Source: an uncultured Phocaeicola sp. (GTDB lineage Bacteria; Bacteroidota; Bacteroidia; Bacteroidales; Bacteroidaceae). Taken from it: a stretch of DNA of 44,245 bases. The DNA lies in contig CANQSM010000018.1 of assembly GCA_947626525.1 (NCBI GenBank), forward strand, positions 1 to 44,245, read 5' to 3'. Of the stretch, positions 1 to 44,245 are shown one piece after another. The notes below the pieces were generated by a model. It saw only the letters and a list, made by a program, of their open reading frames with translations. It searched no databases and was not told where the DNA came from. Numbering within the stretch: position 1 is the first letter of the stretch; each line of letters opens with the position of its first letter. The position numbers were made by a program, and so were the translations under genes.

Positions 1-1751
1 CCGCTTGAGTCCATTCGTTTGAAGAAAGTGCTTTTGCAAAAGCCCATCATACGGACGCCCGCCCTGGAAAGATTGTCGATAAGCGTTTGGATATGTTTGG
101 GTGCATCCGCCGAGTTTTTCTCGCCGATGAAGTTATTGAGACCGTATCGAGGTAGAGCAAGTGATTCCATCAACCCGATCATCTCCGAAGAATACAGATG
201 GGAGTATTGGTCGCCGGAGACGGTGTTGAATTTTATGGAACGTGGTATTCGGTCCGGGAAATATGATTTGGAGCCGTCCGGAAATTGCAGGTATTTCCCT
301 CGGTCATCGGATTTCGCAAAGTTGTTGCGTATGAATGAACGTGTTCGCCTGACCAGGAAAAGTTTCATCAGTTCATTCCAATCCTCCACTTCCTCACTCT
401 TTTGAAACGCGCCTATTGTACGGATTGGAATATCGCTGTGTTGCATTTGGAACCCTCTTTCTCCGCCGAGAGACTCAATATACCGCTCAGGCCTTATGCC
501 AAGATCCTGATCGTCCGCAATGAAAAGACGAAGTTGGTTTGCTAAGTCAGAATAATGTTTGTTATATGGAGTAGCTGTTAACAGAAGCACTCGACTTGAC
601 TGGTGCTCAATAAGGTTCTTTATATTTTGGTAGCGCTTGCCGCCATTGCGGAGATTATGACTTTCGTCCACGATGATAAGGCGGTAGAAACGGGCCTTTT
701 CCACGTCAATAGGTTTCGACATTGATGTTACTTCCGCTTTCAGATCATATTTGACGATGTATTTTCGCCACATCTCTTGAAGATTCGCAGGGCAGATTAT
801 GAGAGTTGTCCCGGCAAATGTCGTTTCATAAATTTTGGCAACCGCACATGCTGTGATAGTTTTTCCAAGACCTACCACGTCACCGATCATTGCGCCACGG
901 CGTTTGTCATTGTTAAGGTATCGTGCGACTATCTTGACGGCATTTTGCTGAAAATCGAAAAGTTCGCGTTGGAATATGGGCGAGAGAGTAAATTCTTTTA
1001 TACCATTGCGCGCTTCCTCGCTAAGATGGTATGCGATTTTGAGATAGACGTAATATGGTGGTATCAATCTCTCGGAAGCCCAGCTTTCATCAATGGCCTT
1101 GATGAGTTCATCAGTGATATCCACACAGAAATTATCGTTCCACCTGTCATCAAACCATCGGCTGAGTTTTTCGGCTTGGTCTCTGTCTTGAAATTCTGCG
1201 TTAAGCTCGCCCTGCTTGGTGAGTCCTGCATAAGTCAGGTTGCTGCTCCCCATTATGGCCAGTATAGGATTATATCGGTCGTTGGGACGAAATGCGAGGT
1301 AGAGCTTTGCGTGTAAGGGTTCCTTTACAGATAATTTGACTATGACTTTGCGTGACTTAAGTTGCGCGCTCAAACGACGTAAAGACCATTCGTCATGCTT
1401 GGTGGAAATGCCGATAAGGAGCTGGTCGCGAAAATCCTGAGCAATACGGCGTTTAATTTTTTGCACCAATTCGGCATCAGGAGTATTATCTTCGTTGGAA
1501 TAAAGCATACGCACCAATTCGGTCGGAGGTTGGTGCATACCAATAAGGAGACGACAAGTGCGATGTTCGTTTGCCCGCCCCTCGAATACAGAATCTCCTT
1601 CAAGTCGTTCGACTTGTTCAACCACTTTGTCCCAACCACGAAGATTAAAATAGCCTACGCAGAAGTCAACACGTTTGACACCGTGAGATTCAATTATGTC
1701 TGTGAGCCCTTGCTCAAACTTGATTTCTATATTGTCGTATATACGCGCCAT
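1..1751 (-). CDS. PLD-like nuclease / SNF2-type helicase fusion, partial (C-terminus outside the window)
   Basis: The gene reads on the minus strand from an ATG at 1751 and is open to the window edge (about 583 codons seen). The N-terminal third has a phospholipase-D nuclease signature: HAK at residues 147-149 and GSSN at 168-171. The helicase core follows, with Walker A GDVVGLGKT (290-298), a DESH box (362-365) and LLTATP (390-395). The visible part ends at a KRMDSS motif that in SNF2/HepA-like helicases precedes the C-terminal RecA lobe. An in-frame stop lies upstream of 1751 with no other ATG between. In the known family, PLD-helicase fusions act on DNA and often sit in restriction or other defence islands. 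A defence role here is inference, because partner genes would lie left of the window. All open frames on the plus strand here are its shadows. Confidence 0.88.
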   Translation of the reverse strand, partial: MARIYDNIEIKFEQGLTDIIESHGVKRVDFCVGYFNLRGWDKVVEQVERLEGDSVFEGRANEHRTCRLLIGMHQPPTELVRMLYSNEDNTPDAELVQKIKRRIAQDFRDQLLIGISTKHDEWSLRRLSAQLKSRKVIVKLSVKEPLHAKLYLAFRPNDRYNPILAIMGSSNLTYAGLTKQGELNAEFQDRDQAEKLSRWFDDRWNDNFCVDITDELIKAIDESWASERLIPPYYVYLKIAYHLSEEARNGIKEFTLSPIFQRELFDFQQNAVKIVARYLNNDKRRGAMIGDVVGLGKTITACAVAKIYETTFAGTTLIICPANLQEMWRKYIVKYDLKAEVTSMSKPIDVEKARFYRLIIVDESHNLRNGGKRYQNIKNLIEHQSSRVLLLTATPYNKHYSDLANQLRLFIADDQDLGIRPERYIESLGGERGFQMQHSDIPIRTIGAFQKSEEVEDWNELMKLFLVRRTRSFIRNNFAKSDDRGKYLQFPDGSKSYFPDRIPRSIKFNTVSGDQYSHLYSSEMIGLMESLALPRYGLNNFIGEKNSADAPKHIQTLIDNLSRAGVRMMGFCKSTFFKRMDSS

Positions 1752-1799
1752 CAGTTTTCGCAGCCACTGACCCCCTAATGGCGATTTGATTGATATGGA

Positions 1800-1838
1800 T
1801 AAAAGAAAAGCGGGGAGTCATATCGTTACTCGCCCCGC
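1800..1838 (-). terminator. Intrinsic terminator upstream of the PLD-helicase gene (minus strand)
   Basis: GCGGGG (1810-1815) pairs with CCCCGC (1833-1838), extended by AGT/ACT. Read on the minus strand it is followed by a T-rich run (plus-strand taaaagaaaag at 1800-1810). It would end transcripts coming from about 2135 before they reach the helicase gene. Confidence 0.55.
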
Positions 1839-1925
1839 TCTTTCAAAGCCTTTCCACGTGCTCATCATGCCAAGGACGAGCAACAGACCCCACGCTGTAT
1901 ATGCAATACCCCAAACCCATTTCAA
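1818..1925 (-). CDS. Possible 35-residue single-span membrane protein
   Basis: A short minus-strand frame starting at TTG (1925) gives 35 residues with a hydrophobic, Trp-rich core (AYTAWGLLLVLGMM) and a basic tail (KGFERAGRVTI), as expected for a small one-span membrane protein. The stop codon falls in the loop of the terminator at 1800-1838, and a promoter-like site lies upstream at 2142-2173, so it may be the end of a small transcription unit. I do not recognise a family. It could also be the remnant of a longer gene: the upstream 200 bases contain only short frames (for example one starting MPHDNAAIDVTDMY in another frame). Confidence 0.3.
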   Translation of the reverse strand: MKWVWGIAYTAWGLLLVLGMMSTWKGFERAGRVTI

Positions 1926-2141
1926 ACGAATGCTTGAAATGAGCTTGGATAGGTATATACATATCCGTGACGTCTATTGCTGCATTGTCATGTGGCATGT
2001 TTTTCAAATTGTGGAAAGTTCTGAAAGAGCCAAAGACAAAGCGTCAATATACGCTTTTCTATAAATATGTCGTCAGACTCCCGCATGCCGTTGTGTAAAA
2101 CTCTTTTTGAGTCCCACTCCCACGGCGTGGAAATCTGATTG

Positions 2142-2173
2142 CAAAATTACAAAAAAAATCGGGAGATATACAA
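2142..2173 (-). promoter_or_regulatory. Bacteroidetes-type promoter, minus strand
   Basis: On the minus strand TTG (2173-2171) is followed after 21 bases by TAATTTTG (2149-2142), matching the TAnnTTTG -7 element. Transcription would start near 2135 and run toward the small ORF and the PLD-helicase gene. The gene-free stretch 1752-2275 holds this site, the terminator, the small ORF and the repeat at 2211-2271. I see nothing else in it. Confidence 0.5.
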
Positions 2174-2210
2174 TCAATTCTCGGATGATTTACTGCTTTT
2201 GCTATGAAAA

Positions 2211-2271
2211 GGCAAAACTCTTAAGAAACTTCGCCGAAACTGCCGGAGTTTTCCCGCTTCTTTCCTATATC
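2211..2271 (-). repeat. Dispersed 3'-end repeat, copy 1 (one unit)
   Basis: This copy begins four bases after the mlaF stop. It shares aaaactcttaagaaact, cgccgaaact and ttcctatatc with the sequence at 30535-30637 (there in the opposite chromosomal orientation and with two internal units). Relative to the gene it follows, each copy has the same orientation. It can form a long stem (AAAACTC with GAGTTTT) around a CTTAAG palindrome. Confidence 0.6.
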
Positions 2272-2275
2272 TTTA

Positions 2276-3046
2276 TCATCCTTCTATATTTTGTATTTCC
2301 ACGTCTTTGACTTTTCTGAAAAGTTCAGACGCAAAAACGAAGTTGTTAAGTTTCTCGTCGCTTGAGGTGAAAATGTCAGATTTTGTTCCTTGCCATTCTT
2401 TATGCCCGTTGTGGATGAAAAGGATCTCATCTCCTATTCCTATGACAGAGTTCATATCATGTGTGTTGATAATAGTTGTCATGTTGTATTCTGTAGTGAT
2501 GCCGTGAATTAATTCATCGATGACTAATGATGTTTTGGGGTCTAATCCGGAATTTGGTTCATCGCAGAAAAGGTATTGTGGATTTAAGGCAATGGCACGG
2601 GCTATGGCAACCCGTTTTTGCATGCCCCCGCTTATTTCGCCCGGATATTTTTGTTGTGCCTCAATCAGATTGACACGGTCCAGGCAAAATTGAGCACGCT
2701 TTATACGGTTGCGCACGGTGTCATTAGAAAACATATCTAAAGGGAACATCACGTTTTCCAGTACTGTCATTGAGTCGAACAGCGCCGCACTTTGGAAAAT
2801 CATGCCCATCTCGCGGCGTAAGGCAATCTTTTCTTTTTTAGTCATGTTCAGAAAGTTGCGTCCGTCGTATAGAATTTCTCCTTTTTCGGGAGTTAGCAGT
2901 CCTACAATACATTTCATTAATACGGTTTTTCCCGAACCGCTTTGTCCAATGATTAGATTTGTGATTCCATTCTGAAAAACGGCGTTAATGTCTTCCAATA
3001 CATCTTTTTCTTCAAATGATTTACAGAGTGATTTGAGTTCGATCAT
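2276..3046 (-). CDS. mlaF: MlaF-type phospholipid/MCE transporter ATP-binding protein
   Basis: A 256-residue ABC ATPase with Walker A GQSGSGKT (about residues 34-41), Q-loop MIFQSAALF, signature SGGMQKR, Walker B YLFCDEPNSGLDP and H-loop NTHD. The SGGMQKR and DEPNSGLDP forms are typical of the MlaF branch, which powers movement of phospholipids between outer and inner membranes. It overlaps the upstream permease gene by four bases (ATGA), so the two are translationally coupled. The MCE-domain partner (MlaD) is not next to it: the repeat at 2211 follows directly. Confidence 0.88.
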   Translation of the reverse strand: MIELKSLCKSFEEKDVLEDINAVFQNGITNLIIGQSGSGKTVLMKCIVGLLTPEKGEILYDGRNFLNMTKKEKIALRREMGMIFQSAALFDSMTVLENVMFPLDMFSNDTVRNRIKRAQFCLDRVNLIEAQQKYPGEISGGMQKRVAIARAIALNPQYLFCDEPNSGLDPKTSLVIDELIHGITTEYNMTTIINTHDMNSVIGIGDEILFIHNGHKEWQGTKSDIFTSSDEKLNNFVFASELFRKVKDVEIQNIEG

Positions 3047-3786
3047 TTTGTCAAAAGTTGAGTTAAGAATAAATCAGAGAAAAGGATTAGGACGCTGCTG
3101 CATACTACAGCATTTGTACTGGCCTTGCCTACCTCAATGGATCCTCCTTCTACAGTATACCCGAAATAAGAGGAGACGCTGGAGATAATAAATGCAAAAA
3201 AGAGTGATTTGATGATACCGCACCAGATAAACCACTCTTTGAAAGAGTATTGCAATCCGTACGTTAAATCCTCCTGATTGATTATTTGTCCGAACCAGGC
3301 TGTGGCATAAGCTCCGATAATGCCTGCAAAAATGCTGAAAGTGACGAGTACGGGAATCATGGTCACTAAGGCTGTGATTTTGGGCAATATTAGGAAATTT
3401 GCCGAATTCACGCCCATGATTTCCAGTGCGTCAATTTGCTGGGTAACCCGCATGGTTCCTAATTCTGATGCAATATTGGAACCTACTTTTCCGGCGAGAA
3501 TCAAACACATGATGGAAGAGGAGAATTCCAACAGCATGATTTCGCGGGTGGTATATCCTGTTACGAAGCGGGGCATCCAAGGACTTTGGATATTCAGTTT
3601 TATCTGAATACAGATAACTGCTCCTATAAAAAAAGATATGAGTAAAACAATGCCGATGGAATTGACTCCCAATTGGGACAATTCTTTTGTATATTGTTTG
3701 AAAAACATACGCATCCGTTCGGGACGGGTAAAGGTTTTTCCCATTAGTATCATGTAACTACCTAATGTTTGGAGGGCTTTAAGCAT
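3043..3786 (-). CDS. mlaE: MlaE-type ABC transporter permease
   Basis: A 247-residue integral membrane protein of the MlaE family. It contains the conserved central segment LEFSSSIMCLILAGKVGS and then ELGTMRVTQQIDALEIMG, the hallmark EQIDAL-type loop that contacts the ATPase. Hydrophobic segments near residues 35-60, 85-100, 145-170 and 195-245 are consistent with five or six membrane spans. It is first in a two-gene minus-strand operon with mlaF. A -7 element (TACTTTTG) lies 23 bases upstream of its ATG, back-to-back with the lptB promoter. Confidence 0.88.
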   Translation of the reverse strand: MLKALQTLGSYMILMGKTFTRPERMRMFFKQYTKELSQLGVNSIGIVLLISFFIGAVICIQIKLNIQSPWMPRFVTGYTTREIMLLEFSSSIMCLILAGKVGSNIASELGTMRVTQQIDALEIMGVNSANFLILPKITALVTMIPVLVTFSIFAGIIGAYATAWFGQIINQEDLTYGLQYSFKEWFIWCGIIKSLFFAFIISSVSSYFGYTVEGGSIEVGKASTNAVVCSSVLILFSDLFLTQLLTK

Positions 3787-3808
3787 TTTTATTTCTCTTA
3801 ATTTCTTG

Positions 3809-3816
3809 CAAAAGTA
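3809..3816 (-). promoter_or_regulatory. -7 element of the mlaE-mlaF promoter
   Basis: Minus-strand TACTTTTG fits TAnnTTTG. No convincing TTTG lies 19-21 bases upstream. It shares the 130-base divergent intergenic region with the lptB promoter. Confidence 0.5.
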
Positions 3817-3890
3817 ACTGTTTTATGTTGAAAACCGGATGAATTAAAATAGTTTCTTGTGATAATAACCTTTTTTAAATACAAATGTTG

Positions 3891-3898
3891 TATTTTTG
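3891..3898 (+). promoter_or_regulatory. -7 element of the lptB promoter
   Basis: TATTTTTG fits TAnnTTTG. It lies 18 bases before the lptB ATG, so the leader is very short. No clear -33 element is visible. Confidence 0.5.
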
Positions 3899-3916
3899 CC
3901 CGTAAATTTTTAGTTT

Positions 3917-4717
3917 ATGACTGAAGAGGTTGATAAAATGGAATCGGGGGCTGCGCAAGAAGAAAGAATGGTGCTTCGCACGGAGAATCTGGTGAAAAAA
4001 TACGGAAAACGGACGGTAGTAAGTCACGTCTCTTTTGATGTAAAACAGGGGGAGATTGTAGGGCTGTTAGGGCCTAATGGGGCCGGTAAGACCACTTCTT
4101 TTTATATGACTACGGGATTGATAGTTCCGAATGAGGGACATATTTATTTGAATGACCTGGACATAACGAAATATCCTGTATATAGGCGTGCTCAGAACGG
4201 CATCGGTTACTTGGCACAAGAGGCTTCCGTTTTTCGTAAAATGAGTGTCGAGGATAATATCGCTTCAGTCTTGGAAATGACCAAAACCTCCAAAGAATAC
4301 CAGAAAGAGAAATTGGAAAGCTTAATTGCGGAGTTCCGTCTTCAAAAAGTACGTAAGAATCTAGGAGATCAGCTTTCCGGAGGAGAGCGTCGTAGGACGG
4401 AAATTGCTCGTTGTTTGGCGATTGACCCGAAATTTATTATGTTGGATGAGCCTTTTGCCGGAGTTGATCCGATTGCGGTGGAGGATATTCAGCATATTGT
4501 ATGGAAACTGAAAGATCGCAATATTGGAATTTTAATTACTGACCATAATGCATTGGAAACTCTGCGTTTGACGGATCGGGCCTATTTATTGTTCGAGGGA
4601 AAGATTTTGTTTCAGGGAACGCCGGAAGAATTGGCGGGGAATCCAGTTGTGCGTGCCAAATATTTGGGGACAAACTTTGTGCTTCGAAGAAAGGAGTTTC
4701 AGATGGAAGGGAACTGA
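3917..4717 (+). CDS. lptB: Lipopolysaccharide export ABC ATPase LptB
   Basis: A 266-residue ABC ATPase, slightly longer than usual because of a ~20-residue N-terminal extension. Walker [10 protein letters not shown] (about 54-62), signature [13 protein letters not shown], Walker [14 protein letters not shown] and H-loop ITDH are all present. The LSGGERRR and [12 protein letters not shown] forms are diagnostic of LptB, the cytoplasmic motor of the Lpt bridge that carries LPS to the outer membrane. The start is set by the -7 box at 3891, though internal ATGs at 3938 and 3968 are possible. It is monocistronic, ending at a shared bidirectional terminator. Confidence 0.92.
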
Positions 4718-4740
4718 TTCAAAGAGTTTGGTTGTATATA

Positions 4741-4775
4741 AAAAAGCCCGCTGCCGATATGGCTGTGGGCTTTTT
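4741..4775. terminator. Bidirectional terminator between lptB and the RRM gene
   Basis: AAAAAGCCC (4741-4749) pairs with GGGCTTTTT (4767-4775). The A-run on one side and T-run on the other let it serve both converging genes. Confidence 0.8.
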
Positions 4776-4792
4776 ATATGTCTATATGTTAC

Positions 4793-5041
4793 TTATACTT
4801 TCTTGGGAAGAGCTTCTTTGATAACAATCTGGCGGCCTTCGAATTCTGTTCCGTTCAGTTCATTGATCATTTTAGTGGCTTCTTCTTCGTTTGGCATTTC
4901 TACGAAACCGTATCCTTTGGATTTTCCCGTTTCACGATCTCTGATAATTCTTACAGAATCAACGGTTCCGTAATCTTCTAACGCATGTTGCAAATCATGT
5001 TCCTTAACGCGATAGTTAAGGTTTCCAACGTAAATGTTCAT
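4793..5041 (-). CDS. Single-RRM RNA-binding protein (Bacteroidetes Rbp family)
   Basis: An 82-residue protein made of one RNA-recognition motif. RNP2 is IYVGNL (residues 3-8), RNP1 is KGYGFVEM (about 42-49), and the tail is short and basic (KEALPKKV). This matches the small RRM proteins common in Bacteroidetes, which are taken to be post-transcriptional regulators that bind single-stranded RNA. The gene is preceded by a ~155-base leader with competing inverted repeats (see 5073-5196), suggesting control at RNA level, possibly by the protein itself (inference). Confidence 0.9.
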   Translation of the reverse strand: MNIYVGNLNYRVKEHDLQHALEDYGTVDSVRIIRDRETGKSKGYGFVEMPNEEEATKMINELNGTEFEGRQIVIKEALPKKV

Positions 5042-5072
5042 AATGAGAATAATAAAAAAATTAATAAAATAA

Positions 5073-5196
5073 AAACTCTCTGAATGGTAACTGAATGAGA
5101 ATAAGATTAAAGCAACAGAGAGTTTACCATGACGTTGTTAAGACGGGTGAAGTAAAAACTGAGTGATAAAACCGTGCAACCAATTACGTTACCATT
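5073..5196 (-). promoter_or_regulatory. Structured 5' leader of the RRM gene with mutually exclusive pairings
   Basis: AAACTCTCTG (5073-5082) is a perfect 10-bp inverted match to CAGAGAGTTT (5116-5125). The adjacent AATGGTAAC (5083-5091) is a perfect 9-bp inverted match to GTTACCATT (5188-5196), and seven of its bases (ATGGTAA) also match TTACCAT (5124-5130). In the mRNA (minus strand) the extreme 5' end, the middle and the 3' segment can therefore pair in alternative ways. The predicted start of transcription coincides with the first element. Confidence 0.55.
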
Positions 5197-5202
5197 ACGC
5201 CG

Positions 5203-5233
5203 CAAAGGAAAGCATAATATTTGGATAATCAAC
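5203..5233 (-). promoter_or_regulatory. Probable promoter of the RRM gene
   Basis: On the minus strand GTTG (5233-5230), 19 bases, then TTCCTTTG (5210-5203). The -7 box has one mismatch to TAnnTTTG. Transcription would start at about 5196, exactly where the leader repeat begins. Confidence 0.4.
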
Positions 5234-5284
5234 GAAAAAAGGGACTTTATTTTTGTTTGTATTAATGTTTTTTGGGTTTCCTAC

Positions 5285-5315
5285 TTTGGTATTTGAAAGA
5301 TTAACGCTAATTTTG
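5285..5315 (+). promoter_or_regulatory. tig promoter
   Basis: TTTG (5285-5288), 19 bases, TAATTTTG (5308-5315): full consensus. The leader to the tig ATG is about 55 bases. Confidence 0.7.
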
Positions 5316-5377
5316 CAAGCTCTTTTGTGATTTAGATACGAGAAGAAATAGTAATCATTAAATAAATAATTGTCAGA

Positions 5378-6733
5378 ATGAACGTTTCACTGCAAAACAT
5401 TGACAAGGTAAGCGCATTGCTTACGGTAAAACTTGAAAAACAAGATTATCAAGAAAAAGTAGAAAAGTCGTTGAAGACTTTCCGCCAAAAGGCAAATAAG
5501 CCTGGTTTTCGTCCGGGTATGGTTCCAATGGGGTTGATTAAGAAGCAATATGGTAAAGCAATCTTGGCTGAAGAAGTGAATAAACTGCTTCAAGAAAAGG
5601 TATATGACTATCTTAGGGAAAATAATGTGAATATACTGGGCGAGCCGTTACCTAATGAAGAAAAACAACAGCCTATTAATTTTGATGCGCAAGAGGATTT
5701 TGAATTTGTGTTTGATATAGCGTTGGCTCCTGAGTTTGATGCTTCTTTGACCGCCGATGATAAAATTGATTATTATACGATCGATGTGACGGATGAAATG
5801 GTAGATCGTCAGATAAAGATGTATACGCAACGTGCCGGAAAATATGAGAAGGTAGATGTTTATGCAAATAACGATATGTTGAAAGGGCTGCTTGCGGAAT
5901 TGGATGAAAATGGAAATACTAAGGAGGGTGGCATTCAGGTGGAAAGTGCGGTGATGATGCCTTCTTATATGAAAAATGATACACAGAAGGCTATATTCGA
6001 TGGAGCGAAAGTAAATGATGTGCTGGTGTTTAATCCGAATGAGGCTTATGGAGGCAGCGAAGCTGAAATCTCTTCATTACTGAAAATAGAAAAGGAAAAA
6101 GTTGGGGGGCTCAAATCTGATTTCAGTTTTCAGGTGGAGGAAATCACTCGTTTTGTTGAAGGAGAGTTGACTCAGGAGATTTTTGATCAAGTATATGGAA
6201 AAGATGTTGTGAAGAGTGCTGAAGAGTTCCGTGCGAAAATTAAGGAATCGGTAACCGCACAGTATGTGGCTGACAGTGATTATAAGTTCTTGATTGATGT
6301 TCGTAATTATTTAGTAAATAGAATCGGAAAGTTAGAATATCCGGATGCGTTGTTGAAGCGTATTATGCTGCTTAATAATGAAGAAAAAGGAGAAGCCTTT
6401 GTGAATGAAAATTACGATAAGAGTATTGAAGAACTTACTTGGCATCTGATTAAGGAACAGTTGGTGAAAGCTAATGAAGTGAAAGTGGAGCAGCAGGATG
6501 TGGCATCTATGGCAAGGGAAGCTACTCGGGCGCAATTTGCCCAATATGGCATGATGAGTGTACCTGATGAGTTGCTCGAAAACTATGCGAAGGAAATGTT
6601 GAAGAAGAAAGAAACTGTTGACGGATTGGTCAATCGCGTAATAGAAGCTAAATTAGTTGCGGCATTAAAAGGGAAAGTAACCTTGAACGACAAGGTCGTT
6701 TCTGTAGAAGAATTCAACAAAATGCTTGAATAA
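5378..6733 (+). CDS. tig: Trigger factor (ribosome-associated chaperone)
   Basis: A 451-residue protein with the ribosome-binding signature KPGFRPGMVP (about residues 39-48) in the N-terminal domain, followed by an FKBP-like central region and a long helical C-terminal chaperone domain. It binds L23 at the exit tunnel and holds nascent chains. The central region (about 165-255) matches the FKBP prolyl-isomerase domain only weakly, as in other Bacteroidetes trigger factors, so isomerase activity is doubtful. It stands just before clpP-clpX, the classic tig-clpP-clpX order. The start is supported by the promoter at 5285-5315. Confidence 0.9.
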   Translation: MNVSLQNIDKVSALLTVKLEKQDYQEKVEKSLKTFRQKANKPGFRPGMVPMGLIKKQYGKAILAEEVNKLLQEKVYDYLRENNVNILGEPLPNEEKQQPINFDAQEDFEFVFDIALAPEFDASLTADDKIDYYTIDVTDEMVDRQIKMYTQRAGKYEKVDVYANNDMLKGLLAELDENGNTKEGGIQVESAVMMPSYMKNDTQKAIFDGAKVNDVLVFNPNEAYGGSEAEISSLLKIEKEKVGGLKSDFSFQVEEITRFVEGELTQEIFDQVYGKDVVKSAEEFRAKIKESVTAQYVADSDYKFLIDVRNYLVNRIGKLEYPDALLKRIMLLNNEEKGEAFVNENYDKSIEELTWHLIKEQLVKANEVKVEQQDVASMAREATRAQFAQYGMMSVPDELLENYAKEMLKKKETVDGLVNRVIEAKLVAALKGKVTLNDKVVSVEEFNKMLE

Positions 6734-6791
6734 GAAGCAGGCTTTTTGCTAAATCTTACTAAAAGAGAGGCTTTTGGTTAGAACAATGTTG

Positions 6792-6799
6792 TATTTTTG
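6792..6799 (+). promoter_or_regulatory. -7 element, clpP promoter
   Basis: TATTTTTG in the tig-clpP gap. TTTG at 6773-6776 gives only a 15-base spacer, so the -33 element is uncertain. The transcript would start near 6806, ruling out longer clpP starts. Confidence 0.4.
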
Positions 6800-6863
6800 T
6801 TTTCATGGGATACAAAGGCCAATAGCCCCTCTTTTAATGTGTATACTTAAAAATATAGTCAAT

Positions 6864-7526
6864 ATGAATGATGATTTTAGAAAGTTTGCGACCAAGCATT
6901 TGGGATTAAGTGGATTGTTGGTAGATGATGTTGTAAAAAGCCAGTATCTAAATCCTTATATCCTGGAAGAGCGTCAGCTGAATGTGACCCAGATGGATGT
7001 GTTCTCTCGTTTAATGATGGATCGTATCATCTTTTTAGGAACTCAGATAGATGAAAATACGGCGAATGTATTGCAAGCCCAGCTGCTTTATCTGGATTCG
7101 GCTGATTCGGGAAAAGATATCTCTATTTATATCAATTCTCCAGGCGGGTCAGTGTATGCGGGATTGGGCATTTATGATACCATGCAGTTTATTGGAAGTG
7201 ATGTGGCGACTATTTGTACTGGTGTGGCAGCTTCTATGGCTGCTGTGTTGCTGGTTGCCGGTAAGGAAGGCAAACGTGCGGCTCTTCCTCATTCGCGAGT
7301 GATGATTCATCAGCCGATGGGAGGCGCGCAAGGACAAGCTTCTGATATGGAGATTACTTTGAAAGAAATTTTGAAGTTGAAAAAAGAGTTGTATACGATT
7401 GTTGCCGAACATTCTCATACCGATTTTGACAAAGTTTGGGCCGATTCGGACCGTGATTACTGGATGACTGCTGAAGAGGCAAAAGAGTATGGAATGATTG
7501 ACGAAGTACTTAAACGTAAAAAATAA
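6864..7526 (+). CDS. clpP: ATP-dependent Clp protease proteolytic subunit
   Basis: A 220-residue serine protease. The oxyanion strand is SPGGSVYAG, the catalytic Ser lies in GVAASMAAVLL, the His in RVMIHQPMGG, and the Asp near DRDYWM. It forms the barrel that degrades proteins fed by ClpX. I place the start at ATG 6864 (MNDDFRKFATKH): upstream in-frame codons extend to 6774 but lie before or at the promoter box and encode a non-family stretch. It sits eight bases upstream of clpX in a tight operon. Confidence 0.93.
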   Translation: MNDDFRKFATKHLGLSGLLVDDVVKSQYLNPYILEERQLNVTQMDVFSRLMMDRIIFLGTQIDENTANVLQAQLLYLDSADSGKDISIYINSPGGSVYAGLGIYDTMQFIGSDVATICTGVAASMAAVLLVAGKEGKRAALPHSRVMIHQPMGGAQGQASDMEITLKEILKLKKELYTIVAEHSHTDFDKVWADSDRDYWMTAEEAKEYGMIDEVLKRKK

Positions 7527-7533
7527 ATTAGTT

Positions 7534-8778
7534 TTGGAAGAAAAATCTAAAGACAGGAAGAGATGTAGTTTCTGTGGCCGTCTTGAAAATGAAGTGTCAT
7601 TGTTGATAACAGGGCTGAATGGCTATATTTGTAATAATTGTGTTTTTCAAGCCTATGAGATTGCACAAGAAGCAATGGGTGGGGCAATAAAAGGTAATGT
7701 AAAGGAACTGAACTTGAAAGAATTGCCTAAGCCTAAAGAAATAAAGGCGTTTCTTGACCAATATGTGATAGGGCAGGAAGATGCCAAACGTTACCTTTCC
7801 GTATCCGTGTATAATCATTATAAGCGATTATTGCAAGAAAATGGCGAGGATGATGTGGAGATTGAGAAGTCTAACATTATTATGGTTGGAAGCACTGGTA
7901 CGGGTAAAACATTATTGGCACGTACTATTGCTAAGATATTAAACGTTCCTTTCACTATTGTGGATGCCACAGTACTTACGGAGGCGGGTTATGTGGGGGA
8001 GGATATTGAGAGTATTCTTACCCGATTGCTGCAAGTGGCAGATTATAACGTGCAGGAAGCTGAACGTGGAATTGTGTTTATCGATGAAATTGATAAAATA
8101 GCCCGAAAGGGGGATAATCCTTCTATAACTCGTGATGTAAGCGGAGAAGGGGTTCAGCAAGGGTTGCTCAAATTGCTGGAAGGTTCCGTGGTGAATGTAC
8201 CGCCTCAGGGAGGGCGCAAACATCCTGAGCAAAAGATGATTCCGGTTAATACAAAAAATATTCTATTTATCTGTGGGGGAGCATTTGACGGCATAGAGAA
8301 AAAGATTGCTCAGCGGTTGAATACGCATGTGGTAGGATACAATGCAGTGCAAAATACGTTACAGATAGACAAAAGTAATATGATGCAGTATATTGCTCCG
8401 CAAGATTTGAAATCGTTTGGTCTTATTCCTGAGATTATTGGACGTTTGCCTGTCCTTACATATCTGAACCCATTGGACAGACCTGCCTTACGAAGTATTC
8501 TGACGGAACCGAAAAATTCGATAGTCAAACAGTATATCAAACTTTTTGCAATGGATGGCATAGATTTGAAGTTCCAGTCAGAAGTCTATGAATATATTGT
8601 AGATAAAGCGGTTGAATATAAATTGGGCGCTCGTGGATTGCGTTCTATCGTGGAAACGATAATGATGGACGTGATGTTTGATATCCCATCCCAGTCTGCA
8701 AAAGAGTATGAAGTAACATTGGATTATGCCAAGAAACAGATGGCAAAGGCAAACATTTCGAGACTGCAAATGGCTTAA
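7534..8778 (+). CDS. clpX: ATP-dependent Clp protease ATP-binding subunit ClpX
   Basis: A AAA+ unfoldase. The N-terminal zinc-binding domain has CSFCGR and YICNNC (four cysteines). Walker A is GSTGTGKT, Walker [10 protein letters not shown], the pore loop GYVGEDIES, and the C-terminal small domain includes [11 protein letters not shown]. It recognises tagged substrates and feeds them to ClpP. No ATG precedes the zinc domain. I prefer TTG at 7534, eight bases after the clpP stop. A TTG at 7498 would add 12 residues and overlap clpP. The length (about 414 residues) is normal for the family. Confidence 0.93.
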
Positions 8779-8843
8779 AGAAAGAAAATAAGGTTGGCAA
8801 ATGCTCTTTTCTGCTTTTTTTGTAGAAAATAGTATGGAGAATA

Positions 8844-8876
8844 TTTGTATGTAATAGTAAGTTGTTTATAACTTTG
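8844..8876 (+). promoter_or_regulatory. recQ promoter
   Basis: TTTG (8844-8847), 21 bases, TAACTTTG (8869-8876). It separates recQ from the clpPX operon. Confidence 0.55.
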
Positions 8877-8932
8877 TTTTTTACCAAATTTGTGATTCCG
8901 ACAAAATTTAAAACAGCGAAAAACGATACAAT

Positions 8933-11113
8933 ATGGCGGAGAAGATTAATTTGACAGACCAGCTTAAAAAGTATTTCGGGTTTGATACGTTTAAAGGTGA
9001 TCAAGAAGCGATTGTCCGTAATGTATTAGCTGGAAATGACACGTTTGTGCTGATGCCTACGGGAGGTGGTAAGTCTCTGTGTTATCAGTTGCCTTCATTG
9101 TTAATGGAGGGAACGGCTATCGTTATTTCTCCGCTGATTGCCTTGATGAAGAATCAAGTGGATGCTATGCGGAATCTGAGTGAAGAAGATGGAATTGCAC
9201 ATTTTATAAATTCTTCGCTGAACAAGGCTGCTATAGATCAGGTGAAATTTGATATTCTTGCCGGGAAGACAAAATTGCTTTATGTTGCTCCGGAGTCTTT
9301 GACAAAAGAAGAGAATGTCGAATTCTTGAAAAGTATAAAGATTTCCTTTTACGCGATAGACGAAGCGCATTGTATTTCAGAGTGGGGACATGATTTTCGC
9401 CCTGAGTATCGGAGAATACGTCCAATTATCAATGAAATCGGTAAAGCCCCTATCATTGCGTTGACGGCTACGGCTACGGATAAAGTAAGAGGAGATATAA
9501 AAAAGAATCTTGGAATGGTTGACGTTCAGGAATTCAAGTCTTCATTTAACCGTCCGAATCTTTATTATGAGGTACGGCCGAAAACGAAGAATATCGATAA
9601 GGACATTATCAAGTTTATTAAGGCTAATCCGGGAAAGTCTGGAATTATTTATTGCCTGAGCCGTAAGAAGGTAGAAGAGCTCGCTGAAATTTTGCAGGCA
9701 AATGAAATAAGCGCTCGTCCTTATCATGCCGGAATGGATTCTGCTACACGTTCTGCTACGCAGGATGATTTTCTAATGGAGAAAATTGATGTGATTGTAG
9801 CAACAATCGCTTTCGGAATGGGAATTGACAAACCGGATGTGCGCTATGTCATTCATTACGATATTCCGAAAAGCCTGGAGGGATATTATCAGGAGACCGG
9901 CCGTGCCGGACGTGATGGAGGTGAAGGCATTTGTATAACGTTTTATTCAAGTAAAGACCTTCAGAAACTGGAGAAGTTTATGGAAGGAAAGCCTGTGGCA
10001 GAACAGGATATTGGCAGGCAGTTATTGCAAGAAACTGCTGCTTACGCGGAATCGTCCGTATGCCGTAGAAAATTGCTTTTGCATTATTTTGGAGAAACCT
10101 ATACGGAAGACAATTGCGGAAATTGTGACAATTGTTTAAACCCTAAGAAACAAGTGGAAGCTCAAGAATTATTATGTACCGTTATTGAAACAATTCTCTC
10201 AGTAAAAGAGAATTTTAAATCGGATTATATCATAGATATTTTATTAGGTAAAGAGACTAATGAGGTCCTAGCACACAAACATGAGGAACTGGAAGTTTTT
10301 GGTTCTGGAATGAGAGAAGAGGATAAAGTGTGGAACGCTGTGATTCGTCAGGCTTTGATTGCCGGCTATCTGAGCAAAGATGTCGAAAATTATGGTTTGC
10401 TGAAAGTAACTCCAGAAGGACATAGGTTTTATAAAAAGCCTCAGTCTTTCAAAATTACGGAAGATAACGATTTTGAAGAAGAAGAGGATGAAACTCCTGT
10501 CAGGGGAGGGGCCTCTTGTGCTGTCGATCCGGTATTGTATTCTATGTTGAAAGACCTTCGGAAGAAGCTTTCCAAAAAACTGGAAGTTCCTCCTTACGTG
10601 ATTTTTCAGGATCCCTCGTTGGAAGCTATGGCAACGATATATCCTGTTACGTTGGATGAATTGCTGAACATTCCCGGTGTAGGGGCTGGTAAAGCCAAGC
10701 GTTATGGAGAAGAGTTTTGTCAGCTGATTAAGAAACATTGTGAGGAGAATGAGATAGAGCGTCCGGAGGATTTAAGGGTACGGACCGTTGCCAACAAATC
10801 GAAATTGAAGGTTTCTATTATCCAGAGTATTGACAGAAAAGTTGCCTTGGATGATATCGCTTTGACTAAAGGCATTGAATTCAGTGAATTGTTGGATGAA
10901 GTGGAAGCTATAGTTTATTCCGGAACGAAATTGAATATAGACTATTTCCTTGATGAAATCATGGATGAAGATCATATGCAGGATATATATGATTATTTTA
11001 AGGAGTCGACGACAGATAAAATAGATGACGCAATCGAAGAGCTTGGCGATGAGTATACGGAAGATGAGATTCGTTTGGTACGGATTAAGTTTATTTCCGA
11101 GATGGCTAATTAA
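8933..11113 (+). CDS. recQ: ATP-dependent DNA helicase RecQ
   Basis: A 726-residue protein with the full RecQ order. The helicase core has MPTGGGKSLCYQLP (motif I, near residue 45), DEAHCISEWGHDFRP (motif II and aromatic loop), LTATAT (III) and QETGRAGRDG (VI). The zinc-binding region carries CRRKLLLHYF and CGNCDNC. A winged-helix region and an HRDC domain (around residues 535-610, including NIPGVGAGKAKRYG) follow. It unwinds 3'-tailed and forked DNA in recombination and fork repair. The acidic C-terminal ~110 residues after HRDC are an extension seen in Bacteroidetes homologues. It has its own promoter and a terminator follows. Confidence 0.93.
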   Translation: MAEKINLTDQLKKYFGFDTFKGDQEAIVRNVLAGNDTFVLMPTGGGKSLCYQLPSLLMEGTAIVISPLIALMKNQVDAMRNLSEEDGIAHFINSSLNKAAIDQVKFDILAGKTKLLYVAPESLTKEENVEFLKSIKISFYAIDEAHCISEWGHDFRPEYRRIRPIINEIGKAPIIALTATATDKVRGDIKKNLGMVDVQEFKSSFNRPNLYYEVRPKTKNIDKDIIKFIKANPGKSGIIYCLSRKKVEELAEILQANEISARPYHAGMDSATRSATQDDFLMEKIDVIVATIAFGMGIDKPDVRYVIHYDIPKSLEGYYQETGRAGRDGGEGICITFYSSKDLQKLEKFMEGKPVAEQDIGRQLLQETAAYAESSVCRRKLLLHYFGETYTEDNCGNCDNCLNPKKQVEAQELLCTVIETILSVKENFKSDYIIDILLGKETNEVLAHKHEELEVFGSGMREEDKVWNAVIRQALIAGYLSKDVENYGLLKVTPEGHRFYKKPQSFKITEDNDFEEEEDETPVRGGASCAVDPVLYSMLKDLRKKLSKKLEVPPYVIFQDPSLEAMATIYPVTLDELLNIPGVGAGKAKRYGEEFCQLIKKHCEENEIERPEDLRVRTVANKSKLKVSIIQSIDRKVALDDIALTKGIEFSELLDEVEAIVYSGTKLNIDYFLDEIMDEDHMQDIYDYFKESTTDKIDDAIEELGDEYTEDEIRLVRIKFISEMAN

Positions 11114-11165
11114 AAAAGAAGTATTCATTCAGAAAAGTTTGGATTGTAGTAGATAGACATTGAAG

Positions 11166-11217
11166 GAGTCTTGTCAAACTCTTCTGTTGGGAAGAAAACG
11201 GCAAGGCTCTTTTTTTG
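11166..11217 (+). terminator. recQ terminator
   Basis: GAGTCTTG (11166-11173) pairs with CAAGGCTC (11202-11209) through one G-T wobble and is followed by seven Ts. Confidence 0.7.
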
Positions 11218-11313
11218 TTTATTATCTGATATTACAGCGTTAATCCCCGTTAATCTGCGTTTACTCTTTTTAAAAACTTTTCTTCCTTTATAATAGGTTT
11301 TGAATAAAAACTG

Positions 11314-11321
11314 TATATTTG
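11314..11321 (+). promoter_or_regulatory. -7 element of the guaB promoter
   Basis: TATATTTG fits TAnnTTTG, 32 bases before the guaB ATG. No good TTTG lies at the expected distance. Confidence 0.5.
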
Positions 11322-11331
11322 CACGCAATAA

Positions 11332-12828
<1,497 letters not shown>

Positions 12829-12859
12829 GGAACAGAGCAATCGCCGGGAAAAATATACA

Positions 12860-12912
12860 GGGAAAAGCCGCTTCTCTAAAGTTATGCGAATGGGGGAAGC
12901 GGCTTTTCCCTA
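12860..12912 (+). terminator. guaB terminator with a 15-bp perfect stem
   Basis: GGGAAAAGCCGCTTC (12860-12874) is the exact inverse complement of 12896-12910. The downstream bases are only mildly T-rich, but the stem itself holds a TTTT run. It may also act in reverse. Confidence 0.7.
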
Positions 12913-13130
12913 TTCATATAGTTCACGTTGCATAGCCAGCCTTGCGACGTGGGTTACGGTATGTTATAGCGCTGTGTGCGTGGTGTTGACAAGTCCGTTG
13001 TCTTCTTATTATGCAAATGCGTCATCACGATTCCCGATATCTGCCGCTTGTTAGAAAATGTGATGGAGAGGGGTGTCTGGTGTTTGGAAAGAATTCAGAG
13101 GAAGTGAAGTGTGATTCCATTTATTTTCTT

Positions 13131-13138
13131 TACCTTTG
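13131..13138 (+). promoter_or_regulatory. -7 element of the trpS promoter
   Basis: TACCTTTG fits TAnnTTTG, 38 bases before the trpS start chosen here. The gene-free stretch 12829-13175 holds the guaB terminator and this box. I see nothing else in it. Confidence 0.55.
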
Positions 13139-13175
13139 CGACTCAATGATAAATAGAAAATGTATGTTAGGTAAT

Positions 13176-14261
13176 ATGGGAAAAATTATATTGACAGGTG
13201 ACCGTCCTACCGGTAAACTCCATTTGGGACATTATGTGGGTTCGTTGCGTCGTAGAGTGGAATTGCAAAATTCCGGTGAATATGAGAAAGTCTATATCTT
13301 CATTGCGGATGCGCAGGCGTTGACCGATAATGCGGACAATCCGGAGAAAATCCGTCAGAGTATCATTGAAGTGGCTTTGGATTATTTGTCATGCGGCATT
13401 GACCCTTCCAAATCAATCATTTTTGTCCAGTCGCAGATACCCGAACTATGCGAGCTCTCGTTTTATTATATGAATCTCGTTACCGTTTCACGTTTGCAAC
13501 GTAATCCTACGGTGAAAACGGAAATCCAGATGCGCAAATTCGAAAATACGATTCCGGCAGGTTTCTTCTGTTATCCTATCAGCCAGGCGGCCGACATTAC
13601 AGCTTTCCGTGCCACTACAGTCCCGACCGGAGAAGACCAGGAACCAATGATTGAGCAAACTCGTGAAATCGTTCGCCGTTTTAACGGCATTTACGGAGAC
13701 GTGTTGGTGGAGCCTGCTATCTTGCTTCCGGATAATGCCGCTTGCCTTCGTCTTCCGGGAACGGATGGAAAGGCTAAAATGAGCAAGTCGTTGGGTAATT
13801 GTATTTATTTGTCCGACCCGGCCGATGAGGTAAAAAAGAAAGTGATGAGTATGTATACTGACCCCACTCATATCAAGGTCAGTGACCCTGGGAGACTGGA
13901 AGGAAATACGGTGTTTACCTACCTGGATGCCTTCTGTAGACCGGAACATTTTGGACTTTACCTGCCCGATTATGCTAATCTGCAGGAGTTGAAGGAACAT
14001 TATACGCGCGGTGGATTGGGGGATGTAAAGGTAAAGCGTTTCCTGAATGCCATCTTGGAAGAAGAACTGGAGCCTATCCGCAAGCGTCGTAAAGAGTTTG
14101 AGCAGGACATTCCCGCTGTTTTCCAAATGTTGAAGGAAGGAAGTGAAAAAGCGAGGGCTGTGGCTGCGGAAACTTTGGCTGATGTACGAAAGGCTATGCG
14201 TATTGACTATTTCGAAGATGCTGATTTGATTGCTGAACAAGCGCGTAAATATCAGGGATAG
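13176..14261 (+). CDS. trpS: Tryptophanyl-tRNA synthetase
   Basis: A class I synthetase of about 361 residues that charges tRNA-Trp. The HIGH-equivalent is in [11 protein letters not shown] (near residue 8) and the KMSKS loop is [10 protein letters not shown]. The start is chosen at ATG 13176 ([13 protein letters not shown]), where family similarity begins. ATGs at 13146 and 13164 are also downstream of the promoter box at 13131 and could be used. Longer frames reaching to 13011 begin upstream of the promoter and are not credible. Confidence 0.93.
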
Positions 14262-14293
14262 AGTCATGCCATCCTGTCCTTTGATAGGGGTTT

Positions 14294-14362
14294 AAGTATC
14301 GGAAGAGCGTGGGCGCGGCTTAATGATGCGGGCGCTGTAAGGGTGATGCTCCTTCGATACTT
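14294..14362 (+). repeat. Inverted repeat after trpS
   Basis: AAGTATCGGAAGAGC (14294-14308) is an imperfect inverse complement of GCTCCTTCGATACTT (14348-14362). There is no T-run, so it is probably a structured 3' end rather than an intrinsic terminator. Confidence 0.4.
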
Positions 14363-14449
14363 CTCGATGTCTTATCAGGAAGGATAAAGATGCTTCATTT
14401 CCCATACAGGTGGGGATGTGAAAAAAACTTTGAAAAAATTGTGGAAAAG

Positions 14450-14481
14450 TTTGCAAGGTTGTAGAAAAGGCCCTATCTTTG
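14450..14481 (+). promoter_or_regulatory. Promoter of the first tRNA-Val gene
   Basis: TTTG (14450-14453), 20 bases, TATCTTTG (14474-14481). The mature tRNA begins 19 bases downstream. Confidence 0.7.
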
Positions 14482-14500
14482 CATCGCTTTTCCAAAGCAA

Positions 14501-14575
14501 GGGCGTTTAGCTCAGCTGGTTCAGAGCATCTGCCTTACAAGCAGAGGGTCGGCGGTTCGAATCCGTCAACGCCCA
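14501..14575 (+). tRNA. tRNA-Val (anticodon TAC), copy 1
   Basis: A 75-base cloverleaf. The acceptor GGGCGTT pairs with AACGCCC, the D arm is TAGCTCAGCTGGTTCAGAGCA, the anticodon loop CTTACAA has TAC at 34-36, and the T loop is GGTTCGAATCC. The discriminator is A and CCA is not encoded. It has its own promoter and a strong terminator, so it is an independent unit. Confidence 0.97.
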
Positions 14576-14581
14576 CAGGAA

Positions 14582-14611
14582 AAAGGTATCCCCAAAAGGA
14601 TACCTTTTTTT
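14582..14611 (+). terminator. Terminator of tRNA-Val copy 1
   Basis: AAAGGTATCC (14582-14591), a six-base loop, GGATACCTTT (14598-14607), then T residues: a perfect 10-bp stem. Confidence 0.9.
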
Positions 14612-14638
14612 GTTATACCCATTTGTTTATGGGGGCAT

Positions 14639-14825
14639 GTCGCTATGAGGATGGGCCGAACCTGTGCGGTGTCAAGTGACACGCCTGTCGCTTGCTGTCC
14701 CGTAAGCGTAGCACTTGGGGTAGCCGTAGGCTTGTGGCTCGGACAGCCGTAGACCTGTCACTTAGAGTACCGCAAACTTGCCGCTTTGGTAACCGCGGGT
14801 ATGGCGTTCCGCTTTCCGTAAATAT
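14639..14825 (+). repeat. Degenerate 23-bp minisatellite, about eight units
   Basis: Units can be cut at 14639, 14664, 14687, 14710, 14734, 14757, 14780 and 14803. Six of the eight are exactly 23 bases, one is 24 and one 25. They share an approximate consensus g-t-c-g-c-t-t ... c-c-g-t-a-a-a-c-t-t (for example gtcacttagagtaccgcaaa and gccgctttggtaaccgcggg). The period is not a multiple of three and the units are diverged, so it is not coding and not a CRISPR array. It fills most of the gap between the two tRNA-Val genes. Confidence 0.75.
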
Positions 14826-14975
14826 GGCAAATGGAAAGACATCGCTTGGCGAAGCCGACGATGCTTATGAAATCAGACATGTATAAACGGATGAGGCCGG
14901 AGTGGCGCGTTGTTTTGATGGCTTTTCGTCCAATAAGCCCAAAAAGGAGGAAATGATATTTTTTTCTTTGATTTA

Positions 14976-15007
14976 TTTGGAGCGTATTGTCATAATACAT
15001 ATCTTTG
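14976..15007 (+). promoter_or_regulatory. Promoter of the second tRNA-Val gene
   Basis: TTTG (14976-14979), 20 bases, TATCTTTG (15000-15007). The arrangement matches that of copy 1. Confidence 0.7.
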
Positions 15008-15027
15008 CAACCGCTTTCAAGAAGCAA

Positions 15028-15102
15028 GGGCGTTTAGCTCAGCTGGTTCAGAGCATCTGCCTTACAAGCAGAGGGTCGGCGGTTCGAATCCGTCAACGCC
15101 CA
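15028..15102 (+). tRNA. tRNA-Val (anticodon TAC), copy 2
   Basis: Identical over all 75 bases to the copy at 14501-14575. The similarity extends upstream into the leader (atctttgca ... gcttt ... aagcaa), so the duplication included the promoter. Downstream sequences differ. Confidence 0.97.
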
Positions 15103-15106
15103 CAGG

Positions 15107-15155
15107 AAAGTTCCTTTTTTGATTCGATGAGGGTCGGAAAAAGGGACTTTTTTTT
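15107..15155 (+). terminator. Terminator of tRNA-Val copy 2
   Basis: AAAGTTCCTTTTT (from 15107) pairs with AAAAAGGGACTTT (15138-15150) through one wobble pair and is followed by Ts. It is unrelated in sequence to the copy 1 terminator. Confidence 0.8.
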
Positions 15156-15225
15156 CATCCACGGTGGTAATTGCTTTTGATTAAACTTTTTGGTCTTTAA
15201 AGCTGTTTACTTCCACAAAAAGAGC

Positions 15226-15233
15226 TAATTTTG
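15226..15233 (+). promoter_or_regulatory. -7 element of the purB promoter
   Basis: TAATTTTG, 26 bases upstream of the purB ATG. The -33 element is not clear. Confidence 0.5.
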
Positions 15234-15258
15234 CAGCGGATTTAATTTGATTTATAGT

Positions 15259-16605
15259 ATGGGGCTTGATTTACTCACGGCTATATCGCCTATTGACGGC
15301 CGTTATAGAGGCAAAACAGAAGTATTGGCTTCTTATTTTTCGGAGTTTGCACTGATTAAATACAGGGTGCAGGTGGAAATCGAATACTTTATTACTTTAT
15401 GTGAATTGCCTTTGCCGCAGCTGAGAGGTATCAATCAAACTGTTTTTGAATCTCTGAGAGATATTTATCGTAAATTTACAGAGGAGGATGCTTCCCGTGT
15501 GAAAGAAATAGAGAGTGTAACGAATCATGATGTAAAGGCTGTTGAATATTTTATCAAAGAACGGTTTGACAAGTTGGGGGGGCTGGAGGCTTACAAGGAA
15601 TTTGTTCATTTTGGGCTGACCTCACAGGATATTAACAACACCTCCGTTCCTTTGTCTATAAAGGATGCCTTGAACAAGGTCTATTATCCTCAAATGCAGG
15701 AACTGGTCGGGCAGTTACGTATGTATGCTGAAGAATGGAAAGATATCCCGATGTTGGCTAAGACGCATGGACAGCCTGCATCGCCGACCCGGTTAGGAAA
15801 AGAAATCATGGTGTTTGTGTATCGTCTGGAACGCCAGCTGAATGCCTTAAGATCATGTCCCGTTACGGCTAAGTTTGGCGGTGCTACCGGTAATTACAAT
15901 GCGCATCATGTGGCTTATCCTGAATATGACTGGAAAGCTTTCGGAGATAAGTTTGTGACGGACAAATTGGGATTGGAACGGGAGGAATATACTACTCAGA
16001 TTTCCAATTATGATAATCTGGGCGCTATTTTGGATGCTATGAAGCGTATCAACACTATCCTTATCGATATGAACCGTGATTTCTGGCAATACATTTCCAT
16101 GGAATATTTCAAGCAGAAGATCAAGGCGGGGGAAGTGGGCTCTAGTGCCATGCCTCATAAGGTAAATCCGATAGACTTTGAAAATGCGGAAGGGAATCTG
16201 GGAGTTGCGAATGCCTTGTTGGAACATCTCTCTACAAAGTTACCCGTGTCGCGTTTGCAAAGAGATCTGACTGATTCGACCGTTTTGCGCAATGTGGGTG
16301 TGCCTTTTGGACATATTGTGATTGCGGTTCAGAGTTCATTGAAAGGATTGCGTAAGTTATTGTTGAACGAGTCGGCTATCTATCGGGATTTGGACAATTG
16401 CTGGAGTGTCGTGGCTGAAGCTATCCAGACTATTTTACGCCGTGAGGCTTATCCGCATCCCTACGAGGCTTTGAAGGCTTTGACCAGGACAAATCAAGCT
16501 ATAACGGAGTCTTCCATTAAAGATTTTATAGAACAGTTAGACGTTAGCGAAGAAATAAAAAAAGAATTGCGGGTGATTACTCCGCATACTTATACAGGCA
16601 TGTAA
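15259..16605 (+). CDS. purB: Adenylosuccinate lyase
   Basis: A 448-residue member of the fumarase/aspartase superfamily. The signature loop GSSAMPHKVNP (around residue 296) and the catalytic segments KTHGQPASPT and HFGLTSQDINNT are intact. It cleaves SAICAR to AICAR and adenylosuccinate to AMP, releasing fumarate, in purine synthesis. ATG 15259 is preferred over a TTG four codons earlier. It is followed after 47 bases by the pseudouridine synthase gene, probably one transcript. Confidence 0.94.
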   Translation: MGLDLLTAISPIDGRYRGKTEVLASYFSEFALIKYRVQVEIEYFITLCELPLPQLRGINQTVFESLRDIYRKFTEEDASRVKEIESVTNHDVKAVEYFIKERFDKLGGLEAYKEFVHFGLTSQDINNTSVPLSIKDALNKVYYPQMQELVGQLRMYAEEWKDIPMLAKTHGQPASPTRLGKEIMVFVYRLERQLNALRSCPVTAKFGGATGNYNAHHVAYPEYDWKAFGDKFVTDKLGLEREEYTTQISNYDNLGAILDAMKRINTILIDMNRDFWQYISMEYFKQKIKAGEVGSSAMPHKVNPIDFENAEGNLGVANALLEHLSTKLPVSRLQRDLTDSTVLRNVGVPFGHIVIAVQSSLKGLRKLLLNESAIYRDLDNCWSVVAEAIQTILRREAYPHPYEALKALTRTNQAITESSIKDFIEQLDVSEEIKKELRVITPHTYTGM

Positions 16606-16652
16606 TAATTAAGCCCGAGAGGGCCAAGTATTAAATTTTTAAAGGTAGAAAT

Positions 16653-17993
16653 ATGAGTACAGACCATGAAAATTGGCAGGATAGTGCTGATGAGAATCAG
16701 AGTTCTGACCGTGAAGAAAATCGTTCGTATAGTAGAGAAAACGGATCTAATCGTGTCTCGGATTATGATCGGGAGGGAAATGAGGATCGTCCTTATCGTC
16801 CGTCTTTTAACCGGAATAATGGAGAGCGGAATGTGTACAGCAGGGGCGAACGTCCACAGCGGCCTCGCTTTAACCGTCCGATAGCAGGCAGTGAACGGGT
16901 CGCCTATAATCGGGATAACCGTTCCTCATTCAGAGAAGGGAGTGAGAATCGTCCTTATCGTTCTTCGTATAATCGGGAAGGGGGAGAACGGCGTTCTTAT
17001 CGCCCGTCTTTTAACAGAGAAGGGGGCGAACGTCCGCAACGTAGCTATAATTCTTATAATAGTGAAGAGCGTCCCCGTATCCGTCGTACCAACGCAGGAG
17101 AATATGGCAATGGCTATAATCGGGGAGAAGGAGGTGAACGCCCTCGTTTTAATTCATACGATAATCATCGTCCGCAGGGGGGAGGTTTTCGTCCGCGCCG
17201 TACGGAAGGGTATGATCCCAATGCTAAATACAGCAAGAAAAAACAAATTGAATATAAGGAACTTTTGGCCGATCCGAACGAGCCGATTCGTTTGAATAAA
17301 TATTTGGCCAATGCCGGAATCTGCTCCCGTCGGGAGGCTGACGAGTTTATTACGGCCGGAGTGGTTTCCGTGAATGGAGAAGTGGTTACCGAATTGGGAA
17401 CGAAAGTGAAACGCAGTGATATGGTGATGTTCCATAATGAGCCTGTTAGTATTGAGCGTAAGGTGTATGTATTGTTGAATAAGCCGAAAGACTGTGTTAC
17501 GACGTCGGAAGATCCGCAAGATCGTAAGACTGTGATGGATTTCGTGAAAGGAGCGTGTAAGGAGCGTATCTATCCGGTAGGACGTTTGGACCGTAATACG
17601 ACAGGAGTGTTGCTTCTTACCAACGATGGAGATTTGGCATCAAAATTGACGCATCCGAAGTTCCTGAAAAAGAAGATCTATCATGTGCATTGCGATAAAA
17701 ATGTGACGAAGGCGGATATGGAACAAATCGTAGCGGGTATTACGTTGGATGACGGGGAAATTCATGCGGATGAAATCAGTTATGTATCCGAGGACAAGTC
17801 TGAGGTGGGTATTGAAATTCATTCAGGAAAGAACCGTATCGTACGTCGTATTTTCGAGTCGTTAGGATATAGGGTCGTTAAGTTGGACCGTGTGTTTTTC
17901 GCGGGGCTGACCAAGAAGAATTTGCGTCGTGGCCAGTGGAGATATTTAACGGAAAAAGAAGTGAACATGCTTCGCATGGGAGCTTTTGAATAA
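16653..17993 (+). CDS. rluB: RluB/RsuA-family pseudouridine synthase with a long Arg/Asn/Gly-rich N-terminal tail
   Basis: A 446-residue protein. Residues 1-190 are low-complexity, rich in R, N, G, S, E and Y, with loose repeats of the type NREGGERRSYRPSF and ERPQR. An S4 RNA-binding domain follows (about 205-265, IRLNKYLANAGICSRREAD), then the catalytic domain with GRLDRNTTGVLLLTNDG, whose Asp forms the nucleophile, and a C-terminal GKNRIVRRIFESLG. It probably modifies large-subunit rRNA. Family members are usually 240-300 residues. The added tail is common in Bacteroidetes homologues and probably binds RNA (inference). It lies 18 bases upstream of asnS. Confidence 0.9.
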   Translation: MSTDHENWQDSADENQSSDREENRSYSRENGSNRVSDYDREGNEDRPYRPSFNRNNGERNVYSRGERPQRPRFNRPIAGSERVAYNRDNRSSFREGSENRPYRSSYNREGGERRSYRPSFNREGGERPQRSYNSYNSEERPRIRRTNAGEYGNGYNRGEGGERPRFNSYDNHRPQGGGFRPRRTEGYDPNAKYSKKKQIEYKELLADPNEPIRLNKYLANAGICSRREADEFITAGVVSVNGEVVTELGTKVKRSDMVMFHNEPVSIERKVYVLLNKPKDCVTTSEDPQDRKTVMDFVKGACKERIYPVGRLDRNTTGVLLLTNDGDLASKLTHPKFLKKKIYHVHCDKNVTKADMEQIVAGITLDDGEIHADEISYVSEDKSEVGIEIHSGKNRIVRRIFESLGYRVVKLDRVFFAGLTKKNLRRGQWRYLTEKEVNMLRMGAFE

Positions 17994-18011
17994 TAATTTA
18001 CACAAACATTT

Positions 18012-19415
18012 ATGGAAAAAATTCGTAGAACAAAGATTGTTGACCTTTTGAAATGTACCGATTTCGGTGCCATGGTTAATGTTAAGGGATGGGTCCGCAC
18101 TCGTCGTGGTAGCAAACAAGTGAATTTTATCGCTTTAAATGATGGTTCTACAATAAATAATGTACAGGTTGTTGTGGATGTGGCGGACTTTGACGAGGAA
18201 CTGCTGAAGCTGATTACCACCGGTGCTTGTCTGAATATAAACGGTGTGCTGACTGAATCGGTAGGTGCTGGACAGAAAGCTGAAATTCATGCGAAAGAAA
18301 TAGAGGTGCTGGGCGCATGCGATAATACGTATCCCTTACAGAAAAAAGGGCACTCTATGGAATTCTTGCGTGAAATCGCTCATCTGCGGCCGCGTACCAA
18401 TACTTTTGGCGCTGTCTTCCGTATTCGTCATAACATGGCGATTGCCATTCACAAATTCTTTCATGAAAGAGGATTCTTCTATTTTCATACTCCGTTGATT
18501 ACCGCGTCGGATTGTGAGGGGGCAGGACAAATGTTTCAGGTTACTACGCTGAATTTGTATGATTTGAAGAAAGATGAAAAAGGATCAATTATTTATGATG
18601 ATGACTTTTTTGGAAAACAGGCCAGTCTGACTGTTTCAGGGCAATTGGAAGGAGAGCTGGCTGCTACGGCATTAGGTGCTATTTACACTTTTGGTCCTAC
18701 TTTCCGTGCGGAAAACTCGAATACTCCTCGTCATTTGGCTGAATTTTGGATGATAGAGCCGGAGGTGGCTTTCAATGATATCATTGATAACATGGATTTG
18801 GCGGAAGCATTTATTAAGTATTGCGTACAATGGGCGCTGGATAATTGCTATGACGATGTTAAATTCTTGAATGATATGTTCGATAAAGGACTGATAGAAC
18901 GTCTTCAGGGAGTTTTGAAAGAGGATTTTGTACGTTTGTCCTATACGGAAGGTGTTCGGATTCTGGAAGAAGCCGTGGCGGGAGGGCATAAATTTGAATT
19001 CCCGGTATATTGGGGAGTAGACTTGGCTTCGGAACATGAACGCTATTTGGTGGAAGAGCATTTTAAGCGTCCGGTGATTCTGACGGATTATCCGAAAGAA
19101 ATCAAAGCTTTCTATATGAAACAGAATGAAGATGGAAAAACGGTGCGTGCCATGGATGTGTTGTTCCCGAAAATAGGGGAAATTATCGGTGGGTCGGAAC
19201 GTGAGGCCGATTATGATAAATTGATGAATCGTATTAAAGAGCTGGATATTCCAATGAAAGACATGTGGTGGTATTTGGATACACGCAAATTTGGTACTTG
19301 TCCCCATTCGGGATTTGGCTTGGGGTTTGAGCGTTTATTGCTGTTTGTTACGGGCATGACAAATATCCGCGATGTCATACCGTTCCCGCGTACGCCCCGT
19401 AATGTTGAGTTTTAG
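18012..19415 (+). CDS. asnS: Asparaginyl-tRNA synthetase
   Basis: A 467-residue class II synthetase. The N-terminal OB-fold anticodon-binding domain (about residues 15-105) includes [17 protein letters not shown]. Motif 2 is [18 protein letters not shown] and motif 3 is [10 protein letters not shown]. The EFWMIEPE segment and [10 protein letters not shown] near the C-terminus place it with AsnRS rather than AspRS. It is the last gene of the purB-rluB-asnS run, and the accessory locus begins directly after it. Confidence 0.95.
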
Positions 19416-19436
19416 GAATTGGGTACCATTAAAGTT

Positions 19437-19485
19437 CAAGTTCTGCAAAAATCATCGGCCATACAATAAATTTCTGTAACTTTAG
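19437..19485 (+). repeat. Left copy of a ~50-bp direct repeat flanking the accessory locus
   Basis: It shares an exact 19-base core, atacaataaatttctgtaa (19461-19479), with 30766-30784, and the surrounding bases (caagttc, tgcaaaaa, atcat) match with a few indels. The gene-free stretch 19416-19735 holds this repeat, a -7 box and a short ORF. Confidence 0.75.
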
Positions 19486-19598
19486 TTGCAAACCTCACAG
19501 TTATTCTTCTATGGGTAGGATAATTGTATAAATGGAAAAAATATATAGTTTTTTTTATATTTTTAGGAAAGTATGCCATGTTTTTTATAAGAAAGTTC

Positions 19599-19606
19599 TA
19601 ATTTTG
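19599..19606 (+). promoter_or_regulatory. -7 element upstream of the SusC operon
   Basis: TAATTTTG, with no clear -33. It lies 16 bases before a 33-codon ORF and 130 bases before the SusC signal-peptide ATG. Confidence 0.4.
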
Positions 19607-19621
19607 TACCATAACTAGTAC

Positions 19622-19723
19622 ATGAAGGGAGGAAGTTATATAAATTTTTTAGATGTCGATGATTTTCAGCGATATTATGTCCGGATGTTTCCTGAATTGA
19701 AGTATTTACCGGTGAATATATAA
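19622..19723 (+). CDS. 33-residue ORF resembling the start of an ECF sigma factor (possible remnant)
   Basis: An ATG just after the -7 box opens a 33-codon frame containing VDDFQRYYVRMFPELKYL. This loosely resembles the first helix of ECF sigma factors (aromatic/acidic, F..lY..yfp.L). It stops 12 bases before the SusC start. If related to FecI-type factors it is truncated to a fragment. It could equally be a chance ORF or a leader peptide. No other sigma or anti-sigma gene is nearby. Confidence 0.3.
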   Translation: MKGGSYINFLDVDDFQRYYVRMFPELKYLPVNI

Positions 19724-19735
19724 ATCCTATGTATA

Positions 19736-22700
19736 ATGAATAAAAAAATTATGAGAGTACTAACAAGGCTTTTATTGCTCGTCTTTGCGGTCAGCCTTCC
19801 GCCAGGAGGAATTTCCGCCCAGTCAGACGTCCCAGGGGGGGGGTAGTGCTGTAGTTTGGCAGGACACCCGTGTGAACATCTTATTAAAGAATGCTTCCAT
19901 CCGTGAAGTCTTTTCCGAAATCAAGAAGCTGGTGAAAGTAAACATTATGTACAGCAACGAAGACGTGAAGGATCTTCCCGTCAAGGATTACGATTTGCGG
20001 AATGCCACGTTGGAGCAAGTTATGAATGTAGCGTTGGCGGGTTCCGACCTGACCTTCGGGATGGTGAAGGATACCATCATTATTAAGCGTAAGGGGGAGG
20101 CAAAAAGAAACATTACCGGTAAGGTAATGGATGTGTCCGGACAGCCTATTCCCGGTGTCGCCGTGCAGGTGAAGGGCACCGCTTGCGGAACGACCACCGA
20201 TATGGACGGACATTTCGAACTCCCTTCCGACAACCGGTCCGAGGTGAAGCTTTCTTTTTCATTTGTCGGCATGAAGCGTCAGGAACTCACGTGGAGAGGT
20301 CGTGCTCTCAGCATTGTGATGGAAGAGGATGCTCGCCAGATAGATGAAGTCGTGGTTACCGGTTATCAGCGAGTGGACAAACGTCGTTCCACCAGTGCTA
20401 TTTCCACTGTGAAAGCCGAAGATGTATTGATACCCGGTATGACGAGCATCGATCAGGCTCTCGAAGGCCGTATTCCCGAGCTGGTGCTCACGACCAACTC
20501 CGGCGAGGTGGGTGCCACACCGCGAATCCGTGTGCGCGGTACCACCACTATTGTCGGTAACCGAGAACCACTTTGGGTATTGGACGGATTTGTCATGACC
20601 GACCCTGTCGATGTCAGTCCTGACGATCTCAACGATCCCGACTACATCAACATTGTGGGTAACGCTATCGCCGGCATCAATCCGCAGGACATCGAACGTA
20701 TTGACGTGTTGAAGGATGCTTCCGCCACCGCCCTTTATGGTACGCAGGCTGCCAACGGTGTCATTGTGGTTACGACAAAGAAAGGTTCCGTAGGCAAGCC
20801 GCGTTTTTCGTACAACCACTCATCCAAGTTCTCTGTACGTCCGCGATACAGCGACCGTTCCATCAATCTGATGAATTCGGTGGAGCGCGTACAATTCGGC
20901 AAGGAGCTTACCGACCTGCATTACAAATTTCCCACCAAGATGCCGATGGTCGGTTACGAAGGCGCATATTATAAATATTATACGGGACAGAGTACGTGGG
21001 AAGAATTTCAGTCGGAAGTAGCCCTTTACGAGTCTGTCAATACCGACTGGTTCAAGTTACTGACTCAAGACGCCTACTCGCACGATCACACTTTCGGGCT
21101 TTCGGGCGGCACCGACAATGTGCGCTACTATATTTCTCTCGGAGCGGACTTCGAGGAAGGTGTTACCCGGAACACCTCTTCCCGCCGTTACACAGCACTC
21201 GCCAATCTCGATATCGCTTTTTCCGAAAAAGTGCGGGCAAGTTTCTCGCTGAACGGTAACGTGCAAAAACGCGACAACCTCAACGATGGTATCAATGCGA
21301 TGAACTATGCCTACAACACTTCGCGCACCATTCCCGCCTACAATGCCGACGGCACCTATTATTATTATGGTGTATCCGGTGATAAGGGAAACATGTTCAA
21401 CTATAATATTCTGAACGAAATCGAAAACAGTTCCAATGAGTTGCGGGGCAACACCATCGGAGCGAACCTGACGGTACGCTACAATGTCATCAACGGTCTC
21501 GAATTGTCGGTGGCAGGTAATTACAACCATAGCGCCACCATGCAGGAGCAGTGGTGGGGTGAAAGAAGTTTCCACGCCGCCAATCTGCGTAATGCGGAAT
21601 ACGGCGATATTCCGCCCGTCGGTGAAACCGGTTACAGTCGATTGCCTTACGGTGGCATTCTCAACACGACCAATTCTGAACAAGATTCTTATACGTTCCG
21701 TTTCCAAGCCGAATATCGCAAACTTTTCGGGCACGATATGCAGCATCTGATTACGGCGATGGGCGGTTACGAGATGAACGGCAACACGTCGCACCGTATT
21801 TCCGACGAGCGGCGCGGCTACCTGCGCGAACGAGGCATGCAATTCGTTACGAATGTTGATTTGGAGAAATATCCCATTTACAAACAGTGGCTCAATGAAA
21901 ACGCTGCCACGATCGGACACAACATCGACCATTCGCTCTCGGGCTACCTCACGTTTTCGTACAGTCTGAAAGATTACTTCACCCTTAATGCTAACGGTCG
22001 TTTCGATGCCTCCAACAAATTCGGAAGTAACAGCAACCGTCGTTTCCTGCCTATATGGTCGGTTTCGGGTATGTGGAATCTGAAAGAAACGTTCATTCGC
22101 CACGAGTCGGTGCTTTCCGACCTGCGCTTGCGCGCCTCTTATGGTACGCAGGGTACGCAGCCTTCGGCAGAGGCAGGCGCCGTTCCCAATCTGGTAATCA
22201 GGCAGAACACTCTCAATACGATGTACAACGAATATACTTCGAACGTGAGCTATCCTCCCAATCCCAACCTCAAATGGGAGCTGACTCACCAGTTCAATAT
22301 ATCGTTGGACCTTTATCTGTTCGACAGCCGATTTGGCATAAGCGGTGACTTCTATTACAAAAAGACCAACAACTGTCTGATACCTATCGATGTATCTTCG
22401 GTGAACGGTTTTACACAGGCGGTCATTAACAATGGTGATTTGGAGAACAAAGGTTATTCGATAGGTATTTCAGGCACGCCCGTGAGAACCAAAGACTGGC
22501 GCTGGAGCCTGTACACTTACTTCTCGGGCAACCTCAACCACGTGCGTTCCAATCCCGCCGATGTATATAAGATAGAAGACTACCTCAACGGTACTGCCAT
22601 CGTCAATGGCAAAGCTATCGGCACTTTCTACTCCTACCATTATCTGGGATTGAATCCGAACAACGGTGTTCCTGTGTTTGACGATTACGCCGATCACAAA

Positions 22701-23357
22701 CATCTGCTCGAAGGAAAATCTCTGGAACAAGTCGTACTGATGACCATGACCGACAGCGGACAGCGCGACCCGCTCTTTTCGGGCAGTTTCGCTACGACGG
22801 TTTCTTGGAAACGGCTTTCGCTTTCGATGAATTTCAACTACAATCTCGGCTCGAAAGTGCGTCTGTTCGCGCTCTGTTCGCCTATTGTAACCGGCAACGG
22901 CGTAAGTGCGGAGACCAATGTGCGGAAAGAGTTTCTCAACCGCTGGATGGCACCGGGCGATGAACGCTACACCGACATTCCCGCCATCATGAGTCCTTCC
23001 GACCCCGACTACAATACATATAGCTGGCATTTCTCGAATCAGCCCACGCTTACCGAGACGAGCAGATCCATACCGCAATTCGCGACAAATGTGTGGGATA
23101 TGTACGACAAGTCCGATATCCGAGTGGTAAGCGGAAGCTACCTTAAATGTTCGTCTATTTCTCTTCGGTATTCACTGGAACCGAAATGGCTCCAGAAGAC
23201 GCCATTCTCCAACATACAGTTGAGTATCAGCGGTATGAATCTTTTCACCATATCGGCAAAAGAATTGAAAGGACAAGATCCCTCGCAAGCAGGCTTCGCC
23301 ATGCCGAACCTTTCTGTTCGTCCATCTTATACGACACAAGTGAATCTTACTTTCTAA
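19736..23357 (+). CDS. SusC/RagA-type TonB-dependent transporter with STN domain; frame broken by a G9 tract
   Basis: A classical signal peptide starts at ATG 19736 (MNKKIMRVLTRLLLLVF, cleavage near ISAQ), but with nine Gs at 19835-19843 this frame ends at TAG 19844. The body is open in the next frame to 23357. Ten (or seven) Gs would join them cleanly as ...SDVPGGGGSAVVWQDTRV. The order is STN domain (WQDTRVNILLKNASIREVF...), carboxypeptidase-regulatory-like domain (ITGKVMDVSGQPIPGV), TonB plug (EVVVTGYQ, RIRVRGTTTI, DVLKDASATALYG) and a large barrel ending in an aromatic residue (VNLTF). It would import a ligand delivered by SusD. The STN domain usually signals to a FecR anti-sigma factor, but none is present here. 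G/C-rich third positions set it apart from the core genes. Confidence 0.9.
19835..19843 (+). repeat. Homopolymeric G9 tract at the signal-peptide/body junction of SusC
   Basis: Nine consecutive G residues lie directly after the signal peptide region. One G added, or two removed, restores a secreted full-length transporter. Such tracts change length by slippage at replication. Confidence 0.8.
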
Positions 23358-23363
23358 AAGACT

Positions 23364-24956
23364 ATGAGTATGAAAAAAACAATATTTATATCAATTATAT
23401 TTTTGGTGACGCTCGGGGGGTGCAACTATCTCGATGATTACTCCCAAAGTCTGGTCGTCGTAAAAACGGTTTCCGACCTCGATGAAGTATTGTTGGGCGA
23501 TGTTTATATGTCCAGCAAAAACGGCGTGAAACAGCTTGCCTATGGCGATGTGGGCTGGTGGTTGCAGATACTTGACGACGATATCAATACCGTCGCATAT
23601 GACAACTCTTCCAGCAATGCTGATTTCGTAGATGATTCCTATTCCAATCCGTTGAATTATAATTATTTCGGGTATACGACTTGGCAAATGGAGGTGGGTC
23701 GCAGCTACGACGGCAAGCAATTGAACAGCGACGATGGTTTGTGGAACGATTTTTACCACCGCATCAATATCTGCAACATCATTCTTTCCGAAATCGAAGA
23801 ATTGGAAATCACCTCCGATGATGATAGGGCTGCGGCGTTGCGCATACGCGGTGAAGCTCGTTTCATGCGGGCATATTACTATTTCCTGCTGGCAAACATT
23901 TATGCCGATGCCTACGACCCCGACAAGGCGGAATCGACGTTGGGCATACCGGTGAAACTTACCGATTACATCGAGCACGACAAGGATAAGGAGACGCAAT
24001 TCGAGCGTGCTTCGCTCAGCGAAGTGTATGCCCAAATCGTGGAAGACCTCGAAACGTCCATCTCCTATTTCGATCAAAGTCCGCAAACGCACTCTTTCTA
24101 CCGGACATCGGGAAAAGCCGCCATGTTGCTGCTGAGTCGCGTTTACCTTTATATGCAGAAATGGGACGAAGCCCGTCTTATGGCAGATAAACTGCTCACC
24201 GAAGGCGTTTCACTGTGGAGCTATGCCGGCGATCTGAATGAAGGCGAAGCCCTGATTTCGCGCAACAATCCCGAGATTCTTTTCTCGGAAGGTTCGCTCA
24301 ACGTCCAGAACTTCATGCGGGCGAAAATAGGAGAGTTCTGCATTTCGCAAGATCTTTATTCTCTGTATGATGACACCGATTACCGTAAGACCAAGTATTT
24401 CGTACTCAATGAGAATACCGACAGCATAGCGCTTGGAAGCAAGTACGAACGGGGCAGCACCATTCAGTCGTATGTATCCGACCTTTACCTGTTGCGCAGC
24501 AGCGAAGCCTATCTCAATATGGCCGAGGCGTGCGCCATGGAGGGCGATGCTTATACCGGCGAAGCATTGAAATGGCTCAACCGCTTCCGCCATTACCGCA
24601 TTGCGAACTATCAGGATGAGACTTACGACCGCTCTACACTCATCGATGAGATACGTACCGAGCGCCGCAAGGAGTTCTGTCTCGAAGGGCAGCGCTGGTT
24701 CGACCTTCGTCGCTATGCCGTGAACAAAGAGTTTCCCTACAACCGGACGATCGAGCGTATGTATGCCGTCTTCAATGATGGCGGCAACGAGATGTTGCAC
24801 AACGAAATGTACCGTCTGGAAGAGCACGACAAGGCTTACACCTTCGCCATTCCGAAGTCGGTATTGAATTTCGATAGAGGAATGCCCGACAATGTACGCC
24901 CCGCACGGGAACCGATTGCTATTTCCAATCCCACTAACTCTGATGAAGATGAATAA
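23364..24956 (+). CDS. SusD/RagB-family surface lipoprotein
   Basis: A 530-residue lipoprotein. The signal ends in the lipobox LVTLGGC (Cys near residue 20), followed by the SusD helical repeats, including GEARFMRAYYYFLLANIYAD and the C-terminal ERRKEFCLEGQRWFDLRRYA, both hallmarks of the family. It sits on the outer membrane as the lid of the SusC channel and binds the ligand. It begins six bases after the SusC stop, so it is co-transcribed. Ligand type cannot be read from the sequence. The lack of glycosidases around it argues against a polysaccharide. Confidence 0.93.
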   Translation: MSMKKTIFISIIFLVTLGGCNYLDDYSQSLVVVKTVSDLDEVLLGDVYMSSKNGVKQLAYGDVGWWLQILDDDINTVAYDNSSSNADFVDDSYSNPLNYNYFGYTTWQMEVGRSYDGKQLNSDDGLWNDFYHRINICNIILSEIEELEITSDDDRAAALRIRGEARFMRAYYYFLLANIYADAYDPDKAESTLGIPVKLTDYIEHDKDKETQFERASLSEVYAQIVEDLETSISYFDQSPQTHSFYRTSGKAAMLLLSRVYLYMQKWDEARLMADKLLTEGVSLWSYAGDLNEGEALISRNNPEILFSEGSLNVQNFMRAKIGEFCISQDLYSLYDDTDYRKTKYFVLNENTDSIALGSKYERGSTIQSYVSDLYLLRSSEAYLNMAEACAMEGDAYTGEALKWLNRFRHYRIANYQDETYDRSTLIDEIRTERRKEFCLEGQRWFDLRRYAVNKEFPYNRTIERMYAVFNDGGNEMLHNEMYRLEEHDKAYTFAIPKSVLNFDRGMPDNVRPAREPIAISNPTNSDEDE

Positions 24957-24959
24957 CCT

Positions 24960-26057
24960 ATGAAAAAGCTACTGTATATCCTGCTTTTGGGCTCGACAAT
25001 ATACGCCTGCAACGATGACGAAGGTGCTTTGGAGCCGCAAATGCAATTTGAAAATATTTATACGATTGTCGATGATACCACCGATGCTGTAAAGCATCAT
25101 GTGTACGAGATCTACGAAAAATACGGCATTCCTGTCTATTTCAACGATACGATAGGTAAGGTTCTGGTGAAAACTGACGTCAATGGACAGCCCTTTTACC
25201 GTTACGAAACACTGGACCTCGCATGGAATTTCGATTCCTACGACCAGAATTTTACCTATGAATACGTCTACCTCACCGACCCTGAGCAGCAGGAAGCCAT
25301 GCTCGATGCCATCGAGCTATATCTCGAAAATGCTGCCAAACCGTTGTGGCCCTTTGCTTTCTTCGTAGTCGATAGCGCCCGCACCATTGACAGGCGGACG
25401 CTCAGACTGACGGAGTGGGAGGAAAAATACAGGCTCGATAACTTCCGTACCATTACCCTGCTGAACGGAAACTGGGATTGGTATTGGGACGATCCCGCAG
25501 AAGTCATGGACGAAATGAAACGGTCGTATGTGGTAAATAAAATAGCGTTCTTCGCTACCGAAGTCGCCCGGTTCGGCGCTATTTCTCAACCGAGCTGGTA
25601 TGACGAATATTGGAACTTGACCGACAAAATAGAAAACATTATCGATGATAACGGGCATAAATGGGATTATACTTATGGTGGCGGCTATTTTATTTACGCC
25701 GTTAACGACATCAACTTGATGGAACTGTTCAACGGGCCTGTCGGTATAGGTACTCTCATGAATGCTGCTTTCGCTCCTCACCCCGAAAGATATACCGAAG
25801 AGCAATGGAAAGCTCTTTCCGAGGCCGCACACTACATTGCAGGATCGCTCGGTTTCGTTTCGTACAATTCGGGCGATTATTCGGGCAGCGGTCAAACTCC
25901 CATTGATAGTGATGATGACCTGCGGGGTTACGTTAAAGTAATGCTCGAGACTTCCGATGCCGACTTCCGCGACGAATGGGGCTCGTATCCGCTGGTAATG
26001 GAAAAATATGAAATTGTTTATCGGATTCTTACCGAAGAACTGGGTCTTGAACTCTAA
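24960..26057 (+). CDS. Lipoprotein resembling import-associated zinc metallohydrolases, HExxH motif absent
   Basis: A 365-residue lipoprotein (lipobox GSTIYAC). Its plan resembles the SusC/D-associated 'substrate import-associated zinc metallohydrolase' lipoproteins: an N-terminal YEKYGIPVYFN segment, PLWPFAFFVVDS in the middle, GSLGFVSYNSGDYSGSG and a C-terminal KYEIVYRILTEELGL. In that family the region before the GFVS segment carries HExxH. Here I find no HExxH anywhere, and the usual acidic EDFAE stretch is replaced by DSDDDLRGY. If the assignment is right, it is a catalytically dead, binding-only relative. The assignment rests on remembered family patterns and position and is moderate. 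It follows susD after three bases. Confidence 0.55.
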   Translation: MKKLLYILLLGSTIYACNDDEGALEPQMQFENIYTIVDDTTDAVKHHVYEIYEKYGIPVYFNDTIGKVLVKTDVNGQPFYRYETLDLAWNFDSYDQNFTYEYVYLTDPEQQEAMLDAIELYLENAAKPLWPFAFFVVDSARTIDRRTLRLTEWEEKYRLDNFRTITLLNGNWDWYWDDPAEVMDEMKRSYVVNKIAFFATEVARFGAISQPSWYDEYWNLTDKIENIIDDNGHKWDYTYGGGYFIYAVNDINLMELFNGPVGIGTLMNAAFAPHPERYTEEQWKALSEAAHYIAGSLGFVSYNSGDYSGSGQTPIDSDDDLRGYVKVMLETSDADFRDEWGSYPLVMEKYEIVYRILTEELGLEL

Positions 26058-26069
26058 AAAATGTGTATT

Positions 26070-27722
26070 ATGAAGAAAATCAGTTTATATGCGCTTGCCG
26101 TCCTCATGCTCGGCTACTGGGGGTGCAGTGACGATGACGTGAAAACGTCCGCGCCCAAGACCGTTGTCGGTGATGTATTCATCGACCCGCGCGACGGACA
26201 TGAATATCATACCGTAACCATCGGCGACCAGACTTGGATGACCGAAAACCTCGCTTTCCGCCTTGACAGCGGCAGTTGGGCAGGCTGTTTCACATGGGAC
26301 GAAGAAGCTCCCTCTCCGTTGGACACGGCGGCAATCATCGCGGCGATACCCGACCCGACTCCCAAACTGGAAGTCCCATTCGAGGATTTTTTAAAATTGG
26401 TAAATGCCGCCATAGACAACGGCACCATTTCATCGGAAATTTCGGATGAGCTTGACGGAATGTATTCGCCCGCTCTGGTTGTACAAATGATTTTGATGTA
26501 CAATCCATCAAGCTACGAAGATTTTTATTCCGAGAGGGGAGGTTTGGGCTATTGGACAGAATATTATCCCTCTTTGGAAGAGTTGTTGGTTCCTCAGTTG
26601 GAAGCGATGAGAACCGATGAATTCACTCTCTTCAAAGGAAAGTTGAACGCTGCCATAGCCGACGGTACCATTTCATCGGAGCCCCTGCCCCCACCATACG
26701 ATAGGATGTCTCCCAACTCTATTGCCCAGCAGATATGGATGTACAATCCCCAAACCATAGAGCAATATATGGAATTTGTAAATATGATGGTTGGAAGTAT
26801 CGCATCTTTACAGGAGACATTGGTGCCCGTGTTGAACGATATCATTTCGAGTTGTACACCGAAGAAGGATCCTTATGAACTCTTCAAAGAGGGCATAGAA
26901 GCCGCCATTGCCGATGGCACCATTTCATCGGAGATTTCGGATGATCTTGACGGATACTACTCACCCGCTCTGGTGGTACAATTTGTTTTGCAGTCCAACC
27001 CTCAAAGCATCGAAGATTTTTTTCACTCCAAGAGAGGTGGCTTGGATAACTGGACTGAGTTATATGTGTCTTTGAATGAATCATTGGTACCTATATTGGA
27101 GGATATAGCGGCAGCCGCCATAGAGGAAGCCAAACCATGGGCTCCCTCCGCTGAGGAGAAAGCCGCTGCCATAGCTGCCGCCGTAAAAGAGGCAATGGAC
27201 GCTCATTTCACCGAAATGGAAGCGAGGAACGGACATTACTCCGAAAGCTACGGTTTGCTCTACACACTCGATGCCGCACGCAAAGCTATACCCGAAGGTT
27301 GGCGTCTGCCTACCGACAAAGACTGGCAAAAACTCGAAGTCGCATTAGGTATGGGCGCAGGTGATCTCGAGGGTCTCGAAAGGTGGCGCGACAGCGAAGC
27401 CGGTTATCTGCTCAAATCGGACGAAGTAGGCATGAATATCGTGTATAGCGGCAGCCGCATCTATGGCACCACAGGTACCTATGGAAATCTGAAACGCTAT
27501 CAGAACAAGAATATCAATGCTTACTACCTGACCGATACGACTCTCGGTCAAAACGATTCGACGACCCTCGTCATCATACGTAAAGTGTCGTCGCTGCAAG
27601 AGGGAATTTGGCGCGGTACATCGCACCTGACGGAAGCGGCATGCAGTGTGCGCCTCATCAAAGATGAGAACGCCTCTGCCGGCAAAGAGGAGGTGCCTTC
27701 AATTCCGGACAACAAAAAATAA
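26070..27722 (+). CDS. FISUMP-domain lipoprotein with a triplicated insert
   Basis: A 550-residue lipoprotein (lipobox LMLGYWGC; ATG 26070 gives a compact signal, 26061 is possible). A FISUMP domain starts at VFIDPRDGHEYHTVTIGDQ with WMTENLAF and resumes near residue 395 with GLLYTLDAARKAIPEGWRLP, LKSDE and a C-terminal CSVRLIKD. Between the halves lie three related ~70-90-residue units, each carrying a form of AAI.DGTISSE, then a hydrophobic SPALVVQ.. MYNP segment and ending in SL.E.LVP.L. FISUMP proteins are surface or fimbria-associated in Bacteroidetes, and ligand or partner binding is assumed. The insert appears to be in a loop, leaving the domain ends intact. Confidence 0.75.
   Translation: MKKISLYALAVLMLGYWGCSDDDVKTSAPKTVVGDVFIDPRDGHEYHTVTIGDQTWMTENLAFRLDSGSWAGCFTWDEEAPSPLDTAAIIAAIPDPTPKLEVPFEDFLKLVNAAIDNGTISSEISDELDGMYSPALVVQMILMYNPSSYEDFYSERGGLGYWTEYYPSLEELLVPQLEAMRTDEFTLFKGKLNAAIADGTISSEPLPPPYDRMSPNSIAQQIWMYNPQTIEQYMEFVNMMVGSIASLQETLVPVLNDIISSCTPKKDPYELFKEGIEAAIADGTISSEISDDLDGYYSPALVVQFVLQSNPQSIEDFFHSKRGGLDNWTELYVSLNESLVPILEDIAAAAIEEAKPWAPSAEEKAAAIAAAVKEAMDAHFTEMEARNGHYSESYGLLYTLDAARKAIPEGWRLPTDKDWQKLEVALGMGAGDLEGLERWRDSEAGYLLKSDEVGMNIVYSGSRIYGTTGTYGNLKRYQNKNINAYYLTDTTLGQNDSTTLVIIRKVSSLQEGIWRGTSHLTEAACSVRLIKDENASAGKEEVPSIPDNKK
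26379..27110 (+). repeat. Three coding repeats inside the FISUMP lipoprotein gene
   Basis: Units begin near 26379, 26631 and 26883 (252 bases apart each). All contain accatttcatcgga preceded by a gcc/gct-gccat-a/t-g-a/c-c motif. Units 1 and 3 are closest (ISDELDG or ISDDLDG, YYSPALVVQ, ERGGL or KRGGL). Unit 2 is more diverged. Confidence 0.8.
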
Positions 27723-27743
27723 ACAGAGGGAAAATAATCTCGA

Positions 27744-28877
27744 ATGACACTGCGTTGTTTTGCTATAATACTGTTTTTCACGGCAGGGGGAGTATCTCTC
27801 CCTGCCCAGTATTGCGCTGATATTTCCTATACGGAATCGGGCGGAAAACTGATGGTAACAGCATCTGTAAACGGCAAAACAGGACGCTTCATTTTCGACA
27901 CGGGAGCACCGTGTACCCTCACTCATTCTTTTGCCGAAGGCATGGATATGCCGGAAATCGGTAGCGTGCGGACAATCGATGCCAACGGTCAAGTGGCTGA
28001 AAACGGTGTCGTGGAAATCGGAAACCTGTACACAGGAGGGGTAAACTTTCGCAGCGTGCAGGCGATTGTCATGGAAAAGGGAAATATGGTGGAGCGCTTT
28101 GGCGTGGACGGCATCATTGGCTACACGCTCTTCGGTGACAAAACGGTGCAGATAGACAGCCGGCGGCAGCACATCGCCATAGCTAGTGATGCCGCCCGAT
28201 TCGGCACGGATACGATGAGTTGCGTGGTCATGCTGGAGGGAACTCCCGTACCGGCATTTGAGATAGGACTCGGTACGACAGCCGTTGATACCGTGATGCT
28301 CGATACCGGTGCACCTAACTTCTACGACCTCTCCGAAAAAACCTATGCACGGTTGCATGACAGCGGCGTATGGCAACTGCTGAGTCGCGGACGTGGCATA
28401 CTGTCGCTTTCGGCGACGGGGCTCGAATCGAATACGCTTAAATACCGCGTGTGCATACCCTCGCTCTCGGTGGGCGAAAACAACTTCGCCCGCGTAACTG
28501 CTCAAACGACTTCGGGTACCGAATCACGGCTCGGCGTCGTTTTCCTGCGTACGGGCATCGTAACGCTCGACTACCCCAACCATCGCCTCTACTACGCCTC
28601 CTATACCGGTAAACCGCTCGACTTGTATACGAAAGAATGGAACGTGGTAGTTACTGTCATGGACAACGAGTTGAAGGCAGGTTTCGTGTGGGAAAGTATG
28701 TGGAACAGCCTTGATGGCGGCGAAAAAGTGGTAGAAATAAACGGTCGCCGCTTCGACAAAGTGGATATGTGGGAGGCAATGAGTACGGGCTTGGCGGGAC
28801 TGTCGGGCGATGAAGCTGAGATCGTGGTCATCGACCGTTCGGGACAGGAAAAACGCCTTGTCATAAAACGGGAATAG
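27744..28877 (+). CDS. Secreted two-lobed retropepsin-like aspartic protease with PDZ-like tail
   Basis: A 377-residue exported protein (signal peptide to about residue 22, SLPAQ). It carries two aspartic-protease triads in similar contexts: FIFDTGAPCTLT (near residue 50) and VMLDTGAPNFYD (near 185), each with downstream GVDGIIGYTLF-type or GVVFLRTGIVTLDY segments. This gives a pepsin-like two-lobe arrangement built from retropepsin-like halves. The last ~90 residues (VVEINGRRFDKVD...) look PDZ-like. It may trim peptides or process a surface partner (inference). It is preceded by the FISUMP gene after 21 bases. Confidence 0.75.
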   Translation: MTLRCFAIILFFTAGGVSLPAQYCADISYTESGGKLMVTASVNGKTGRFIFDTGAPCTLTHSFAEGMDMPEIGSVRTIDANGQVAENGVVEIGNLYTGGVNFRSVQAIVMEKGNMVERFGVDGIIGYTLFGDKTVQIDSRRQHIAIASDAARFGTDTMSCVVMLEGTPVPAFEIGLGTTAVDTVMLDTGAPNFYDLSEKTYARLHDSGVWQLLSRGRGILSLSATGLESNTLKYRVCIPSLSVGENNFARVTAQTTSGTESRLGVVFLRTGIVTLDYPNHRLYYASYTGKPLDLYTKEWNVVVTVMDNELKAGFVWESMWNSLDGGEKVVEINGRRFDKVDMWEAMSTGLAGLSGDEAEIVVIDRSGQEKRLVIKRE

Positions 28878-28938
28878 TCCATTGTCTTCATCAATGAAAA
28901 ACATTAAACCTAAATTATAAACACTAAAAAAGGAGATT

Positions 28939-30399
28939 ATGAAAAAATTTGTTTTATTGCTGACTTTGTTACTGGGAGGAATGCCGCTCGGCGCGCAAAT
29001 AGAAGAAAGCGTTTACGGTGACGAAGTGAAGTTCGACGTGAAAATGAAATACGTTTACTCGTTTGAGGAGGCGTTAAAAAAAGCCCGTGAAGAAAACAAG
29101 CCTATCTTCGTAAACTGGTTTGAGGATTGGGCTGTTCCCTGCCACGCCATGAACAAATATGTGTTCAGCGACCAAAAATTTGCCGACTACATGGACACAC
29201 ATTTCGTGAACTTGTGGATAAACGCCAAATCGACTGACGGCAAGGCGTGGGCTGAAAAATACGATGTACATACTATGGCGCAATATTCGGTGCTCGATAA
29301 AAACGGCAACGTGATATTCCGCATCATCGGAGGCAAGCAACTGCCCGAATTTCAAGAATTGCTGGCGCTGTCGCTTGATCCAAAAACTACCATACAGGGT
29401 GTGGATGCCCGTTATGAAAAGGGCGAACGCAACCAAAAATTCTTCCGCACCTACATCGATGTACTCGATGCATCAGGGCAAAGCGACAAACGCGACTCGG
29501 TGTCCGATGAATTCATTGCAACCCTCAAGGACAAAGATTTGGTCAAAAAAGAAAACTGGAAATACGTTTCGCGCAGAGCAACCGATCGGGAGTCGGAACT
29601 GTTCAAAAAACTGATTTTCAGAAAAGAGGAATTTGCCAAAAATGTGGGCAGAGAAAAAGTGGAACAATTCATATCGAACGTCTATTTTGCCGAACTCTTC
29701 CCGTATGCCTGCTCCTCAACCGCCTACGATTCGAAAAAGATGGCGGACATCTATTTGGAAATGTTTCAGTGCTTGCCCGATACCAGCGCCATATTCGGCA
29801 TCTATAAAATCACGAAACTGCGTGGCGAAAAACGTTATGCCGAACTGACCGACGCCATGCGCACGATACTCAAAGACAACTACGACCAGTGGGCGATGAA
29901 CATAGATCTGACGCTCGGTGACATCAAAGGTTTGCCCAACGACGAGCGCGATGTGCTCATCGCTTACCTGCAAGAACGCGCACAGGCGGCACAGCGTCCG
30001 GCTATCGACTATTATAATCAGGCTATCCGTAACCTCGAAAACAAAGAGGGGATACAATTCAGTGACCTGTCGTTCGAGGAAGCGTTGAAAAAAGCCGGCG
30101 AAGAAGGCAAACGCGTGTTCATGGACTGCTACACAACGTGGTGCGGTCCATGCCGGGTGATGAATATGCAGGTATTCCCCCAGAAAATCGTGGGCGATTA
30201 CTTTAATGAACATTTCATTTCGTTGAAAATGGACATGGAAAAGGGCGAAGGTAAAATGTTGCTCGAAAAATACCAGGTGGAGGGATTCCCCACGATGTTC
30301 GTGCTTGAACCCGATGGCTCCGTAGTATACAAAATGGTGGGCTCGCGCGGCGCTCAGAAATTGCTCGACGAAGTGAAAAAATACGAAAATAAACTTTGA
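28939..30399 (+). CDS. Exported protein with two thioredoxin-fold domains, only the second with CxxC
   Basis: A 486-residue protein with a signal peptide (MKKFVLLLTLLLGGMPLGAQ). Domain 1 (about 30-145) begins FEEALKKAREENKPIFVNWF and has WAVPCH, where the first Cys of CxxC is Ala. Domain 2 (about 380-486) begins with a near copy, FEEALKKAGEEGKRVFMDCY, and has the active WCGPC and a cis-Pro loop GFPTMFV. A ~230-residue helical segment links them. One domain is thus oxidoreductase-competent and the other probably binding only. It is the last gene of the locus and is followed by a terminator. Confidence 0.85.
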   Translation: MKKFVLLLTLLLGGMPLGAQIEESVYGDEVKFDVKMKYVYSFEEALKKAREENKPIFVNWFEDWAVPCHAMNKYVFSDQKFADYMDTHFVNLWINAKSTDGKAWAEKYDVHTMAQYSVLDKNGNVIFRIIGGKQLPEFQELLALSLDPKTTIQGVDARYEKGERNQKFFRTYIDVLDASGQSDKRDSVSDEFIATLKDKDLVKKENWKYVSRRATDRESELFKKLIFRKEEFAKNVGREKVEQFISNVYFAELFPYACSSTAYDSKKMADIYLEMFQCLPDTSAIFGIYKITKLRGEKRYAELTDAMRTILKDNYDQWAMNIDLTLGDIKGLPNDERDVLIAYLQERAQAAQRPAIDYYNQAIRNLENKEGIQFSDLSFEEALKKAGEEGKRVFMDCYTTWCGPCRVMNMQVFPQKIVGDYFNEHFISLKMDMEKGEGKMLLEKYQVEGFPTMFVLEPDGSVVYKMVGSRGAQKLLDEVKKYENKL

Positions 30400-30452
30400 T
30401 AAAAGTTGCTATATAACGTGAGTCTGAAATAAAATCAGAAAATAGTAAGTAG

Positions 30453-30494
30453 CCCGTCATTGATAAAGTTCATCTCAATGGCGGGTTTCTTTTC
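30453..30494 (+). terminator. Terminator of the SusC/D locus
   Basis: CCCGTCATTGA (30453-30463) pairs with TCAATGGCGGG (30475-30485) through one wobble pair. TTTCTTTTC follows. Confidence 0.8.
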
Positions 30495-30534
30495 AAGGAA
30501 ACAATATGCCGCGATAGCCAATGCACTCTTTACG

Positions 30535-30637
30535 GATATAGGAAGGAGCGGAAAAACTGTCGGAGTTTTCCAAAACTTTCTTAAGAATCTTTCCGAAAAC
30601 TCTGGGAGTTTCGGCGGAGTTTCTTAAGAGTTTTTCC
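30535..30637 (+). repeat. Dispersed 3'-end repeat, copy 2 (two units)
   Basis: Compared with 2211-2271 (inverse complement) it has the same ends (gatatagga and cttaagagttttt) but two internal ~43-base units, each with TTCTTAAGA. Outer arms AAAAACT and AGTTTTT can pair. It lies downstream of a 3' gene end in the same relative orientation as copy 1. The gene-free stretch 30400-30934 holds the terminator, this repeat, the right flanking repeat and a possible promoter. Confidence 0.6.
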
Positions 30638-30739
30638 TTACGCTTTCTTTTCCTTTCTTTTGTGGAAACTACTGGAGTGAAAGAGGGCAAGAACACCTCT
30701 AATCCCGGTATCGTTCATGCGATTGGGCTTGTTGCAACG

Positions 30740-30790
30740 CAAGTTCCTTGCAAAAAATCATGGGCATACAATAAATTTCTGTAATTTTGG
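30740..30790 (+). repeat. Right copy of the ~50-bp direct repeat flanking the accessory locus
   Basis: The exact core atacaataaatttctgtaa is at 30766-30784, in the same orientation as 19461-19479, about 11.3 kb apart. It ends in TAATTTTG (30782-30789), which fits a -7 element and could drive the MBL-fold gene downstream. The left copy has TAACTTTA at this place. Confidence 0.75.
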
Positions 30791-30934
30791 ACTCTGAAAA
30801 CATAGCGGCAATCGTTTGAAGGTTATAATTCATCATTATAAATTTAATGTTTTTTGCTATATTTCTAATAATCAACCGAATAAATAATTCTTATTTCGAA
30901 CTCACTTATGATTAGCAAATTAAGGAATATTATC

Positions 30935-31711
30935 ATGGAAAAGAAAACTATTATCAGGCTGATACGTAATGCCACTTTAAGATTTCAGTATGCGGGAAAG
31001 AACATCCTCGTAGATCCGATGCTTGCCGAAAAGGGAATGCTGCAAACAGCTCTTGGCGTATATAAAACCCCGCGCGTACATCTCACCATGCCGATGAATG
31101 AAATTACCGAAGGACTTGACATGGTGCTTCTGACACACAATCATATTGATCATTACGACCCGACCGTAAAGTTTCATTTGCCGAAAGATATACTTTTTCA
31201 TACACAGCCGCAGGATAGGGATGCTGTTATGCAAGACGGTTTTATGCAGGTAGAGGCAATCGAGGAAAGCAAGACTGTGGACGACTTGACCATTATTCGT
31301 ACCCTGGGACATCATGGCTTCGGACAGATAGGACAAATGATGGGCCCCGTTTCGGGTTACGTGTTGACAGCAATCGGTTGTCCTACCGTTTATATTATGG
31401 GTGACTGCAAATGGGAAGACTGCATCCGACAGACCGTAGAAAAATACCGTCCCGACTATATCGTGGTGAATTGTGGAGGTGCTGTTTTTCCGGAATTTTC
31501 TAAAACGGAGGGTTCCATTATTCCTGACGAACACGAAGTCATGGCAATGTTGGATGAACTTCCGACACACATCAAGCTGATAGCCGTTCACATGGATTCC
31601 ACCGACCATGGTCAGACTACCCGTACCATTTTGCGTAACGAAGCCTTACATCACGGTGCAGACATGAACCGTCTAATCATTCCCGAAGACGGAGAATACA
31701 TCGAGTTATGA
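30935..31711 (+). CDS. MBL-fold metal-dependent hydrolase (UlaG-like)
   Basis: A protein of about 258 residues in the metallo-beta-lactamase superfamily. The metal motif is LLTHNHIDHYD (HxHxDH), with further ligands in LGHHGFG, YIMGDCKWED and a C-terminal VHMDSTDHG. The layout resembles UlaG-type lactonases and related soluble hydrolases, and the substrate is not predictable. ATG 30935 (MEKKTIIRLIRNAT) is preferred because family similarity starts there and AAGGA precedes it; an in-frame ATG at 30908 is possible. It stands alone between the accessory locus and the ribosomal operon. Confidence 0.82.
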   Translation: MEKKTIIRLIRNATLRFQYAGKNILVDPMLAEKGMLQTALGVYKTPRVHLTMPMNEITEGLDMVLLTHNHIDHYDPTVKFHLPKDILFHTQPQDRDAVMQDGFMQVEAIEESKTVDDLTIIRTLGHHGFGQIGQMMGPVSGYVLTAIGCPTVYIMGDCKWEDCIRQTVEKYRPDYIVVNCGGAVFPEFSKTEGSIIPDEHEVMAMLDELPTHIKLIAVHMDSTDHGQTTRTILRNEALHHGADMNRLIIPEDGEYIEL

Positions 31712-31864
31712 GTGTCTGCATCAAACCTTTGGTAAAAGAATATGAAAGATAGGAATATTCGAAAAATTCTATAATCTTTGTGAAGCGCATTGAATATATC
31801 CGTTATGGAATATATGAACAGCTTTCGGAACCGCTTTTTCTTCACTAAAAATTTGTAGAAATTG

Positions 31865-31895
31865 TTTGCTAATTAAAAGAAAACCCGTACCTTTG
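31865..31895 (+). promoter_or_regulatory. rplM operon promoter
   Basis: TTTG (31865-31868), 19 bases, TACCTTTG (31888-31895): full consensus. The leader is about 120 bases. The gene-free stretch 31712-32021 holds this promoter and the leader hairpin. Confidence 0.75.
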
Positions 31896-31933
31896 CGAGC
31901 CGATTATTATTAAAAAGTGATAAGAGTTTAGCT

Positions 31934-31980
31934 TTTAGCGTGTTAATAGTCCATAGTCCGGGACGGTTAGGAACGCTAAA
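31934..31980 (+). promoter_or_regulatory. Hairpin in the rplM leader
   Basis: TTTAGCGT (31934-31941) is the exact inverse complement of ACGCTAAA (31973-31980) and encloses an apical agtccgggac element. Ribosomal protein operons are often autoregulated by such leaders, so this is a candidate binding site for L13 or S9. Confidence 0.5.
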
Positions 31981-32021
31981 CAAATGTTTTTAGTAGTTAA
32001 CAATTTAAAAAGAATTTAAGA

Positions 32022-32483
32022 GTGGATACTTTAAGTTACAAGACCATTTCTGCAAACAATGTAACAGCAACCAAAGAATGGGTTGTTGTCGATGCTACCG
32101 ATCAGGTATTAGGCCGCCTCGGTGCTAAAGTTGCGAAACTGTTGAGAGGAAAGTATAAACCAAACTTTACCCCTCATGTTGATTGTGGCGATAATGTAAT
32201 CATTATCAATGCCGACAAAGTTAAATTGACCGGAAACAAATGGAACGACAGGGTCTATTTGAGTTATACGGGTTATCCTGGTGGTCAGAAAGAAATTTCT
32301 CCTGCTGCTTTGATGGCTAAGCCTAACGGTGAAGAAAAATTATTGAAGAGAGTCGTAAAGGGTATGCTTCCCAAAAACCGTTTGGGAGCTAAGCAACTTG
32401 GGAATCTTTATGTTTACGCTGGCAGCAAACACAAACATGAAGCCCAAAGCCCGAAATCAATTGATATAAACTTACTTAAATAA
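32022..32483 (+). CDS. rplM: 50S ribosomal protein L13
   Basis: A 153-residue uL13 protein with conserved WVVVDATDQVLGRLGAKVAK, GDNVIIINADKV and GMLPKNRLG. It starts at GTG 32022 (read as MDTLSYKTIS), the only start that gives the family N-terminus. It is first in the rplM-rpsI-rpsB-tsf cluster. Confidence 0.96.
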   Translation: MDTLSYKTISANNVTATKEWVVVDATDQVLGRLGAKVAKLLRGKYKPNFTPHVDCGDNVIIINADKVKLTGNKWNDRVYLSYTGYPGGQKEISPAALMAKPNGEEKLLKRVVKGMLPKNRLGAKQLGNLYVYAGSKHKHEAQSPKSIDINLLK

Positions 32484-32488
32484 TAAAA

Positions 32489-32875
32489 ATGGAAGTAGTA
32501 AATGCATTAGGCAGACGTAAACGCGCGATTGCTCGCGTATTCGTAAGCGAAGGTACGGGAAAGATTACTATTAACAAGAGAGACCTTGCAGAGTACTTTC
32601 CATCAACTATTCTTCAGTATGTAGTAAAGCAACCGTTGAACAAACTGGAAGTCGCTGAAAAATATGATATAAAAGTAAATCTTTACGGTGGTGGTTTTAC
32701 TGGACAGTCTCAGGCTTTGCGTTTGGCAATCGCCCGTGCGTTGGTTAAAATTAATCCGGAAGATAAGGTTGTTCTTCGTGGTGAAGGATTTATGACTCGT
32801 GATGCACGTTCAGTAGAGCGTAAGAAACCGGGACGTCCGAAAGCGCGTAGAAGATTTCAGTTCAGTAAACGTTAA
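32489..32875 (+). CDS. rpsI: 30S ribosomal protein S9
   Basis: A 128-residue uS9 protein with the N-terminal ALGRRKRAIARV, GGGFTGQSQALRLAIARAL, and the basic tail KARRRFQFSKR that reaches the P-site tRNA. It begins five bases after the rplM stop. Confidence 0.96.
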   Translation: MEVVNALGRRKRAIARVFVSEGTGKITINKRDLAEYFPSTILQYVVKQPLNKLEVAEKYDIKVNLYGGGFTGQSQALRLAIARALVKINPEDKVVLRGEGFMTRDARSVERKKPGRPKARRRFQFSKR

Positions 32876-32990
32876 GAGTTGGACTCAACTGATAAGGCGT
32901 TTAGTATCTAAACTGTCGGGATTCTTCCTATAGACTACCCGATGGTTGGTGAAAACAAAAAAGAATGTAAACGATTTAAAGAATAAAACA

Positions 32991-33830
32991 ATGTCAAGAA
33001 CAACATTTGATACATTATTGGAGGCAGGTTGCCATTTCGGACACCTTAAGAGAAAATGGAATCCTGCCATGGCTCCTTATATTTTCATGGAACGTAATGG
33101 TATTCATATCATTGATCTCCATAAAACAGTTGCTAAAATAGATGAAGCTGCTGATGCACTGAAACAAATCGCAAAGTCAGGAAAAAAAATCCTGTTTGTT
33201 GCTACTAAGAAACAAGCTAAACAAGTGGTGGCTGATAAGGCCGCTTCTGTAAATATGCCTTATGTAATCGAGCGTTGGCCGGGTGGTATGTTAACCAATT
33301 TCCCGACTATCCGTAAGGCTGTGAAAAAAATGGCTACTATCGATAAGTTGACAAACGATGGTACATATTCGAATCTTTCTAAGAGAGAAATTCTTCAAAT
33401 TTCTCGTCAACGCGCGAAATTGGATAAGAACTTGGGTTCTATTGCTGATTTAACTCGTTTACCGTCTGCTTTGTTCGTGGTAGATGTGATGAAAGAAAGC
33501 ATTGCAGTACGCGAAGCAAATCGTTTGGGTATTCCTGTGTTTGCTATTGTGGATACTAATTCGGATCCTTCTAACGTTGATTTCGTTATTCCTTCAAATG
33601 ATGACGCTACTAAATCTGTGGAGGTGATTCTTGACGCATGTTGTGCGGCTATTGCTGAAGGATTGGAAGAAAGAAAAGCTGAAAAAGTAGATATGGAAGC
33701 TGCTGGTGAGGCTGCTCCTGCCAAGTCAAAGAGAAAAGGTGTTGCGAAAGCACGGCTTGATAAATCTGCGGAAGATGCAATCAATGCTTCTAAGGCTGCC
33801 GCTTTCTTGAAAGAAGACGAAGAAGCTTAA
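32991..33830 (+). CDS. rpsB: 30S ribosomal protein S2
   Basis: A 279-residue uS2 protein. LLEAGCHFGHLKRKWNP, FVATKKQAK, RWPGGMLTNFPTIRKA and IVDTNSDPSNVDFVIPSNDD are conserved. ATG 32991 (MSRTTFDTLLEAG) is the family start; longer frames to 32946 encode an unrelated basic stretch. The C-terminal ~45 residues are a charged, Ala/Lys-rich tail (GEAAPAKSKRKGVAKARL...) longer than in E. coli. Confidence 0.95.
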   Translation: MSRTTFDTLLEAGCHFGHLKRKWNPAMAPYIFMERNGIHIIDLHKTVAKIDEAADALKQIAKSGKKILFVATKKQAKQVVADKAASVNMPYVIERWPGGMLTNFPTIRKAVKKMATIDKLTNDGTYSNLSKREILQISRQRAKLDKNLGSIADLTRLPSALFVVDVMKESIAVREANRLGIPVFAIVDTNSDPSNVDFVIPSNDDATKSVEVILDACCAAIAEGLEERKAEKVDMEAAGEAAPAKSKRKGVAKARLDKSAEDAINASKAAAFLKEDEEA

Positions 33831-33836
33831 TTATAT

Positions 33837-33915
33837 AATTGAGAGTTGAGAATTGAAAGTGGAGAGTTCGGCGATAAACTTAATTCTCATTTCCAACTCT
33901 CAACTCTTAATTTTT
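33837..33915 (+). repeat. Long imperfect inverted repeat between rpsB and tsf
   Basis: aattgagagttgagaattga at the left arm matches the inverse complement of the right arm (aactctcaactcttaatt) over about 30 bases with a few mismatches. A T-run follows. It could attenuate or process the mRNA between S2 and EF-Ts. Confidence 0.6.
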
Positions 33916-33952
33916 TAATACGATTATTAATCACTAATAAATAAATACGATT

Positions 33953-34942
33953 ATGGCTGTAAGTATGGCAGATATAACCAAGCTTCGTAAAATGACCGGA
34001 GCTGGTATGATGGATTGCAAAAATGCATTGACTGATGCCGAAGGCGATTTTGACAAAGCAATGAAGATTATTCGTGAGAAAGGACAGGCAGTCGCTGCAA
34101 AGCGTTCTGACCGCGAAGCTTCTGAAGGTTGTGTATTGGCTAAAGCTGAGCCTGGTTTTGGCGCAATCATCGCATTAAAGTGTGAAACGGACTTCGTCGC
34201 TAAAAACGAGGACTTTATAAAGCTGGCTCAGGCTATCTTGGATGCTGCAATAGCAAATAAATGCAAATCTTTAGATGAAGTAAACACACTTCCTATGGGT
34301 GATGCTACTGTGGCTCAGGCTGTGATTGACCGTAGCGGTATCACGGGCGAAAAGATGGAACTGGATGGTTATAAATTTATTGAAGGCGACAATATTGCCG
34401 TTTATGATCACATGAACCGTCACATCCTTTGTACAATGGTTCAAACGAATCTTCCGGCTCAGGAACAAGCCCATGAAATGGCTATGCAGGTGGCCGCTAT
34501 GAATCCGGTTGCTTTGGATGAGGCAAGTGTTCCGCAGGAAATGAAAGATAATGAACTGAAAATTGCCATCGAGAAGACTAAAGAAGAACAGGTGAAGAGA
34601 GCGGTGGACATTGCTTTGAGGAAGGCCGGTTTTAACCTTTATGTTGCAGAAAGCGAAGAACATCTGAACGAAGGTGTCAGGAAACGTATGATTACGGAAG
34701 CGCAGGCTGAAGAGATTCGTCGGTTGAAAGCTTCTGTAGCTGAGCAAAAAGCCGCAAGCTTATCGGAGCAGATGATTCAGAACATTGCAAACGGACGTAT
34801 GACTAAATTTTACAAAGAGGTTTGTTTGCTGAAGCAGGAATATATTCAGGATGCTAAGATGACGGTAGCTAGCTACTTGAAATCAGTGAACAAAAACTTG
34901 ACTGTGGTCGCTTTCCATCGTTTTACTTTGAGAGCTGAGTAA
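33953..34942 (+). CDS. tsf: Translation elongation factor Ts
   Basis: A 329-residue EF-Ts, the nucleotide exchange factor for EF-Tu. The N-terminal UBA-like domain has LRKMTGAGMMDCKNAL, and the core has the EF-Tu contact motif KCETDFVAKNEDF. The dimerisation domain is longer than in E. coli, as is usual in Bacteroidetes. It is the last gene of the cluster, separated from rpsB by the inverted repeat. Confidence 0.95.
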   Translation: MAVSMADITKLRKMTGAGMMDCKNALTDAEGDFDKAMKIIREKGQAVAAKRSDREASEGCVLAKAEPGFGAIIALKCETDFVAKNEDFIKLAQAILDAAIANKCKSLDEVNTLPMGDATVAQAVIDRSGITGEKMELDGYKFIEGDNIAVYDHMNRHILCTMVQTNLPAQEQAHEMAMQVAAMNPVALDEASVPQEMKDNELKIAIEKTKEEQVKRAVDIALRKAGFNLYVAESEEHLNEGVRKRMITEAQAEEIRRLKASVAEQKAASLSEQMIQNIANGRMTKFYKEVCLLKQEYIQDAKMTVASYLKSVNKNLTVVAFHRFTLRAE

Positions 34943-34963
34943 TATGTATACATGAAGTAAGCA

Positions 34964-35003
34964 CAAAGGGGCTTTCCGATGGTGGAGAGTCCCTTTTGCT
35001 TTA
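34964..35003 (+). terminator. tsf terminator
   Basis: CAAAGGGGCTTTCC (34964-34977) pairs imperfectly with GGAGAGTCCCTTTTG (34984-34998), followed by a short T-rich stretch. Confidence 0.55.
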
Positions 35004-35156
35004 TCTGTATGGGATTTCCTGAAGGCGACTGTTTGTCGTGTTTGTATGGGGAGACAGTTATTTGGATCGTACCTAACAGATTAGGGAATACATACCAAAG
35101 TGGTGGTCTTGGAGACTATGAAGGGACACTAAACAGAAGGCTTTACGGATGAATCA

Positions 35157-35495
35157 TTATTTGGTACGTGTGTAGCCTTCTTTTTTCAATAGTTCGGTGA
35201 CTTTGGCTTTCAGGTCACCCTGTATCAGTATTTCACCTTCTTTGACCGCACCGCCTACACCACATTTTGTTTTCAGCAATTTGCCTAGCTCTTTTAACTC
35301 TTCTTCGCTACCTGTGAAGCCTTTGACTACTGTCACTACTTTTCCGCCACGGTTCTTCTTTTCGATGCTTACTCGCAGGTTTTGTTGCTCTTTCGGAAGC
35401 GTCTCGGTTTCTTCGTTCCTTTCTGTTTCGTAATGGAAGTCAGGGTTGGTGGAATAAACTACATTCAGACGCTCTTTCCAATCGTTTTGTTTCAT
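35157..35495 (-). CDS. SUI1/YciH-family translation initiation factor
   Basis: A protein of about 112 residues with the SUI1 fold: LRVSIEKKNRGGKVVTVVKGF, KLLKTKCGVGGAVKEGEI and IQGDLKAKVTELL. Homologues are bacterial relatives of eIF1 with an auxiliary role in start-site fidelity. The start is placed at ATG 35495 (MKQNDWKERLNVV) because the -7 box at 35520-35527 puts the transcription start downstream of the longer ATG at 35522. Confidence 0.9.
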   Translation of the reverse strand: MKQNDWKERLNVVYSTNPDFHYETERNEETETLPKEQQNLRVSIEKKNRGGKVVTVVKGFTGSEEELKELGKLLKTKCGVGGAVKEGEILIQGDLKAKVTELLKKEGYTRTK

Positions 35496-35519
35496 TTGCT
35501 TCGGTTTTGTTTCATTGGG

Positions 35520-35527
35520 CAAACTTA
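35520..35527 (-). promoter_or_regulatory. -7 element of the SUI1-gene promoter; decides the start codon
   Basis: Minus-strand TAAGTTTG overlaps the upstream ATG at 35522, which therefore cannot be in the transcript. Confidence 0.55.
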
Positions 35528-35765
35528 AGATAAATCTTTTGGATGAACGAATAAAGGAGAAAAAAACAGTGCGTTTTTACTATCGCTGGATAATTGCTTG
35601 TAGACGTAAATGCGTTAAATTATATAAATAAAAGAAAGTTCTCTTCCCGTATTTATACCATGCGGCTTCTGTGGTGTTTTATATGTATAGTATTTGTTTT
35701 TACGATACAATACGCCTGAAAACGTCTGTTTGTATGTTAGACTTAAATTCTTTATCCTTCACAAA

Positions 35766-35796
35766 GTTGCCTTTTTCAAAAAAAACAGTAATTTTG
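35766..35796 (+). promoter_or_regulatory. rex promoter
   Basis: GTTG (35766-35769), 19 bases, TAATTTTG (35789-35796). A TTCACAA half-site just upstream of the -33 element resembles half of a Rex operator, so autoregulation is possible but weakly supported. Confidence 0.55.
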
Positions 35797-35817
35797 CAAC
35801 TATCATAAAGTGTAAGC

Positions 35818-36471
35818 ATGAATAACCGTTTGCAAAAAGATACGGACAAAGTGCCGGAGCCTACGTTAAGAAGGCTTCCGTGGTATCTTTCCAACATCAA
35901 GTTGAGGAAAGAGAAGGGGGAGCATTTCGTTTCGTCTACCCAAATTTCTAAAGAAATAAATATCGATTCTTCACAGATAGCCAAAGATTTGTCATACGTG
36001 AACATCTCCGGCCGTACGAGAGTGGGGTATGATGTGGATGAGTTGATTGATGTGTTGGAGAACTTTCTTGGCTTTACGGATGTGCACAAAGCTTTTCTGT
36101 TCGGGGCCGGAAGCTTGGGGCAGGCGTTGTTGGGTGATTCCGGTTTGACTCATTTCGGCTTGAAGATTGTGGCAGCCTTTGATGTAAATCCGGATTTGAT
36201 AGGTCGGGAGATTAATCATATTCCTATTTATCATATCCGTTCGTTTGAGGAAAAAATGAAAGAATATGGAGTACATATCGGTATTCTGACGGTTCCCATC
36301 AATATTGCCCAAAAGGTGACGGATGATATGGTGGCGGGAGGTATAAAAGCTGTTTGGAACTTTACTCCGTTTCGTATTCGCGTTCCGGAAAATATCGTGG
36401 TGCAGAACACATCATTGTATGCCCATTTGGCTGTGATGTTTAACCGATTGAATTTTAATCAGATCAAATAA
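35818..36471 (+). CDS. rex: Redox-sensing transcriptional repressor Rex
   Basis: A 217-residue protein. The N-terminal winged helix (LRRLPWYLSNIK ... SSTQISKEINIDSSQIAKDLSYV) is followed by a Rossmann NAD(H)-binding domain with FGAGSLGQALL and the conserved AAFDVNPDLIGREI, then a C-terminal domain-swap helix. Rex senses the NADH/NAD ratio and represses fermentation and respiration genes. Its stop overlaps the next ATG by one base (TAATG), so it is coupled to the FAH-family gene. Confidence 0.93.
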   Translation: MNNRLQKDTDKVPEPTLRRLPWYLSNIKLRKEKGEHFVSSTQISKEINIDSSQIAKDLSYVNISGRTRVGYDVDELIDVLENFLGFTDVHKAFLFGAGSLGQALLGDSGLTHFGLKIVAAFDVNPDLIGREINHIPIYHIRSFEEKMKEYGVHIGILTVPINIAQKVTDDMVAGGIKAVWNFTPFRIRVPENIVVQNTSLYAHLAVMFNRLNFNQIK

Positions 36472-37088
36472 TGAAAATTATGGCAGTCGGCATGAATTAT
36501 GCCGACCATGTAAAGGAATTGGACGGTAGTTTTGTACGTCCTACTGAACCGGTTATCTTTTTGAAGCCTGACTCAGCCATATTGAAAGACGGAAAGCCCT
36601 TTTTCATTCCGGACTTTTCACAAGAGGTGCACTACGAAGCGGAGTTGGTGGTACGTATTTGCAGGCTTGGTAAGAATATTGCGGAACGTTTTGCGCATCG
36701 TTATTATGATGCCGTTACGGTGGGGATTGACTTTACTGCTCGTGATTTGCAGCGGAAGGCACGTTCTGTGGGAAACCCATGGGATTTGAGTAAGGGATTT
36801 GACAATTCGGCCGTTATTGGTGAATTTGTTCCAGTCGACAAGTTACCGGGTATACAGCAGTTGGCTTTTCGTTTGGATATAGACGGGCGAACCGTGCAGT
36901 CGGGGCATACGGCGGATATGGTATTTACGGTGGATGAGGTGATTGCCTATGTAAGTCGTTTTTATACCCTGAAGACTGGCGACTTGCTTTATACGGGGAC
37001 TCCGGTCGGAGTGGGACCGGTGCATATCGGTGAACATTTGCAAGGATATTTGGAAGGCGAGAAGCTGCTTGATTTTTATGTCCGTTGA
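36471..37088 (+). CDS. Fumarylacetoacetate hydrolase family protein
   Basis: A 205-residue FAH-fold enzyme, the short form. The metal-binding acidic residues lie in HYEAELVV and VTVGIDFTARDLQ, with PVIFLKPDSA, GFDNSAVIG and GDLLYTGTPVGVGPV also conserved. Relatives include acylpyruvases, oxaloacetate decarboxylases/tautomerases and 2-hydroxyhepta-2,4-diene-1,7-dioate isomerases. The exact substrate cannot be assigned. It is coupled to rex and followed closely by ispF. Confidence 0.88.
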   Translation: MKIMAVGMNYADHVKELDGSFVRPTEPVIFLKPDSAILKDGKPFFIPDFSQEVHYEAELVVRICRLGKNIAERFAHRYYDAVTVGIDFTARDLQRKARSVGNPWDLSKGFDNSAVIGEFVPVDKLPGIQQLAFRLDIDGRTVQSGHTADMVFTVDEVIAYVSRFYTLKTGDLLYTGTPVGVGPVHIGEHLQGYLEGEKLLDFYVR

Positions 37089-37135
37089 GTCTTGGCGATA
37101 TTTGTTCGCCTGTTATCACTATTTATATATGTCTT

Positions 37136-37612
37136 ATGAAGATACGTGTGGGGTTTGGTTTTGATGTGCATGCTTTGGTTGAGGGGAGAGCACTCTGGTT
37201 GGGAGGTATTAAACTGGAACATGAAAAAGGGCTATTAGGGCATTCGGACGCGGATGTCTTGATTCATGCTATTTGTGATGCCTTGCTGGGAGCTGCCAAC
37301 ATGCGCGATATAGGTTTTCATTTTCCGGATAATGCCGGAGAGTTCAAGAACATTGACAGTAAGATTTTGTTGGAGCGCACGGTCAGGCTCATCGCGCAAA
37401 AAGGCTATACGGTAGGAAACGTTGATGCGACGATATGTGCGGAGCGGCCAAAACTGAAAGCTCGTATCTCGGAAATGCAGGAGGTGCTGGCGAAAGTGAT
37501 GGGTATCGATATGGACGATGTATCTATTAAAGCCACTACCACAGAGAAATTAGGCTTTACCGGGCGCGAGGAGGGAATCTCGGCTTATGCCACTGTCTTG
37601 ATAAGTGGTTGA
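37136..37612 (+). CDS. ispF: 2-C-methyl-D-erythritol 2,4-cyclodiphosphate synthase
   Basis: A 158-residue MEP-pathway enzyme forming the cyclic diphosphate precursor of isoprenoids. The zinc ligands are in GFDVHAL and GHSDADVLIHAI. The C-terminal TTTEKLGFTGREEGISAYA is the family signature. ATG 37136 (MKIRVGFGFDVHA) is the family start. It is encoded after rex and the FAH gene, 48 bases downstream. Confidence 0.95.
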   Translation: MKIRVGFGFDVHALVEGRALWLGGIKLEHEKGLLGHSDADVLIHAICDALLGAANMRDIGFHFPDNAGEFKNIDSKILLERTVRLIAQKGYTVGNVDATICAERPKLKARISEMQEVLAKVMGIDMDDVSIKATTTEKLGFTGREEGISAYATVLISG

Positions 37613-37656
37613 GTAAAGGGTGTCGCAGAAAAAAGATGTTGAAAATGGTGCCGGTC

Positions 37657-38550
37657 TTAAACGGATAGCATCAACCCTACGGTTAGTAATACTCCGAATA
37701 GGAAGATGTTGCGTGCCGTATTGGCCAGTACCGAGTTCAGTCCTTTCCCTTTGTTGATTCGGATGAGTTTGTTCCACGCCAGGAAATGGGGGATGAGGTA
37801 AATTTGTGGAAGAATGGCTGCCCAATAATGGTCGGCAAAAGCATAGCCAATGCACAACAGACAGGCTGTCACACCCAATAACAGATAACTTCGCCGTCCG
37901 GAACGGGCACCTAGGCGAACAACGATTGTCCGTTTTCCGCTTACTGCATCTTGTTCTCTGTCGCGGTAATTGTTTACCATTAGTAAGGTGTCGATGACCA
38001 GTCCACAGGCGATGGCTGCTATGGTGACATCCCATGTCCAGTTATGTATTTGTACATAATAGGTGAATCCTACCGGAACGATTCCGAAGAACAGCAGTAC
38101 CAATATATCCCCCCAACCTAGATAAGACAGTTTCATAGTATAGAGGAACGCGAATAAAATACAGAGAATACCCACTCCAATTAGTTCCATTCCTCCGTAA
38201 TAAATAAGCGGTAAGCCCACTCCGCAGGCCAGCATGGTGGTAAAGGCGATGCCTCGTTTCATGGCTTCTATGGTAATCCAACCTTGTGCGCAGGCACGTT
38301 TGGGGCCAAGTCGGTCTTTACGATCGCTGCCTTTGGCAAAGTCGAACAAGTCATTGATGAAATTCGCGTCGATTTGCATAATGAAAGCGAACAGCAGACA
38401 GAGAAGACAAGGTAACCATTGGAAATAGATGCCTGCATCATTGTAAGCCAATGCCGAGCCAATCAATACTGGCACGGCCGCTGCGGATAAGGTTTTAGGC
38501 CGTGCGGCCAGGAACCAAGCTTTGAGCGAGTTTGTTTTGACTTCTTTCAT
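37657..38550 (-). CDS. menA: 1,4-dihydroxy-2-naphthoate polyprenyltransferase
   Basis: A ~297-residue UbiA-superfamily membrane enzyme that joins the naphthoate head group to a polyprenyl tail in menaquinone synthesis. The first aspartate motif is NFINDLFDFAKGSDR and the second lies in NNYRDREQDAVSGKRT. ARPKTLSAAAVPVLIGS at the N-terminus is typical of MenA. About eight hydrophobic segments are present. The start is at ATG 38550 (MKEVKTNSLKAWF) because the -7 box at 38571-38578 lies downstream of the earlier ATG at 38583. It converges with ispF. Confidence 0.93.
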   Translation of the reverse strand: MKEVKTNSLKAWFLAARPKTLSAAAVPVLIGSALAYNDAGIYFQWLPCLLCLLFAFIMQIDANFINDLFDFAKGSDRKDRLGPKRACAQGWITIEAMKRGIAFTTMLACGVGLPLIYYGGMELIGVGILCILFAFLYTMKLSYLGWGDILVLLFFGIVPVGFTYYVQIHNWTWDVTIAAIACGLVIDTLLMVNNYRDREQDAVSGKRTIVVRLGARSGRRSYLLLGVTACLLCIGYAFADHYWAAILPQIYLIPHFLAWNKLIRINKGKGLNSVLANTARNIFLFGVLLTVGLMLSV

Positions 38551-38570
38551 ATCGTTCGGATTTCTTATGG

Positions 38571-38578
38571 CAAATGTA
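38571..38578 (-). promoter_or_regulatory. -7 element of the menA promoter; decides the start codon
   Basis: Minus-strand TACATTTG fits TAnnTTTG, 20 bases before the menA ATG. Confidence 0.5.
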
Positions 38579-38675
38579 CACAAATTTCTTTATTCGATGG
38601 ACATATACTCATATTTATATGTAATTTAGAAAACTTTTGTTGGTGTCTGATACAAAGGAATTATCCTATAATTCG

Positions 38676-38683
38676 TATCTTTG
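38676..38683 (+). promoter_or_regulatory. -7 element upstream of a 41-codon ORF and the phosphoesterase gene
   Basis: TATCTTTG; the expected -33 is not clear. It lies 26 bases before ATG 38710. Confidence 0.45.
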
Positions 38684-38709
38684 CGTTCAACGCAATAAAT
38701 TCGGATTAA

Positions 38710-38835
38710 ATGGAAGACATTGTTCTTGTTATAGTCAAAAGCTTTACGCTTAATGATGAGCGATTGAAGAAATTAGGCGTAGGGCGTAAATGCTATTGGA
38801 AAGGACTTTTGGAACACATCGGAAATGCTTGCTGA
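38710..38835 (+). CDS. Small 41-residue protein of unknown function
   Basis: ATG 38710 opens 41 codons with a basic, amphipathic composition (SFTLNDERLKKLGVGRKCYW, GLLEHIGNAC). It is placed sensibly behind a -7 box and 69 bases ahead of the phosphoesterase gene. I do not recognise a family. It may be a genuine small protein, a leader ORF, or the remnant of a longer gene. Confidence 0.35.
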   Translation: MEDIVLVIVKSFTLNDERLKKLGVGRKCYWKGLLEHIGNAC

Positions 38836-38904
38836 CGGTAAAAGGCTTGTCCATTATTATTCTGGTAATATAATAAAATGATGGGTAAAAAACACACTTC
38901 ACTT

Positions 38905-39729
38905 ATGGAAAAAACAAATTTGTGGAAAATCTGTCTGTTTCTGGCCGTACTGAGTCTTTCCTCTTGTGCTTCTTTATCAAAATTTCCGGGTGTGGGACGT
39001 ATTAAGAAATACGAGTTCCATAGTGAGCGGATCCCATCGGCGTTCGATGGCTTTCGTATTGTGTTTGCTTCTGATTTTCATTATAAGAGCAAGTTTAAGG
39101 AAAGGCAATTACGTAATGCGGTGCGTGCCATGAATGCCGTGTCGCCCGATTTGTTGCTGATGGGTGGCGATTATCAGGAAAGTTGTGAGGTGGTGCGGGA
39201 GCTTTTTGCCGAATTGTCACGGGTAAAGGCTCCTTATGGAAAGATAGGTGTACTCGGCAATAACGATTACGAACGTTGCCGAGATGAAATTATCCGAGTC
39301 GCGCGGTTATATGGTATGAAGATGCTTGAGCACCAACATGATACCATTCATAAGGAATGTCAACAGATTATCATCAGTGGGGTACGTAATCCGTTTGATT
39401 TGGTACATAATGGTGTGTCGCCTACTCTGTCTTTATCACCGGATGATTTTGTGGTATTGCTGACACATACCCCAGATTATGTGGAAGACGTGGATGTCTC
39501 CAACACCGATTTGGCATTGGCTGGTCACACGCATGGAGGGCAGGTGACTTTTTTGCGTCTGATTGTTCCGGAAACCGGATCGAAGTATGGTAAACGTTTC
39601 CTTTCCGGTAAAGCTTGTAATAGCAAGGGAATTCCGGTCATTACTACCAATGGTTTGGGTACCTCCAGGAAGAATATCCGTTTTTGCGCTCCGAGTGAAA
39701 TCGTGCTGATTGTGCTGCGAAGAAAATGA
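38905..39729 (+). CDS. Metallophosphoesterase lipoprotein (YkuE/LpxG-like)
   Basis: A ~274-residue calcineurin-like phosphoesterase. Motifs run in order: FASDFHY (D, H), LMGGDYQ, VLGNNDYE (GNND in place of GNHE), LLTHTPD and LAGHTHGGQ. The N-terminus is a lipoprotein signal with lipobox LSLSSC, so it is membrane-anchored outside the cytoplasm. Relatives of this topology include UDP-2,3-diacylglucosamine or other phosphodiester hydrolases. The substrate is not assigned. ATG 38905 gives an 8-residue n-region; an upstream ATG pair at 38878/38881 would lengthen it. A terminator follows. Confidence 0.88.
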   Translation: MEKTNLWKICLFLAVLSLSSCASLSKFPGVGRIKKYEFHSERIPSAFDGFRIVFASDFHYKSKFKERQLRNAVRAMNAVSPDLLLMGGDYQESCEVVRELFAELSRVKAPYGKIGVLGNNDYERCRDEIIRVARLYGMKMLEHQHDTIHKECQQIIISGVRNPFDLVHNGVSPTLSLSPDDFVVLLTHTPDYVEDVDVSNTDLALAGHTHGGQVTFLRLIVPETGSKYGKRFLSGKACNSKGIPVITTNGLGTSRKNIRFCAPSEIVLIVLRRK

Positions 39730-39778
39730 TCTTGCTATTCAAGACACAGTCGTCCGACAACTTCATTGTCAACCAATC

Positions 39779-39809
39779 GGGAGTATAACTGTGGTTGCTC
39801 CCTTTTTTT
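39779..39809 (+). terminator. Terminator of the phosphoesterase gene
   Basis: GGGAG (39779-39783) pairs with CTCCC (39798-39802), followed by seven Ts. CAACCA/TGGTTG offers an alternative pairing. Confidence 0.6.
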
Positions 39810-39890
39810 CCGCATGGGGATGGCAGTACCTGCCAACCTATATGAATCGCCTTTGTTATGGATGTGTATTGTTTGTTTCTTGTATCTCCG

Positions 39891-39987
39891 TTCACCGTCC
39901 AGCGGTCGCTGGACGGTCCATGCAGATAGGTGCATCGGCTTTCGCAGCTATCTGACTTCACCGTCCAGCGTACTGTTGGACGGTGAA
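39891..39987 (+). repeat. Cluster of palindromes with a 14-bp direct repeat
   Basis: ttcaccgtccagcg occurs at 39891-39904 and 39957-39970, each time as the left arm of a hairpin: CCGTCCAGCG/CGCTGGACGG (39895-39916) and TTCACCGTCCA/TGGACGGTGAA (39957-39987). A third stem CAGATAG/CTATCTG (39923-39954) lies between. The gene-free stretch 39730-40194 holds the terminator and this cluster. I see nothing in 39990-40194. Confidence 0.7.
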
Positions 39988-40194
39988 CGGTGCTTACTTG
40001 TTATTACTATGCAGCCATCTTCTTTATGTCTTTAATATAAAGATACAATGATTTTCACTAATCCTCCAATCTGCAGACAGTTGGAATTCGTCAAACTACG
40101 TTATTTATACAGTTTATCTTGTGCTTTGGAGGAAAGAATTTCCAAGAAAAGAAAGTAGGGAGCATAGAAATATTGTTTCCATCAGTTCATCAGT

Positions 40195-40782
40195 TTATCG
40201 ATATAATTGCTTATCTATAATCGTTCGGTATACCGCAGGAGGAAGAAAGAAACGTATGTCTTTTTTCTCTCGGATACTTTTTCGTATGAATGTGGAGCTG
40301 ACGTCCAAGAGCGGCGCGTCGGCTATTTGTACATTTTTTGGCAACGGCTCTGTTTCGATGGGGAATCCCGGTCGGGGATAGATGAGGATGTGGTTTTCTT
40401 TCAACAAACGTTCGTACTCGTGCCATTGGTTGAAAACTTTCCAGTTGTCACTGCCGATGATGATGTAAAACGAGTGGTCGGGATATGCCGCTTTCAGTTT
40501 TTCCAGTGTATGAACCATATAAGAAGGACGTGGCAACCGAAACTCGAAATCTGATACTTTAAAGCGGGGATACCCTTCGGTAGCCAGTCGGGCCAGTTCC
40601 AGCCGTTGCATATCATCCAGCAAGTCCGTATGTTCTTTCAGCGGGTTATGCGGGCTGACTAAAAACCATAATTCGTCCAACCCGTAGAATTCGCACAAAT
40701 AATTGGCCAAAGCCAAGTGTCCTATGTGAATCGGATTGAACGAACCTCCGAACAATCCGGTCTTTATAATCTTTTCCTCCAT
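40195..40782 (-). CDS. nadD: Nicotinate-nucleotide adenylyltransferase
   Basis: A 195-residue nucleotidyltransferase that turns nicotinate mononucleotide into deamido-NAD. The ATP-binding motif is [18 protein letters not shown], with [21 protein letters not shown] and the C-terminal [11 protein letters not shown] (ISSTxIR type). It is the last gene of the yicC-gmk-nadD operon, 74 bases after gmk. Confidence 0.94.
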
Positions 40783-40856
40783 TGCTTAAGTTCCATACTT
40801 GCCAAATGGTTAAAAGAGCCATGGCCGGTGTAATGACATATATTGTTCCTGTTCTT

Positions 40857-41423
40857 TTATTTTTGAATGAATTCTCTGATTATTTGCAGAGTCTTGGCCT
40901 TTGCTGTTTCCAATTCGTCATTCACAATCACCACATCGAATTTAGAAGCGAAGCTCAGCTCGTATTCAGCTTTGGCCACCCGGTTTTCTATCATTTCCGG
41001 TTCATCGGTACCTCTTCCTGTCAGACGTTTTTTTAGTTCTTCGATGGACGGAGGCTGTATGAAGACAGAAAGTGCTTTCTCTCCATAAAATCGCTTGATG
41101 TTGCACCCTCCTACTACGTCCACATCGAATATCACGTTCTGGCCGGTTTCCAGTTGTTTTTCGACCTGTGCTTTCAGTGTCCCGTAAAAGCGGTTTTCAT
41201 AAACCTCCTCATATTCCAGAAATTCATGGTTGGCGATTTTTGTACGGAACTCTTCGGGTGAGAGAAAGAAATATTCCACTCCGTTTTGTTCTGTTCCTCT
41301 TGGAGGACGGCTGGTAGCAGAGATGGAAAATGCCAGATTCAGGTTCTGGGTAAGCAAATAATTAATGATGGTAGACTTGCCCGACCCGGATGGTGCTGAG
41401 AAAATAATAAGTTTTCCTGCCAT
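40857..41423 (-). CDS. gmk: Guanylate kinase
   Basis: A 188-residue enzyme phosphorylating GMP to GDP. The P-loop is FSAPSGSGKSTI, the GMP-binding region is SATSRPPRGTEQNGVEYFFL, and DVDVVGGCNIKRFYG and KRLTGRGTDEPEMIENRVAKA follow. It is the middle gene of the minus-strand operon, 31 bases after yicC. Confidence 0.95.
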   Translation of the reverse strand: MAGKLIIFSAPSGSGKSTIINYLLTQNLNLAFSISATSRPPRGTEQNGVEYFFLSPEEFRTKIANHEFLEYEEVYENRFYGTLKAQVEKQLETGQNVIFDVDVVGGCNIKRFYGEKALSVFIQPPSIEELKKRLTGRGTDEPEMIENRVAKAEYELSFASKFDVVIVNDELETAKAKTLQIIREFIQK

Positions 41424-41454
41424 AGTTTTAAATGCTTGGTTGACAGCATGGCCG

Positions 41455-42330
41455 TCACATGACGTTTAATACCTGCTCTTTGATTTGTTCCAGTTCGTCT
41501 TTCATTTTGACGACAATGTTTTGCATTTCCGCCTGGTTGGATTTACTGCCGGTCGTATTGATTTCCCGTCCCATTTCCTGAGCGATAAAGCCGAGTTTTT
41601 TGCCTTGTCCATGTCCTTCGCGCATGGTTTCACGGAAATAATTCAGATGATTGGTCAGTCGCTGCTTTTCTTCATTAATGTCCAATTTCTCAATATAATA
41701 GATTAACTCCTGTTCCAGACGGTTTTTATCGTAATCTATGCTGATTGTTTTTTCCAGCGCGTCGATGATGCGGTCGCGTATTTTTCCTACGCGTTCCTGT
41801 TCGTAGGGTTCTATAGATTTTAATAAAGCGGCAATGTTGTCAATCTTTTCCGTGAATTTCTTTTCCAAAGCTATGCCTTCCTGCTTACGGAAAGTGACCA
41901 AATGTTCCAATGCTTCCTGAATGGCCGTATAAACCGCGTTCCATTCTTCTTCGGAAAGTTCCTGTATATCTACTTTTGTCATGACATCCGGCATGCGCAG
42001 AAGAATGGTGAACCAGTCTTCCGGCAACGGAATTCCCGTTGTTTCCGAAATGGTTTTGATTTGCTTGTAGTAGTTTTCCAATATGGCGGTATTGATAGGA
42101 GCTGCCGTTTCCGCAGCTTCTTTTTCTATCCAGATGCAGAAATCTATTTTTCCTCGTTCCAGTGTCTTAGTTATCAGGTTACGGATTTCCATTTCCTTTT
42201 CCCGGTAGATGGGAGCGATACGTGTGGATAAATCCATTGCTTTACTATTCAGTGATTTTATCTCAACGTTGATTTTTTTGCCTTCGAATTCGGTGGTAGC
42301 TTTACCGTATCCAGTCATTGATTGTATCAT
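41455..42330 (-). CDS. YicC-family endoribonuclease-like protein
   Basis: A 291-residue protein beginning IQSMTGYGKA after the initiator Met, the diagnostic YicC N-terminus. It includes NVEIKSLNSKAMDLSTRIAP, and the C-terminal GKKLGFIAQEMGREINTTGS with KSNQAEMQNIVVKMKDELE. E. coli YicC acts as an endoribonuclease on small RNAs, and the family sits beside gmk in many bacteria. ATG 42330 is set by the family N-terminus and by the -7 box at 42351. A longer frame to 42444 begins upstream of the promoter. Confidence 0.93.
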   Translation of the reverse strand: MIQSMTGYGKATTEFEGKKINVEIKSLNSKAMDLSTRIAPIYREKEMEIRNLITKTLERGKIDFCIWIEKEAAETAAPINTAILENYYKQIKTISETTGIPLPEDWFTILLRMPDVMTKVDIQELSEEEWNAVYTAIQEALEHLVTFRKQEGIALEKKFTEKIDNIAALLKSIEPYEQERVGKIRDRIIDALEKTISIDYDKNRLEQELIYYIEKLDINEEKQRLTNHLNYFRETMREGHGQGKKLGFIAQEMGREINTTGSKSNQAEMQNIVVKMKDELEQIKEQVLNVM

Positions 42331-42350
42331 GATCAAACTTTTATTTTTTG

Positions 42351-42358
42351 CAAAAGTA
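42351..42358 (-). promoter_or_regulatory. -7 element of the yicC-gmk-nadD promoter
   Basis: Minus-strand TACTTTTG fits TAnnTTTG, 20 bases before the yicC ATG. Confidence 0.55.
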
Positions 42359-42537
42359 ATGTTTTTGTTGCAGATGTGAAGTACTTGCCGCTTTTTAATT
42401 TTGCAGGAAGGTTCATCGTCCTTCTCCCGTGATGTTGTCATCACTTTGTCGCACCTGCAGGGAGCCGTTAAGAAAACACGGAAACTGTGTCTACGGCCTT
42501 ATTTTACAGGAATAATATAAATGAATGAAAAAAAATG

Positions 42538-42568
42538 TTGCGCATTAGAAATATATTTTATATGTTTG
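42538..42568 (+). promoter_or_regulatory. Promoter of the second SusC gene
   Basis: TTG (42538-42540), 20 bases, TATGTTTG (42561-42568). It gives a leader of about 90 bases that contains the hairpin at 42591-42631. The gene-free stretch 42331-42663 holds this, the yicC promoter and nothing else I can see. Confidence 0.55.
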
Positions 42569-42590
42569 CAGCAGAAGGTAAGAGAGAGAA

Positions 42591-42631
42591 GCATATTTTG
42601 CCTGTATCGCAGGCATAAAATATGCCTTTTT
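42591..42631 (+). terminator. Terminator-like hairpin inside the SusC leader (possible attenuator)
   Basis: GCATATTTTGCCTG (42591-42604), a five-base loop, CAGGCATAAAATATGC (42610-42625; a two-base bulge), then C and five Ts. It lies between the promoter and the SusC ATG, so transcription must read through it for the gene to be expressed. Confidence 0.65.
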
Positions 42632-42663
42632 GAAACCTTAATCACATTTTATTTAATAATGTT

Positions 42664-44190
42664 ATGATTAAGTTTACAAATTTTAGTGGCATGGGAGGAG
42701 GTAAAATTAACCTCTGCAAAACATTAGCAGTTGGAATTTGCGTGTTTTCCCAATGGCCTCAGATTACGCATGCTAGTGCGATTGAGGGAGAGAGAGTAAA
42801 GATTGGGGTGGGAATGGCTACCCTAAATCAGAGTAAAGAAACTATTCAAGGTGTGGTATTGGATGAGAGAGGTAAGCCTTTGCCCGGTGCATCCGTCCTA
42901 TTGAAAGGCACCCAAAACGGAACCGTCACCGATTTGGACGGAAAATTCACTTTAACGTATTCTTCAGATGTGGCGAAACCCCAATTGGTGGTAAGCTTCA
43001 TTGGTATGGCAACCCGTACGGTCGATATTGCCGGTCGTAAGGAGTTGAAAATAGCTTTGTTCCCTGTGTTGAACGATTTGGATGAAGTTGTCGTGATAGG
43101 TTATGGCACGGCCAAGGCTAAAGATTTGACAGGATCGGTATCTCGTTTGAGCGAGAAAGACATTGAGATGGCGCCAATGACTTCCAGCATTTCCGGAATG
43201 CTTCAGGGACGGGCATCCGGAGTCAATGTAATGATCTCGAGTGCTTCCCCTACCTCTCCGGTATCAGTGGTAATTCGTGGTCAGTCTTCCTTATCGGGTG
43301 ACGGGCAGCCCTTGTGGGTCATTGACGGAGTGCCTCAATATTCGAGTGGTATTTCCGGTGATGTTTCCAATACCTTATATAATTTGAATCTGAATGATGT
43401 ATCAAGTATTGATATTTTGAAAGATGCGTCGGCAACGGCTATCTATGGTTCGCGTGCGGCCAGTGGGGTTGTGCTTGTCACAACAAAAAGTGGTGCGGAA
43501 GGGATGAAGCCAACCATAGAGTTCAGTTTGCGTTGGGGATGGCAAGTATTAAATTCAAATGATTTTAAGACAATGAATGCCGAGCAATATGTAGCCTTTT
43601 CTAAGCAAGCCAATCTATTGGAGGCTTATCGTCAGGGTGGCATAACTTATTTTAATAGGAAGTACATGGATACGAGTAAATTTAATCAGCTTCATACCAG
43701 CCAATGGGATATGAGTGATATCGATGACATGTGGCTTCCTAATGCTTACTATAACGGGACGGATAATTACTGGGATATGCTGACACAGAATGCGTTGGCT
43801 CAGGATTATAGTGTCTCATTACGAGGCGGAAGTAAGTCAAATTCATATTTTGCCTCAGTAAATTACAAGAATCAGGACGGGGTGGTAAAAGGCAGCAACT
43901 CTCGGTACGCCGGCGCTCGTTTTAACTTTGAGTCACAAGTAAGTGAAGTGGTGAAGTTTGGGTTGAACATGAATATTTCTTCACGTCAAGCAAATAACAA
44001 GGACAACATGATTGGTCGAATCATTGGCATGCGTCCGGACTATCCGGCCTATAATGAAGATGGAGGAATCAACACCATAGACTTCTATACCAAGAATCCG
44101 TTGATTGAATTGATGGATAAAAATTATAGTGAGTCCCGCAATTTAAATGCTTCGACCTATTTGGAATATAATATAGGGATATTCAGTTAA
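42664..44190 (+). CDS. SusC/RagA-type TonB-dependent transporter, N-terminal half; frame ends prematurely
   Basis: The visible 508 residues hold a signal peptide (to about residue 38, ITHAS), a carboxypeptidase-regulatory-like domain (IQGVVLDERGKPLPGASVLL), the TonB box region (LDEVVVIGYGTAKAKDLTGS), the plug (SVVIRGQSSLSGDGQPLWV, DILKDASATAIYGSRAASG) and the first barrel strands. There is no STN domain, unlike the SusC at 19.7 kb. Family members are about 1,000 residues, but this frame stops at 44190 after STYLEYNIGIFS. One extra T near 44188 would continue it as FSLKAA... to the window edge. It is either a real frameshift or truncation, or poor sequence near an assembly end. Lower G/C use matches the core genes. 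Confidence 0.85.
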   Translation: MIKFTNFSGMGGGKINLCKTLAVGICVFSQWPQITHASAIEGERVKIGVGMATLNQSKETIQGVVLDERGKPLPGASVLLKGTQNGTVTDLDGKFTLTYSSDVAKPQLVVSFIGMATRTVDIAGRKELKIALFPVLNDLDEVVVIGYGTAKAKDLTGSVSRLSEKDIEMAPMTSSISGMLQGRASGVNVMISSASPTSPVSVVIRGQSSLSGDGQPLWVIDGVPQYSSGISGDVSNTLYNLNLNDVSSIDILKDASATAIYGSRAASGVVLVTTKSGAEGMKPTIEFSLRWGWQVLNSNDFKTMNAEQYVAFSKQANLLEAYRQGGITYFNRKYMDTSKFNQLHTSQWDMSDIDDMWLPNAYYNGTDNYWDMLTQNALAQDYSVSLRGGSKSNSYFASVNYKNQDGVVKGSNSRYAGARFNFESQVSEVVKFGLNMNISSRQANNKDNMIGRIIGMRPDYPAYNEDGGINTIDFYTKNPLIELMDKNYSESRNLNASTYLEYNIGIFS

Positions 44191-44245
44191 AGGCTGCAGA
44201 TGACGGCTGCAGAATCTTGCGAGACTCCTATAAATGCCAGAAAAC

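Follow-up and report, generated by a model that had tools for sequence, protein, structure and literature searches.

The window, a 44,245-nucleotide stretch of DNA from an uncultured Phocaeicola species, carries on its forward strand a SusC gene whose reading frame is broken near its 5' end by a run of nine Gs. The start codon and the signal peptide, the latter called by eye, take up the 33 codons (19736–19834) in front of the run (19835–19843), and the frame that opens at the ATG at 19736 encodes MNKKIMRVLTRLLLLVFAVSLPPGGISAQSDVPGGG, a peptide of 36 residues closed by a TAG at 19844–19846. The body of the protein lies in the +1 frame relative to the signal peptide and is open for 1,171 codons from 19842 to a stop codon ending at 23357, with Pfam matches to STN, CarbopepD_reg_2, Plug and TonB-dependent β-barrel domains, such that the tract sits between the signal peptide and the STN domain. 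The STN match (27.7 bits) falls just below its cut-off of 28.4, and TIGR04056, which describes SusC/RagA TonB-linked outer-membrane proteins, scores 20109–23354 at 651.9 bits, its cut-off being 368.25. The positions of the G run, ATG and TAG, as well as the STN-SusC body in the +1 frame, had been pointed out in a preliminary description of this DNA and are all borne out.

The 5' part of the gene thus contains a homopolymer of at least eight bases, and its length sets whether the full protein is read: the signal-peptide frame and the body frame join solely at tract lengths that leave a remainder of 2 modulo 3, i.e. at 8 or 11 Gs. The preliminary description had it that ten or seven Gs would restore the transporter, which is incorrect; with ten Gs the signal-peptide frame gains only a few codons (VVL) before a stop, and the restored peptide that it gave, DVPGGGGSAVV, is the one produced by 11 Gs. 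A 33-codon open frame (19622–19723), noted by eye, ends 12 nucleotides 5' of the SusC start codon, and no tandem repeats were found in the window.

All genes that follow are likewise on the forward strand. The SusC gene is adjoined by its SusD partner (23364–24956), which has SusD-like_3 and SusD_RagB matches, and three nucleotides past it begins an open frame for a 365-residue protein without a Pfam match (24960–26057), followed by a gene for a protein with a Fib_succ_major domain (26061–27722). Genes for an aspartyl-protease-like protein (27744–28877) and a thioredoxin-like protein (28939–30399) come next and, judging by their spacing, probably share the SusCD operon; the presence of these two neighbours suggests peptides as a tentative candidate for the imported substrate.

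A paralogue on another contig of the same genome (C43, locus L116) reads GGTGGG where the window gene has its nine Gs, and is therefore free of the tract. It forms one intact frame, which leads from MNRKIMRVL by way of SDVPVGTAVV to the SusC body and has an STN match of 35.0 bits, and it follows that the signal peptide and the body of the window gene belong together. The two genes are 94% identical in DNA over the first 100 codons past the tract, and identity drops to about 50% further downstream; their divergence is mostly synonymous (pS 0.69, pN 0.34, near saturation). When the paralogue (L116, 3369–6992) is set beside the window gene (19736–23357), the pattern resembles an exchange of N-terminal parts between genes.

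A homopolymer of nine bases is in principle sufficient for slippage of RNA polymerase or of the ribosome. Were slippage of either kind programmed, some SusC would be made in full whatever the length of the tract, and the run would set a level instead of acting as a switch. A frameshift-stimulating RNA structure past the tract was considered and rejected, the RNA just past it being no more structured than shuffled sequences (z 0.62), and many tract-bearing SusC genes described below are in frame; programmed slippage as the explanation of the tract is therefore highly improbable, though it could coexist with a switch. It is even harder to credit that the locus is switched by DNA inversion and that the G tract is incidental. 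Passages of PMC11868660 and PMC12632263 do give inversion as the way in which Bacteroides SusC/D switch, yet the 801 bases from 19300 to 20100 hold only one 10-nucleotide inverted pair, with arms 199 nucleotides apart, and no promoter-flanking inverted repeats of the invertase type, and the point at which the frames part is the G tract.

The window tract can be set against the rest of its genome (G000, an assembly of 233 contigs) and against a comparison set with one genome per species. Within the window alone, runs matching seven Gs are ordinary in number (4 found, 2.95 expected). Genome-wide there are 61 G runs of at least 8, 50 of them of at least 9 and 11 of exactly 8, as compared with 17 of exactly 7, and this long-tract class is far from the tail expected by chance. 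In 386,608 bases of loci, the numbers of runs of length 3 to 12 were 4610, 936, 155, 13, 1, 11, 27, 16, 4 and 2, in which only lengths up to 7 serve as background, the loci having been picked for runs of at least 8. A comparison of runs of exactly 7 with runs of at least 9, which covered nine genomes, gave 8 vs 57 in G001, 9 vs 34 in G008 and 6 vs 16 in G009, and 37 vs 0 in G005, 20 vs 2 in G016, 11 vs 2 in G017, 15 vs 1 in G022 and 0 vs 0 in G019. The tract-rich genomes therefore carry a second length class, at 9–12, which is absent from the tract-poor genomes compared. Runs of at least 9 number from 0 to 57 across 14 other genomes of the genus; outside the genus there are 0 to 10 in 42 of 46 genomes, the others being G020 (11), G021 (17), G024 (26) and G044 (17). 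Loss of MutS as the cause of the tracts was considered and rejected: MutS scored above cut-off in 20 of 20 genomes, and since it is intact in those rich in tracts, no repair defect accounts for high slippage.

The tracts are concentrated at the 5' ends of SusC genes. With the 5' zone taken as −450 to +600 nucleotides around the start of the SusC profile match, a span drawn after the positions were known, which makes p-values for it descriptive, 15 of the 61 tracts of the source genome lie in the zones of 15 of the 31 SusC genes counted, where 0.53 would be expected (about 28 times expectation), and the rest of those 31 bodies contain none (1.11 expected). The same clustering is seen in two genomes of the genus, G001 (13 of 69 tracts, 0.73 expected) and G009 (7 of 18, 0.27 expected), and in one genome of another family, G044 (4 of 22, 0.25 expected); in G021 the count is 1 of 21 (0.04 expected), and in none of these genomes do tracts occur in the rest of the SusC bodies. 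These counts used 31 of 51 SusC rows in G000, 37 of 53 in G001 (36 entries after two fragments of one gene were merged), 53 of 53 in G009, 25 of 35 in G044 (24 entries after two were merged) and 4 of 21 in G021, the dropped rows being partial or weak. The SusC lists themselves are incomplete, with 56 of 59 candidates scored in G000, 53 of 69 in G001 and 53 of 89 in G009, and a SusC-like gene with a tract (L159) is missing from the G009 list. G024, a genome of the same family, was left out of the count; it has 44 runs of at least 8, yet only two SusC matches above cut-off, and by eye no tract was seen near either of them, which counts against the link with SusC. Both properties of contingency loci, tracts beyond chance and their presence in a restricted class of genes, are nonetheless found in the source genome, and the window tract is one of a repertoire, of which the preliminary description says nothing.

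Read by eye for frames and start codons, 10 of the 15 tract-bearing SusC genes of the source genome are in frame (contigs C1, C3, C9, C15, C23, C31, C39, C49, C55 and C149, with C9 truncated where its contig ends), and the other 5 are out of frame (C18, C21, C73, C76 and C105). Both states recur in other genomes: 5 in frame, 7 out of frame and 1 unclear in G001; 5, 1 and 1, respectively, in G009; 2 in and 2 out in G044; in G021 the one gene is in frame. Judging from the translations, SusC tracts code for Gly, or for Pro when they are C runs. Some lie just past the signal peptide or in front of the hydrophobic stretch, others between the STN and CarbopepD_reg domains or within either of these, and one lies in the plug region. 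The counterparts of the C1 and C9 genes in G001 (L134 and L130) have nine Gs at the same place and are in frame. The C3 gene has nine Cs and is in frame, whereas its G001 counterpart (L126, about 60% identity) has ten Cs and is out of frame; a G009 gene (L137) scores about equal to L126 as a match to C3.

These counts bear on the possibility that the nine Gs arose by error in sequencing or assembly, the actual tract being in frame and the window SusC constitutively ON. Homopolymers are prone to error and the assembly is in 233 contigs, and the C105 gene, which has a tract of ten Gs, is broken a second time some 550 nucleotides further on (L105, about 1552–1564), at a place where there is no G run and for no evident reason; it is therefore not a clean OFF state, and this gene may be decayed or misassembled. 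Miscounting, however, can produce neither 61 long tracts nor their clustering at SusC 5' ends, and ten other SusC genes with tracts are in frame. Error is on this evidence unlikely, and it would alter the state of the window copy and not the nature of its tract.

Alternatively, the gene might be decaying, with the tract as a one-way frameshift in a pseudogene. Consistent with that, the 12 distinct nearest relatives of the window SusC examined, 31–51% identical by tblastn, are all intact (12/12), and none of the 12 loci contains a G run of at least 8. On the other hand, 1,171 codons are still open downstream of the tract, SusD is intact, the changes relative to the paralogue are mainly synonymous, with values near saturation, and tracts of the same class recur at 5' ends both in and out of frame, all of which makes decay very unlikely. 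Orthologues with an intact frame and no tract were what the preliminary description had named as evidence against a switch, and formally the relatives have this form; but they are only 31–51% identical, and other SusC genes keep the tract between species. A separate scan of genome contigs with the SusC body gave five distant loci, with best segments at 25–38%.

The explanation that accounts best for the split frames, for the 15 of 61 tracts at SusC 5' zones and for the occurrence of both frame states is the one first suggested in the preliminary description, namely that the window SusC is a contingency (phase-variable) locus switched by slippage in its poly-G tract, and to this we assign a probability of roughly 0.8. 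Slipped-strand mispairing during replication would add or remove a G, presumably in a reversible manner. At lengths with a remainder of 2 modulo 3 the signal peptide would be joined to the body and a TonB-dependent importer exported, while at other lengths translation would end just past the signal peptide; the nine Gs of the window copy would correspond to OFF, with only the 36-residue peptide made. Without SusC the SusCD pair should be unable to import, whether or not SusD is made, and 15 such genes could render the population a mosaic of importer ON/OFF combinations. Against a switch stand the tract-free state of all 12 nearest relatives examined, the second break in the C105 gene, the missing SusC link in G024 and the intact MutS of the tract-rich genomes.

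Tracts also occur in genes other than SusC, and those examined are of surface or regulatory kinds; the assignment covered part of the 61 tracts, a number of which are intergenic. In the source genome they lie at or beside five Acyl_transf_3 genes (L073, L086, L100, L101), one of which (L086, about 4002) lies in two frames, and further tract genes encode two AlgX-like proteins (one below cut-off), a TAGT glycosyltransferase, a C5-methylase, an AraC-type regulator, a fimbrillin-like protein, a FecR protein and an ion channel that is split at the tract. Poly-G or poly-C runs were found in FecR-type anti-sigma genes at L089 (4002–4010), L154 (1987) and L156 (1428), all in frame, and at L155 (1498), where the gene is split; three of these four FecR genes, two in frame and the split one, are from sister species. 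Two hybrid two-component sensors of G009 (Reg_prop, HisKA, HATPase) have C runs on the coding strand, one of them in frame (L158, 1700), whereas in the other (L163, 1679) a run of ten Cs separates two open pieces. A broader reading, put forward with moderate confidence, is a poly-G/poly-C contingency system over nutrient import that takes in SusC, FecR and hybrid-sensor genes, in which independent slippage would give each cell a random set of importers, beside tract-bearing polysaccharide-modification genes; it would operate in a genus of the Bacteroidales and in one or more species outside its family.

The preliminary description had considered a poly-G switch of nutrient import unusual. It is not without precedent, as the neisserial haemoglobin receptors HmbR and HpuAB are described in PMC3786947 as phase-variable through poly-G tracts. 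Common to both cases is a poly-G run within the coding frame of an outer-membrane receptor for a nutrient, which is turned ON or OFF by frame; the receptors, the phylum and the nutrient differ, however, switching is established there and deduced here, and up to 15 importer genes carry tracts in the source genome. For Bacteroides, by contrast, inversion is what the passages of PMC11868660 and PMC12632263 name, citing invertase-driven phase variation of SusC/SusD in Bacteroides fragilis, and the words "slipped" and "homopolymer" are absent from those of PMC12632263. That system shares with the window locus the importer family, a relationship at the level of the order and a stochastic choice of importer, and differs in using site-specific inversion where the window has a homopolymer and no notable inverted repeat. 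Among the matches listed in the literature search, titles and abstract openings contained no report of poly-G switching of SusC.

From the parts of the literature seen, the simple-sequence-repeat repertoires of Campylobacter, Helicobacter and Neisseria are similar in that one genome has numerous poly-G/C tracts, which lie in surface and modification genes, but the largest class found here is SusC importers, together with FecR and hybrid-sensor regulators, in a Bacteroidales host. Within the Bacteroidota, a "putative phase variation mechanism" is mentioned in PMC13183296 for the Fibrobacter succinogenes domain (FSD) adhesins of Ornithobacterium hominis. These are also surface proteins, and a Fib_succ_major gene follows the SusCD pair in the window; they are adhesins and not SusC, however, and the passages of that paper do not name the mechanism.

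If the slippage reading is true, nutrient use, and possibly phage sensitivity, would vary through bet-hedging at many loci in parallel, and many "broken" SusC genes in assemblies would represent switch states and not pseudogenes. Such a slippage repertoire would differ from the inversion-driven surface phase variation described for Bacteroides in the passages of PMC11868660 and PMC12632263. Elsewhere in the window, a second SusC-like gene (42664–44190) lies near the contig end, where it matches positions 2–431 only of the profile and holds a stop.
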